DNA of 64,000 nucleotides from Amphiura filiformis (lineage: Eukaryota; Echinodermata; Ophiuroidea; Amphilepidida; Amphiuridae), in contig NC_092635.1 of NCBI RefSeq assembly GCF_039555335.1, positions 67,678,058 to 67,742,057 of the forward strand, read 5' to 3'. Of the stretch, positions 1 through 64,000 are shown piece after piece. Both the position numbers and the translations under genes were made by a program. Under the pieces are notes generated by a model. That model saw only the letters and a program-made list of their open reading frames with translations, had not been told where the DNA came from and searched no databases. Numbering within the stretch: position 1 is the stretch's first letter; each line of letters starts with the position of its first letter.

Positions 1-69
1 TATGGATCGGTTCCTCACACACAGACATACATGTTCGACTACCCTGGTATTTCCCTGGGATTGCCTTTT

Positions 70-790
70 GATAACGTCATTATTTGATATTTCAAATATA
101 CTGCGCCAAGAAAGTATCCTTACGCTTGGAAAAATAATCACAATTTCAAAACTGAACCATATTGGGGTAAATTTGTTTTTTTTAATAGATGCACTATCTA
201 ATCAGGCACATTATGACACCCCATGGAATCCAATGTGACTTCAAGAAGCAAAGTTACAAGCATTTGATTAGACGAAGGTCCAGTTTTAAAAGTGACAAAC
301 TGGCCTATTCAAAACTTCGACATCTGGTTTGAGAGTGGTAAATGGCTAATTTGTGTGGTCTTTAATTTAAAACAAAAGAAAACTGAAACAAAAGTGCGGA
401 CAAATAAAATGCAAGTTATGAAAAGTACAGAAGGAAAAACTGAAATAAATACTGCTTTAAATAAAGCTTCATTGAAGAAACTGTGTAGTCTCTTTGTTGC
501 GCTTGTTGGAATCCTTTTGCGTCTTGTATATAGGCCAATTTGTCACTTTTAAAACTGGACCTTCGTCTATTCAACTTTACTGTTTGAGGTCACATAATTG
601 GATTCAATGTGGTGTCAAAATGTGCAGGATTAGATAGTGCATCTATTAGTAGTATTACAAAAACAAATTTACCCCAATATGGTTCAGTTTTGAAATTGTG
701 ATTATTTTTCCAAGCGTAAGGATACTTTCTTACCGCGAATATGGATATCCTCTTTGCGCAGTATAGTATATCAATGCTAAAATAAAGTCG
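70..790. repeat. foldback (long inverted repeat) element
   Basis: The left half (from about 70) reappears inverted in the right half (to about 790). Near-identical blocks include the one containing TATCCTTACGCTTGG at about 113 and its reverse complement at about 710-730, and GACGAAGGTCCAGTTTTAAA at about 270 matched inverted near 545-570. The arms are about 220-240 bp around a short spacer. No coding sequence is recognised, so this looks like a non-autonomous foldback/MITE element. Exact ends and target duplication were not resolved. Confidence 0.8.
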
Positions 791-2234
791 TATGACTCGT
801 ATATTGACCAGGCCCGTAACCAGGATTTACTTTTCGAGGGAAGAGCGCTCATCAAAAAAAAAAAAAGCAGATCATTTTGAACCAAAAAATCTTGTTTGTT
901 TGTATTAAGTGAATTAGTAGTGAACGTTCCTGTTAAGGTTTTTTTTTTTAATTCTTCTCAGCCACTTTAATAATTCAAAATCAATCGCGAGTAAATTAAA
1001 ATAAAATAAAATAAAATCATTTTTTAAAGACGTGTCCAATTGAAACACTTACTTTTTGGGGCGTTTCAAGAGCTTGTAGGTTTGCTCTGTTCCTCAGCCA
1101 GATGTTGTACTGATTCGCTTGATGTGAAACCTGTATAGTATTAGTTAACCGCAGTGTACATCATTTTGGTTGAGGATGTTGAGGAAAAGAGCATGCCTGT
1201 TAGCTCTCCAAACGGCCCAAAAAGTAATTGTTTGAACTAGACTTGTCTTGAAAAACTTTTTGATTGTAAAAGATAACATTAAACAGACATATGTGGACGA
1301 ATGTGGTATAGGCAGTACAGGCCTGTACGCAGGGGTGTGCTGTGTAGGCCTACGTCCCCTCTCCCTCCAAAAAAGGCCCTGCAACGAAATCCTATTGTTC
1401 AACATTTCCAGAACTGATCAAAATCAGAAATAAAAGTGGACCACTTTTTAAGTGAAACTGATGAAAGTAGCCCAAAAAATTATTTTTTAGGAGAAGTTCA
1501 CAGTCATGGCAAACAAACTCATGCGTACGGACCTGGACCGTAGACCAAAATATTTAATACGTGCATCATGTGCATGGTGAAGTCGTCAATGTATAAAACT
1601 GATTTAACTCAAATAGCAAAACCAGAAACATAATAAAGTTTATTGTGTAATCTAATTTAACGATATATGGAATGACGTGATGATATTCGCATACTTTATT
1701 TTGTCGATTTGTTGATTGAAGAAATCTTGTTTTGTAGTCAAATTTCCATGTGGCAAATGGCTAATGGAAAAGAAATCATATTATCAAGTTCAAATTCATG
1801 TTCACAGCTGTGACAACATTATTTATGTAATATTAAACTCATGCAGGGGAAGTAATTATGTATGTGTGATGGAACACATTCATAGTACGTGATACACCTG
1901 TACGTGATATACCTGATACTCCTGTCGGTACTGAAATTACCTTATAAATTAACACGTTGCTTTTTACTGTAATAGTCTGTGGATGAATCTATGAAATCTA
2001 CATAATACATTATTAATTATGAACATATTTTATCATCAATCATCAAGAGGCCTAATGTGGTGGATAAGGATTTCAAAAACACGAATTTGATTGAACTGAC
2101 GCAAGCCTTATGAACTCATACCATTCCTCTTTTGTGTCATCTTTACTTTTCCTAATATTTGAGTGCAAACACCGCTTAGTCATGCTCCCTTGCGACCCGC
2201 CTTAAATTATTTTGTGTCTTTTGTTAATTTACAG
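791..2234. other. non-coding stretch, no recognised gene
   Basis: AT-rich sequence with short homopolymer runs and a degraded fragment resembling the 'gtagccagg' hAT-type MITE ends seen elsewhere (about 810-850). The GALNT anchor/stem exons that should precede 2235 were not found here by eye. They may lie to the left of the window or be too short and divergent to recognise. Confidence 0.5.
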
Positions 2235-2407
2235 ATGTAAAGCTTGGATATATCCATCTAATTTACCAAAGACAAGTGTAATTATCGTATTTCATAACGA
2301 AGCTTGGAGTACTTTACTGCGTACTGTTCATAGCGTTATCAACAGGTCACCGGCTCATCTCCTGGAAGAGATCATCTTGGTTGATGATGCTAGTCTTCTA
2401 AAAGGAC
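2235..2407 (+). CDS. GALNT: GALNT exon: start of GT-A catalytic domain
   Basis: The acceptor is taatttacag and the donor gtaagt. The exon encodes the first beta strand and UDP-binding region: [20 protein letters not shown], then [14 protein letters not shown] and [10 protein letters not shown]. It begins and ends in split codons (one base at each side), so at least one upstream coding exon exists. Confidence 0.93.
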
Positions 2408-3607
2408 GTAAGTTCACTGCATGGAATAGGGATTGGTGTCTGTGGGGTGGGGCTGTTTGTGTTGGAGGGGATGGGGTTTGTGTTGGGTATTTGTGTCATT
2501 ACTAGTATAGGTGTCAACATGGTCAAGGCGGCGACGACGCAAAGCGTCAGCTTCTTTACGTCGAGAACCGCGCAACCCGAGAACCGCGAAATTGTAGTGC
2601 TTTCTCAAATTTGGAAACGGATTTAAATGTTCAGCCAGCTCTACTTTTGTTAATCGTTGACGTTAGGCCTAAACAACTTAACTTACCAACCTGTAAAGAA
2701 TTTGCAAAGGTTCTTACCAGGTGCTGTTATGCAGTCGTGAAAGTTGAAAAATAGCCTTACCGAATGTTTTTTGGGAAAAAACTTAATACTTCTCTCACCC
2801 CTCTAGTCTATACCCCTGCGTTTTGACAATCGGCTTTACTCCTGGCAGGAAAATCAAATTTCCTGCTCAGGGGGTACGGGTAAGAGTTGGTAAGGTTAGG
2901 CCTATAGCGTACATGTTAATATCGTTCTGAAGTGCGCGAAAGATGGTTCCAGGCCGGGGTTCCAGGGTGATTACTAGCTTTCAGCATTTACAGTGCATCG
3001 AGTGCATGGGAAACACGGAATCTAATTAATTCCTTTTCCTTAATTTTTGTAATAGATGAATGGCTGGAGACAGACTTGGAGGCATATATCTCAACTTTAC
3101 CAGTGACTGTGCGACTGGTACGCACGGAAAGCAGGAAGGGTTTGGTGGGGGCCAGGCTACTAGGGGTTGAGGCATCAAAAGGGACCGTCTTGACATTCTT
3201 AGATTCACATTGTGAATGTACTCAGGGATGGCTAGAACCGCTGCTGGAAAGGATCAACAAAGACAAGTAAGATATTCATTCTTTCCCTTTCCTCCTTTAC
3301 TTTTTGATCACTTCTGTCTTTTTCTTTCTTCTGTCTTTTCTTTCTGTCCATTTCTTTCTTTCTCTTTTTTTCCTTTCTTTCTTTCTTCTTTCCTTTCTTT
3401 CTTTCTCTTGTTTCTTTCTTTCTGTCTTTTTCTTACTTTCTGTCTTTACTGTCTTTCTGTTCGTTTCTTTCTTGTTTCTTTTTTCTTTATTCATTCTTTC
3501 CCTTTCCTCCTTTACTTTTTCTTTCTTTTTGATCACTTCTGTCTTTTTCTTTCTTCTGTCTTTTCTTTCTGTCCATTAATTTCTTTCTCTTTTTTCCTTT
3601 CTTCTTT

Positions 3608-3686
<79 letters not shown>

Positions 3687-6600
3687 GGCGTCTTTTTTTC
3701 TCTTTTGAAACTCTTTTGAAACACTTTGTCTTCTTGAATTTCTCCTAATATAATGATTTCTTTCAACTGTTTAAAATAATTCCATTTCCTGTTAATAAAG
3801 TGCTGTAAATAGACATTGTAGACATGTAGCATGTAGTATATTGCATAATGGTCATAATTATTTATAAATATATATACTCCAAAATGTTTGACAAACAATG
3901 TCTATAGGCCTAGTATATTATAAATCATAGCAATGCTAGCCTAATTATACCATATCTACAGCATACATTGTAAATTATAGCAGCTCCCAAGTTAAAAACT
4001 TAAAAGGCGTGTTTCCGTCCCTCCCCTTCCTTTAGTTGAACAGCACTGATGAAGGATTGTTGTGTTATAAATAGGATGTCTGTAATGAACCATACAGACG
4101 ATTTGCTGACGGGTGACCGTACCGGCCAGGGAATTGAAAGATGGCTTGTATATTGACAAAGTATTGTTCGGGCGACACTTGAACAAAGGTCAAAAAGTTA
4201 TATTAACAAAGTAGTGTTGTATGAGTAATGTTCTACGTTGATTTAGTACTTGCTATATAAAATTGATATTGATATGACTATCAGTCGAGTCCTCTGAGGC
4301 ATCTCAACATTAGACTATCTATTTCATCTTTTAATTAAAAGCTGCCTCTAAAAGCTCCCGTAAAAGCTACTCCCGTTAGAAGGCTCAAATAAAGTGACAA
4401 GGCATCGAACATTCAAGGAAAAGTTGCAATGACTAGTAATGAAAGTATATTGATCGCTCCTATGAAATATTTTACTTGCCTGCAGTACACTTTGTAAATA
4501 CCAAAATAAGTGTCAGCATGAGCACCAACCCAGGGATGGGGGCAGGGGAATGCCCTATCCCCATGCACATTTAGGCCAAATGAAGGATGGTAAATCAATG
4601 TAGGCCTATATAGAATTTTATGTACAAGCTCGGATGATCAGTCGAGTCCTCTGAGCCTGAGGTATATCCCAAAATTATATCTCTACATTTTGGTTCATCT
4701 TTAAAAGCCTCTAATAGCTACTCCCGTTAGAAGGCTCAAATAAAGAGACAAGGTATCAAACATTCAAGGAAAAGTTACAATGACTATATTGATAGGTCTT
4801 ACGAAATACCTTATTTTACTTAGCCACAGTATACACTTTGTAAATACCAAAATAAGTGTCAGCATGGGTGTCAATCCTGGGAGTGGGGGAAGGGGGTGAA
4901 GTGTCGCCTGAACAATACATTGTCAATATACAAGCCATCATTCAATTCCCTGACTGACCGGTCACCCGTCAGCAAATCGTCTATACAGTTCATTACAGAC
5001 ATCCTATTTATAACACAACACTCATTCATCAGTGCTGTGCAACTAAAGGAAGGGGAGGGACGGAAACACGCCTTTTAACTTGGCAGCTGCTATAATTTAC
5101 AACGTACCCTTCCCCCATATTTTAACCAATATGAGACCCAGTTTTTGCTCTTTTTCACCACTTTTTGGCAATTCAGGCCAAATTCCCCCACACTTTTCAA
5201 GACGGATTAATGCCACCGAGTACCAAAGAACACTGGCAACCCTTTATTACAAGCAAAGTAACAACCGTATTAGCTATGGCAACTAGTTGGAGCAAACTAT
5301 CAGGTGGATTACATTATAATTCATTTGTTTAAAAGACAAATGACAAAAAATCTTGTCAATCAGAGTATGACATTACCACAATCTGATCATAAAGATATAT
5401 TTGAACTCCTTTTTTTAATCTCAGAACTCGAGTAGTATGTCCGGTGATAGACTCCATCAGCGACACCACATTTGAGTATGTATCACTCAATGGAATGGCT
5501 AACATTGGAGGCTTCTCATGGTTTCCTGACTTTGTCTGGAGAGTTGCCCCGAGGAAAGAACGACAGCGTTTGTACGGAGATGTTAACCTGCCATTGAGGT
5601 AAGTCAGTGGAAAAATAGAATAAAAGTTAATGCGGTAATGGGAAGGGTTTACTCCCTCACACCATTTAAAAGTTGTGTTACAGTTTATAGAAATAAGAGA
5701 GAGCACATACGCCTGGTTGGCAGAGAATAAGAGGGGGAAACATACAGATAGATAGGCAGACAGACAGACAGACAGGGCAACAACAGAGACAGAGAGTGAG
5801 AGAGAGGAGACACATGAGGACGAGATACTCAGTATTTTACATATTTTTAGTTCATACGCACTTTGATTCACTCTCTGATCTGCTGTAGAAAGCCAACAAG
5901 ACTAACCCAGCAAACACAAAAAATCCACAGAAAACATTCAAATGTTGCATTATATAAAGGGGTATTATAACCTTCAAAATTTTTTTGAAAACTTCCTGCA
6001 AAACATACTAACATAATGTTATTTAAAGTGTTGACCATATTGCAAAAATGTTTGCCAACAAATATTTTACAATAACATTTTGACATTTTGGAATGTTGAT
6101 GTTGTGTATTTTCATATCAAGCGTTTTAAAAACGTTTTATGATCTTTGTTATCATGGTTATTGAAACATTTTGACCAAAACCAAAATCCATTTATAATGT
6201 TTTTCTCATTTTTGTGTTTGCTGGGAATGCCGTGAAAAACAAGGTCTACTTTTTCCAAAACCAAAACTACCAAAAATGAATCATGGCTACATCCCTGCTA
6301 TTTACTTGCATTACCGTAAAACCCCTTCTACAAGCATATATAGTGTTTTTTATCAAACCTTAATTAATTCGAAGCAAGCGTTAATATACCAATACAATAG
6401 ATCGGTCTTAAAATAATACTTGTTTGTATATGCTTGGATCCGTAATTTATTTGCTCAAACTCCATAATGGCGACTGGATTAATGTAGCTTTCATCAGAAG
6501 CACACTATATGCTTGTAGACGGGGTTTTACGGTATTTCATCAATTTTAACTTCCAAAAACATAACATATTTCTGGCCAAAATGCCACCTCATCTTTTAAC

Positions 6601-9600
6601 AATTTATTTTATTACAGGACTCCAGCTATGGCTGGTGGGCTATTCTCTGTCCATCGTGAATTCTTTGAGTATTTGGGAGGATACGATCGAGGAATGAAGA
6701 TATGGGGAGCTGAAAATCTGGCGCTCTCATTTAAGGTATGTGATACTCATGATCCCCACCCCCAGATTTTACTTCACCCCCACCATCCCTGAACTTAAAA
6801 CAGTTTTAGGGGGCTAAAACCAAAGTCCATAATTATTTACTTTCTTGAAAACATTTTCAATTTTGCACATGGGTTTACTCAGGTAGCTGGGAAGCTACGG
6901 TTGTGATTTGAGGCAGGATCCATGGCCCAGCTCTGGGGCCAAGTTCTGACATTGACTTGACACTCGTGGAGGATGAAAAATCAAGTCTTAATTTATTTAT
7001 TCAACATATAATATTGTACATAAGGTGACTTGGGACAACTTGTGAGGGGGTATGGTGGCAAAGTGGAGCTTCCACCTTCCACAGCTTTTACATCTCCTGG
7101 TGGTCCATTACTTGTTAATTTGTTTCATTTCGATCAAATGAACTTTATTCAATCAATACCAACAAGACTGACAACAACTCAAGCAGATCAGTGCAACATC
7201 TGGCTGATGAAAAGTGCAGACCTTAGCTCTTGAAACGTCCCATACAGTAATTATTTCAATTGGACTTGTATAGGCTTAATGTACGGTTTACTTCAAATTT
7301 TAAATTTGTCATTATATACTCAAAATGCTGAAATAAAACTAGTAATAATGATCGGGAATGGTTTCTGTCCATTTTGAGCTGAAATAACTAGGTAACGTGA
7401 AAGAAACACTGCTTGTTATTTTGGCCGTTGAACACACAGTTCTATGGGTGGACATAAAGTCATAATTTCTTGAATTATGACTTTATGTCGAACTTTGCTC
7501 TGTTTACCAACAAACACAACAAATTTGGCTGATTCCATTTAGGTGCAAGTTGTGACATGTGTAAATATTACAAATATGCAAACAAAAATCAGGTTTGAAA
7601 AAAATTAACCAAATTCATATTATATTAATGAATTGATCAAGTGAACTATTTTCACTTTTTATGAAGGTGTGGCAGTGTGGAGGTTCTCTTGAGGTCATCC
7701 CCTGTTCACACGTAGGTCATGTGTTCAGATCCAAGACGCCATACAGCTTTCCCGACGATCCTGGCTACACGCTACTTCGTAACAACAGACGCGTCTTGGA
7801 AGTCTGGGCGGATGAGTTCAAACACTTCTTCTACTCACTCACTCCGGTGTATCGTCAAGTAGATTATGGTGATGTATCGGAGGAAAAGATGCTTAGGGAA
7901 AAACTTCAGTGTAAAACTTTCAAATGGTACTTGGAAACTGTTTATCCAGACCATCCATTACCTATGGAATTCCACACACTTGGTGCAGTAAGTAGCATGC
8001 ATGTTTTAGATACCATCAAAATATAGTGCTCCTGGAGCACAACTTGTTTACTTACTTCATAGGGCAGCTATTCATATCATTATGAGTTTGGCAGAATGCT
8101 GAATACTGATTTGTCTCTTTGTTAAATACAAATGAATTAGCAATATACCAAATTAGTCTGTAATTTTCCTCAAACTATCACCAGAGGCAGATTTAAGGGG
8201 GGGGGGCATATTGAAAATTCCTGGATCCATCCCTGATCACTTTTCACATTTTTAAAACATACTCTGCACTGATTTGAAAATATAAGTGTAGTAATATGAG
8301 CCATATTTTTACCATACATCCCGGCTCTTAAAAATAAATTGTTTTTAAATGCATTTTGGTTTCATGGTATTTTTCTTGCAGATAAAAAATGAAGGTGCTA
8401 ATATGTGTTTAGATGTATTTGGTGGTGGACAAGAGGGTCACCCAGGTTCCATGGCATCAGTGGCTCCATGTCATGGAGTAGGATTAGGCCAGGTAAGTGG
8501 ATGAAACACTGGTATCAACAAAATACAACCCCTATACATCTACATGTAATGATCTGCAAATAATGACCTATGACTTGTTCCTATTAGGACAGGGCCGGGG
8601 CCGCCCCACTTTTTGAGAAATTTGTTATGTTTTTTTTATTTCTTTATTGTAATTTGGGCATATATTTGTATTTTGGCTGCCCCACATTTGTGATGGCCGC
8701 CCAACATTTTTCAACCTTGCTATGGCCCTGTATTAGGACCTTTCCCCCCCCCCCTCCCAAGCTAAGCTCCGAACTGTGGACCAAGTTTTACAGTTCAACC
8801 AAGACCTGACCATACCCCGGCCAATGAGTCATGGTGTTACATGCATTTTATGTTGTTTGCAATATACTGGAAAGGAACCATGGACATCCACGTTTATTAT
8901 TGATTTGTAGTGTAGGTTCTTGTTTGCAGGTCTTAAGAGCTCTTGAACATAATTTTTTAGAAGTGGCTCTATACCTCAAAAAATAGATTTTTCTGATATT
9001 TTGTGCAATGATGCATGTTAGGGTGTTGACTACTTGTGTGACTAAAAAAAATTCAAAAATTGGGTCGTTGCCATGGAAACGGCCAAAACACAGATTCTGT
9101 CATTTTGGGTCAAATTGGCAGTGAAATTAGTTAAAAAACATGTTATTTCAAGTGTTCGCTGCAACTAAGCCATATAATGCTGGAACATTACATTAAGTTC
9201 TTGTGAAAGGACATCTATTCATTTGATGATCAGCATATTTAGAGGTCAATAAGTTATTCTTAAGGGTGCATTGCAGAGCCCATCTGTCAGGTGTATTTTC
9301 ACTTTTTCATAAAATGTCATTTTAGCACCTAAAATATCATCATGAAAATCAACAACCCGGTGTTCCCAGGATTTTGTCCATTCTAGTGTGGGTAGTACAA
9401 GCTAGGTACTTTACATTTTAATAAAAATCAGCTTGGGCAAATGTTACTTCTAAATACAGTGTTGCCAGAAAAACCGGTATTTTTGCAAATTGACAATTTG
9501 TCAAATTACGCCTTTTTGTGAAAATTTTGTGCATTTTGACAAATATTTTCTTTCAAGGTGAATCCAAACAACACTTTTTCGTCGTTGTAAATATCTAAAC

Positions 9601-12600
9601 ACTGAAAATTCAAAATTAGTGTTGCCAGAATTTTTGATAAAACACCCAATATTAGCATTTTAGTGATTTTGTGTTGATGGTTTGGTTAGGAAATGCTTAT
9701 TTCTAATTTTCATACATCGAATGTACACAGTATAGATTGTTATATGAATGCTTAAACACCTGAGCACAAAGTAAGTGTTGCCAGAATTCTTGATAAAACA
9801 CCCAAAATCATATACATATATATGTGCCACGATCCAACGTCAATTCTTTTACTATTATCAATATTAATAATAATATCAATGTAGGCCTATTGGCCTATTA
9901 ACATCATTATCTATAATAATCAAAAATATTAATATCAATATAAATAATAAGCAAAAGTATTAACATCAATTTGGTTTACTATCATCAATAATATTAATAA
10001 TAATATCAAATGTATTAACATCATTATCAACAATCATCAAAAATATTAACATCAACCCTAGAACTACTGAGCCATATTTTGTAACACGGACTACGTAAGG
10101 GGGTTGCAACCCTCTAATTTTCAATTATAAACATAATATACCGTTATATTTGGAATCAATGTATAGCTATGGGTCTCCTCTACCCCAGTGATACCAATAA
10201 GTACAAACATTCCTCTCATAATATCGCTATGACGTCATAATGTGAGGGCGCCCATGCAAATTTGGAAAATTTCAGCTATGTACAAAGGTATTGGCAAAAT
10301 TGTATTTCGGCTAAAAATGTTCTCCTCAAACTAACTAACAAGAAAAAAGTCAATAGCTTATAATAATTTTACATGAGCGAAATGAAAATAATTTGTTTTA
10401 CTGTAGAAACCATTGGTGGCCCTCACCAACACCCCTTCGACAGTCGGTCCTACCCCCAGGTAAGGTGCTGGTAAACATTTTTACACTAATATGAGTGCAA
10501 AGAATGGATCTACAATTAGTTTAGGTCGGGGTGTAAATGCGCACATTTTTTTTATGATGGATAAGAAATCTTGGGGTGGTACTTCGTAGTTCTAGGGTTA
10601 ATATCAATAATAATCAAAAATATTAACATCGATATCAATAATATTCAAAAATATTAATATCAATAACACTAATAATCAAAACTATTAATATCGATATCAA
10701 TAATAATCAAAAATATTAACATCAATATCAATAACAATCACAAATATTTATATCAATAATAAGCAAAATATCAATATAAATAATAAGCAAAATATTAATA
10801 TCAATAATAATTAAAAATATTAATATCAATATCTTAATATTTTAAAATTGATATTTATATAAATATTTTTGATTATTATTGATATTGATATTAATATATA
10901 TTTTTGATTATTATTGATATAGATATTTATATTTTTGATTATTATTGATGTTAATATATTTGATCATTATTGATTTTGATATTAATATTTCTCATTATTA
11001 TTGATATCGATATTAATATTTTGATTATTATTGATATGGATATTAATATATTGGATTATTATTGATATTGATATATACTTGATATTCTTGATTATTATTT
11101 AAATTGATATTTATAGTTTTGATTATTTTTGATATTAATATTAATATTTTTGATAATTATTGATATTGATGTTAATATTTTTGATTATTATTGATGTTGA
11201 TATTTTTGTTTATTTTTGATATTGATGATAATATTTTTGATTATTATTGATAACTATATTTATATTTTTTAAATTATTACTGAAATTGATATCAATATTT
11301 TTAATTATTATTGATATTGATATTTTGATTATTATTGATATTGATATTTATATTTTTGATTATTATTCACATTAATAGTTTTGATTATTATCATATTCAT
11401 ATTAATATTTTTGATTATTATTGATATCGATATTAATATTTTTGATATTGATATTAATATTCATTATTGAAATTGATATTCATATTTTTGATTATTTTGA
11501 TATTAATATTAATATTTTTGATTATTATTGATATTAATATTAATATTTTTGATTATTATTGATATTGATGTTAATATTTTTGATTATTATTGATATTATT
11601 GATGTTAATATTTTTGATATTGATGATAATATTTTTGTTTATTATTTCATAACGATATTTATATATATTTTAATTATTGCTGAAATTGATATCAATATTT
11701 TTGATTATTATTGATCCAGTCCAGTAAGGCTTGAGTGACCAGTTCAAAATTTAATAGAAAACAAAGAACAAAATTAATACCCATAACGGACCGTTCACAA
11801 ACACTTGTGAAGGGGGGGCTGATGCAAAAAAAATTTATCGCGAACATTTTTCGGGGCCCCCCTTTACAGACCTCGAAAATTTCAGGGCCCCCCTTTTTGA
11901 CATGAAAATGTTCGGTCAACCCCATAGAAAAGCATATAAACTCAATTTTCCCAGAAAAATTTGTGGCCATTTTTTTCAGGCCCCCCCCCCTTAGAAGGGT
12001 CAAAAATGTTCAGGGACCCCTTTTTTGCATCAGGCCCCCCTTACAAGTGTTTGTTAACGGTCCCTAATTACCCTGACTATAACTTTGCACTACTAGATAA
12101 TACTAGAACCGTGGGGTTTTCAAAATTTGAAAAAGCTTTTTAGGACAAGCTATTGATGATATTAAACCAAATTGACGTTGTCAACTTTAGTGTGAGAGGA
12201 CTGGATCGTTGCATTATGATTTTGGGTGTTTTATCAAGAATTCTGGCAACACTTACTTTGTGCTCAGGTGTTTAAAAATTCATATAACAATCTATACTAT
12301 GTACATTCGACATATGGAAATTAGAAATAATCATTTCCCAACCAAACCATCAACAACAAATCATACTATCAATAAAATACTAATATTGGGTGTTTTATCA
12401 AGAATTCTGGCAACACTAATTTTGAATTTTCAGTATTTAGATATTTACAAAGACGAAAATGTGTTGTTTGGATTCACCTTGAAGGAAAAATGCACATAAT
12501 TGTGACAAAAAGGCGTAATTTAACAAAATGTCAATTTGCAAAAATACCGGTTTTTCTGGCAACACTGTATTTAGAAGTAACATTTGCCCAAGCTGATTTT

Positions 12601-15600
12601 TACTAAAATGTAAAGTACCTAGCTTGTACTACCCACACTAGAATGGACAAAATTCTGGCAACACCGGGTTGTTGATTTTTATGATGATATTTTAGGTGCT
12701 AAAATGACATTTTATGAAAAAGTGAAAATACACCTGACAGATGGGCGCTGCACGTACCCTTAAGAATAACTTTCTGACCTCTAAATATGCTGATCATCAG
12801 ATGAATAGATGTCCTTTCACAAGAACTTAATGTAATGTACCAGCATTATATGGCTTAGTTGCAGCGAACACTTGAAATAACATGTTTTTTAACTAATTTC
12901 CCTGCCAATTTGGCCCAAAATGACAGAATCTTGGTTTGGGCCGGTTCCATGGCCACGAGCCGATTTTTGAATTTTTTTAGTCACACAAGTAGTCAACACC
13001 CTAACATGCATCATTGCACAAAATATCAGAAAAATCTATTTTTTGAGGTATAGAGCCACTTCTAAAAAATTATGTTCAAGAGCTCTTAACAAATCCACAC
13101 ACGGAAGGGTGCATCAACTCAAAAATAAGTCTACATGGTTAAAAAAAAAGTCTTGAAATAGTTATAATTATACTTACAAATCGCCATTCTGATTTTTCCA
13201 AAGAATAGTTCTGTTTGGAAGGGTTTTAGGTTTTGTTGTTACATACATGTAACAGTAACAAAAACTGAATTCATATGGATTGACTGGATTACAAGTCAAA
13301 TAAGGGGTTATGCAATAATTATGTGTACCCCCAGGGTTTTGAATTTTCAAAATGGTCTGCCAAAAATCGCTTGGCTTCCTCTTTGGCCGTGCCAAAAAAT
13401 CTTTGCCCCCCCTTTTGACATGCCAAAAATTCTTTGCTCCCCCTTACACATGCAAGATTTTGGGGAACCCGAATTTCAAACCGTAAATTGTCTTTTCATA
13501 TAATGCGAGCGCAGCGAGCAGGAAATTTTGCATATTTGAATGTGTTCCTAACGTTTTCCTACACCTTTTTAGGGCGTAATATAGAAATGGTGTCCAAAAT
13601 ATCTGTGCCAAAAATTGCTTGACCCCCCCTCCTCGGTCTGCCAAAAAATGCTTGCCCCCCCTTTTGGCTTGCCAAAAAATCTTTGCCCCCCTATAATTCA
13701 CCAGACCGGGGGTACACATAATTATTGCACCACCCCTAAGATCTTTACATGATGATCTAGTCAACTTTGACAAGGAAACCATGTCAGATCTACTGTAATA
13801 GGAGTCCAGTGAGCAAGGACTATTCTTTGGTTCACCTCAAGTTTGGTAGTGATATCAAATGCTTTTTTCATACCGACAAAATGACCTTGTATGCATGCGT
13901 GTACACTCTACACAATTAACTGTACTTGCACGATTTGATACTGTGACCAATGAAATATGCACCTATGTCATTACCGAACTTCAGGTGAACCAATGTATAA
14001 ATCAGTTTACAAGTGTGCCTTAAAACTTACTGAATTATAAATTAAAGCAATAGGAAGTGATTTGCATAAAGAAAAGATTCCTATTTAAATGTTAGTTTTC
14101 ACTGATAGCTACTGATCACATTGTCCCCTATAATTTTGAGCCAAACAAATGAGGTAAAACAAAGAAAATTGCTATTTCATTCCTAGCACCTACAATGTGT
14201 GTATTAGCTCGCTTTAATATCATATTATTATCATTGATTATTGGTGGAGCTTCACACAGTTAGGATGTACAAACAAGACGTAAGATGAATAGTGATATGC
14301 GTACATTTTATATGTCACGTGATGTGTTTAGCCATCACTCGATTGATGAACTCGGAATAGAACCAGAGATCTCCGGATTTAATATAAAAACTTAAATTTT
14401 ACTGTATTTCAGGCTTAGTCTTTCACATGGTATTGGGCATTACAATCATGCAAAGTAGACATTCAAGAAAAATTAGGGCGTTGATGTGGACATGGAGCAA
14501 ATCACTTATTATGGCTTTAAAACTTATAAATATCTGATAAACAACTCAAGTGATTCTTTATATCTTGCTACTTTCAGGTATTTTCATACAATGCCAAGTC
14601 TCAGCTTCAACATGATAGGATGTGTCTAACATTCTTGAAAAATGATGACTTCTTATTATTACATATATGTGAACCAGATGACTACTTGAATGCAGGTCAA
14701 CGATGGAATTACAATGCAAGAGTAAGTAGAACCAGTGGCCGTAGCCAGGGGGGGGAGGGGGCAGCTTCCCCGCTGTGAAAAGTCTTGCCCCCCTGTGGGA
14801 TGGTGACTGCCCCGACATTAAAGACTTTTTTGTGTTTCTGACCAATTTTACATTATATTTTGCCATTTTAACCTAAAAAGTGCCAATTTTTGCGCGCTTC
14901 GCACAAATTTATTCACTTTCTGTACCATATTTCACCAGTTTAGCTTCAATATGGCAAAAATTTCGCGCGCTTCAGGGGCATTTGTAACATTAACTGATTT
15001 TGTTGCCAAAAGGTGCCCCCTTAAAATTGGTCTTGCCTCCTTTGCACCCCCTCTGAAAAAGTGCTGGCTACACCACTGAGTAGAACAATGGGTTATTCCA
15101 CTTGAAATTTCAAATGTACCTGGTCATCAAGGTTAATCATTTTGAAACCCATACTCCCCCTGTATTATATCTTCAATGGAAGTTACCCAATTGTCTATTC
15201 TATTCAAAACACATACTCCCTCTGTGGAAGACTTTAGCTAAATCTTCCACAGGGGTAGTGTGGATTTGAAATGGAATAGCCCAATACTTTCTGCTACTTT
15301 GTCTTTTCTTAGTGACATTGCGCTATTCTGGTTAAAAACCACACACCCCCTATGGAAGACATGACCTTTATCGCCCACGCAGGGGGTGTAGATTTCAAAT
15401 GGAGTCACCGAATCGGGTAACCCCATTAGAAATTCATACTCCCTGTGTAGATGATTAAGGTCATGCCTTCCACAGGGGGTGTATACATTTAAACTGGAAT
15501 AGCCCATTACTTTCTGATGGACCACAATGGCCTCATCCAAATGGCATAGTTCAATAACCTCAATTAAACAACCATAGTGCAAAATTCGACCTCAAGTTAC

Positions 15601-16768
15601 AGAGTATGAGTTTTTGTACTCAAATTTTCTAAGGTCATTCAATGAATGTACAAATGTATTGGGGGTTAAAGAACTGTGCCCTGATAGATGAACATGTTGT
15701 GGATCCTAGTGCATACAAATATATTTTGATTTGTGAGGCACTTTTCACCTAGTGACAAATGCTGCACTGTTTATGGTGGATGTCAGAATAAGTCAGGTCA
15801 CTTCCTCCACAGTAGGCTGCCTCAGGCACACGTACCATGTCTGGCATTGGGACATATTGGGACAGTCTGGGGTTGCCACCAAGCGTGGATCCAGGGGCGG
15901 AGGTACCAGACAGTTGTGTAGCCAGGGGGTAAATTCCCCCCTGAAATTTTTCATGGATAAAATGGGGATGGCAAAGAGTAAAGTGTCATTAAAATTATTG
16001 AAAATGGGACCAAAAATTGGCCTTTCCCCTACAATGGGACAAGCTTGATATTGACAATTGGGACAAACATTTGGCTTTGCCCCTCCACAGTAAAAGGCTA
16101 GCTATGCCCCCAGACCCGATTTCTTGGGTCTGTGCTATGCCATTGGTGCCAGACAATCATTATGCAGGGAAGCCGAAAGTCATTTGTTGTTTAAGTTGAT
16201 ATTAAGATCAATTTGAATTAAGTGCAGAAATTTTTTGCTTTAAATATTATTTTGATGTCCACAAAAGTAATATGTGACATAATCTGCTCAATGGGGCCAA
16301 AGGAGGCATTTTTGTTATTATAATTATAACCTTATAAATACAAACATTGGGCTATTATACTGAAAACACTGAAAGTCTGGCATACTTGGTTCTAGAATTA
16401 TACAAGCATTAGGTTATCGTATACTGAAAACACCAAAGGTCTAGCAGTTCTGATGTTGTTCAAAGTTTGTGATGTCTATTTTCTAATGTATTTTATTATT
16501 TTTTAATCCATATTTTTGTCTTAAACTCAATTTCAAATTTGCCACCTTTGGCCCCATGGACCAGAGAGTGTCACATATCTTATTTTCATTCTTTAATTAT
16601 TTTCAGACTGAAATGTTTATCAATGTGGCATCAGGAAGGTGTCTTGACATTAAACAATCCGATGACCATGGACAATCAATGTATATCGCTACATCTATGT
16701 GCAATCAGTTACATACTCAGAAATGGACTCAACATAATATCACATTGGAAGAAACATGGTTTAGGTGA
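2235..16768 (+). CDS. GALNT: polypeptide N-acetylgalactosaminyltransferase, 5'-partial, 8 exons
   Basis: Spliced gene for a Golgi type II membrane enzyme that starts mucin-type O-glycosylation by moving GalNAc from UDP-GalNAc to Ser/Thr. Exons: 2235-2407, 3056-3266, 5425-5598, 6618-6735, 7667-7987, 8382-8492, 14578-14721, 16607-16768. Every junction is AG/GT and the phases join into about 470 codons. Diagnostic motifs are [22 protein letters not shown], the metal-binding DSH (FLDSHCEC), [14 protein letters not shown] (usually WGGEN), the later metal-ligand His in CSHVGHVFR, then three ricin-type lectin repeats. Family members run about 560-600 residues, so about 100 N-terminal residues (cytosolic tail, membrane anchor, stem) are missing. 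The lectin beta repeat reads CLT instead of CLD, which suggests one weakened sugar pocket. The subtype is not assigned. Confidence 0.94.
3056..3266 (+). CDS. GALNT: GALNT exon: DxH metal-binding motif
   Basis: Acceptor tttgtaatag, donor gtaaga. The encoded segment runs from [16 protein letters not shown] through [19 protein letters not shown] to the DSH motif in [18 protein letters not shown], which coordinates the catalytic metal with UDP. A roughly 420 bp polypyrimidine microsatellite begins just after the donor. Confidence 0.93.
3270..3700 (+). repeat. (TTTC)n polypyrimidine microsatellite
   Basis: Almost pure C/T on the + strand, ending in an uninterrupted TTTC run at about 3604-3687. 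It starts a few bases after the splice donor at 3267. A block around 3296-3340 is repeated near 3525-3580, which points to an internal duplication of roughly 230 bp. Open frames here are low-complexity artefacts. Confidence 0.92.
3967..5103. repeat. 1.1 kb element with long terminal inverted repeats
   Basis: The left arm (about 3967-4190) and right arm (about 4890-5103) are inverted copies. Shared words include AAAGGCGTGTTTCCGTCCCT, TGTTATAAATAGGATGTCTG and the terminal TTGTAAATTATAGCAGCT. The interior holds two direct copies (about 4275-4610 and 4635-4885) of a segment containing TACTCCCGTTAGAAGGCTCA. It is a non-autonomous DNA transposon in a GALNT intron. Confidence 0.85.
5425..5598 (+). 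CDS. GALNT: GALNT exon: mid catalytic domain
   Basis: Acceptor tttaatctcag, donor gtaagt. It encodes [20 protein letters not shown], then the variable loop [20 protein letters not shown] and VNLPLR. The (V/I)VCP(V/I)ID element is the usual GALNT continuation after the DxH exon. Confidence 0.92.
5737..5825. repeat. GACA/GA-rich simple repeat
   Basis: A run of AGACAGACAGACAG and GAGAGAG words in the intron after the 5425-5598 exon. Confidence 0.8.
5906..6225. repeat. MITE with CCCAGCAAACAC ends (copy 1)
   Basis: It opens with CCCAGCAAACACAAAA and closes with the reverse complement TTTTGTGTTTGCTGGG. The interior is AT-rich and carries aacattttg-type words. A second complete copy lies at 22062-22364 and a truncated end at about 47041-47140. 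Confidence 0.85.
6618..6735 (+). CDS. GALNT: GALNT exon: Gal/GalNAc-T motif
   Basis: Acceptor ttttattacag, donor gtatgt. It encodes [20 protein letters not shown], then [19 protein letters not shown]. The WG(G/A)EN block is the acceptor-side signature of the family. Ala replaces the second Gly, which is uncommon but conservative. Confidence 0.93.
6736..7666 (+). other. GALNT intron with dispersed repeat and hairpin
   Basis: No exon is seen. A perfect short palindrome, GACATAAAGTCATAATT..., lies at about 7451-7490. The surrounding 7340-7560 block is related to about 18560-18730: both contain 'aaacacaacaaatttggc' and 'gctctgtt(t/g)acc' in the same order, so it is a dispersed repeat family. Confidence 0.6.
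7667..7987 (+). CDS. GALNT: GALNT exon: end of catalytic domain
   Basis: The longest GALNT exon (107 codons, phase 0 at both ends). It encodes [20 protein letters not shown], the catalytic loop [26 protein letters not shown] and the linker [20 protein letters not shown]. The His in VGHVF is the third metal ligand known for this family. Donor gtaagt. Confidence 0.95.
8382..8492 (+). CDS. GALNT: GALNT exon: lectin alpha repeat
   Basis: Acceptor ttttcttgcag, donor gtaagt, 37 codons in phase 0. It carries [10 protein letters not shown] and CHGVGLGQ, the CLD and (Q)xF signatures of the ricin-type alpha repeat, which normally reads GalNAc already added to the substrate. The matching exon of the second GALNT is at 59773-59871. 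Confidence 0.92.
8590..8731. mobile_element. hAT-type MITE with 8 bp target duplication
   Basis: Termini are CAGGGCCG and GGCCCTG, flanked by perfect 8 bp duplications TATTAGGA at 8582-8589 and 8732-8739. An 8 bp target site with CAGGG-type ends is characteristic of hAT elements. It is too short to code and sits in a GALNT intron. Confidence 0.88.
9840..11715. repeat. AT-rich ATCAATAATAATCAAAAATATTA minisatellite, inverted at its centre
   Basis: From about 9840 to 10840 the unit reads roughly TATCAATAATAATCAAAAAT. From about 10850 to 11715 the same unit appears as its reverse complement (TTTTTGATTATTATTGATAT). The whole array is therefore a giant imperfect palindrome in the middle of the foldback element. 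Confidence 0.9.
10056..10597. mobile_element. piggyBac-like MITE nested in the minisatellite
   Basis: It begins CCCTAGAACTAC after TCAA and ends GTAGTTCTAGGG before TTAA. piggyBac elements characteristically have CCCTAGA-type ends and TTAA targets; the left target copy differs by one base. It has no coding capacity and interrupts the AT-rich array, so it inserted after the array formed. Confidence 0.82.
11810..12060. repeat. inverted repeat with C/G homopolymer runs
   Basis: A block with GGACCGTTCACAAACACTTG near 11788 is mirrored by CAAGTGTTTGTTAACGGTCC near 12043, so about 11788-12062 is a separate small foldback element nested in the larger one. The long ...ggcccccc... runs generate spurious open frames. 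Confidence 0.75.
13311..13729. repeat. MITE with TGCAATAATTATGTGTACCC ends
   Basis: TGCAATAATTATGTGTACCC at the left is mirrored by GGGTACACATAATTATTGCA at the right. The interior repeats 'gccaaaaa(t/a)c(t/g)cttg(g/c)' several times in inverted fashion. It is a non-coding foldback MITE in a GALNT intron. Confidence 0.85.
13824..13996. repeat. MITE with GGTTCACCTCAAGTTTGGTA ends (copy 1)
   Basis: The left end GGTTCACCTCAAGTTTGGTA is mirrored on the right by TACCGAACTTCAGGTGAACC. A second copy lies at 52663-52802. Confidence 0.85.
14046..14505. repeat. dispersed repeat, inverted partner at 18080-18310
   Basis: Words such as TTTGCATAAAG, ATTCCTATTTAAAT, CAGGCTTAGTCTTT and CATTGGGCATTACAA occur here and, in opposite orientation, at about 18080-18310. 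About 250 bp inside this copy (14085-14335) are absent from the other, so one copy carries an insertion or the other a deletion. Confidence 0.72.
14578..14721 (+). CDS. GALNT: GALNT exon: lectin beta repeat
   Basis: Acceptor gctactttcag, donor gtaagt, 48 codons in phase 0. It encodes [20 protein letters not shown] and HICEPDD, then GQRWNYNAR. The QxW element is intact. The usual CLD is CLT, so the Asp that would bind a sugar hydroxyl is lost in this repeat. Confidence 0.92.
14733..15078. mobile_element. hAT-type MITE with 8 bp target duplication beside a splice donor
   Basis: Ends are CAGTGGCCGTAGCCAG and CTGGCTACACCACTG, flanked by exact 8 bp duplications AGTAGAAC (14725-14732 and 15079-15086). 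CAGTGGCGTAGCCAG-like ends with 8 bp duplications are typical of hAT MITEs. The insertion begins 11 bp after the 3' end of the beta-repeat exon, leaving the donor intact. Confidence 0.92.
15087..15515. repeat. GGGCTATTCCA MITE family, two adjacent copies
   Basis: Contains the recurrent words 'ggttattccacttgaaat', 'ctccctctgtggaaga', 'tcttccacaggggtagtgtg' and 'ctggaatagccca'. Other copies in the window are at about 18355-18490, 21838-22050, 23752-24030, 25175-25368, 27403-27968, 30506-30688 and 58044-58203. The consensus is palindromic, with ends near TGGGCTATTCCA. Confidence 0.85.
15516..16606 (+). other. GALNT intron remainder
   Basis: No exon is recognised. About 15540-15700 resembles 28800-28930: both contain 'gacctc(a/g)agtt' and 'gatatgagtttttgtac'-like words, so it is a dispersed repeat. 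About 15885-16130 looks like a decayed relative of the hAT MITE at 14733 ('gtagccaggggg'). Confidence 0.5.
16607..16768 (+). CDS. GALNT: GALNT terminal exon: lectin gamma repeat and stop
   Basis: Acceptor aattattttcag. It encodes [32 protein letters not shown] and ends ...ETWFR before TGA at 16766-16768. The CLD and QxW signatures are intact, so the gamma repeat could bind GalNAc. Confidence 0.93.
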   Translation, partial: TEMFINVASGRCLDIKQSDDHGQSMYIATSMCNQLHTQKWTQHNITLEETWFR

Positions 16769-17660
16769 CATCAAATGACAGTCAGCTGATGACTGGCATG
16801 GCAATCAAGTGACATGGTGTAAGTGCCATCAAGTGCAACAATTTAGTGATATCTGTGATTATTTTGGGAAATCTTATCACATTGGAAGAAACGTAGTGTA
16901 GTGTAGGTGACATTGAGTGACAGTCATCTGACAACTGCTGTGACAATCAACTTGAACCAAGTGACAATATCACATTTGAGGAGACATGGTTTAAGTGACA
17001 TCAAGTGCAACAATTCAGTGACATCAGATCACTTTGGGGAATCCTATACAATTGGAAGATACATGTTTAAAGGTGACATAAAGTGACATTGACCGGTGTG
17101 ACAATCAAGTGACTATTTGAAGGAATCCAATAATTATGTCATATTGGAAAAAATGTGGTTTAGACAACATCACATGAGTCCGGTGAAAACTGGAGTGGCA
17201 TCAAGTGAAGGAATTACAGACTAATAAAGACTATCACATTGGAAGAGATATGGTTTAGGTGACATCACATGACAGTCAATTGGAAGATATATGTTTAAAG
17301 GTGACATCACATGACAGTCAGCTGACAACTGGAGTGACAATCAAGCGACTATTTGAAGGAATCCAATGATTATGTCACATCGGAAATGATATGGTTTAGG
17401 TGACATCACATGACAGTCAGCTGACAACTGGAGTGACAATCAAGTGACTATTTTAAGGAATCCAATGATTATGTCACATTGGAAAAGATGTGGTTTAGGT
17501 GACATCACATGACAGTCAGCTGACAACTGGAGTGACAATCAAGTGATAATTTGAAGGAATCCAATGATTATGATGTCACATTGGAACAGATGTAGTTTAT
17601 GTGACATAACATGGCTCAGCTGAGAACTGGAGTGACAATCACAATCAAGTGAAGGAATTA
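16769..17660 (+). repeat. ~100 bp minisatellite in GALNT 3' region
   Basis: Tandem, progressively diverged units built around GGTGACATCACATGACAGTC, GACAACTGGAGTGACAATCA and GAATCCAATGATTATGTCAC. Successive GTCACA landmarks at 17374, 17473 and 17575 give a period of about 99-102 bp. The array begins within the last codons of the gene: 'cacattggaagaaacatggtttaggtgacatca' is itself unit-like, so the GALNT C-terminus and the satellite are related in sequence. Confidence 0.88.
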
Positions 17661-17695
17661 CAGAGAATCGGGCGACATCTTGATACAAGCATGAA

Positions 17696-17905
17696 GCAAA
17701 AATTGGGGGTATTCGGTTTCCCTCAGAATGCGCTCGAGCCATTCGTTGTCATACACGCACGACATGGATGAAGGGTGCATTTGTGAGACGCACTTGATGC
17801 GACCTGCATGTGAGTATCAAGACGCTTCAGATGAGACGTAAAAATTGTTTTCATTTGTCTCCGTGCACCGTCGGCAAGGACCCGAATACACCCCAATTTT
17901 CTCCT
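17696..17905. repeat. small inverted-repeat element inside the minisatellite
   Basis: AAAATTGGGGGTATTCGG on the left is mirrored by CCGAATACACCCCAATTTT on the right. It is visibly more GC-rich than its surroundings. A unit of the ~100 bp satellite resumes at about 17970. Confidence 0.7.
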
Positions 17906-18079
17906 CATAGCTGACTGCGCGATTGTATGTGGCGGTATAGGGAGTCCCGGTTCTCCTCTAATTCTGTGGGTTTAGGTGACATCACATGACAAGTCAGCTG
18001 AAGACTGGCTGCCAATCAAGTGACAATTTGAAGGAATCCTATACAATTTATTATTGCATTGCACCAGGTGTGACAATTA

Positions 18080-18310
18080 AAGCCATGTGTGATTTGCTCC
18101 ACAACAACCCCCTCAATTTTTATTGGAATTTCTACTTTTTGCATGGTTGTAATGCCCAATGGTGTACTAAAATACCATGTTAAAGACTAAGCCTGAAGTG
18201 CTTTAATTACAGTAAAGTTTTTATATTAAAAACTGGACATCTTCGGTTTTATTCAGAGTTCACCGATCTATTTAAATAGGAATCTATACTTTATGCAAAT
18301 CACACATGGC
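18080..18310. repeat. dispersed repeat, inverted relative of 14046-14505
   Basis: The reverse complement shares ATTTGCATAAAG, ATTCCTATTTAAAT, CAGGCTTAGTCTTTAACATG and CATTGGGCATTACAA with the intronic copy at 14.0-14.5 kb. Confidence 0.7.
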
Positions 18311-18354
18311 TTTAAGTGACAAGTACACATTTCAGATTGAGTTTGCCAATATAA

Positions 18355-18490
18355 TGGACTAGCCCAGTTGAATTCCATATACCCCTATGGAAGATATGAC
18401 CTTAATCTTTCAAACAGGGAGTGTGAATTTTAAATGGGAACTCCATTTGAAATCTACACAACCTGTGTGGGAGATTAGAGCCATAATGTA
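18355..18490. repeat. GGGCTATTCCA MITE family, partial copy
   Basis: Contains 'gaattccatatacccctatggaagatatgaccttaatc' type sequence and 'cctgtgtgggagatta', as in the better-preserved copy at 25175-25368. Confidence 0.75.
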
Positions 18491-18771
18491 CAATTTCTGT
18501 CAAATTTCAATTTTGTTATTCTTTATGCAAAATACTGAAATACCTGCCAGGAAGGGTTTTTGTCAATTTCAAACTGAAATAAACAAGGTAAAGTGAAAAG
18601 AAACCCCACTGGCTATTTTGGCTATGGAGTTCAATGGGGGATTTCAAGTCATAATTATGATTTTATATCCAAATTGCTCTGTTGACCTACAAACACAACA
18701 AATTTGGCCCATTACAAATTTGGCTGAGGAGGCATCAGCATTATGTAAACAAACATGCACTTTAAATCAAA

Positions 18772-20219
18772 GACCCTGTTTACACAGAGCCTGAAGTCGA
18801 CTTCATTTGTTTATAAACAGGGTCCGGCGTTTTGAACTCTACTTCAGAAGTCGACTTCAAATGATGACCCGGAGCAACATTTTTCGAATTCAAAGTCAAC
18901 TTGACTTATGCAGTGTAAACGAACACGTAACATGAAGTTGACTTGGAGCATGAGCAAATGATGGCATAAAATTTGAATTCACAATTTGTTATGAACTCGA
19001 CTTCTGTGTATTATAGGGTGGGCCGAAAAACAACCTTTTTTCTCGGATCGACTTGGAACTCTCGGAGAATTTTACTAGGGTACATACTACTATTGTGCTA
19101 AAATATCAGTAAGATCAGAGCATGTTTCGCCCAGGCAGTAGATTTTCAAAAAATCCCTACTTATTTGCCATTTCTTACTGTATAACTCTATATAGAGAAA
19201 TCAGTAGAAACAACCTGGGAAAAGTAGGCATTGAGATGACATCATAGCCAATATTAATCAATTTGGGTAGTTTGTTTAGACCCTCCAGAACATCACCAAA
19301 TAGCAAGCAGTCTCCAATTGGTTACCATTATTTTTTGCTAGAGACCTGTATTTAGTTAAATATTGATGATATTTGAGTTGCTAAATTAAGGGGTAGGGGT
19401 AGCATTATGGAGCATTTCCCCAGTTCTACTGAGGCAAATTTCACAATCTTGGTCGTGTTGGGTAGATATGAACTGCAAAAGTACAAACAATACATGAGAT
19501 ATGAATTTAGTGCAGCTCTGACATGACCAGGGGTTAAAGGGTCATGTGACCCCTGATATGTAGGAATTTTCAAGGTTGTGTGACCTTTTGACCTCTGGTC
19601 AAAACATGGATAACCGAAAATCATATAGCATTTATTTTTGGCAATGCTGCAGTTCATATCTGTGCAACAATACCACATTTGTGAAATTTGACTGAGTAGA
19701 ACTGGGGAAATTCTCCATAATGCTACCCCTACCCCTTAATATAGCAACTCAAATATCATTAATATTTGACTTACATGCATGTCTTTAGCAAAAATAATGG
19801 TAACCAATTGGAGACGGCTTGCTATTTGGTGATGTTCTAGAGGGTCCAAACAAACTATCCAAAATGTTTAATATTGGTTAGGGTGGCATCTGAATGCCTA
19901 CTTTTCCCAGATTGTTTGTACTGATTTCTCGAAATAGAGTTATACAGTAAAATATAGCAAAAAAGTAGTGTTTTTGTGAAAATCTACTGCCTGGGCGAAA
20001 CATGCTCCAATATTACTGATATTTCAGCACACTACTTGTATGTACCCCAGTAAAATTCTCCAAGAGTTCCAAGTCGATTCGAGAAAAAAAGTGTTTTTTG
20101 GCCCACCCTACGTGACAGTGTGTAAACACCCTGTCAAGAAATAATTTCTGCTAATCCTTAGTCGCAATCTGAATTTGATGTCGCAATTGAAGTCAACTTC
20201 TCTCTGTGTAAACGGGGTC
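18772..20219. mobile_element. outer MITE split by a second foldback element
   Basis: The left end GACCCTGTTTACACAGAG is mirrored by the right end CTCTGTGTAAACGGGGTC at about 20200-20219, with 'tgaagtcgacttc' words inside. Without the nested insertion at 19014-20110 the element would be only about 350 bp. Confidence 0.85.
19014..20110. mobile_element. 1.1 kb foldback element nested in the outer MITE
   Basis: It runs from TAGGGTGGGCCGAAAAAC to GGCCCACCCTA. Nearly the whole length is an inverted repeat with arms of about 450-500 bp; CAGTAGATTTTCA, TGGTTACCATTATTTTTTGC and ATTATGGAGCATTTCCCCAG each recur inverted. The flanking TA suggests a TA target. No transposase is seen. Confidence 0.88.
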
Positions 20220-20667
20220 AAAGTTACCAGGGGCATGGCAAAATAATCTGGAGGTACAATATTGGCAGAGTGGGTACATTGTGGGTCTAATATCTTTGGT
20301 TGACCCACATTATAATCTTGCTAGTATCTGACATTATGAATTTTCCTTAATGACAATCATATGGCCTTTTTTTACAGAAATCATGTCATTAAATGATACA
20401 CCTTTATGTTTGTGCACATTTTTGGAGATAATTTAAGTGCATTTGTTGTTTTTACTTGCATTGTGACAAATGCAGTGTCCGATGCCAAAGTGCCTGCAAA
20501 CATGATTACTAAATTTGAGTAATAAGTTCATTGACAGCAAGACCTGTATTTGGACAAGTCATTTTCATGTTAAATCTGATATGTTATATCATCATCAAAG
20601 TTGTTTGTTCCAAAGAGTCTTTCTCTGAAATTTTGAATCCTACAGTGATACAATTCAGTATCAAAGT
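20220..20667. other. no recognised feature
   Basis: AT-rich sequence between two mobile elements. I see no gene, RNA or clear repeat. Confidence 0.4.
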
Positions 20668-21030
20668 TAGGCCAAAATTTTTTTTTGTTGTGTTGCCCTC
20701 AACCGTCCGACCCTAAATCCTAAAAAATCAGGGTTGCAATTTTTTTTTTTTTTTTTTAATGATGATTTTTACAGATTTGTTCAAAAACTCAATGTTTTTC
20801 ACTCAAAATTAATATTTGATTGAAAGACTAGTCTTTAATTGATGTCTAACAGGTATCCAGAAGTCAAAATTGACAAATGTCCCTAATTGAAGAAGCATTA
20901 TTTAATATTTGAGGGGATTTTAACAACTGAAGGTTTAAAAAAAAAAAAAAAAAAAAGAAATCCGACCGTCCAACCCAAATTTCCCATTTTCCCACTTGAG
21001 GCCAACACAACAATATTTTTTTTTGGCCTT
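20668..21030. repeat. foldback MITE with poly-T/poly-A flanked arms
   Basis: TAGGCCAAAATTTTTTTTTG, 'tgttgccctcaaccgtccgaccc' and a T tract at the left are mirrored on the right by an A tract, 'ccgaccgtccaaccc' and TTTTTTTTGGCCTTA. Confidence 0.85.
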
Positions 21031-21564
21031 ATGTAATGTTACTATGTCAAAGAGATCACACGCTTGAGTAATGAACCACGATCGAAGCAATCACCACACA
21101 AAGTATATGGCACTCACAAGGCATACCAAAATAGCGTGATCCGGTAACCAAGAGAATTACGTAACCACTTCGATGCTGAATAAATACTTCATCAGAAGAA
21201 GACTCATTTGTCAGAAGTATATAAAAAACAACTCTTATTGTCGGTACTATTGTCAGAACTCATTTCTGATCGATTCAAGGTTGAGAGTGATATTCAGAAG
21301 GGTAATTAGTCCAAAAACCCAACAACCTATAATCCATATACCTTCCTCGAGTCAGTAAAGTAAAATCAAATTTTGAGATTTTCTCAAAAACCATTTAATT
21401 TTTGCAGGAATCTGTTATTCTAGTTGGATTCCTTGCATCATTTCCTTTCTGAAAATGTATACTTATATACACTTCTCAAGTTCTCATCATTACATTTGGA
21501 GATGAAAGCAAAATCTAAATTACGGACTCGCAGAAGGTATACAGAATATAGTTATAAACCTATA

Positions 21565-21702
21565 GTTATAACCCTAACCTTAAACTTCATCCTAACCCTA
21601 ACCTATAACAAAATCCCTAATCCTAACCCAAAACCTAACTACAACTCAAATCCTAATATTAACCCTAACCCTACCATATCCCTTACACTAACCCTAACTT
21701 GA
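21565..21702. repeat. degenerate interstitial telomere-like repeat (CCCTAA)n
   Basis: Repeated aaccctaaccct(a)/aacctaac words in one orientation, with many substitutions. This matches the metazoan TTAGGG telomere unit. It could be a telomere-repair scar or a degenerate simple repeat; strong decay argues that it is old. Confidence 0.8.
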
Positions 21703-21837
21703 ACCTTTTTTGGACTAAGAGGCTGATCCCTTCTGATCTAATGGGCTGTTCAACATCAAATGAAATATGTATCAATGCTATGTATTTTTATTTTTATGAA
21801 TAAAATTTATAAAACTGAATGAACATTTGATTTTGTG

Positions 21838-22050
21838 TGGACTAATTCATTTAAAATCACCAATACCTGTTGAAAATTCCAAATGGAATGAACTCATCAG
21901 GCAGCTCCATTTGAATTTCATATACCCTCTGAGAAAGATTCAATTTGAATCTTCCACAGAGGTAGGAAGAGTTTCAAATTGAAATTCATACTCCCCTTGT
22001 GGAAGATATTTCTAAAATCTTCCACACAGGAAATATTGACTTTAAATGAA
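21838..22050. repeat. GGGCTATTCCA MITE family copy
   Basis: Contains 'tttgaatttcatataccctctgagaaagattcaa', 'aatcttccacagaggta' and 'catactccccttgtggaagatat', in the inverted arrangement of the family. Confidence 0.78.
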
Positions 22051-22061
22051 CTTGCCACATT

Positions 22062-22364
22062 CCCAGCAAACACTAACCATTTTCATATGGCTAGAAAAGG
22101 GCAGAATATGTTGCCGGAAAATGTTTAAATGTCGGGTATAAACATTTTAAAAGCATTTTCTGAACTTTCTGTTCTGATAACATATTTTAGTAAAACATGT
22201 TCAAAAATGTGTTTTACAATAACATTAACATTTTACAAAGATTTATTGTTTTTCATACAAAACGTTTTTAAATGTTTTCAGAACCTTTACAAATAACCGG
22301 AACAAATAACTGACAAGCTCCGACATTACATGACTTTAAAATGTTTCACACGGTGTTTGCTAGG
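22062..22364. repeat. MITE with CCCAGCAAACAC ends (copy 2)
   Basis: Starts CCCAGCAAACACTAACC and ends GGTGTTTGCTAGG. The interior is rich in 'aacattttaaaa' words, like the copy at 5906-6225. Confidence 0.82.
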
Positions 22365-23359
22365 TACATATATGAATATTAGTCCAAATAGCTAATTGGA
22401 CACCTTTTTGATGAGCTACCCTTCTCAAATGCAATCATCAAAATCTGTACGAACAATATGCATTTTGTATTATCCCCACAAAATGAAACCAACAAGATTT
22501 GCCAGCATAGGTCATTATCTTGACCAATCATTTTATTGTAAAACATTTCCCCCAAATTTACCACTCTTCAACATCTGAAATGAAAACAATTCATTTATAC
22601 TTATCTTCAAAATATACATCAAATTACATCATAATTATTTAAAAAACAAACAAAAACAACACACAATTAATGCATACTAGGTAATTGGTTGGTGGACTGA
22701 TCCTTACACACACTTACTAATAATATCATACAATAAACAGAATTATCTTTCTCTCGTGAAATCAGCAAAGGTTTATGGTTATTTTCAAATTTTCGCTTTT
22801 GTAGACCTTAGCTTGTAACTGCATGTGAATAAGAAAACACTTGGAACCACAAGTAGGAGAACCAACCTGAGGTGACTTACACTTAATATTTGTTCTCATT
22901 TTGAACTACAACAAAATCATGCCCGGTATTTTGCTGTAAACATTTGACAAAAGCGTACTTCCCCGATGTTAACAAGGCACCTCTGAAGCGTAGTATGCAT
23001 GTTTCACGCATTGTTAATTCCGCCGCCATACGCATTGCGAGTTATGCCATGTCAACATTGCAGCAGTACACTCTCATCAAAGATTTACAGCAATTTACTA
23101 GAACTATTTTTAAATAGAAGTTAAAACTTCTCAAGTACTGGGTATATCACTTGTGCCCTTTGTCATGGGAGGGGAGTTAAATGTTTTTTGTGGCCATAAA
23201 GGCCAGGCTATTATCCGACATCTTTTGTGTGATTTTTGTTTGCTATCGATGTGACTTTTCAGTTCTCCACAGTGACTTTCGGTTCTCATCAGTTTTCGAC
23301 TTCCATTGTTAAAAGTTCTCTGCAGACAAAAACACTGAAGCAACGTTTTGCTGCTGTGT
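22365..23359. other. no recognised gene
   Basis: AT-rich non-coding sequence. Short open frames on both strands have biased, non-protein-like composition and no family match that I recognise. Confidence 0.4.
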
Positions 23360-23548
23360 CAGGGACTGTCTTTTGGAATTTGCAGGAGAGCTCTTCTGGA
23401 GCCTTCTAGAGGAGCTATTTAAAGGATTTACAATAGCATGTAAGGAGACTGGTCAAATAAGGAGAGCTGAAAATCACTCTTCAATATCAGATTTAAGGAG
23501 AGCAGTTAGAGAGCGATTGCTCTTGCTCTCTTCAAAAGGCAGTCCCTG
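23360..23548. repeat. 190 bp MITE with CAGGGACTGTCTTTTG ends
   Basis: CAGGGACTGTCTTTTG at the left is mirrored by CAAAAGGCAGTCCCTG at the right. Interior words such as 'ggagagct' and 'agagagcgattgctcttgctctct' form an inner hairpin. Confidence 0.82.
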
Positions 23549-23751
23549 CTGTGTAAAACACTGAAATAGCCAACAAGATATCGGACTACAGCTTGGCCTT
23601 TAGAATAGGGCTTCATTGGACTTGTGTAACAAAACACACATACAAACTATTGCGCCTAAAACTATTTTTGCATCACATATTCGTGTACATCTCATGATAA
23701 CTGTGCAAAAAGTTCAAAAATATTAATATCACACAATGCAGACTCATTGGG

Positions 23752-24030
23752 CCATTCTGTTTAAAATCCACACTCCCCCTGTTGCAGATGGTAGAAATAA
23801 CCTACACAGAGGGAGTATGACTTTCTAATGGAATGAACACATTAGTCTGCTTCATTTGAATTTCATACTCCCTCTGGGAAAGATTGAACCTGAATCTTCC
23901 ACAGAAGGAGGGCGAGTTTCAAATAGATTTGGTTAATATACTAATTCCATTTGAAATTCATACTCCCTCTGTGGAAGATATTTCTAACATATTCCACAGG
24001 GGGACTGTAGATTTCAAATAGAATAGCCCA
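23752..24030. repeat. GGGCTATTCCA MITE family copy
   Basis: 'tgggccattctgtttaaaatccacactccccctgt' at the left and 'gatttcaaatagaatagccca' at the right delimit a palindromic copy with internal 'atactccctctg(t/g)gaaaga' units. Confidence 0.82.
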
Positions 24031-25174
24031 TTCACACTTGAACTGTTAACATACGGAAAAATACTAATCACACCATTGGCAAAAATATTAAATCAAGCAA
24101 TTATTCGTTGTAAAAATGCACCTCTGATAGTACACAGTCAGATACATGTTTTTACTTTACAAAATACAAAAGGTATTTACATTAAATATTATTTGGATTA
24201 TCACTTTTTTTATAACACACTAGAAAAAATATTATCTTTGTATCATGAATTCAACATCTTCATGTAGCTATGCCCAATAGTGAAGTATAAAATCTGTGTG
24301 CATGTTTTTTTTTCAATTCACATACATGTACATCACAAAAAAGCTACTGTGGGAAGTAAAATTTTTTATGAGTGCCCTATTTTTGAAACATCTCAATTTC
24401 GAATCCAACTCTAATGCTGGTTTCATACTTTCCTGCTCTGATGATGATGCTTTACTGTGCAGTCGCATCAGAAACATTAGCGGTGACTAGCGGTAAGCTT
24501 ATATATAATACTGTAATTTTCAGCTGGAGTGCTGTCAGTTGAAAATTGTGGTGCAAACATGAACAAAAGACAGTGCGTAAGGAGGCAACCTCAATGACAT
24601 GTTCGTTCAAGTGATAGAGAATTGAATAGCTGCGTGTAGAGCACAACAGAAATGAACACAATAGCATTTAGCATCTCATGAATGCGCAACAAATCTATTG
24701 AACTTGTTCGATTCACAATACGATACACCTCAAGCAACTATTTACTTAAAATAATGATGTCTCCCATGTTATATGAGACGATAGATGCACTCCAGCGGCT
24801 AAAAACAATACCTTTATTCTCTAATTATTTCATGAGGGGCATGCTACAGAAGATTTCTTTTCATTACCTTTGAGTTGTAGCAAAAGACAGGAATTTACAT
24901 CAAAAATCCTCTTAATTTTAATGAGAGATTCAGATGAACTTCCAGGAACTTCCAGTTGCTCTCCACATGAACCTGGGTACATGTATGTTTTTGGACAGCT
25001 GGGTAATGTATGTTTTATGGATAGCTACATTGTTACATTAATTATTCTCATATACACACACTTTATTATACTATAATTCAGTACATTGGTATCAAAACTG
25101 TCAAATTAGATAAATAATAAAAAGTGCAATGACATTAACATAATGGCAAATCAATAATTAAATTACTGGCATAC
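24031..25174. other. no recognised gene
   Basis: AT-rich intergenic sequence. No exon with convincing splice sites or family similarity, and no clear repeat, was seen. Confidence 0.4.
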
Positions 25175-25368
25175 TGGGCTATTCCAATTGAAATCCATAC
25201 ACCCCCTATGGAAGACATGACCTTATTCTTCCATACAGGGAGTGTGAATTTCAAATGGGGTTACCTGAATGGGTGACCCCATTTGAAATGTACACCCCCT
25301 GTGTGAGAGATTAAGGCTATGTCTTCCATAGGATGTGTATGGGTTTCAATTCATTTGGAATAGTCCAC
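25175..25368. repeat. GGGCTATTCCA MITE family, best-preserved copy
   Basis: Runs from CTGGGCTATTCCAATTGAAA to TTTGGAATAGTCCA. The inner arms ACACCCCCTATGGAAGACAT and its mirror ATGTCTTCCATAGGATGTGT surround a central palindrome, 'aaatggggttacctgaatgggtgaccccattt'. Confidence 0.88.
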
Positions 25369-26420
25369 TGCAAAGCAGGGACCAAATTCTTGAAGTTATA
25401 TCTGAGAGGATGCGTATCATCCTCTATATACTGTGTGGCTGTGTTGTCAATATGTGGCACTATACTGTTACCCATGACCAAGGCTACTGGTGCGAATTCT
25501 CAAAAAGATGAAGACAGCTCCTGTGGTATCATAGATTCACATGGATTTAAGAGCATCATGTGAGTATACTAACCACATCTCTTGGTGTCTGTGCATAATG
25601 GCAAAGCAGCCACACAGTACAAGCCAGCTTAAGATATAACTTCTGGCCACTCATCACTTGAAATGCTCAAATCAGAAGATGCCGCAGTTGTGTACATGAA
25701 ATGACGCATGTATATCAAGGAATTTTGTCCCAGATACGACTCAGTGAAAGATACCATAATAGGTGTATTAGGTAATTGTTGGCCAAGTTGGAATACTCGG
25801 CACGCTTGTACATGTAGCTACACGATAAACACACGCACATAGTACGCTACATGGGCACAACAGATACGTTCGAGCCTGGCCAAAAAATGCCCTAATTTAC
25901 CTATAGTATTGGGCCATCCCTGTTGCAAAATTCAGGCCATTCAATCTAGGCTTGATTAAAAGCTTCATTTGGCATTGTCAATGGAGCTGCGCCAATCCAA
26001 GAATTCAGTTCACACCAGTTGATGAGTGAATTATTTTCAGCTGGTATACCTAGAGGGTGCACATACAAATCAAAATGCAAAGGTTTCAGCTAGGCTGTAA
26101 TAATGCGAAAGATTTTGGCAGCTATTAAGATATGACACAACCAAAATATTGTTATAAATAAAACTTGGCACCATTCTATATATAAAGACAAAAAAAAAAC
26201 CCACATGATGCGAATAATGCTGTAACCATGGGTACATTCCGCTAAACTTTAAGACGTATCGTAGATCTCAAAATCCATCATAAGTTACAATGCATCATAC
26301 ATCCATTTGACATATGATTGGAACACATTGCCAAATTATGCTGGGTAAAGAGTACTCATAACTTTATGATGGCCGGCTATTCTATTTACACTACGATGGA
26401 TTCAAAGCTTAGTGAAATGG
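25369..26420. other. no recognised gene
   Basis: Non-coding by eye. Contains a short A run at about 26193 and no coherent splice-bounded coding segment. Confidence 0.4.
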
Positions 26421-26719
26421 ACCCCTGGGCACCCGTGGGGGTACTCAATACAATGACCATAGGGGATATGCCGCAAACATGGGACGCATTTTCAGCCATT
26501 TATTATATCAATGACTCTTTTTTCTCCCAAAAAACAAGCCAAATTGTACATATCTGTGGCAGCAAACTTTGGCAATTTGCATTAAATTTGGTTGAAAACT
26601 ATGACTTTTGGTATAGCGATGGGTGCATATTTCTTGGAAATTTGGTATTCGGATCCACTTTCAAATTCTCAGTGGCACATCTCTACCCAAACCAAACTTG
26701 AGTACCCCTGCTGGGCACC
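26421..26719. repeat. MITE with GGGGGTACTCAA-type ends
   Basis: 'acccctgggcacccgtgggggtactcaat' at the left is mirrored imperfectly by 'ttgagtacccctgctgggcacctcc' at the right. The open frame spanning it (26318-26701) is therefore probably spurious. Confidence 0.72.
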
Positions 26720-26861
26720 TCCAGGAACATGGTTTCTTAGAACCCATAAGGCTAGTATAAAGTTCAATGTTTTTGTGCATATTTCCACCAGTGCATCCTT
26801 CATTCACCTTTGACATACATTGAATGTAGAATGCCGTCATTATACACACACTGTATAACAT

Positions 26862-27112
26862 CACTGGGCGGGAAAAACCTCACACATACTTTTGGCCCTT
26901 GAACATGAATAAAGCCTTGTAGGTGTAGACTTTATATTAAAGAGTTTGCTTCATCCATGTTCAAGGGCCAAAGTACATGCAGGAAACATCTCATTTTTAC
27001 TTTTGGCCCTGGAAAATGGATAAAGCCTTTTTTGTGTAGACTTTACACTGATAGGTTTGCTTCATCCATGTTCAAGAGCAAAAAGTACATATGAGGTTTT
27101 CCCCGCCCAGTG
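26862..27112. repeat. MITE with CACTGGGCGGGAAAAACCTC ends
   Basis: CACTGGGCGGGAAAAACCTC at the left is mirrored by GAGGTTTTCCCCGCCCAGTG at the right. The interior is a tandem pair of 'tacttttggccct(t/g)gaa ... gtgtagacttta ... gcttcatccatgttcaag' units. Confidence 0.86.
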
Positions 27113-27402
27113 ACGATAAGTTGTTCTCAAAAGTTGGTCATGCTAATTTGCAACTACGATACATATTACACTGGCCTCTATAGTTCTAAGTACCTAAAAT
27201 TTAATCTTCACATAAATAAGCATTGTGCCAATTATACGCAAAATATACAAAACAAATTGACAACGAAAAATCTCTATGATAATACAAAGTAGATTGCATT
27301 ATAGTACTATTACTCTCATCTTTGGAATAGAAATCATCATTCTACTTAATTATATAAAATATTCTATAAATATCGTTGATTTGGTATACCCTCTTTAGTA
27401 AA

Positions 27403-27968
27403 TTGGGCTCATATTCCAGCTGCAATCCATATGCCCCCTGTGGAAGACATGACCATCATCTTTTACACAGGGGGTGTGACTTTCAAATGGGGTTACCCGA
27501 ATAGGTGACTCTATTAGAAATCTACACCCCATGTGTGAGAGATTAAGGTTGTCTTTCACACTGGGAGTGTGACTTTCAAATAGGATTACCTGAATGGGTG
27601 ACTCCATTTGAAATCTACACCCCATGTGTGGGAGATTGTTGTTGTCTTTCACACAGGAGTGTGACTTTCAAATGGAGTTACCCGAATGGGTGACTCCATT
27701 TGAAATCTACACCCCATGTGTGGGAGATTAAGGTTGTCTTTCACACAGGGAGTGTGACTTTCAAATGGAGTTACCCGAATGGGTGACTCCATTTGAAATA
27801 TACACCCCATGTGTGGGAGATTAAGGGTGTCTTTCACACAGGGAGTATGACTTTCAAATAAGGTTACCCGAATGGGTGACTCCATTTGAAATATACACTC
27901 ACCGTGTGGGAGATTAAGGTTGTGTCTTCCACAGGGGGTGTATGGATTTTAACTAGGATAGCCCATTG
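27403..27968. repeat. GGGCTATTCCA MITE with internal ~93 bp tandem expansion
   Basis: The outer ends are those of the MITE family, but the central palindrome-bearing unit is repeated in tandem. The landmark TGACTCCATTTGAAAT occurs at about 27599, 27691, 27784 and 27877 (period 92-93 bp), with a more diverged unit before it. Repetitive open frames on the minus strand are by-products. Confidence 0.88.
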
Positions 27969-28324
27969 ACACACCATATGCGAGAGTCATGTGTGCAGTA
28001 CAACTATTGCTCAGTATATAAAGTGATTATTTTCAAGGCATTTTTGCAGGGTTCCACTAAATTTACTTTTTATTTACATCCTGATTAATTAAGTACATAG
28101 GCTTCAAACCCTGGAAACCTTAAGTTAAGTCTATTCATTTCATCATATCACAAGTCTTAGTATTACATTTGTAGTCTTCGTTCAAGTCTAAAGTAACAGT
28201 TGCTTCTTTGACATTTGTCATTGGAACATACAATGAGTAAAATCATACAAATAAAGCATTGATTGAAAGCGCCAATCACGATGCTTCCACTTTGAAGCGC
28301 ATTGTTGTAAAAAATTGTGAAAAA

Positions 28325-28400
28325 AGAACATTTGGAAAAAAAAAAACAATTTGAAAAACAAATATTTTGAAAAAAAAAATATGAAAATTATCTCATTATC
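28325..28400. repeat. A-rich low-complexity tract
   Basis: Runs of A interspersed with caatttg and atatttt words. Confidence 0.7.
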
Positions 28401-28680
28401 ATAATAATAATTATGTAAATTAGACTCCTAGAATATCTGAAGTCAATCCACCCATTCATTTGAGAGGTACAGCATCCGGACGGACGGAAGGCTAATTTCA
28501 GCGCAAAATATGCAAATTAGCTCATTATCACAATAACAAATATTCAAATTAGACCCCAATAAAAGTAGCCAAAGTTTATGACTATGGCCTACCTATCCTA
28601 GAATATCCAAAGTCAACGTGCCTATCCATTCAAGAGTTTCAGGGTTCCGGACGAACGGAGGCATGAATGGATGGACGTTG
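28400..28680. repeat. tandem pair containing GGACGGACGG words
   Basis: Two diverged copies of about 175 bp. Each contains 'ctcattatcaNaataa', 'cctagaatatc(t/c)(g/a)aagtcaa', 'cattcatttgagagg/cattcaagagttt' and 'ccggacg(g/a)acgga'. Confidence 0.7.
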
Positions 28681-29462
28681 TAAAAACAATATACCTCATG
28701 ATGGAGGCATAAATACATCAGAGATACGGGGTGGTGAGGCATACATACCACATGGTCGGACATGGCACTATTTAGAGCTAACATGCTCTCAACTCCAATG
28801 CAAAAGTTCAATAACCTTTATCAAGTTCATAGCCCAAAAGTTGACCTCGAGTTGTGGGATATGAGTTTTTGTACCCAATGAGAAATTGTATGTATAGAAG
28901 CATATTGAGGTTTTTAGAACTGTGCATTCTTATATTGCAACTATATAGTCACACTTCTTGCTGATGTAACATGTGACTGATGTGAGTGTTTGAATAATGG
29001 AAACAAGAGCTTGTCTGGCTGGTTTATTCGGTCATAAAACATCTGCATTTTATTGGCTGAAAGGCTTGAGAGAGTAGAGTCATATCATGCGACCTACATC
29101 TTTGTATGCTAAAATAACCTGTGCACACCAGCAAAGCTATCATATAGTCATGGCACAGATAAACTTGTAATGCAAGTTGTGTCTGATACCACCTGTCACT
29201 CAAAGTAGAAACCTGCTTTGATTGGCTATCTTGCTGATTAACCCAATTGGATCTGAGACACCATGTGCGCAGAATCTTGCCACACCCCTCAAGGATGACA
29301 TCAGATGCAACATTCCAAGGTTATCTCTGGCGACATTGTCCTCACTGCATGTGAAACTGTTGCAGTGCTCCTACCAATTATTACATTTTAGGCCTTTTTT
29401 TGTCCAAATATTCTGGAGGTACATTTGAACCTCATGGTTGACAATCCAGCATGCTGTTTTTA
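28681..29462. other. no recognised gene; dispersed-repeat fragment
   Basis: About 28800-28930 is related to about 15540-15700. Nothing else was recognised. Confidence 0.4.
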
Positions 29463-29630
29463 TCCCATGGGCAGGGACAAGTGATTTGCGCAGAACTTTT
29501 TTTCCGCTCAATTGGCTATTTTTTTCCTATGGGCAGAGATACATGATTTGCACTAAAAAAAAGGTCTGTGCAATCTCCGCGCAATTAGCAATTTTTTCCG
29601 CGCAAATCACTTGTCCCTGCCCATGGGGCA
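29463..29630. repeat. inverted repeat with CAGGGACAAGTGATTTGCGC arms
   Basis: CAGGGACAAGTGATTTGCGC is mirrored by GCGCAAATCACTTGTCCCTG. A related half-element begins at about 39538 ('ggacagggacaagcgcg'). Confidence 0.82.
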
Positions 29631-30505
29631 GCAGTTGAGTCAAAGGTCTCCTGATTTAGTTTCTTTGGATTTTACACAACTTGATCTACCTTGAAGCTCA
29701 CAAAAAAGTGCATATTTTCGCTCCATTTTTCAACTGATATTTATAATACTTTTTAGTTGTAATAAAACTCTTTCATACAATAGTGAAGAAGTGTGTACTG
29801 TAAACACTAAATCTATGCTTTTGTTTTTGGCACCCTTGTTAAAGCCTCTCTTTGATTCTGCTATAGTTAGTACTTTATAATAATAATCAAAACAAATAAA
29901 ACAAATCTGGACCCATAATATAAATATAGTGCTTTCCTTATTGTTCAAACTGTTCAAGATGACAGAGTGTTTACTACATTCAAACTTATGTGAAATGAAA
30001 TTTTTGACTTATTGTTGGTATATTTAATTCTTGGTATACGTGCCATGTCATTAATGTGTAGTTTCATTGGTTTTATTTTTTTGAAGTGTGCTTAGTTTTC
30101 AATGCAATACCCTTGTGGAATGCACTGGTTGCTTTTACTTGTACGTCCTAGAATTAAATATAAAGAATCAAATATAAGAACTGTAATTCATAACACTGCC
30201 TACAAAAAGCAGCAAAAACAACTATCAAGTCTTCAAGTTTTTGCTGAATTATTAAGCACATAAGTTGTTTTTCCTTAATTATCGCTCTCTTTAACAGCCA
30301 GGAGTCTCAAACATTTGTTGGAATGTGAGCAAAGAGATTAGACCAAAAGAGTTCCAACTCACTCTTTGACCTCCCTGAGTAGGGATTCCTTGGGTCTAAT
30401 ATCTTTGATGTGAGCTCATTTCTTGCAAATCCAACCACTTGTGACCTCATGTCTGAAATTGGGTCAAATGTCCCATCTTATTCCTGGGTAGTCTTGTGAC
30501 TTCAT
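29631..30505. other. no recognised gene
   Basis: AT-rich sequence. A block at about 30330-30405 ('agagattagaccaaaagagttccaactc') is related to the ends of the foldback element at 56099-56392. Confidence 0.4.
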
Positions 30506-30688
30506 ATTGGGCTGATCCAGTTGAAATCCATACGCCCCATATGGAAGACATGATCTTAGGGAGTGTAGACTTCAAATAGAATCACCCATTCCTGTAACCC
30601 CATTTGAAATTCACACTCCCTGCATGGAAGATTAAGCTCAAATCTTCCATAGGGGTGTATGGATTATAACTGCAACAGCCCATTCAGA
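30506..30688. repeat. GGGCTATTCCA MITE family copy
   Basis: 'attgggctgatccagttgaaatccatacgcccc' at the left and 'aggggtgtatggattataactgcaacagccca' at the right. Confidence 0.82.
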
Positions 30689-30792
30689 ACTGCAACCCCC
30701 GAATATTAAACATAGCCTTAAACTTAAAACACCATTTTGTAGTAACTGTGCATATTGGTACATAAAAATGGTAAAACAGCACCACCATACAT

Positions 30793-31273
30793 CAGTCAGA
30801 ATTAATAGGTAAATTTTCACGGGAAAATTTTCTGGACATGTGACACCCATGGGCGCAGACATATTAGCATTACGGAATGTGACCCCGAGCACAGCGGGTG
30901 GTCTACCAATGTATTTGAATAGGAAGAATTCCTCTTTTGATGCAAAATAAGTAACTTGTCGCAAGTTAATAATATTATGGTTAGAGTTTCCGTAGATAAA
31001 TATTTTTTTCCCGTAGATAGATATTTTTGAAATTACGTTTTGATGATACTGTGAAGAAATTAAGATTGCATTATATTCAATAAATTTGCAATACACAAAT
31101 TTCTATCGAAATTGCAGCCAAGAATACTATTTCGATTCAAAATTACTAAGACTTGAATAGCGAGGGCACCGCCGGGGGTCGAAGATCAGGCTCGAGGTCA
31201 CACTCACATTGATACGCATTGGTCACATGTCCAGAAAATTTTCCCGTGAAAATATACCCATTAATGTTGACTG
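30793..31273. mobile_element. 480 bp MITE with ~52 bp terminal inverted repeats
   Basis: CAGTCAGAATTAATAGGTAA and the following TTTTCACGGGAAAATTTTCT at the left are mirrored by AGAAAATTTTCCCGTGAAAA and TACCCATTAATGTTGACTG at the right. It sits about 0.8 kb upstream of the Tudor-like gene. No coding sequence. Confidence 0.88.
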
Positions 31274-32078
31274 TACATATAATACTCATCTGTGGTTTTC
31301 AACATCAATGCCATCATGAACATTCAGCTTATCATAAGTCATCAAATTACTTCCATACGACAAAATGAAAGTATAGCCTACTTACATTACTCTAGTACTT
31401 CAAATGAAAATTCAAATTTCTTGTCATCATTGACCAACTATCACACACTTCTTAGTTTTGTGCCAGCTTCCTGCCAGCAACAAATTTGCATGACAGAAAC
31501 AACCCCAGAAAAGTTAGAAATGAGATTTTCCAAAACGGGCGTACCACTGGGAATTACACTTGCCCATGTCAGTACTGTCAAACTAATTGTGTTGACATCT
31601 TGATAGATGTTATTGGTAACCTCAATTACCCTATCTGCTGCCCTGTTTCCCTAAATTGACAACTTGATAAATGATACTCAACCCAGTTGGCTAACCCCAG
31701 TGACCCTACAAACTGGATAGGGGCAATCATCAGAATTTGGTTAATGTTCTACTATTAAACCATAAATACAGATAAAATATTCATAACAGATGTCTAGGCT
31801 CATTTCCTTTGCAAAGTTTCATAACCTGCATTTATCAGTATGCAGAGAAAATTAACCTACTAGTTTCTGGTGAATATTTTGAATACAGGACAAGCAAGGT
31901 TGGCTGAATAGTTCACATAGACTAGTGTGCAGCCAAGAGGGGTTACTGAACTGTGCATGTCCAATTTGTGTTGAACTTGAAAACTTGTTGTTTATCAAAA
32001 TGTTTTTAAAGTTTAAAGTGCACTTCGGAACAAACCATATAGGAGATAGCACCGAGCAGAGTAGATCGAGTCATTGTA
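31274..32078 (+). other. upstream region of the Tudor-like gene
   Basis: No repeat or upstream exon is recognised. In the gene's frame the first in-frame stop upstream of the ATG is the TAG at 32040-32042. Confidence 0.4.
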
Positions 32079-32276
32079 ATGTATTCAAAGGGAGAAAAGA
32101 TTGAAGCTCTGGATAGTGAAAGACAATGGGCAAAAGGGAGCGTTATAGAAGTACTAGAGGAAGGATGGAGAGTTAAATTTACGGGATGGGGAGCGCAGTG
32201 GGACAGGAACATATACGATGAACGAGAGATAAGGCACGAAACGGAGATAGACGTTACAGAAAAAAGAAAGCGCAAG
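32079..32276 (+). CDS. Tudor-like gene exon 1 (barrel domain)
   Basis: 66 codons from ATG at 32079 to donor GTAAAT. It encodes the complete barrel and a basic tail. The ATG is the first in this frame after the TAG at 32040-32042. An upstream coding exon cannot be excluded. Confidence 0.78.
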
Positions 32277-34938
32277 GTAAATATATCTATTTGATCTACT
32301 TCAGTTTTTCGCATTTTATATGTGCAGTATCTCGGCTTCTTTAAAATTAACTCACTCACCCTTACATTTCAACATTTGTTCTACTAGTCATCCCAATAGT
32401 CATGAGAGTCTTTTTTAAATGCCATAGGTTTTCCAATGTGTTTACGAACTTTTTTGCCTGTTTTATTTGTGTAGTATAGGAAGTAGTGAAAGCTTGTGTG
32501 GTTTATAGTAAGATTGTTAGCTATTGTTAGGCTCCACAAATCACTATAGGCCTACATTGTATATTTGTAAGCTATTTGGGGCCATGCATCTGTAAACTGA
32601 GGCAACATACATTTTAAAAACATGTAAATGTCAATTACTTTTATATAGGCCTACATGATAGACAAGTTATTTAATGGCTGTTACATATTGTTATTGTTCG
32701 TTTTGGTAAAAACATGGAAGAATGTCAAGAGAATGTGAATGATATAAGTATCAAGAATACCTAATACCCTGTCCATGTATTCCATCTATATGACTAAAAA
32801 TATTCATTATATTTTAATATAATTTCAGAGGTGTGGTGATATTACAGTAAGGGAGAGAAAGTTAAGAAGAGGAGATATAGTGTTTACAGATGAAGGCAGA
32901 GTGGAGGTGGATGAAGTGGATTGGATTAGAAATGAGTTTAGAGGAAGAACTGAAGGACATGATGCACACAAAACATTTCCAGGTAAGTGAAAAGGAAATT
33001 TGCTAAAAATGATTGAACTTTACTTTGATTGTTTCTATATGGTTGTTATTGTTAGCTATTAATTAAAGGCCCTAATAATACATTTAGCAAAGGACATTGC
33101 TCGCTCTAGATGTGATTGCACTCTATAATTAATCTAATTGTACTATAATTAACCTGATTGACTAAGGTGACAAACAAAACAAACCGCCTTACTGATGTAT
33201 GTATGAATGTAATGTAAACACATTGATCAACTTTTGTTTCCTGCAAGTGTCAAAAATGCAAAAAGGAGGAATCTTCAAAACTTTTACTTGTAAATATCAA
33301 AGTTTTATAATTTTCTGAATTGAGGCTTAAATCGATTTGATCATGACACCAGAGTGTATTGTGTATTCTAATTTTTAAAGAAGGGGATGAGTTTAGAGAA
33401 ATTTGTTCCAAGGATGTTTTAGAATAACATGCATGTAGGGGCCTACATGCAAAACCTGCCCATGTGCAGGTTGCATGCTTGTACTTGTAAAAAGTTTATT
33501 CGAAATTTAAGGGGAACCGATTGATTTAGTTAGGCATACACCAGAGCAAATATTTCAAGTGAAGTTGTACAGTATAATTAGGAAACTGAAGGTTTACTTT
33601 TTTGTGCAGGTTAGTGGTAAAAGGGTGTCCTTTATTGAATTGTCTTAAGGTTAGACACTATTCTAAACTGTTGCTGATCATTTCATAGCGAGCGTGTAGA
33701 AGAATTGAAATATCACAGATATAATTTTGTAGGTCCTGTGGTTCTTGAGTTATGTTGTATTAAAGAGGGGTGAACCAACAACACTTTTGTAAAACATACA
33801 TAACTCATTTATAACAATAAATCAAGCAAGTTTTCAAAGTAAACGTCAAAGTGTTATTTTTCCATAATATATTTTTGGCTGTTTCGGCCAACAATACCTC
33901 GCCTACCCTTAATACGTTGGACAGTGTTTGCTCAAAGGTACAAGTTCTTGTTCTTTAAAGAGTAATTATTCTTTTATCTTTTTATCTTTAGGATCTGCCA
34001 TATCAGATGACCACAAATATGATGAGGATAGAAGTGAAGATGAATATGAAGAAAAGAATGATGACAGAGGCAAAAATGAAGACGAAGATGAAGACATCGA
34101 TGAAGATGAAGACATTGATGAAGATGAAACTGCAGACAACGCTGAAGATGAGGATGGGAGGTATTTAGATGTTGTAAAAGGTGGGACAGGGTATGTTGGG
34201 GTGGGGGATTTAGTTGTTTATTTAGGTCAATTGCTTTGTGTCATTGTCAGTATTTGCCTCAACCCATCAAGTCATATTACTACAGTAACCTGCCTTGGTG
34301 TTGACATGGAGGCAATGACTGTGGATGACATATCCAAATTAACCTGTTTACCAGATAAACTGCACCTATATAGATCACAACAAAAAATTAAACCATCATT
34401 AAAAAGACTAATTAAAAATATTAAAATAAAATCATTAGAAAATGTTCAAATTTGCCAAGAAATTAACTCTTCCAATATCAAGTATTTGGCTGCTTTAGGT
34501 TTTAATAGAGCTATGGCCTTTTTGTATAATAAGATTTGCACTTTTATGATGACAAAGCCATCTTCAACAAAGTTTGAAATTCCTTATAATTTTCACATAG
34601 TTAAACATTTTACCCTCAATGCTTCAAATCAATACAATTTGAAATTTGAAATTGAAAGCAAAAATTATAAAAAATTAGATGAAGTTTTTGGAAAACAATG
34701 GGATGTTCTTATAAATGACAGCGATTCCAGACATTTTTTTCAATTTATTAGGCACATCAATCTGCAGCTAAAATTAGGCAGTGGAGAGTGTAACAAAATT
34801 TTAGTACTTCTCACAAAGTGTCACTCAACATCAGCATTTCACTCTAAAAATTATAGAGCACTTGCTATATCTAGTCTCCATGCTGCAAGTTCAACCATAG
34901 ATAATTCAACACCAGAAAACTCCACTGAAAACAGTTGA
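32079..34938 (+). CDS. Tudor/chromo-barrel-like protein with acidic tract, 3 exons
   Basis: Exons 32079-32276, 32829-32982 and 33992-34938 join in frame (phases 0 and 1) into about 432 residues, ending at TGA. Residues 5-45 (KGEKIEALDSERQWAKGSVI, then EVLEEGWRVKFTGWGAQWDR) match the barrel of Tudor, chromo-barrel and MBT chromatin readers, with the typical F.GW...WD ending. Residues 51-66 are basic (KRKRK). About residues 122-170 are almost all Asp/Glu. The last 200 residues, starting near LHLYRSQQKIKPSLKRLIK, are Lys/Asn-rich and not recognised. By family, the barrel reads methyl-Lys/Arg or binds nucleic acid. A nuclear chromatin role is inferred. The gene is convergent with the large 2A gene about 6 kb away. 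Base composition is AT-rich like that gene and unlike GALNT exons. Confidence 0.78.
32829..32982 (+). CDS. Tudor-like gene exon 2
   Basis: Acceptor tataatttcag, donor gtaagt. It encodes RCGDITVRERKLRRGDIVFT and EVDEVDWIRNEFRGR and ends in a one-base split codon that joins exon 3 in frame. Confidence 0.78.
33992..34938 (+). CDS. Tudor-like gene exon 3 (acidic tract and C-terminal region)
   Basis: Acceptor ttatctttag. It begins GSAISDDHKYDEDRSEDEYE, followed by DEDEDIDEDEDIDEDE, and continues open to TGA at 34936-34938. Positions 34181-34354 are bounded by a possible GT..AG pair in matching phase (174 bp, 58 codons) and encode a hydrophobic stretch out of keeping with its surroundings. This may be an optional retained intron. 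Confidence 0.75.
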
Positions 34939-35643
34939 GATTATTTTGATGTCATCAACATTATATTAATTATTATGAACCATTTTACACAATAAGGCCA
35001 TAGCCCTATTTAAAAAAGGACACAACAAAAAACAGCAATAATCACCAGTATTCAGTTGTTCAGTTTATTAGTATTTTGACTCACAAACATAATAATGCAC
35101 AATATGAAGTATAATAAGAATCAAAGACAGAGAATTTTACAAAATGATTAATAAGTATGTATTACCCATTTTATTTTACACACTTTGTGATGTTTGATTT
35201 GTAAAAATATATTTGTTTGGATGATATGGTTGAATTTCCATGTATCAATATTATATTGTTTACAAAATACGCAATACAGGGCCATAGCAGCTGTGCTGTG
35301 AGTAAGTCCACATCAAATTAAAAGTTTGTCTTCAAAATATAATTCGGAATGCAGCTTCTATGTTAATTGTTTTGGTTTTGTTTCTTTTCATTTTCATATT
35401 AAATATTTCAATAATTGCAGACACTGCCAAGATTCAAAATCTGTTTACCAAATGCATTCGCACTGACAATATTTTACATGCTTTAAGTTGCATTAAATTT
35501 TATCAGAGACTACTGGGATAGGCGACAAACTTTATAAAAGACACAGTGAGAAAATTATATTTCTCTCCATCTGTGATTGTAGACAGCAAACCACAGTCTT
35601 CTGTCTTGGTCATGTTTTTTGAACATTTTTTAACAAAATTTTA

Positions 35644-35649
35644 AATAAA
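35644..35649 (+). terminator. candidate polyadenylation signal AATAAA
   Basis: First AATAAA downstream of the Tudor-like gene's stop, about 700 bp after it. Position alone supports the assignment. Confidence 0.35.
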
Positions 35650-35897
35650 GTAGCTCTCTTTGGCAATAGGCATGACTAACATGCACACATTTACTATGTG
35701 CAGGATTTTTTCGAGACAAACTTTAAATTGAATGTAACCTAATGTGAACAGTCTTTGCTTCATTCAAAAGGTTAGATTTGCTTCCTTGAAAGAAACAAAA
35801 AAGTAAATTGGTTCTTTTGACTTGCTTAATTTGACATAGCTGCTTTGTAGTGTGTACACACAGACTCTGTTGAATGAAGCAAAAGATTACAACTTAT

Positions 35898-36161
35898 TAG
35901 GCCATCTTAATGAGGAAAATGCATTTTCCTTTTTCCCTCCTATTTTTTAAAAATAGTTATGGAGAAAAAAAACCAATGTGAATCGTCACATTTCCTCTTT
36001 TCAAAATTAAAGAAAATTTTAATATCTTTCTATGTTTTTGTGGCACCATACAGACAAACTAGCCGCCTCAAACCTTGCAGAAAGACATGCATTGGACATT
36101 AGGTTTCAATTCTGAAGAGCTTTGACTCTTTGAGTCAAACTATTTAATTAAGATGGCCTTA
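35898..36161. repeat. MITE with AGGCCATCTTAAT ends
   Basis: TTAGGCCATCTTAATGAG at the left is mirrored by AATTAAGATGGCCTTA at the right. Confidence 0.72.
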
Positions 36162-36734
36162 CTCAAAATACAATTATTATAATGCATAAATAATCATACA
36201 ATAAATACAAGTGGATAAGCACAATCATACGATAAATGTCATTTACATTTCATGTCCCTTGTCTCATTAAAGGCCTATTCAGTGATCCCAGCGCAAGTGT
36301 AAAAATATTTAAATTTTTTTTAGTTGCTTAAAAGTGAAGGATAAGTTATTTGAAATTGTCATTTGGCATTTTTGAAATGAAACATTTGGCAAAAAATGAG
36401 AAAACAGCAGTATTGACAAAGTGAAGCCCATTCAAATACATGTAGCTAATTTATATACTGTCAGTATATAAATTACAGATTCATGTAAATGTCTTATTTT
36501 GTCTTAATACACGGCTTTCGGTTCGGCTAAAGCAATAGCACATTATGACAATGACAAATGTACCAAAATCTGTAGTTTGATAATTTTTACTGTCGCCTGG
36601 ATGAACAATTCACTGAGTACCCTTTAAGGATCATTTGCAAGTTTGTTTTTCTAAACTTTGTAGCATTCCATTTTTTTTATTTATCATTGACTTATTGGAA
36701 CACAATGTTTCCTCTAATCTCCATCAGTTTCCAA

Positions 36735-36957
36735 CTATAAGCTAAAATAATAGTTACTCGATCATGAGAGCTCAATAGGCACTCAATGACAATTGCGTCG
36801 GCGTACATCGCCTACCACACGCTTTGGGTAGCGCTGCATTTCCTGTGCGTGAACAATCGATCGCGCTATCGTGTCATTCCACTAAACTTGCGACATTACG
36901 CAGTGCACGCAGTACATTCATACTCTCATGATCGAGAAATTATTATTTTAGCTATAA
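36735..36957. repeat. MITE with TATAGCTAAAATAATA ends
   Basis: TATAAGCTAAAATAATAGTT and ACTCGATCATGAGAG at the left are mirrored by CTCTCATGATCGAG and ATTATTTTAGCTATA at the right. The GC-rich interior has 'gcgtcggcgtac' and 'gatcgcgctatcg'. Confidence 0.82.
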
Positions 36958-37825
36958 TATGAATATATCTTTACCTTAATTATTTGTAATATTGATGTAC
37001 GGTTTAAGTAATGTCTTAAATAACTACTAATCAAGATTATAACTGAGCTATAAATTGCTAATGTCAATGTTGTCTAAGATGCTGTCACACTTGTAAAATT
37101 ACTTATTCCAAGTTTCCAACATCAACATGGAATGCATTGTACATCCCTTATTTTGTCGAAGATTACAATTTCTTAATTTAATCTGGAAGTAATAATACAT
37201 TAATTAGAAATGAAGTAAAATAGCTTCTAGTTTCCATCAAGCTATTGCTTATTAAGCATTCAGTATTCAGTAATGTGTACACGCACTTGGCTGAAGGGGT
37301 GCACATGTGCATGTCCAGGGGTGGATTTAGGGTGTTTACTGTAGTTTTTATAGATTTTTAAGAAGTCTACAGTCTTATAATAATTATTGTGTATTCTATG
37401 CACCACTTGGACTTGGTCAGAATCAGCACATAATTTATGTTTGGGGACAACAACACATGCATGTGCACCACCAAATTGTGTAACAACTAACATGCAAAAC
37501 AATTTTAATTGCCTTAAAGCTACACATTATAATTGGTCCCAGGAAAACAGCAAAATGGTAACATAATGAGGTGTAAATTTATACCCAATACCCCTGCAAA
37601 TAGTAGGACTACAACTGGTCAGTTATTAGCCCCTCATTTTGACATTTGTTTTTTCAAGTAATGGCTTCAAGCAGTTACATTATTGCAAATTGCTGTTCAC
37701 ATGATCACCACTCTCATCATAGGATAAGGAGATTTCTAACCCTAACAAGACTGTGTGCTACAAAATACTACTTGACATATGCGCTGTTCGTGCATCGCCC
37801 TAAGTGATATATAAGCACGGTTTCG

Positions 37826-37990
37826 CTGGCCAGCAAAGCCCAAGACCCATGGCAAAGTGTCGCCGACCCAGTGCTTGGCATGCGAGGGGTCTCGGGTTCG
37901 AATCCCAGCCAGAGCAAACAACTTCTTTCTTTGTTTTCTCTCTTTATTTCTTCCTTCTTTCCCTTCCCGTCGCCAAAAAGCCCTAGGCGG
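37826..37990 (+). repeat. tRNA-derived SINE fragment
   Basis: The head carries a clear B box (GGTTCGAATCC at about 37894-37904) with a decayed A box ('gacccatggcaaagtgtc') about 35 bp upstream, the spacing of a tRNA-like RNA polymerase III promoter. The acceptor stem does not pair convincingly, so this is a SINE rather than a functional tRNA. A pyrimidine-rich body follows. Confidence 0.7.
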
Positions 37991-38159
37991 TTAGGGTTAG
38001 GCTGAAATAGCTTTGATGGTAGGATAATTTCCATAGGCCAGCCCAAGATCACTATAACATGAGCAAAATAGGCCATCAAAACAATTATTGTTACATTTGT
38101 GTTGCAACTAGCACTACACGTTTTAGCCATATTAGAGTCATTTTGCTTCATTACCACTT

Positions 38160-40964
38160 ACTGAAATTGAATTCATAAACCACATGAATATATTATGTGA
38201 TGCATCCAATCAAAGATGTTTACTTGCTACAATGCAAACACAATGCATAACTCTCTAAATAACTTGATTAGTTCCAGATGCCTGTACACTGCACTGTACA
38301 CGAAAGACTTATATAAATTTATAAGAGAAATCTTAGTGAAAGAAATAAATTCATAAAATTGTCTTACATATTCAAATGTATTCCAAATTACCTCCTTATT
38401 TTTGTGGAGCTTATAGAAGATGAATTAAAGAGAATGAATTTAATAGGATGAATTAAGGGCTACATAAATCTGAAGTTTGTGTACACTGTAAAAAACTAGA
38501 GTGGTCATACCTTCTTGGGATTTCGAGTATGAAAATAAGATCCAATTAAAAATAGGAATATTGACCCCAGTCTTACGAGGAGTATCATCCTGGATGGGCA
38601 AATTATTTTTATCATGTAAATATATTTACAGCAATATCCCTATGTAAAATGCTAAATTTAATTTAAGTCAATGTAATATCTGATATTAATTTTGGATTTA
38701 CTGAACACATGTTTCAATCAATTATGTCAAATATGTGTGTGTTTCATTATACATTAATTTCATCAAAATGGCTAGGCTTTATATAAAGACAAACATCAAA
38801 TAATATGAAAATTGTGAGCGACAAGCACACAAGGTAGAAACAAGAATAAAAAATTATTAATTTTAGTATCTCCAAAATGAAACAGAAACAATTATGATGA
38901 TTGGTATGTATGAGAGACCTTAGTATGAGAAATCATTACGTAATCAAGTATTCAACATCGCTAATAGCAAATAAGAATATCATAAATGTCATCAAAGTCA
39001 TGCTTGAGTGGAGATACATAATGGTTGTGAGAATATTGTCCTTCCCTATAAATATATTATTTAGATTTACAGCAGTCTTATAGATGTAGCAGAGCTCAAC
39101 ATTCACTTACTTTCTGTTTTGATTTGACTTTTTACGGTGCAAGGCTTGGAATTTTTAGATATAGGAGATGAGTTTTCAGATTTTGTTTTTAAATTTTTAT
39201 TTTTCTCTTTAGGGTCAGAATTTATTATAAACAAATGAGCATTATAAGTTTCTGCATGCAGCACTGAAAGTTGATTTGTACAAATGAATGGGCTGAAAAT
39301 TAATATATTGACATTACCAAATTGTTTTTAACATTTTTTCCAAGGCAGATTTGTTTGAAAGAAATACAAATTTTACTGGATTTTTCAAAATAATAAAAAT
39401 CAAAACAACAAAAAACAAAGGAAAAAACAGCAACAGAATGTTTAACATTAAATCAAAATTTGCTCGAAGAATCTTTCTTGATTCCAAAAGTATAAAAATC
39501 TGAACGTTTTTATAAAAGTGTGGGGGAGGTGAGGCTATGGACAGGGACAAGCGCGAAAAAAAAGCGAATTGCGTGGAAAAAATAGCAAATTGCGCGGAAA
39601 TAAACAACCAATTGTGCGGAATTTTTACAAGAAGAATAAAAATGTGAAAATACGAAATTATACACTGCGTCATGTAGGATATATTTTTAGCCTTATGATA
39701 TATCTAAATCACACAATTTTTTACCAATTTTAGGCATTTTGGCGGCCATTTTGAAATGTGCCCTCTATCTCGAGTGTTCCAACATTTGACATTGACTTTT
39801 TAAATGATTTCTCATGCTTCAAAGTATGATAGGCCACTTTCAAATCTTATTCCCCCGTGATTTGGTCACAGAAACACTAATTTCACCCATACTATACATC
39901 CCCAACTAGCATGAATAGTATTGTACTAAATTAACTTGTTTACTTTTCAACATAAATATGTGCCTCAAAGTTTCTTCACACGCATAAAGACATAAAAACT
40001 AAGCAACACTGGTACGAAACAGATTATCAAATGATTGACAATACCGAGACGCTCGAAAAGGCTAACATTTCAACAAAATGACTGTTTACGTTTACATTAA
40101 TAGTGAATTGGGTAGAAAAACTTGAATTTCGCGGGGAAAGGAAAATTTTGCGGCACATCACACGATTTCACGCCGCAAAAATCGTTGGACCCTGGAGAAA
40201 TGCCCCTTTAACAAGATACAAGATATATAAGATTTATTTCCCATAATTCACAACAAATCACACAAATATAAATTTTTAAAAACAAATAAACAAAGGCAAT
40301 ATCAAACAAAACAAATTATGGAGGGGATGACCAGAAGGCCAGAGGAAGTCACCCCTTTAACAAAGAAATGTTACCAACAAAAGAAGTAAAAACAAAATAA
40401 TATAATATTTATAATATAATAAATAACAAACAAAATAAGAAGGTGGGCGATGAGTATTGGATTTGGTGCACAAAGTGAAATAATGTATAATTTCTACATG
40501 CGTTTGATTGATAAGCTTGAACCATTTTTATGCAGTCATTTTTCCAATAACTTTAATGGCATAACCCTTATTGCATCTGTACTAGATATCCCTAACATTT
40601 GATTCAGCTAATTTCACTCAAAAGCAGCCTTGACAAATAATTTACTAATTCAATTTCCGAATTAAAACAAAGAGTCATTCTCAGACTCAGAAGTTGGGTA
40701 GTGGGTGGGTACACAGTCAAATTTTTGGCATGTCACAAACTGTTATTGTGTTTCTTAGTTTAACCAAAACAAATTTGACTGTATTATGGTTTGAACTAGA
40801 GGAGTAGACAGACCGCTTTAAGATACCAAATTTAGCTAAAATCAAGATTTATGTGATTAAATTCAGGATTAAATTTACCCAGGTTGGGAATCATTTTACA
40901 ATTCCTCAAGGAGTAATATTCAAATTTTTCCTCTAAAAATTTACAGATTTTGCTAATTCATATT
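38160..40964. other. intergenic region between the convergent genes
   Basis: AT-rich. Holds a half-copy of the GGGACAAG...GCG inverted-repeat family (about 39538-39680) and a possible minus-strand exon (39111-39292, listed separately). A minus-strand AATAAA (TTTATT at 40233-40238) lies about 730 bp past the large gene's stop and could be its polyadenylation signal. Confidence 0.4.
39111..39292 (-). CDS. possible coding exon of unknown gene
   Basis: On the minus strand a good acceptor (attaattttcag) and a strong donor (gtaagtg) bound 182 bases. They are open in one frame for 60 codons, encoding PFICTNQLSVLHAETYNAHL, then a Lys/Ser-rich stretch ending SQIKTE. I could not join it in frame to a neighbouring exon with confidence. 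It could be chance in AT-rich DNA. Confidence 0.25.
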
Positions 40965-43900
40965 CTAGTTTTGCACTTTTGCATAATTCCCTTTATCAGA
41001 GTCACTCATTCTTTTCCAAATTTCTTGCAATTTGTTATTCTTCTGTTTCCAACTCAAATTTTGTGGCTTTATTTTATTGATATTCTCTTTGTAAAATTGT
41101 ACAAACATTCCCGAAGGTCTTTTTGGTACCTTCTTTGCCTTCAATTTTTTTTGTTTTACCAAACGATTCTTTCTCTTTAAACGTTTGAGCTCGGCATATG
41201 GAAGTAATGCTCCAGGACCACCGGAGTGACGATATTTTGGTTTTGTTGTCACTGGATGAACATGGTGATTTTGCAGAAACAGACTGTTTAGTTGAAATGG
41301 TGCTAAAGAATGATATTTACTACTGCTACTAAGAAACTCAGTTAGAAAGTCAAATGAAACAATGTTCCATCCACGAGCTACTGCCTTACTTACAAGCGGA
41401 CTTGGCTTCTTTCTACTGCACTCTGAAGGATTACAGACAACTAGCATAGTGATATTGACATGAGGTTTAGGGAATCTATAAACGGGAAACTTTGAAAACA
41501 CTCTGGTGCCAGTTGCTTTTATTTTGGACATAATTTCATCGTTTGATCCATACTTTTGAGTGAGTTGTTTGGGGATTTTTCCAAATAGAATGATATCTGT
41601 CACAAGTACATCATTAGTTTTTAAAACTTTGGGTTTGCTTACCTTTAATACATCACCCAGTCTACTTGCTCTGTGTTTGTAAAGAAATATTCGCACATTC
41701 TTTGTAATAGTGTAAGCTGCTTTTTTCAGTCTTTGATATCTAGTACGAGCAATAAAGCCTCTCACAATTTTTTGCAATTGGGTCGCAGCCCAGATTTGTT
41801 CAATGTTATTGAAAAACTCTTTAGCACTTTGTACTTTCTCTGCATCTTGTGAGACCTCATATTCTTTCATTCTGTGCACCAATTTTCTAAATGACCATAA
41901 TAAAATTTCAAAGTGAGGGTCTACAGTTTTATATGCACCACCTCTTTGGGTATGTTGGTAAAAATGACAACCATGAATGTAATGCAAATGTTCCCCTTGC
42001 TCAGTTGCGAAGCGCATCAGAGAGGAAAGGGGTAGGGAATTAAGAAACATGGGGACTTGATCAATAAGTTTCATCATATATGGAGTAAGACGAGCACTAC
42101 TGTATCTAATAATAAATAAACGATGAAATACATTTGTAGCCATGATGTAGTCTGTGATCTGAGCATCGCTCAAACCCCATTCATAATCTGCAGGTTCACT
42201 ACTATCTTTTATTTTTCCTTGAATGAGAGTTGGGTCGGGATCGGAATCTCTTAAAATGCTGATCATCTTGTCAAGGTGGATCCAGATGTTACTTTCTATT
42301 TCATATTCTGTCAGTTTGGTTGAGAGGCTGCCTAACCACTTTTGAATAACAGAATCTATTTCATAAAAAACAGAAGTTGAAGCAACTCCTTCGAGCAAGG
42401 GTTTATATGCATTTATAAATTTGTTGGGTTGAGCTAAGAGAACATGGGCATCTTTCTTATTTAGCTTGACTTCGGTCGTTCCGGTGTCAAAGAAAGCAGC
42501 TTTTTGTATGCCCCGTTGAACCATATTGGCTTTAAAATTTGATAAGGAATTCTCCATTGCTGCCAAACCTTCAGTGAGTGGCGTTACTGATGTTTTAAGT
42601 TTAAAAGTTGAATCTAGACGAAGTTCTACAAGTTTACTAACAACTCGCGCCGCAGCATGATCTATACATAATACTTTATTATTTAAGGCAATACTTGGCA
42701 AAAGTGAATTTGGATTATGCCTATTAATGGAATTTTTGTTTAGGCCTGATCGTGTTCCTGAAGATATGTCAAATTCTGCCTTAGAACTTAAAGGGTCAGT
42801 AGAATACATATTAAAACCATTTTTAGATTGTGGGGCTAGTTCTCCTGGATTACCTTCTATTGAATCCATAAATTTGGCATCTCCAATAAGATAGGTCTGT
42901 ACTTTGTGAGTTTTTTGGATATTGACAAGAAATTCATTAACCCACCCAGGCTTACCACCAGGTCTTCCAATATTTGACTCAAGTTCCCATCTATCATCTC
43001 CTCCATAAAATATACATATGGGCCACAATTCATCCGTACTTTGAAAATCCAAGCCTTGCAATTTCTGTTCATTATTAATGAAGGACATAGCCAGAACAGT
43101 TGCCTTTCGGTCACCAATTTCCCGTCCATCCCCCCATAATTTTAACCAAACTGTTTTGTCTTTATTCCAAAAATATAAGTATTTCTTTAAAATATGAAAC
43201 ATTTGACTAGGATCAATTTTCCACCCAGAAGGTATTCTTTTTGGTTGCATGACTGCTTGATATTGTTGAAGTAATTTTTTTCTCATTTTTCTCCTGTTTC
43301 TCTCAGTGTCAAAAAATCCTGTTAGCTTTTTTCGTAATTTGTTTATAATTTCACTAGCATTGTGGTTGTCAATTAGATTAATTATTTCTAAGGAATTAAT
43401 GAAAAGTTCTTTACTTACTAATTTATATGCTAATTCATGTAGGAATGATTTATTTGAGCTAGATGGTACCAAACTAAGAATATCTACCAAATCTTCTTTA
43501 TCAATTTTACCATCCCATCCACCCGATTTGTCTTTGCTTTTGGAGTTCACATTTTTACAGATATCATACAAAACACCCATTTTAAAACTTTCTTTGTCTC
43601 CTTTGTGAATCGTTTGGGTCATCAGGCTAAGTTCTTTTTGTTGTTCTGAAACTCGGGTATGTAATGTTCTTTGGTGAATTATTTTCCCTGATTGAATCTG
43701 TTCAGAAATGGTCCCCCCTTGCTTAATTAAACAGTGTGAACTTTGGTCTACCCTCTCATGGATTTTATGTTTAGTTTTACCTACTTCCGTGGTTTTATGT
43801 TGGGTGGGCATCTGATCGAGCACAGCATCCTCAAGAAATTTAAGGTAGTCAAATGCGCATGTCCTATCTGGACTTTTTTTTTTAAAGAGAGGATTTAGGA

Positions 43901-46310
43901 TGCAAAGTGTAAAAGCTTTAAATGATATTAAACTATATTTCAATGATGATTGTATGTGTCTGGTTTTGATTAATTCACTATGGGGATCAAGGCCAGCATT
44001 GCGTAAAATTGTTTCTATGCATCGTGACTGGTGTGTATTTGGTGATGTGGCACAAGATATGAAATCACTGTACTTCATGAAGAGTCTGCCTCTATATTTA
44101 AAAATTGTATTATCTTGAAAAGTGTAACAGGCTTGGGGTTTATCTGTCGAAGGATCATATGAATTTGGAGTTGTTGTCGTTGTTGAACCTGGTGTATTTT
44201 GTCCTGCAATTGAATCATGGTCAGTTATTGTGCTTGAGTCAGTCACATTTTTTTTAATTTTAGGAGTTTGTCTTGATGAAACTACTTTAATCATGGGTTT
44301 ACTCAGAGGTTTCATTGGTGTTGAAAAAGGTGTGTTTTGTCTTGCAATTGAATTTTGTTCATTATAATCTTTCACTGGGCTATTTGAGCTTAATCCTAGA
44401 GGATTTGGGCTTGGCACTGTTTTAATCATGGATTTATTGTGAGTTGATGCAATTTTAGAACCTGATGTATTTTGTCCTCCTATTGAATCATGGTCACTTG
44501 TTCTGCTTGAATCGGTCACATTTTCTTTGATTTTAGGAGTTTGTCTTGATGAAACTACTTTAATCATTGATCTATTCAGAGGTTTCATTGTTGTTGAAAA
44601 AGGTGTGTTTTGTCTTGCAATTGAATTTTGTTCATTATAATCTTTTACTGGGCTATTTGAGCTTAATCCTAGAGGATTTGGGCCTGGCACTGTTTTAATC
44701 ATGGATTTATTGTGAGTTGATGCAATTTTAGAACCTGGTGTATTTTGCCCTCCTATTGAATCATGGTTTGTTCTGCTTGAATCGGTCACATTTTCTTTGA
44801 TTTTAGGAGTTTGGCTTGATGAAACTACTTTAATCGTGGATCTAGGTTTCATTGTTGTTGAACTTGGCCTATTTTGTCCTCCAATCGAGTCTTGGTCACT
44901 TGCACTGATTGAATCGGCCACACTTTCTTTGATTTTAAGAGTCTGGCTTGCTGGTATAATTTTAATCATAGATTTATTTGCAGGTTTCATTGTTGTTGAA
45001 CTTGGTGTATTTCGCCCTGCAATTGAATTTCGCTCATTATCATCTTTTACTGGGCTATTTGTGGCTGCATTTTCATCTGGGTGTGGTGGTTGATAATTGC
45101 TTGATATATTTTCAAAGGCGAAAAAGGTTAATCCATGATTAGAATCCGAAACATAGTCTGATGATTTATTTTCTGATTTATAGAAATTATTAATTGATGT
45201 AGCCCCTCTAATATCATCGCTAAGGTCATCCAAAAATAAAAACTTATCATTAATTTTTACAAGTGTTGAGTAGTGACAATGTTTTGCCTGGATTGCTCCT
45301 ATCAATTTGTAATTGAAATTTCCGATGGCAATTTGATCAGAAATCAATACTCCATCTATGACTAAAGGGTTCCCACTGGCATCAGCATGTGTACTAGGTA
45401 ATTCAACTAAAAGAAATTTGGGCAACTGTACCTTAACATCTGTGACTGATAAATAACGACCAGCAGTGCAATGTAAACAAGCTTTCAAAGGAGGGGTGTT
45501 TGCATATGGGTTGTACAGGCACTGGTTGACACAAAACTCCAAATTATTAAATTGGTTCAAATCTTCCTTTTTTGGATTCAATGGGCAAAGAAATCTTTCC
45601 TCTTGCCGGTAGTTAAAACACTTTTGGCATTTATATGTAATGACTTGCTTTGTATCAAATATACCTGATATCAATTGACCATTGCTATTCAAAAGTGGAA
45701 TCAAATCACTTAAACATGCATTAATTGTTCCCTTGGGTTGAAATGATGGCACAAAATTACATATCCAATCCCAAACAATATTTCTGGCATCTCTCAGCAT
45801 CTCTTTACTTGTGCAAGTTTCTCTTTCCTGGCAAAAATCAATACATATTTGAGTGAAATTGTTGTATGGGTTCATGATACTCTGATGCGTTTTATAGAAA
45901 CCGAAATAAAACAAGTCTAAAAATGCATCTACAGCACATGTAAAGTTTCCAGAGTTGAATTTGTGTTCATTGGTCAATTTCATAACAGATTGGTTGAATG
46001 TTGGGCCAGGATTTACTTCAATATCGTTACTCTGTAAAAGATGTGCTTGACTCCAGTAAATGGCTAAACAAATTACTACTAGCTGTAATACCAACCTACC
46101 AATATGTTTTGATGGGCCATCAATGGATGGACTTGCTTGCTGCTGATTTGTTTGCAAAAGCGTCCGTTTTCTGGACCCACGATGAGAAGATAATCCAAAG
46201 CGCTGTTTTCTAGAGGCACGATGTGAAGATGATCCAATGCGCTGCTTTTTGGGCCCACGATGAGAAAATGATCCAATACGCTGTCTCCACTGTGTCACAT
46301 CTATCCCCAT
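40965..46310 (-). CDS. 2A-containing USP/transposase-like/IQ/BRCT/HMG-box multidomain protein
   Basis: One uninterrupted coding exon of about 1,781 codons ending in TAG. The ATG at 46310 is chosen because a strong minus-strand acceptor (tttatttacttgcag) lies just upstream at 46332-46333 and this is the first ATG after it, in good context (atcATGG). The frame itself stays open to 46382. In order: three 13-residue repeats (10-48), hydrophobic segment (73-89), 2A motif (96-103), ubiquitin-protease-like domain (about 117-400), Ser/Thr/Asn-rich 91-residue repeats (about 416-716), RNase H/transposase-like region (about 1050-1445), IQ motifs (1509-1550), BRCT-like domain (1565-1666) and HMG box (1726-1781). 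Inferred role: DNA-binding, possibly transposon-derived nuclear protein made as two chains by 2A skipping. No known family has, to my knowledge, this order. Composition is AT-rich, unlike the GALNT exons. Confidence 0.88.
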   Translation of the reverse strand: MGIDVTQWRQRIGSFSHRGPKKQRIGSSSHRASRKQRFGLSSHRGSRKRTLLQTNQQQASPSIDGPSKHIGRLVLQLVVICLAIYWSQAHLLQSNDIEVNPGPTFNQSVMKLTNEHKFNSGNFTCAVDAFLDLFYFGFYKTHQSIMNPYNNFTQICIDFCQERETCTSKEMLRDARNIVWDWICNFVPSFQPKGTINACLSDLIPLLNSNGQLISGIFDTKQVITYKCQKCFNYRQEERFLCPLNPKKEDLNQFNNLEFCVNQCLYNPYANTPPLKACLHCTAGRYLSVTDVKVQLPKFLLVELPSTHADASGNPLVIDGVLISDQIAIGNFNYKLIGAIQAKHCHYSTLVKINDKFLFLDDLSDDIRGATSINNFYKSENKSSDYVSDSNHGLTFFAFENISSNYQPPHPDENAATNSPVKDDNERNSIAGRNTPSSTTMKPANKSMIKIIPASQTLKIKESVADSISASDQDSIGGQNRPSSTTMKPRSTIKVVSSSQTPKIKENVTDSSRTNHDSIGGQNTPGSKIASTHNKSMIKTVPGPNPLGLSSNSPVKDYNEQNSIARQNTPFSTTMKPLNRSMIKVVSSRQTPKIKENVTDSSRTSDHDSIGGQNTSGSKIASTHNKSMIKTVPSPNPLGLSSNSPVKDYNEQNSIARQNTPFSTPMKPLSKPMIKVVSSRQTPKIKKNVTDSSTITDHDSIAGQNTPGSTTTTTPNSYDPSTDKPQACYTFQDNTIFKYRGRLFMKYSDFISCATSPNTHQSRCIETILRNAGLDPHSELIKTRHIQSSLKYSLISFKAFTLCILNPLFKKKSPDRTCAFDYLKFLEDAVLDQMPTQHKTTEVGKTKHKIHERVDQSSHCLIKQGGTISEQIQSGKIIHQRTLHTRVSEQQKELSLMTQTIHKGDKESFKMGVLYDICKNVNSKSKDKSGGWDGKIDKEDLVDILSLVPSSSNKSFLHELAYKLVSKELFINSLEIINLIDNHNASEIINKLRKKLTGFFDTERNRRKMRKKLLQQYQAVMQPKRIPSGWKIDPSQMFHILKKYLYFWNKDKTVWLKLWGDGREIGDRKATVLAMSFINNEQKLQGLDFQSTDELWPICIFYGGDDRWELESNIGRPGGKPGWVNEFLVNIQKTHKVQTYLIGDAKFMDSIEGNPGELAPQSKNGFNMYSTDPLSSKAEFDISSGTRSGLNKNSINRHNPNSLLPSIALNNKVLCIDHAAARVVSKLVELRLDSTFKLKTSVTPLTEGLAAMENSLSNFKANMVQRGIQKAAFFDTGTTEVKLNKKDAHVLLAQPNKFINAYKPLLEGVASTSVFYEIDSVIQKWLGSLSTKLTEYEIESNIWIHLDKMISILRDSDPDPTLIQGKIKDSSEPADYEWGLSDAQITDYIMATNVFHRLFIIRYSSARLTPYMMKLIDQVPMFLNSLPLSSLMRFATEQGEHLHYIHGCHFYQHTQRGGAYKTVDPHFEILLWSFRKLVHRMKEYEVSQDAEKVQSAKEFFNNIEQIWAATQLQKIVRGFIARTRYQRLKKAAYTITKNVRIFLYKHRASRLGDVLKVSKPKVLKTNDVLVTDIILFGKIPKQLTQKYGSNDEIMSKIKATGTRVFSKFPVYRFPKPHVNITMLVVCNPSECSRKKPSPLVSKAVARGWNIVSFDFLTEFLSSSSKYHSLAPFQLNSLFLQNHHVHPVTTKPKYRHSGGPGALLPYAELKRLKRKNRLVKQKKLKAKKVPKRPSGMFVQFYKENINKIKPQNLSWKQKNNKLQEIWKRMSDSDKGNYAKVQN
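40968..41135 (-). other. C-terminal HMG box
   Basis: Residues 1726-1781. KVPKRPSGMFVQFYKENINK, then SWKQKNNKLQEIWKRMSDSD and KGNYAKV. The KRP.g.F..F......I, W..M.D..K..Y pattern is that of HMG-box DNA-binding domains. The box ends four residues before the stop, and a highly basic linker (RLKRKNRLVKQKKLKAKK) precedes it. Confidence 0.75.
41313..41618 (-). other. BRCT-like domain
   Basis: Residues about 1565-1666. The pattern is hydrophobic strand (VLVTDIILFGKIP), helix ending IKATG, strand NITMLVVCNPSECSRKKPSP, then helix and the conserved Trp region (SKAVARGWNIVSFDFLTEFL). This resembles single BRCT domains of DNA-repair proteins. It is inferred from the pattern, with no marker residues that would settle it. 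Confidence 0.5.
41661..41786 (-). other. IQ calmodulin-binding motifs
   Basis: Residues 1509-1550. AATQLQKIVRGFIARTRYQR fits IQxxxRGxxxR with Leu for Ile, and TITKNVRIFLYKHRASR gives a second, looser repeat. Such motifs bind calmodulin or EF-hand light chains. Confidence 0.6.
41976..43163 (-). other. RNase H/DDE-transposase-like region
   Basis: Residues about 1050-1445. Ordered blocks are WLKLWGDGREIGDRKATVLA (D1061), PICIFYGGDDRWELE, YLIGDAKFMDSIEG (D1144), LCIDHAAARVVSKLVE (D1217), ARLTPYMMKLIDQVPMFL and FATEQGEHLHYIHG (E1440). From memory, many invertebrate genomes carry transposon-like proteins with the same block order (GDGxx, GGDxKxL, H..LR, TPYMH..vxH.P, QGxE). I infer an RNase H-like fold with D/D/E metal ligands. 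The CxxC insertion common after the GDxK block in relatives is missing here. Confidence 0.5.
44214..44759 (-). repeat. 273 bp (91-residue) in-frame tandem repeat
   Basis: Two nearly identical units (residues about 518-608 and 609-699) start at SIGGQNT(P/S)GSK and contain SMIKTVP, LGLSSNSPVKDYNEQNSIAR and SRQTPKIK. More diverged units precede them (residues about 416-517). The DNA is repeated at a period of about 273 bp, so expansion is recent. The region is predicted to be disordered. Confidence 0.9.
45111..45962 (-). other. ubiquitin-specific-protease-like domain
   Basis: Residues about 117-400. The Cys box is SGNFTCAVDAFLDLFYFG (C125) and the His box AKHCHYSTLVKINDKFLFLD (H346 or H344), followed by DD at 361-362. 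A CxxC pair at 228/231 and another at 278/281 fit the zinc ribbon in USP fingers. The usual Asn/Gln before the Cys (as in GNTCYMN) is Phe-Thr, so activity is likely but not certain. Confidence 0.7.
46002..46025 (-). other. 2A-like ribosome-skipping motif DIEVNPGP
   Basis: Residues 96-103 match the D(V/I)ExNPG|P consensus that makes ribosomes skip a peptide bond between Gly and Pro. The break would be between G102 and P103 (codon 46002-46004). A hydrophobic run (LVLQLVVICLAIYWSQA, residues 73-89) sits just upstream, the layout reported for echinoderm 2A sequences that double as signal sequences. All core residues are present. Confidence 0.85.
46167..46283 (-). repeat. three 13-residue (39 bp) tandem repeats at the N-terminus
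   Basis: Residues 10-22, 23-35 and 36-48 read QRIGSFSHRGPKK, QRIGSSSHRASRK and QRFGLSSHRGSRK. They are basic and Ser/His-rich and lie entirely before the 2A site. Confidence 0.9.
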
Positions 46311-46331
46311 GATGATCGTATGTCTTAAAGT
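46311..46331 (-). other. 5' leader of the large exon after a splice acceptor
   Basis: The minus strand reads tttatttacttgcag, then 21 bases, then ATGG. A possible donor for an upstream non-coding exon is the minus-strand aag|gtaact at 46805/46804. Both are inferred. Confidence 0.45.
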
Positions 46332-46382
46332 CTGCAAGTAAATAAAGAACAATAATTGCACAATTACATAGGCAATTGGCAT

Positions 46383-47040
46383 AATTATAATACATGTAAC
46401 TTCTATATAACTTCAAAAATTAAATATTGAGATACCAAGTGAAAAATCAATATAGGCCTATTGTTTGAAGATGCATCAATGACAAATGTATAGGCCCTAA
46501 TGTAGCCCTCAGTCATGCTATTTTAAGGCAAGATTTTTAAGAGCATAATATGCACCATGTTCTTCTCTTTTTTAAAGCTTATACCAAATGAGTCAGGGTA
46601 TCCAATTTTCACTTTATAATTATGAGGTTGTAGTTCATGATCCTTGCCTTAGAATTCTAAGTTGTGGAGGACAACCCAGCATTTTTTTCTTGGCATTAAA
46701 GCATTAACATTAAAGCATGTACATAATTGTATTGATAACAGTAAAATAAAACCTAACAGATTAGGTCTCTGTGATCATTAATAAGTCAAAACGAATGAAG
46801 TTACCTTAAAATGAAAGCAGTTGCTTGTTTGGCAGAATCAAATTCTAAGGGTATCCTGACAAAAGCATGAGATGATGCTCTGATGTAGTATTTGCTGCTG
46901 ATCAGCCAAGTTGAACCCTTTGTAGTGAACTTCTATGTGACATATACTTTCCAAATGCTCCTGTAAATAGATTAAAACAATACCAGAATTCTATCAATTT
47001 TTAACTAAATGACCTGTCTTATCTCAAAGTTTAGGCAATT
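46383..47040. other. region upstream of the 2A gene
   Basis: AT-rich, with no repeat or open coding exon recognised apart from the possible donor near 46805. I compared it with 31274-32078 for terminal inverted repeats and saw none. Confidence 0.4.
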
Positions 47041-47140
47041 TTCCAGCAAACACAAAACGTTGTCGACATCTTTCGCAAAATTGGTTATGCATGTAAAAGG
47101 TAAGAAAACATTTAAATGTTGGGTTTTATATAAAGGATAT
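47041..47140. repeat. truncated CCAGCAAACAC MITE end
   Basis: CCAGCAAACACAAAACG followed by 'gaaaacatttaaatgttgggttttatataaagg', as in the left end of the copy at 5906-6225. No matching right end is nearby. Confidence 0.72.
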
Positions 47141-47579
47141 TATATACACTCGTACCTCATTTCATATTTAAGTGCCCCCTCCATTCGGGATTATAACTGT
47201 ATGGATGTTTGTTTTCCTCCTAGATGTATAATGTTGATTCAACAACTCTTCCTATACCTTTATACAGGAGCCAAGCGTTGTTAATCCGTGATGAATCCAC
47301 ACTTTTACAGTAGCGTATACGCGAACACAAGGTTAAGCGTACGCGCTACGCGTGAGCGTGTAATGTTCGCCATGCCTGGAACCAGGAACTTATGCATAAA
47401 CACTTTCTTAATATGTTAAATTAAAGTAGCAGCTAAACATCGCTGCTTTAGTTTTATTGCTGATATCAACAGAGAAATCACCGATCTTCTTGTAAGGTTG
47501 AGTAGCAATGATAAACGGATATTCCGAATGAAAGAATCACGTGAATTAGACCATCTTTAGCTTGTTTTCGTTGTTGAAA

Positions 47580-47740
47580 GGATTCAATCATGTTTCACCG
47601 TTGTTCATCACCGATTAACAACTTCGCGTCGGCAGCGTCTGCGTGGTTTACTTCGCTCGGGCAGCTAAAGCAGCCCTCGTGAAGTAAACCACGCGGACGC
47701 ATCGTTCGGTGATGAACAATGGTGAAACATGATTGAATCC
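47580..47740. repeat. 160 bp GC-rich hairpin
   Basis: GGATTCAATCATGTTTCACC and GTTCATCACCGA at the left are mirrored by TCGGTGATGAAC and GGTGAAACATGATTGAATCC at the right. The inner arms GCGTGGTTTACTTC and GAAGTAAACCACGC close it. The loop is short, so single strands would fold tightly. Confidence 0.88.
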
Positions 47741-48547
47741 CTAATCCAAATATACACAACTTACTGTAATATAGACCAGGACTGATCTGAGGAATATCTG
47801 GACTTTAATGATGTTCGGCTTAAGGATTGAGAACGTTTTGGTCAGTTTTAGTTGAAGACTATTTGCAGGAAATATAAATGCCACATACTGGAGCTGTAAA
47901 ACAATATAGAAATAGCATCTAGTATAAATATTAATTTGTAAATTACTGTGTAATCTCAGGAAAGTTGAGAAAGCACTTTCCTGTTAATCGAAATCAATTC
48001 AACAGAACAGACCCGAGGGATCTCCCTGGTTGAAGGTGTATGGGAATGCGCCATTATTTTGGGGTTATCAATGGGTGGGTTTTCAGTTAAGATTAAGGTG
48101 CAATTTGGGCAAAATGCCTCTGAGACAAGAATTTTTGTCTCAGCTAAAAACCACCCAATTCTGGTGCTTTTTGTGAAAATTTGTATACTGAGGGGCTGTG
48201 TCATAATTATGAGCCCCCACATGTGGGTTAAATGTCCAAATGGCATGCAAAATTTGCATCCCCATTCTAAGTCTCTAAGATATTGCTTGCACCCCCTCCC
48301 CCCGCCTTCCAAAATACTACTCCTTCCTATTTACACATGCCAAATCCCCCAGCTCATAATAATTCACAGCCCGTGATAGGTGTGCAAAAACAGCAAAAAT
48401 TTCAGTACCCTATCGAAAGTCTACAGCGATCGATGGTATTATGCCAGCACTGTAGCACGTAAAGCCTGCCATTATCTTCGCGCTTACTTCAAATTAATAC
48501 ATATAGTTGCAACTTTTAAATTTTGGAAACACTGCTGTATTGTTAAT
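47741..48547. other. no recognised gene
   Basis: Non-coding. Overlapping open frames on both strands at about 47956-48376 have no recognisable family and no splice support. Confidence 0.4.
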
Positions 48548-50385
48548 ATTGATATAAAATTGGATCAATTAATTGAACCCATATTTATTGGTTGAGCTAT
48601 AGTCTTACAATATTGAACGAGATGTAGTCAAGTCCAATATTTTAAAACTCATAGCGACTGCGAGACCAATAAATATTGGGCGTAAATCATCCAATTTTAT
48701 CATTATTATGTACGTGTTGGATCATTGGAGCCAATATTTTCACACACTTGGATTCATCAAAAAATAAAGAACAAAATTGGACCTTTTGTGCAGACTTGAT
48801 ATTAGGGCTCAATGCAACAATATGGTAACTCCATTTTAAACAAATATGAGATTTTGGTATGAAAATGATGCAACAATTAACATCTTATCTTCATCATGGT
48901 GTATTCACACACTACATAATTGAAATATCAGTCCCTTGCTGTACTAATTACTGAATGTGTCAGAACCAAAATATTGTATCTCCATGAGCACAATCAAACT
49001 TTGTATGGGCTCTGCAGCGGGCTTGGCACCATACTCATGCAATGAAGTTATGATTATGTAGCTTCCTCAAAATGACAATTTTGGAGTTTACCATAAATAT
49101 TGTTGCACTGAGCCCTTCAAATTATTATGTTGTTTGTAGTACTTTGTTTGATTATTGATTATTTTGGTTAAACATGCACTACATTGCTATGTTACTATTT
49201 TTATGTATTCATTGTATCAATGACAATTTGTAGCTGAATGTTGTTCTTGGATTATATTAATTTTATTTTATTGTACTACTTAAATCTATTGATATTCCAT
49301 TATACCAATGATTCTTTATTTACTATTATTATTTCACATGTATCCTATTATGTTGTTGAACTGTACAAACCACATTATGTTACTAGCTGTTACCTGATGA
49401 TTGATAAAATAAAATTTGAACAAATGAATGAATTACTTGCGCGCTTCGCACGCATTTGAACAATATACACTTTTTCTGTCGCCAAAAGGTGGTGGATTCA
49501 CTTACTTCAACAACATTTTCTCACCCATCCCATCCCCCAATGTCAATGGCAAAGTACTATATGTATAAATGTATTAGTGTCTGTAACATCAAATAACCAT
49601 GATTATAATTTCACAATTAATTGACCATAACCTGTTCTTTACTACCTGGTAAATTTACATAGCTGTATGCTAAGATGTGTATACATTTGCTTATGATGAA
49701 CATTTTTAATAGGTGCTGTTGACCAAGATTTTTCAGGAGATTTTTATAATATTGTAGACAAAAGCCAGCCCTTGGCATAACAATAGGGCTTTGCCGTGAA
49801 TATTTTAAGTTCAGTAATTATATATTAGATTAAAAGAAATAAAACAGTTGACCTCTACATGCTTTATGTGTGTCAATTAATTTTTGTCTGGGTGATAGCC
49901 TAATTGCGAAATAAAAAGGACTAATGGATTCATGCAATATGGAATACGTATTAGTCGACAAAGAAAAACCCATGTTCTACGGGTGGATGGACCTTTTAAC
50001 AGGTTTAAGGTTGGTCGGTCGGGTGCTAGTTAGCAAATTAATGACTCTAAAAATCTCCAAAATCTGTAAATAAATTACACTTTTTCCACCTCCCCTCGCT
50101 TCGCTTGCATCTTCTGTACAAATAAATCTACTTGCTGATTTCACATCATAGAGTAGTTTCCATCAAATTCAATCCACTTTGGGCCATTATTATGTTTTGA
50201 TGAGTACAAGTGTGTAAAGATATTGGATCCAAAACATAATGATAGATTGGATGCTTTTACGCCCAATATTTATTGGTCTTGCTATGAGTTTTAAAATATT
50301 GGACTTGACTACGTCTCGTCCAATAGTTTAAAACTCATAGCTCGACCAATAAATATGGGCTCAATTGATCCAATTTTATATCAAA
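48548..50385. mobile_element. 1.8 kb element with ~190 bp terminal inverted repeats
   Basis: At the left GATATAAAATTGGATCAATT, 'accaataaatattgggcgtaaa' and 'atccaattttatcattattatg' are mirrored at the right by 'cataatgatagattggat', 'tttacgcccaatatttattggt' and AATTGATCCAATTTTATATC. The interior has no transposase. A smaller MITE is nested at 48804-49115. Confidence 0.85.
48804..49115. repeat. nested MITE with AGGGCTCA(A/G)TGCAACAATA ends
   Basis: AGGGCTCAATGCAACAATAT and GGTAACTCC at the left are mirrored by GGAGTTTACC and ATATTGTTGCACTGAGCCCT at the right. Confidence 0.8.
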
Positions 50386-52353
50386 AAACGGCTGGTTTTA
50401 CATGCATTTAGCAAAAAAATAATAATTAAAATCTAAAAACAGAAAATAATGATTGGTCACGCCTAGCTTGGGCATGTAGATACAGTGTTTTCTTTGTAGC
50501 CACATGGTTCCTTTTATTCCTTTTTTCTCCTCTTTTTTGTTTTACCAGAGAAGATGACTGTAAATCTATTTATTTCACAAACACTGGTATACATCGAACA
50601 TTTCGAGTCAATTTTCTGATATTAATAAACAATAAAAAATGCAAGTTACTTACCAAAACAAATTAACTGTTGCAAAAACGGCAGAAGTATACTGACTTGC
50701 ATGTGTGTCCAATGATGAACTGTAGGTTGCTGGTTGAAATCAGTTGTATTTGCCGCCTCAATACGACCCCTATTGACCCTCAAGAGATTAGGTGATAGTC
50801 TTTCCCAAAGACTCATTGTTGTTCACAAATATAACCATACCTTTAGCAGACTATTTGTGACTTGGAAACAGGTTACTTTTGCTGTTTTGAAAGTGGTACA
50901 AATGTATATTCCATCTACTACATGTACATGTATGTCACTTTGAACATTTATGTCACTTTCACTTCAACTTAAAAGTGTTCTCAGAAAAAGTCCCAAAAAA
51001 TCTGCATATGCTACACAGTGTCAGTGTATGCAGATCAGAACTACCAAGCAACAATTTAGGGATGTAAATCGGATTTCAGGAAATTTTATTTGGATCTTCC
51101 CTGTACAAAGTCTAGGGAAATACACATTTTCAGGAAATGTTAAATCACATTCACACCACCTTTTTACGTGGTTATTAATAATAATCAATAAAGTTTAGGT
51201 CTTCTTTTTATACTTACTTTGGGGATGGCCTTATTAATCCCTTCACCATAATTATTGTAATTTTCTACATCTATATCTTCAATTTTATTTACACCATGCA
51301 ATTTAACTTTCTGACCCTCTACCCCTTAAGACCTGAAACTGGGTCTAGTTATAAAAAATTTAAAAAAGGAGAAAAACGCTGAAAAACAGTGTAAAATTAG
51401 GTAAAATGGCTCTAATTGGGCTGAAAATAAAAGAAAACAAGTAAATTTCAGGAATAAAAATAGGAAATCAGCGGAAAAGAGGAAAAGTGCATACAGGATG
51501 TTGGTACATAGCCCGGTGGTACATATTATTATTGGCAGATATACAAAATACCAATGGCACATTATAGGGCCTACATATATGTAGGCCTATGTGCTTATTT
51601 CAAAAGCAAGATTTTGTTTTGTTATGCATATAGGCCTATACTCCTGTTGGGAATAGGCTCCTACCCATTTTTTAATGTAAGAAGAATGTAACTTCTTTAC
51701 AGTTCAGGGATTCAGGTTATACTTTTGGAATGACAATAGAAATATTAAAAAACTGTCAAAATAGAAGTAAATGGATAATACATCTTGATCTTAACAACAT
51801 AATTCAGTCAAATAATTATGCAGTTTCAAATAATATTATTTCGATTACTTCTTTTAAAATAACTAGTCTATGCAAGGTACACACAAAATTTAACAAGTGA
51901 AAAGATAACCAAGGCAATGCATGTACATAATGTATGTATAGAATATCAGGGACAGTTAAACCACAGACACCAGAAAGATTGCATTCTTGTTTAGTAGAGG
52001 GCAAAAAGGTTATTCAAAATTGGTTCAACGCCATACCCCTAATGGGCCATAAATAGGTTTCACATCTTGCATAAAGGGCAAGGGTCTATCACAGTCATCG
52101 ATCTTGGTATTATGGTAATTGGCATTTGACAGGTATAGAATTCCCATGATGAGCCCTGTTAGTTTTTGTTACCTTGGTAACCATTCAGGAATCTATTTGA
52201 TATTTTCTAACATTTGTGGAAGTGTACTTGGCATGGGAAACTGTTTATCAAACTCTTAAGATTAATTAAGTAGCTAGTGCAAACTATTACATGTGAATGG
52301 CCCTCTATACAGTCATAAAAACCCTTTATCCAAAGTGAAAGCTTTGAAGCACA
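50386..52353. other. no recognised gene
   Basis: AT-rich intergenic sequence. Short open frames (for example 50734-51198 and 51326-51562) are low-complexity or lack splice support. No clear repeats were seen. Confidence 0.4.
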
Positions 52354-52618
52354 TACTGTAAAAACTCGATAGTTAGCATATGTGCTTACTATCGAGCGCT
52401 TTTGAAAACATGAAATGGTACCAAAGTCTGGACGCTTTACCAACTGAGCTAATGGGGTTGAGACACACATTTGCAGGTTTACTTGTTCGTATATAACTAT
52501 GTGTATCGATGATTTGCTCAAAATCCTTTACACTTTTGTGGATGGCACTCTTCATGTTTGCATGTTTTAAAAGCACTCGATAGTAAGCACATATGCTAAC
52601 TATCAAGTTTTTACGGTA
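52354..52618. repeat. MITE enclosing a tRNA A-box-like segment
   Basis: TACTGTAAAAACTCGATAGT and AGCATATGTGCTTACTATCG at the left are mirrored by CGATAGTAAGCACATATGCT and AACTATCAAGTTTTTACGGTA at the right. On the minus strand the interior contains TTAGCTCAGTTGGTAAAGCG (about 52434-52453), a good tRNA A box, but no B box follows. Confidence 0.82.
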
Positions 52619-52662
52619 GCTATCTGCATGAAGCACAAACATTACATGGAAAGAGATGAGAT

Positions 52663-52802
52663 ATACTGTGGATCACCTCAAGTTTGGTAGTGACATCAAT
52701 GCTTTTTCGCAGTTGCGCCGCAAGCGCGTTTAACTTTACACACGCGGTTCACATCGAAATATGCACCTACGTCACTACCGAACTTGAGGCGAACCACAGT
52801 AT
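52663..52802. repeat. MITE with CACCTCAAGTTTGGTAGTGA ends (copy 2)
   Basis: Left CACCTCAAGTTTGGTAGTGA, right TCACTACCGAACTTGAGG. It belongs to the same family as 13824-13996. Confidence 0.86.
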
Positions 52803-53522
52803 AGTACAATTTAATTCCAAATCTGTTGATATCTTCATATAAGTCGATAAGTACAAGTCTCTGAAGAATAAAAAAATGGTGCTTATTTTATAATATAACA
52901 TCCGCTAGGTTGTAAAATCAGCTATGCCTCCCATGATCTTAACTTTATTCTGTGTATGATGTACCGTTCTTAAAGAATCAGAGAGTCTTTGACGGGAGTG
53001 GCATACCATATAGCTCCAAAACATGCTTCCTGTCAACCGGAACCCTCCAATTTGCAGAGTCAACTGCGAAATCACTGTGAACTCTTGATTAATCACAAGT
53101 CCATCTGCTTGTTCTGCAAACAATCACTGATATCTGAAATTCTCAACTTCAGGCTTCGATCAGCAGATCAGGTACATGTTTAGTGAACAGGAACATCAGC
53201 ATGTCAGCGGATCATCTCACGTTATTATCTCCATAGCAGCTCCATTCCACACTAACATCCACCGTAAAAATATGCGAAAGTCACCGTTATAACCAAACGG
53301 GGGAACTGCAACAACAAAAAACCTCCAAAAAGTGAGATTTTTTCCTCTGCAGAAAGGAATCACACAGTGTTTAGTACTCTTGCTTCAGATACCAAGTTGG
53401 TTTTGATGTCAGTGTTGAAATACCTGTTGACACCACCCAGCACTGAATAACAACTTTGGTTCAATGCTTACACATAACCCCCAACCCTACCCTAGGTATA
53501 AAAACACACCCATTATAATAAT

Positions 53523-54277
53523 ATATACCCTTATTAGGCTTCTAGGAGTTAGTGACATCACAGCATGGGCAATAACATGCATCTTGCACTAGTACCCTAA
53601 AATGTCAAACTTATTCCAGATTTGGTCATGATAAAGATTTAGCGGACTAGGGGCAAGATGCCGGTTTCTGCACAGTGACCATATCTGCCATCTGAGTAAA
53701 AATGCAGTATCTCAAAATACATTCAATTATAGATACTGTCCTTCTACTTGGTGGACAGGTGTTTTTGTATCAGTCAGCTCTCTACCACATGGGTGTCAAC
53801 TGCAGATGACAAGTTCCAAATTTTCTTTTGAATTTCAAAAAAATTCTTAAGTGTGCATTTTCGTGGCCATATTTGGAATCAGCATGCAAAATGCATTCAA
53901 ATAAGTACAAACAAGTATTGGTCTCTACTTGTGCTCAGTGAATTGCGTAATAAAAAACTTCACATTCAACACAGATGGTTTATAGTAATATGATATTCAG
54001 CATGATGCAATTATCAAATTGGGAGTGGTGGGTGGGAGAAATTTTTCAGCATGACATTTCTGTCTCAATTCTGACAAATTAATGGCGGCCCAAACACGAC
54101 CGCTGATTTGCCCACCAAAACTATCCTGATAACAAGAAAACAAAGCATTTGTGGCAACCAAAATCGGGACCGAACCATTATCCGGTCAAAATCCGATTTT
54201 TAACCCAGGGGTTCAAAACCGTATTTTGATATTGCCTACGGATGTCACTAACTCCATGAAGCCTAATACACTATAAT
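53523..54277. repeat. ~750 bp element with ~40 bp inverted ends
   Basis: 'ataccc ttattaggcttctaggagttagtgacatca' at the left is mirrored by 'tgtcactaactccatgaagcctaatacactataataa' at the right. It sits just downstream of the second GALNT gene's stop. Confidence 0.75.
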
Positions 54278-54318
54278 AAGTACTACTTATACACCACATT
54301 GACAGATTGAGGCTATTG

Positions 54319-54462
54319 TTATCTGCCATCTGTCATTGATATATCTACTAGTTCCCATTGTTGTCCTGTAGCGCCATTACATCTGCTTAGCGTAGGCGAG
54401 TCTTTACCGTCGGGCGGTTTGTCCATGCAGTAACCGCTTGGACCGTGCACCATTGTCTTTTT
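54319..54462 (-). CDS. GALNT1/13: GALNT1/13-like terminal exon: lectin gamma repeat
   Basis: Minus-strand acceptor tctctccacag. Encodes [40 protein letters not shown] and ends before TAA at 54319-54321. CMD stands in for CLD. Confidence 0.92.
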   Translation of the reverse strand, partial: KKTMVHGPSGYCMDKPPDGKDSPTLSRCNGATGQQWELVDISMTDGR

Positions 54463-57400
54463 CTGTGGAGAGATAAAAATGCAGATCAGAAACATGTTAA
54501 TTGCGTTGAATCCACCAACCACCTATTATAAAATAGAGAATTGAAAAGACTAGTTTAAGTCTGACTGTCAATCAAACTCCCCATGTCCCTTGATTGGTTA
54601 GCGCATAAGGTGGATTCATCTGGTGTCGATTGGAGAAAAGGAATCGCAGAAAATGGCGAAAAATGACACGGTGCCTTCAGGAAAGAAAGTTTCCCATTGC
54701 TAAGACTAACTTTTGAGACTGTTTGTATACTTTAAGGTGGTAGGTACTACACCCCTTGATAAATTTTTGCATTTTTCTCAAAAACTAATAACACACTGGT
54801 AACAAAAGTTATGTATATTATAGGGGCAAGGAATCCAGTTACTACACTAGTCTGGAATTTCAGTGACTCAAGACAAGTAGTTAGTGATTTATTGATCAAA
54901 TATTGGTTTCCCCTCATTTTTGACTGTAACTTCACGACTGTTGTCTGTGCTGAAATAAAATTTCCAGTGCAGTAGTTGTAGTCCTTGTTGTATACATATC
55001 TTACTTGTCACCAATGCGCTATAATTTTTGGAAAAAAATGCAAAAATAGGCGCAGAATTGGCCAGGGGTGTAGAACCACCTTAAGGTTCAAAATTAACCA
55101 TAAGGCATGCTGTTTTACGACCAAGTTCTGAAACTCCATCATCACGACCCTCATAAACAAACCGTGCTCAAGTTTTGATTGACAGATGACGTCAGACCCA
55201 AACTAGACTTTTTAAATTCCGTCTTTGTTTTATATAGTACACATCCTCTGCTTCCTGGAGATTATGCATCTGTCAGTGTTGGCATAACGTGGCTATTCCA
55301 TATAATATTCTTCAATCTTTCTGACACTGGAGTGAAAGGTTACTATTGTTGTGAATGGGAATGTTTAACATTCTCTCAATTTCTGCTCAAGAAAATATTA
55401 ACTCCCAAACCGAAAAGAATGAATAAAAAATGTGTGCACTCCAATACAAAGTTTCACTCCAGCAGCACTCCAGATTTGGGAAGTATAAGAGTGATAAATG
55501 GAGCAAAAACCCATAAGTTCAAAGTTGAAGCTGTCAGCCACAACACTAAACTTTTCAAACTTAGAGAATAAACGATCAAGGAATTTTTGTTTTTACTATC
55601 CTCTGCCGTGTGATATACGACAGGCAGTTCCAATATGTTGAGTAGTGGATGCCGGCGCTGCCTGTATCTACTACGATAAAAATATTGGACCTGTGTGTCG
55701 TCTATCATAGGTAGAGGATAGTAAAAACAGAAATTCCGATTGTTTATTCTCATTCTCAGTCAGTTAAATATTATTTTAATAACTGTAAACTATTTTTTTA
55801 AAGCAAAAACTAATCTACCGTCATAAAAACTCCCCTTATTATAAAATGAACGACACTTGTTTACAACTGTTGCGCGTACTGCTAGCGTGTGAGTGTATTC
55901 CGCACTAGCTTACGCATAGAATGCGATACATACGTGCACCTCTACATGACGTGGGGTCGTCTACGGCCTGATAGACGACACCCGAAATCATGCGATTGTC
56001 CAATCAGATTATGTGTCTACAAACTAGACCACTCCCACTGACTAAGAATGAACAACGCTTGCATGATCATCGTTGAATTTCTTCTCTGTAATAGACGAAG
56101 AGATTAGATCCAAAGAGAACCAACTCCAATGCATAATAACATAGTGAATCAGCCATCTTGGTTTGTCAGAGACCAAAATAGTGCGCCTCCTGCATTTATC
56201 GGCAAGAACCCAAAATTGAACGATAACTTGTGATTTTGGGATTGCACGTTACAAAGATTTGGACATGCAGCGCTTTACATTTAGAATGCAAACAAGTACA
56301 CAAATACTTTATATTTGGAGGTATACTATTTTGTCCTCAATGAGTGACAAACAAACATGATAGAGTTGGTTCTCTTTGGGTGTAATCTCTATAATAGTAT
56401 ACTGCTACATTTAGTGTACTTACATTTTCATCATATTTCCATTCTTGATTACCATGTTTATTATGACATTTAAACATCATAACATCAGCGTAATTAGAGT
56501 TGCTGGAAGCATCCAGACAAAGGTCGTCATGTTTTAACTCATTCTCCTTTGTCAAGGCAAATATCTGAAAATTAAAACAAATTAAGATTAAGATGGTTTA
56601 TTATTATGTACCCTATCAGGGCCCAAGCTAACGTAAGACAATAAAAACAAGTTAATTATAACAAATTAAGATAAGAGATGGTATACTTTGTGTATATGCT
56701 TTACCCTAGCAGGGCCATGCCATGGACAATGTAGAACAAAAGGAAAACAAATTAAGATGGCAACAGCTTACATGCTTTACCCTAGAAAGGCCTAAAATGG
56801 GATGAACAATTAAAATAATTGAGATGAAAGAAGGTGGTTTATAATGCTTGACCCTACCTGGCCATAGAGAAGGTGATACACATTTTAAAACAATTCTAAT
56901 TATAAGGGAATAAATGCTTCACTATATAGGGTCTAAGACAGATTAAGATTAAAGAGGATTGTCCATGAGCACCACCCTCCGAATGCGTCAGACAATATTC
57001 GACAATTAAAACAAATTAAAATTAAAGAAGACAGTTTATATCTTAATATAGCAGGGCAAAGTGAAACACATATAAATACAACTTCAGATTAAATAAGACA
57101 CTTTTATGTTTTAACCTAAATAGCACCTTAGACAATGCCACACACAATTAAAAAGCTGATTAAGGTAAATGTTAAAAAGCACCATCTATTTGTTTTATCC
57201 TCACAGGGCCTAAAACAATGTGAGACACAAGTAATATGCTTATGACAAGACTGCAAACAAAACATGTGGGCCCAAGAAAGTACCGGTATTATTTTTTTTA
57301 AAGCGCAGTGATTTATAGTGCGCTACACACAGGCACAACGCCTAGATGTTGATCCACAAGCCTCAGCACACTTTACAGGTTGTCGCTCACCAGTACGGCC

Positions 57401-59871
57401 CCACATCATTCCATAAACCATCAAACAAATCAGGGACTTTGCTGCTTCAAGAGCGCGCACCCTAGACATTCCACAAATAACCTTTGCAACCAGGATCAGC
57501 TCCCCGAGTTTTGTACGGGTTACAACGAGACAAATTAGCAGTAAGTTCCTTGTCCAGAGGAATTTCAAGCTAACTCAATTTTTCAACGAGAGCGTACTAG
57601 GCACCGCAAGGGTTCGAACCCGCAACCTCTCGCACCATAGTCGAACGCCTTATCGATTGAGTTAACTTGACTGCCTAAATACAGATACCTAAGCAGACTG
57701 ACAACAGGTAGAGAGTGGGAAAATCTGAACCAGTGGGGATCATAACAGCACACTTGGGCCTAAAAAATGTTTGATTGGTATAACCAGGGTTGCCAAAAGA
57801 TTTCAGCCCGAATCGCGGGTCAAATAATCCAAAAGTCGCCCAATTTTTCTCTTTACCATTGGTTTCTATGGGGCAGGAAACTACCGGAAGTCGCGGGAGC
57901 CAATGTTGAAAAGTCGCCGAAATTTTTTCTTAACCATTGGTTTCTATGGGACAGGAAATTGTCAAAAGTTGCGGAGAAAATTTTCATAAGTCGCCCAATT
58001 GGGCTACCAAATCGCAGGGTTGGCAACCCTGGGCATAACATCATGGGCTATTCCAGTTGAAATACATACAAGACTTGACCTTCATCTTTCACACAGGGAG
58101 TATGTATTTACCTGAAATTCCATTTGAAGTCAACACCCCCTGTGTAAAAGATTAAGGTAATGTCTTCCAAATGGGGTGTACGGATTTCAAACAGAATATC
58201 CCAATATAGGAATAACAGTAGTAAGCCTCTCTCACTTTTCTCACCATCCCAAAAAGAAAATTGTTGAAAGTACTATTTTAGGAGTTAAAAAAACATCTGG
58301 AAATTCCATTTATTTGTTCTCATTATAATTTACTTTCAATTTATAAACAAGAGCACCAATGGTGCTGTAGCTCAATTGTTTCTGGATATAGGCATGTCAT
58401 TGGAACTAATATATAATTATGTTATTGGTATCATGTAGGTGCATAATATCACAACATATTGTCGGTTACCATATTCAGCATTATTATTATGGACTGTGCA
58501 TTTACCTAGATAGAAAGAAAAATTGAAATTGGAATTGTGAGGTAGAGTTATTTGAAAAACAGCTTTCCTGAAGAGAATTGGACAGAGCTCCGCCATCTGA
58601 CAGCCATTTTAAAGGAACTGTCGGTAGGAAAAGCTCTACCATCTTAAAGCCCCCATTTAAGGAATTGTAAGTGGGAAATGGAGGATTTATCAAAGAAGAC
58701 TGAAGGAAAATGTCAACATTAAAGCCAGGCTCATGACCTTGAAAACTGACCTACGTACATATGAACTGCATCATGAGATGAACCTTTTTAAAATACAGCT
58801 TTCCTGAAAAAAATGGACAGAGCTCTGCTGTATGACAGCCCCATTTTTAAGAACTGTCAGTAGGGACTAAGTCCATATGGAGGAATTTTTAAAGAAAAGG
58901 TTGGAAGTAAAGGCATAAACTTTGAAGGTTCATAACATGAAAACTGAGCCACCTGCATACATATGATCCGCATCAAGAGATACAGCTATCTAAAATAAAG
59001 CTTCCTAAAAAAAATGCAGAGCTCTGCCGTTAGCGGCTTCATTTAAGGATCTTTTTATGTGGAAGATTTTTTCAAAGAAGGTTGGAGTAAAATACCAACT
59101 TTCAAGGCTCATAACTTCAAACTGAACAACCTATGTACATATGTATAGCTAGCTATGTATGGTTACGTATAGCCATGCATAGCTATGTATAGCCATATAT
59201 AGCCATACATAGCTATATGTATAGCCATGTATAGCCAACAATGGACAGAGCTCTGCCGTCTAACAGCGTCATTTCAGGAACTGTCATTAGGAACCAAGTG
59301 CAAAAATAGAGAGAGAGAGAAAAACCCTTAAAATATCTGAAAGCAGAGGTCTTAGGAGCTGTAGAGGAGCCCGAAAGAGGTGGTTAGCACATACCTGTAG
59401 CACCAGACAATGGTAGTGCCACAGACTACTACAGCCTATTCGCAAGCAGTCAAAGTCCCAGTGTTTTTTATGCAGTGAATTCTCACATATTCATGAGGTC
59501 CAATCAATTGTGATGTGTCTAACAATCATGCCAACATTGTGTGCCTTCGCGTGTACGCGATAGAACTTTGCGCGTCTTTGCGCTTACGCGAAAGACCGTA
59601 AAAAATATGCGGTACGTCCATAGCAGTTTTGCCTGTCACATTTCATGGAACAATTGGCCCTCATTATCGGGTGATGCTAAGACTTTGACTGTTTGGAGTT
59701 TGTCTGCTATCTCTTCCGTCCATAGGTAGTGCCCCCATACCATACCCTCTGCATCACCACCCATGTACTTACTTGGTTGCCACCTTGTCCGTGGCAATTG
59801 AAGAATCCTACTTTTTCATTTTCTTTTCTACCCATGTTATCTAGGCATTTCCTGGTTTCCATATTTCTAAC
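54319..59871 (-). CDS. GALNT1/13: GALNT1/13-like N-acetylgalactosaminyltransferase, 3' part (lectin domain), 3 exons
   Basis: Minus-strand exons 59773-59871, 56424-56564 and 54319-54462 join in phase 0 to 127 codons ending in TAA. They encode the three ricin-type lectin repeats: alpha ([26 protein letters not shown]), beta ([21 protein letters not shown]) and gamma ([19 protein letters not shown]). The alpha block is nearly the same as I recall for vertebrate GALNT1/13, so subfamily assignment is fairly firm. The catalytic exons must lie to the right of 64000; none is visible from 59872 on. Intron positions and phases match the lectin domain of the + strand GALNT at 2-17 kb, and the two genes point toward each other. 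Confidence 0.92.
54736..55080. mobile_element. TTAA-target MITE (copy 1)
   Basis: Flanked on both sides by TTAA (54732-54735 and 55081-55084). Ends are GGTGGTAGGTACTACACCCC and GGGGTGTAGAACCACC. The interior shares 'acacactggtaacaaaagttatgtatatta' with the copy at 62033-62392. TTAA duplication points to piggyBac-type mobilisation. Confidence 0.88.
55564..55755. repeat. ~190 bp inverted-repeat element
   Basis: GAATAAACGATCAAGGAATT and TTTTTACTATCCTCTGCC at the left are mirrored by GTAGAGGATAGTAAAAA and AATTCCGATTGTTTATTC at the right. Confidence 0.82.
56099..56392. repeat. foldback MITE with AGATTAGATCCAAAGAGAAC ends
   Basis: AGATTAGATCCAAAGAGAACCAACTC is mirrored by GAGTTGGTTCTCTTTGGGTG and TAATCTC. 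Related end sequence occurs near 30333. Confidence 0.82.
56424..56564 (-). CDS. GALNT1/13: GALNT1/13-like exon: lectin beta repeat
   Basis: Minus-strand acceptor ttaattttcag, donor gtaagt, 47 codons in phase 0. Encodes [42 protein letters not shown] and QxW are intact, unlike the CLT of the other GALNT. Confidence 0.93.
56565..57296 (-). other. intron with degenerate tandem 'accctag.agggcc' units
   Basis: Several loosely repeated stretches combine 'acaattaaaacaaattaagatt' with 'tttaccct(a/c)gcagggcc' at irregular 60-80 bp spacing, an old, decayed minisatellite. No exon is seen. Confidence 0.6.
57297..57676 (-). repeat. tRNA-derived SINE
   Basis: On the minus strand the head is tRNA-like: 'ttaactcaatcgataaggcgttcgac' (A box) and GGGTTCGAACCC (B box at about 57610-57621). 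A body of about 300 bp follows, ending 'gtgcgctacacac ... gcgcactataaatcactgcgc'. The A/B spacing and lack of clean tRNA folding identify a SINE rather than a tRNA gene. Confidence 0.82.
57785..58031. mobile_element. hAT-type MITE with CAGGGTTGCCA ends
   Basis: Ends CAGGGTTGCCA and TTGGCAACCCTG are flanked by near-identical 8 bp sites GGTATAAC (57777-57784) and GGCATAAC (58032-58039). The interior has three 'aagtcgcc(c/g)aa' units and two 'ccattggtttctatggg(g/a)caggaaa' units. A decayed copy starts near 60139. Confidence 0.86.
58044..58203. repeat. GGGCTATTCCA MITE family copy
   Basis: Starts 'atgggctattccagttgaaatacatac' and ends 'ggatttcaaacagaatatccca', with the usual palindromic centre. 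It abuts the hAT MITE on its left. Confidence 0.84.
58545..59310. repeat. 200-236 bp tandem repeat in GALNT1/13-like intron
   Basis: Four diverged units carry 'acagctttcctgaa', GGACAGAGCTCTGCCG and 'gacagcc.cattt.aagga(a/t)ctgtc'. The landmarks lie at about 58580, 58816, 59017 and 59243. Confidence 0.82.
59138..59238. repeat. TATAGCCATGTATAGC microsatellite
   Basis: Repeated atagc(c/t)atgtatagc words between two units of the larger tandem repeat. Confidence 0.85.
59773..59871 (-). CDS. GALNT1/13: GALNT1/13-like exon: lectin alpha repeat
   Basis: Minus-strand acceptor aggatccatag-type (tgcatccatag), donor gtaagt, 33 codons in phase 0. Encodes [33 protein letters not shown]. It is strongly diagnostic of the GALNT1/13 subfamily. 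Confidence 0.93.
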
Positions 59872-62032
59872 CTATGGATGCAGAGAATAGATAAAAGGAA
59901 TAAAACATTATGAGAATGAAACTGATTAGAAAAACGATGAAAATCTGGTGGCTTATTTTCAATAGCTTCATACGACCATGAAGTTCAATTGAGCACTTTT
60001 CTATATCTGCTCACTATGAGAACAGAAACTTTGATGTAACAAAGCATATAGGAAACATGTTGATTGATTATCCCAAGATTTACAATGCTGCATTGGCAAT
60101 GGCAGTACATTACCAAATTGTATCTGAAAATTCATATTCAGGGTTGCCGAAATGTATTTAAGCCCAAATAGCGGGTTAAATTACAAAAAAGTAGCCCAAT
60201 TTTTTCCTTAACAATTGGGTTTCTTTTGGACAGGAAGCTATCGATAGTCATAAAAGCCTGTCAAAAAGTAATCCATTTTATTTCTTAACCATTAGTTTCT
60301 AGTGAACAGGAAGTGGTCAAAATAAAGAAGTATTAAGACTGGATGTCTGTACCAATTCAGCAAGGTGCGGCCAAAGCCAAAAAATGAAGGTCAATGGATT
60401 TTGTCCAAATCTTATGACAGGAAAGGTTATTGGGTCTAATGATTATGTAGCTTGATAAAAAATTCAAATGTTCCTTGTCGCCATGACAACGGGCCTTTGA
60501 AGTTGGCTACAGACAAAGTCAGTTTTTTCAATTTCGCAGTACTGAAAGAGGGTCATTTTCGGCCGGCTCTAACAAAATTGCTGTAAGTACAGGATAATTG
60601 AAATTTCTTCTGATAAATACCTATACATTACATGTTACAAAAATAGTATTGCCATTTTTTTCAATCATCCATAATATTGCGCAATACGCAATGCAAAATC
60701 CCACTTTTTTGCACTTTTTTTCTTTAGTAAAAGTACTATAACTTTAAAAGTCAATAACTCTCAAGGTAGGGTTTGCTGATTTAAGTCTGAGATTGAATGA
60801 GAATAACCATGAATGGGGTTGATAAATCATCCAATAAAAAATTGGGGTCTGTACCCCATAGCGAAATTTTACTTATACGAAAACTCACTATTTTCGATTA
60901 AAATTAGCTAATTACATAGCACTCTTACAGTAAACGTAATCATTTATTGGTCAGAGATTTACAAATAACATACCGAGAAATGTTTATTGACCCATATCTT
61001 ATCCATAGACTTCCACTTAAGTATGTATGCAAATTTTCATAGCCACATTATTGGTCAAACAACTCCCACCCCCATTAACAATTAATATTCTCAAACCGAA
61101 AAGTAGGGTAAGTTACGTTGTTGATAATTGTGTTGCCACTAATTATGTTGGTATCTGTCTATTATTATCATCCAATTGATAATTAATGATAAATGGTACT
61201 TTTCCAACAAAATCAAATTTGGCGTCCAGAATAACTTTGTCAAAATCAACAATCTTTCCCGCCACGTTTGTTATCTATTAGACAATCATCAATCTAGTGT
61301 ATAGAATTATAGGCAAAAATGTCAAGAAATAGAATTGCCATATGAACATGATGAAAATTAACGTAGATTACCTTGAGGAAAGCAAGGGGGATATATTTTG
61401 ACCAGGATCATACAGTTTGTGATAGATTTAACCATGTAACTACAATACCAGAGCTAGGCAACTTCGTCACTACTTTGGAGTAGGCCTAATGTTATAATAA
61501 AGCTACAATACAATCTACATTATAGTGTAAATGTGCATGCCATAATTTAGAGGATTATAAATGATGTCAATTGGTAAATTACGAGTTGTTTCTATAGTTT
61601 GCAAATCAACAACTGGCATTCCGATGAGTGAACAAGCAATTTGAAATAATGTAATGAAAAAAAGTCAGTATTTTATGGTATGCTCAAGGCATTGTCAACA
61701 AATTTGACGCTAGTGCCAACTAAATCTAACCTAGTGAGAACATGAACAATCACTAACAGCAATCCTAATTTTGTCCAAATATGGTGCCTTTCGTCGAATG
61801 CTAACATCACTAGTGTCAATGTTAAGTGAGGAACAGATGTCTTTGAGGGTTTTATGCTCAAACTTTGAAGTTTGTCATTTTTTACAGAGCGGCATACATT
61901 TATTTCACCAACAATTATAGGATGAGAAACTTCCTGCACCACTTGTCTTAGGCTATCTTGAAACCGATGTCTTTGCAAAGAAAAAAGGTCTGTTTCCTAT
62001 TTCCGTCTACAAATACGCGATTTCATTCTTAA
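59872..62032 (-). other. intron or upstream region of the GALNT1/13-like gene
   Basis: No catalytic-domain exon was recognised. About 60139-60310 is a decayed CAGGGTTGCC MITE. The minus-strand open frame at 61673-61978 (101 codons) has no recognisable family or splice context. Confidence 0.45.
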
Positions 62033-62392
62033 GGGGGTACTACACCCCTGTGGTAAATTTGTGACTATTTTTGCATTTTGTTCAAAAAATAGTAACACAC
62101 TGGTAACAAAAGTTATGTATATTATTGGGGCAAGGAATCCAATTACTACACTGAAATGTCAGTGACTCAAGACAAGCGGTTCAGTATATATGATAGGAAA
62201 CGAGGTACATCTTAGCGGTACCTTATTTCTTATCATAAATAACAAACCGCTTGGCTTGGGTGACTGAAATTCCAGTGTAGTAATTGGATTCCTTGCCCCT
62301 ATAATATACATAACTTTTGTAACCACTGTCTTATTAGTTTTTTGAGAAAAATGCAAAAACAGACACAAATTTAGCGAGGGTGCAGTACCCCC
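62033..62392. mobile_element. TTAA-target MITE (copy 2)
   Basis: Flanked by TTAA at 62029-62032 and 62393-62396. Ends GGGGGTACTACACCCCTG and 'agggtgcagtaccccc'. The arms are about 150 bp and mirror each other through 'acacactggtaacaaaagttatgtatattattggggcaaggaatcc'-type sequence. Same family as 54736-55080. Confidence 0.9.
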
Positions 62393-62396
62393 TTAA

Positions 62397-64000
62397 ACGC
62401 ACGAGAAATTTGCTTCAAAACACAAGTTCGCGTCGAATTGACAATTTAAGACCGTGCTATTGAAATTGAGCTATTTTGGCCTCAACATCATAGAAGTGGT
62501 CACTTCTGGTTATTTTGGTGCAGAAAAAATGAAACATCTTTGGAATTATGCAAAATGTAATTGTAAGATCAAAAGTCAATTATAACCGTTTTGAAAATAA
62601 TCACTGAACCTTTAATTGGGTCTCAATAGACATTTAAAGTCAAAGCATACTAGGCCTATATTACGGCCTAATGATGACAAAATGACGGCATTTTTATCAT
62701 GTGACCAAATGTTCAATTCCCAAGAGAAATTTATTAATTAATTCTAATGATGGGGTTTCTTAATTTTAGATCTTGCAAAAATAATAAACGCAACTTGGAA
62801 ATTTAACATTTTAGAGTGTCAAATTGACGTTCTATCTACCCATACCCCCCCCCCCCCCCAACTTAAGGCACATGTCTATTTACACGTCTTTATATTATGC
62901 ATGATCTAAGAGTGGGGGGGGGTGAAATGATCACATGTCGCTTTTCGGTCATGTTAAATTTGTGATTGTACATATATTTTTGTAAACAAAGTCATTTTCC
63001 TGATGTTAATTGCATTATAAATACAGTTTAACATGGCCAAAATATTGCTCTGGCCCTTGAATGCTGAAAAGTGCGAAAAGTATCATATTTTTCACTCAGT
63101 ACGAGCTTGTTTGGAGCCCTGTTTTATAACTTTGGAGTGACTAGCGATAAAAAGGAATTACACTTTTTTAGGATGTTGACCACTGATGCCAAAAATAAAG
63201 AATATCAAAAATATTTTTTCTTATAAGGGTGCACTACACTAAATCCTTCCGCATTTGGTGTAACCCTTCATAGTTCGGTAAAAATAGCACCTATGCGAAA
63301 TATATCGGCGTCCCAAGGGAACCAAATTTGAGTGACTCTTGGTTGTTTTGATCAAAACGATAAAGTAGGAGCTCAACATTACAAATCTGTTCAGAAAATG
63401 TTCCGAATCGAATGTGCATGGGTAATAGGCCCTCGGAACAATATCATGGCCGGAACTGGTAAGGAGGCGAGAGTGCCGGCTGAAATTCGGGATGGCGCTG
63501 TGCAGGAGTTCGTATCTCTCAAGTTTGTCTTAACTTGTCCCAAAAAATTAAATTTAAATAAAAGTTTAATCTTTATTTAAGACATTGGTTTGATCAAAAT
63601 ATTAAAAATGTTGTTACATGGGGTAGAAAAACAAACTTACTTTCTTGTATTTTCCGTGTATTTCAATGGGACGATTATTTAGTGGTGTGTGCCCTGCCCT
63701 CTATTGTATTTTCATTAACAATGCTTCTGCATCTGGTTTCTGTATAGCTTGTTTGTACCATTAGAATCGTTACTTTCTTCAATTAAGTCCCAGTAAGTTC
63801 TTTTAATACAATTAGTTTCAGTAATAATTTTAAAAAGATAATGAAACTATTTTTACTGTAAATCCTTGTGAAAAAATTGATTTTTTTTAAAAACTTGGTA
63901 CTTTTGAAACGCCAGAACTTCTAAAATAGTTAAGAGCCCAATTTTTGAAAAGGATATATCAGTTAACAAGGGTTTACTCTAACTATGACATTATACAGTT
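62397..64000. other. no recognised gene
   Basis: Non-coding by eye. There is a C run at about 62845-62861 and a G run near 62915. A GC-richer patch at about 63400-63540 is open on both strands and could hide an exon, but I recognise no family in either translation. Confidence 0.4.

What the first reader, a model, noticed from the sequence alone, without database searches (positions are those of the whole stretch)
40965..46310. Single-exon 1,781-codon protein combining 2A, USP-like, transposase-like, IQ, BRCT-like and HMG-box parts
Each part is individually recognisable from motifs, but I know of no described protein with this order. A deubiquitinase-like domain joined to a DNA-handling core and an HMG box suggests a large DNA-transposon protein that evades or uses the host ubiquitin system, or a domesticated derivative. 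The uninterrupted exon, AT-rich composition and internal tandem repeats set it apart from the host-like GALNT genes.
Basis: partly seen in the sequence, partly recalled or inferred. Interest (0 to 1): 0.88.

Follow-up and report, generated by a model that had tools for sequence, protein, structure and literature searches.

The report
RAG1-like transposase fused to a deubiquitinase
This long gene, probably from a marine invertebrate, appears to encode a DNA-cutting enzyme shaped like RAG1, the enzyme behind antibody diversity, with a ubiquitin-removing domain and a DNA-bending domain built into the same protein.

Summary

Three searches gave 45 relatives. Those named come from one hemichordate and two sea cucumbers; one sea cucumber has nine diverged copies. 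USP, a small repeated domain and the core occur together in 23 of 26 long members. The 2A motif is in the window copy only.

A convergent gene (32079-34938) begins with a Tudor-like pair of domains resembling the start of one sea-cucumber member.

Against: no convincing terminal repeats, RAG1's zinc ligands largely absent, and a sequence link to RAG1 over 66 columns only. I call it a new, distant lineage of the RAG1/Transib fold; whether this copy still moves is undecided.

The parts
40965..46310 (-). single coding exon, ATG to stop, 1,781 codons (P0001 residues 35-1815)
   Evidence: chance of the open frame about 10^-57.6
46002..46310 (-). N-terminal leader: WRQRIG stretch, 39-bp repeats, hydrophobic segment, 2A motif DIEVNPGP (residues 35-137)
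   Evidence: sequence; motif position; found in 1 of 46 members
45099..45977 (-). USP deubiquitinase domain (residues 146-438); C159, H380, D395; zinc cysteines C262, C265, C312, C315
44163..45110 (-). linker with 273-bp tandem repeats
43863..44117 (-). KB domain (my label), about 85 residues (766-850), conserved small domain between USP and core
   Evidence: family HMM: at least one copy in 35 of 46 members, two or more in 16 (first seen)
41844..43640 (-). RAG1/Transib-like RNase H core (residues 925-1523); D1095, D1178, E1471
   Evidence: model of residues 930-1530
41733..41792 (-). IQ motif (residues 1541-1560)
   Evidence: Pfam E 0.019 here; 8 of 22 long members at E <= 0.01
41313..41600 (-). 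BRCT-like region (about residues 1605-1700)
   Evidence: by alignment to P0004, where BRCT_2 has E 8.4e-8; not detected here directly
40977..41126 (-). HMG box, HMGB/TFAM type (residues 1763-1812)
32079..32276 (+). candidate companion gene, exon 1: Tudor/chromo-like domain
   Evidence: splice sites and phase; similarity to P0006 N-terminus; link to the element is inferred
32829..32982 (+). candidate companion gene, exon 2: second small domain
33992..34938 (+). candidate companion gene, exon 3: acidic stretch and C-terminal part of unknown kind
   Evidence: no Pfam match for the open frame

Best explanation
The gene belongs to a multi-copy family of animal proteins whose catalytic core has the fold of the RAG1/Transib transposases. 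Supported by sequence conservation and predicted structure: a USP deubiquitinase domain with its catalytic residues; one or more copies of a small repeated domain; a RAG1-shaped RNase H core with invariant D, D and E; an IQ/BRCT tail; an HMGB-type HMG box. Inferred mechanism: the 2A motif releases the main protein from its hydrophobic leader, or a fused form enters the secretory route; the small repeated domain binds the element's ends; the core nicks and hairpins DNA as Transib and RAG do; the fused HMG box bends the DNA, a job that HMGB1 does in trans for RAG; the USP domain trims ubiquitin from the protein itself or from chromatin; BRCT engages repair factors. The family spreads, or spread, as a DNA transposon; this copy may be active, fossil or domesticated.
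Against: No convincing terminal repeats or target-site duplications. A profile of the core finds no PDB sequence at E <= 10 and no informative Pfam family; with 8 sequences the RAG1 match was only P 0.053; global hhalign failed. RAG1's zinc ligands are largely absent. Copy number was judged from protein models, mainly of one species; the source genome is not held. Catalytic geometry was not superposed.
Confidence: 0.75

Rival explanations
1. This copy is a domesticated host gene, perhaps a DNA-repair or germline protein, no longer mobile. It shares the family's origin but not its life style.
For: Intact 1,781-codon frame, no convincing ends, no second copy in the window, likely 5' splice acceptor.
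Against: The family is multi-copy and diverged in Holothuria. Many RAG-like gene pairs lack detectable ends (PMC7204232, abstract and section 6).
Confidence: 0.4
2. The core is a DDE transposase of another superfamily (hAT, KDZ, Kolobok or an unnamed one), and the RAG1 match reflects a shared general plan: RNase H fold with a helical insertion.
For: Most of the core does not align to RAG1 by sequence; the zinc site is largely missing. Those other superfamilies, apart from hAT structures in the PDB, were not compared.
Confidence: 0.18
3. The convergent Tudor-like gene at 32079-34938 is an unrelated neighbour (host gene or another element), and the likeness to P0006 is the common look of small barrel domains.
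For: P0011 does not match it above shuffles (17 of 500 reach its score). Its C-terminal part matches no family member. No ends enclose the pair.
Against: Colinear match over two domains to P0006, score 71 against at most 50 in 500 shuffles; phmmer E 1e-4 among 46 proteins, the next 0.17.
Confidence: 0.5
4. The frame joins parts of unrelated genes or is a chance or assembly artefact.
For: The protein alone gives only weak Pfam hits, none at E <= 0.01.
Against: The same order in many proteins; all 11 relatives tested by tblastn match inside the frame, none better than E 0.42 elsewhere in the window.
Confidence: 0.02

Closest known systems
Transib superfamily and RAG1/RAG1L (Transib, TransibSU/ProtoRAG, RAG1, Chapaev)
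   Same: Predicted fold of the core over about 400 residues; D, D, E at the expected elements; a 66-column sequence match that includes the catalytic Glu; possibly a convergent partner gene.
   Different: USP, KB, BRCT and HMG domains; no CxxC after the second Asp in 46 of 46; no RING found by Pfam; partner candidate is Tudor-like, not Kelch/PHD; D-D spacing 76-103 and D-E 285-300 in 42 members, against 108 and about 254 in RAG1 (RAG1 residue numbers recalled).
Ubiquitin-specific proteases (USP, C19)
   Same: Fold, catalytic Cys/His/Asp, two CxxC pairs.
   Different: Very low sequence likeness: UCH_1 in 1 of 6 fragments; joined to a transposase-like core.
HMGB/TFAM HMG boxes
   Same: Profile match, E 3.3e-10 to TFAM and 2.8e-9 to HMGB1.
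   Different: Fused in cis to the core; HMGB1 is added as a separate protein in the RAG and ProtoRAG assays seen in PMC11844651 and PMC8289069 (passages).
N-terminal 2A signal sequences of sea-urchin NLR proteins (PMC4981915, abstract start and passages)
   Same: NPGP after an N-terminal hydrophobic stretch.
   Different: Here on a transposase-like protein; recoding activity untested.

Membership tests
RAG1/RAG1L/Transib transposases | RNase H-like core of the RAG1/Transib type | tested here: met
RAG1/RAG1L/Transib transposases | acidic DDE triad at the three structural places | tested here: met
   Invariant in non-gap rows; in a strand, right after a strand, and on a helix after a helical insertion. 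Not superposed in space.
RAG1/RAG1L/Transib transposases | sequence homology to the RAG1 core | tested here: inconclusive
   66 columns only, E 0.002, above 100 shuffles and 12 decoys; no PDB sequence hit.
RAG1/RAG1L/Transib transposases | ZnC2/ZnH2 zinc ligands (residues C727, C730, H937, H942 recalled) | tested here: not met
   No CxxC in 46 of 46; His at the first aligned place in 0 of 44, at the second in 6 of 44.
RAG1/RAG1L/Transib transposases | TIRs beginning CAC with 5-bp target-site duplication | tested here: inconclusive
   14 candidate pairs against 5-11 in 8 shuffles, but the best match is 11 of 20, within the shuffles' 10-12.
RAGL two-gene transposons | convergent RAG2L gene with Kelch repeats | tested here: inconclusive
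   A convergent gene exists but shows no Kelch or PHD by Pfam; not every convergent exon was scanned.
RAG1 and some Chapaevs | N-terminal RING finger | tested here: not met
   Pfam scans of the window protein (E <= 1) and of 22 long members (E <= 0.01) list no RING.
USP deubiquitinases | USP fold with catalytic Cys, His, Asp/Asn | tested here: met
USP deubiquitinases | ubiquitin-cleaving activity | not testable with these tools
   needs a biochemical assay
HMG box | profile match to HMG boxes | tested here: met
   six-member profile; alone below Pfam cut-off
BRCT | profile match to BRCT domains | tested here: inconclusive
   13 of 22 long members match BRCT_2; the window copy does not and the profile of its own clade found no BRCT in the PDB
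2A/StopGo | D(V/I)ExNPGP motif | tested here: met
2A/StopGo | recoding activity | not testable with these tools
   needs in vitro translation

The most novel reading that the evidence does not exclude
A second, separate two-gene RAG-like system. One gene carries a RAG1-fold transposase with an HMGB-type DNA bender fused in cis and a deubiquitinase where vertebrate RAG1 has a RING E3 ligase; a convergent gene supplies a Tudor-like chromatin reader in the place of RAG2's Kelch-PHD.
Probability: 0.33. Interest if true: 0.92.

Novelty: new variant of a known kind. Interest (0 to 1): 0.8.

Why it matters
RAG1/Transib transposases gave rise to V(D)J recombination. A distant lineage with HMG and ubiquitin functions fused to the same kind of core would show which accessory functions such enzymes need repeatedly, and offers natural fusions in which DNA bending and (de)ubiquitination can be tested in one polypeptide. 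If the Tudor-like gene proves to be a partner, it would be an independent case of a RAG-type transposase paired with a chromatin reader.

Tried and rejected
Terminal repeats. Generic scan: 138 pairs against 56-163 in 20 shuffles, best 17 of 20 against 16-17. CAC plus 5-bp duplication: 14 pairs against 5-11 in 8 shuffles, so the count is above them, but the best match (11 of 20) is not (10-12). Flanks of the gene pair: best blastn 28.2 bits against 26.3-30.2 in 10 shuffles, duplication counts not above the shuffles. The inverted pair 40585-40611 / 46829-46855 was considered as ends and set aside as chance.

Viral or phage origin: no relative in viral contigs, none for the core in phage records, no BFVD match of the core model at E <= 0.001, no PHROGs match at E <= 0.1. 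Composition as a sign of foreign DNA: rejected.

Sequence-only confirmation failed for the core (PDB; Pfam), the USP part (PDB: three hits, none a USP) and the BRCT part (PDB: no BRCT). The core as a 607-residue profile added one protein. Global hhalign to RAG1 was useless; the local match was P 0.053 with 8 sequences and E 0.002 with the family alignment (43 of 46 rows used by the program).

Companion gene: its last 227 residues match no family member (best E 0.45); no significant PDB (best E 0.53) or Pfam match. P0011 does not match it above shuffles; P0006 and P0011 align to each other with score 64, for which I ran no shuffles.

tRNA and Rfam scans of the window found nothing.

Literature: ten searches ran; in the listings I saw no RAG1-type transposase joined to USP, BRCT or HMG. 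That holds only for those searches of an open-access library. PMC12846837 was searched for six terms with no match.

A likeness to 'TPYMH' proteins of cnidarians and fungi came to mind; it is memory only and was not tested.

Full report
The observation. The frame is on the minus strand, 46412 to 40965, 1,815 codons stop to stop and 1,781 from the ATG at 46310. At the window's composition such a frame has a chance of about 10^-57.6. On its own the protein gives two weak Pfam hits, IQ and HMG box, both below cut-off, so relatives were needed.

Relatives. A search with residues 820-1560 found 10 proteins at E <= 0.01 among 6,140 candidates; those with a name are Glandiceps talaboti (a hemichordate), Holothuria leucospilota and Apostichopus japonicus (sea cucumbers). 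A profile search added one. A search from the relative P0005 listed 40, itself included, of which 34 were new. With the window protein that makes 46. Nine are named Holothuria leucospilota proteins, pairwise 45-67% identical over the core, three of them on one 104-Mb contig. That is how an old multi-copy mobile family behaves, although it rests on gene models from one species. In a quick tree the window protein groups with P0012 (62% identical over the core) and P0002 (56%), then with P0003, P0010 and Glandiceps.

Architecture. A USP domain is found in 27 of 46 members, and in 24 of 26 that are 1,300 residues or longer. An 85-residue domain, which I label KB, lies before the core in 35 of 46, in two or more copies in 16. 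USP, KB and core occur together in 23 of the 26 long members (my count; P0003 lacks KB, P0035 and P0036 lack USP). BRCT_2 matches 13 and IQ 8 of 22 long members at E <= 0.01 (the 22 are long members with a C-terminal tail, out of 46). The Pfam HMG box reaches E <= 0.01 in only 1 of those 22, and HMG_box_2 passes its cut-off in P0010; a profile of six members of the window's clade matches TFAM at 3.3e-10 and HMGB1 at 2.8e-9. Glandiceps has a ubiquitin domain before its USP. The 2A motif is found in the window copy only, 1 of 46.

Surroundings. On the plus strand, convergent with this gene and 6 kb away, three exons with fitting phases encode 432 residues: a Tudor/chromo-like domain (Pfam MSL3_chromo-like E 0.0045 and 0.039, below cut-off), a second small domain, an acidic stretch and an unknown C-terminal part. 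Its residues 2-97 align colinearly with residues 3-109 of the Holothuria member P0006: score 71 against at most 50 in 500 shuffles; phmmer E 1e-4 among the 46 proteins, the next 0.17. P0011 does not match it above shuffles. RAG1L and RAG2L genes are convergent too (PMC7204232, abstract and passages), which makes this a candidate partner, not more. No convincing ends were found around the gene or the pair. Many RAG-like gene pairs lack them (PMC7204232, abstract and section 6), and autonomous Transibs are typically present in one or a few copies (PMC4411706, passages).

How it probably works. Supported by conservation or prediction: USP, core fold and acidic triad, HMG box. Inferred: end recognition by the KB domains, nick-hairpin cleavage by the core as in Transib and RAG, DNA bending by the HMG box, ubiquitin trimming by the USP domain, contact with repair factors by BRCT. 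HMGB1 is added as a separate protein in the RAG and ProtoRAG assays in PMC11844651 and PMC8289069 (passages), and sea-urchin RAG1L binds RSS in the presence of HMG proteins (PMC9885083, passage); a fused HMG box would supply this in cis. RAG1's N-terminal RING is a ubiquitin ligase (PMC4411706, passages; PMC7204232, section 8); here the N-terminal enzyme would act in the opposite direction. N-terminal 2A sequences can act both in recoding and as signal sequences in sea-urchin NLR proteins (PMC4981915, abstract start and passages).

Verdict. The thing is a distant lineage with the RAG1/Transib fold and new fused domains; in ten searches of an open-access library I saw no description of it. It is not filed as a RAG1/RAGL member, because the zinc ligands and the RING were tested and not met. 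Whether this copy is mobile, fossil or domesticated cannot be told without its genome.

Noticed in passing
window 32079-34938, + strand: Three-exon gene, convergent with the finding: Tudor/chromo-like domain, second small domain, acidic stretch, unknown C-terminal part; its start resembles that of the Holothuria family member P0006.
   Followed up: partly
Glandiceps talaboti P0004, residues 164-238: A ubiquitin domain (E 7.5e-9) stands before the USP domain: a possible substrate, decoy or regulator in cis.
   Followed up: no
window 47277-47740: Nested inverted repeats (35-nt arms 97% complementary, a 32-nt pair 2 bases apart, and a 19-nt pair 308 bases apart), perhaps a small non-autonomous element upstream of the gene.
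   Followed up: no
window 27459-27941, 17299-17641 and 10600-11715: Satellite-like arrays: about 93-bp units (5.2 copies), 99-bp units (3.5 copies) and AT-rich 31-bp units.
   Followed up: no
window 44163-45110: The repeats in the USP-core linker keep the reading frame (273-bp units, 91% and 66% identical to the reference copy).
   Followed up: partly
P0045 and other relatives: The KB domain varies in number between members, up to four copies in P0045, as if it evolved by tandem duplication.
   Followed up: partly
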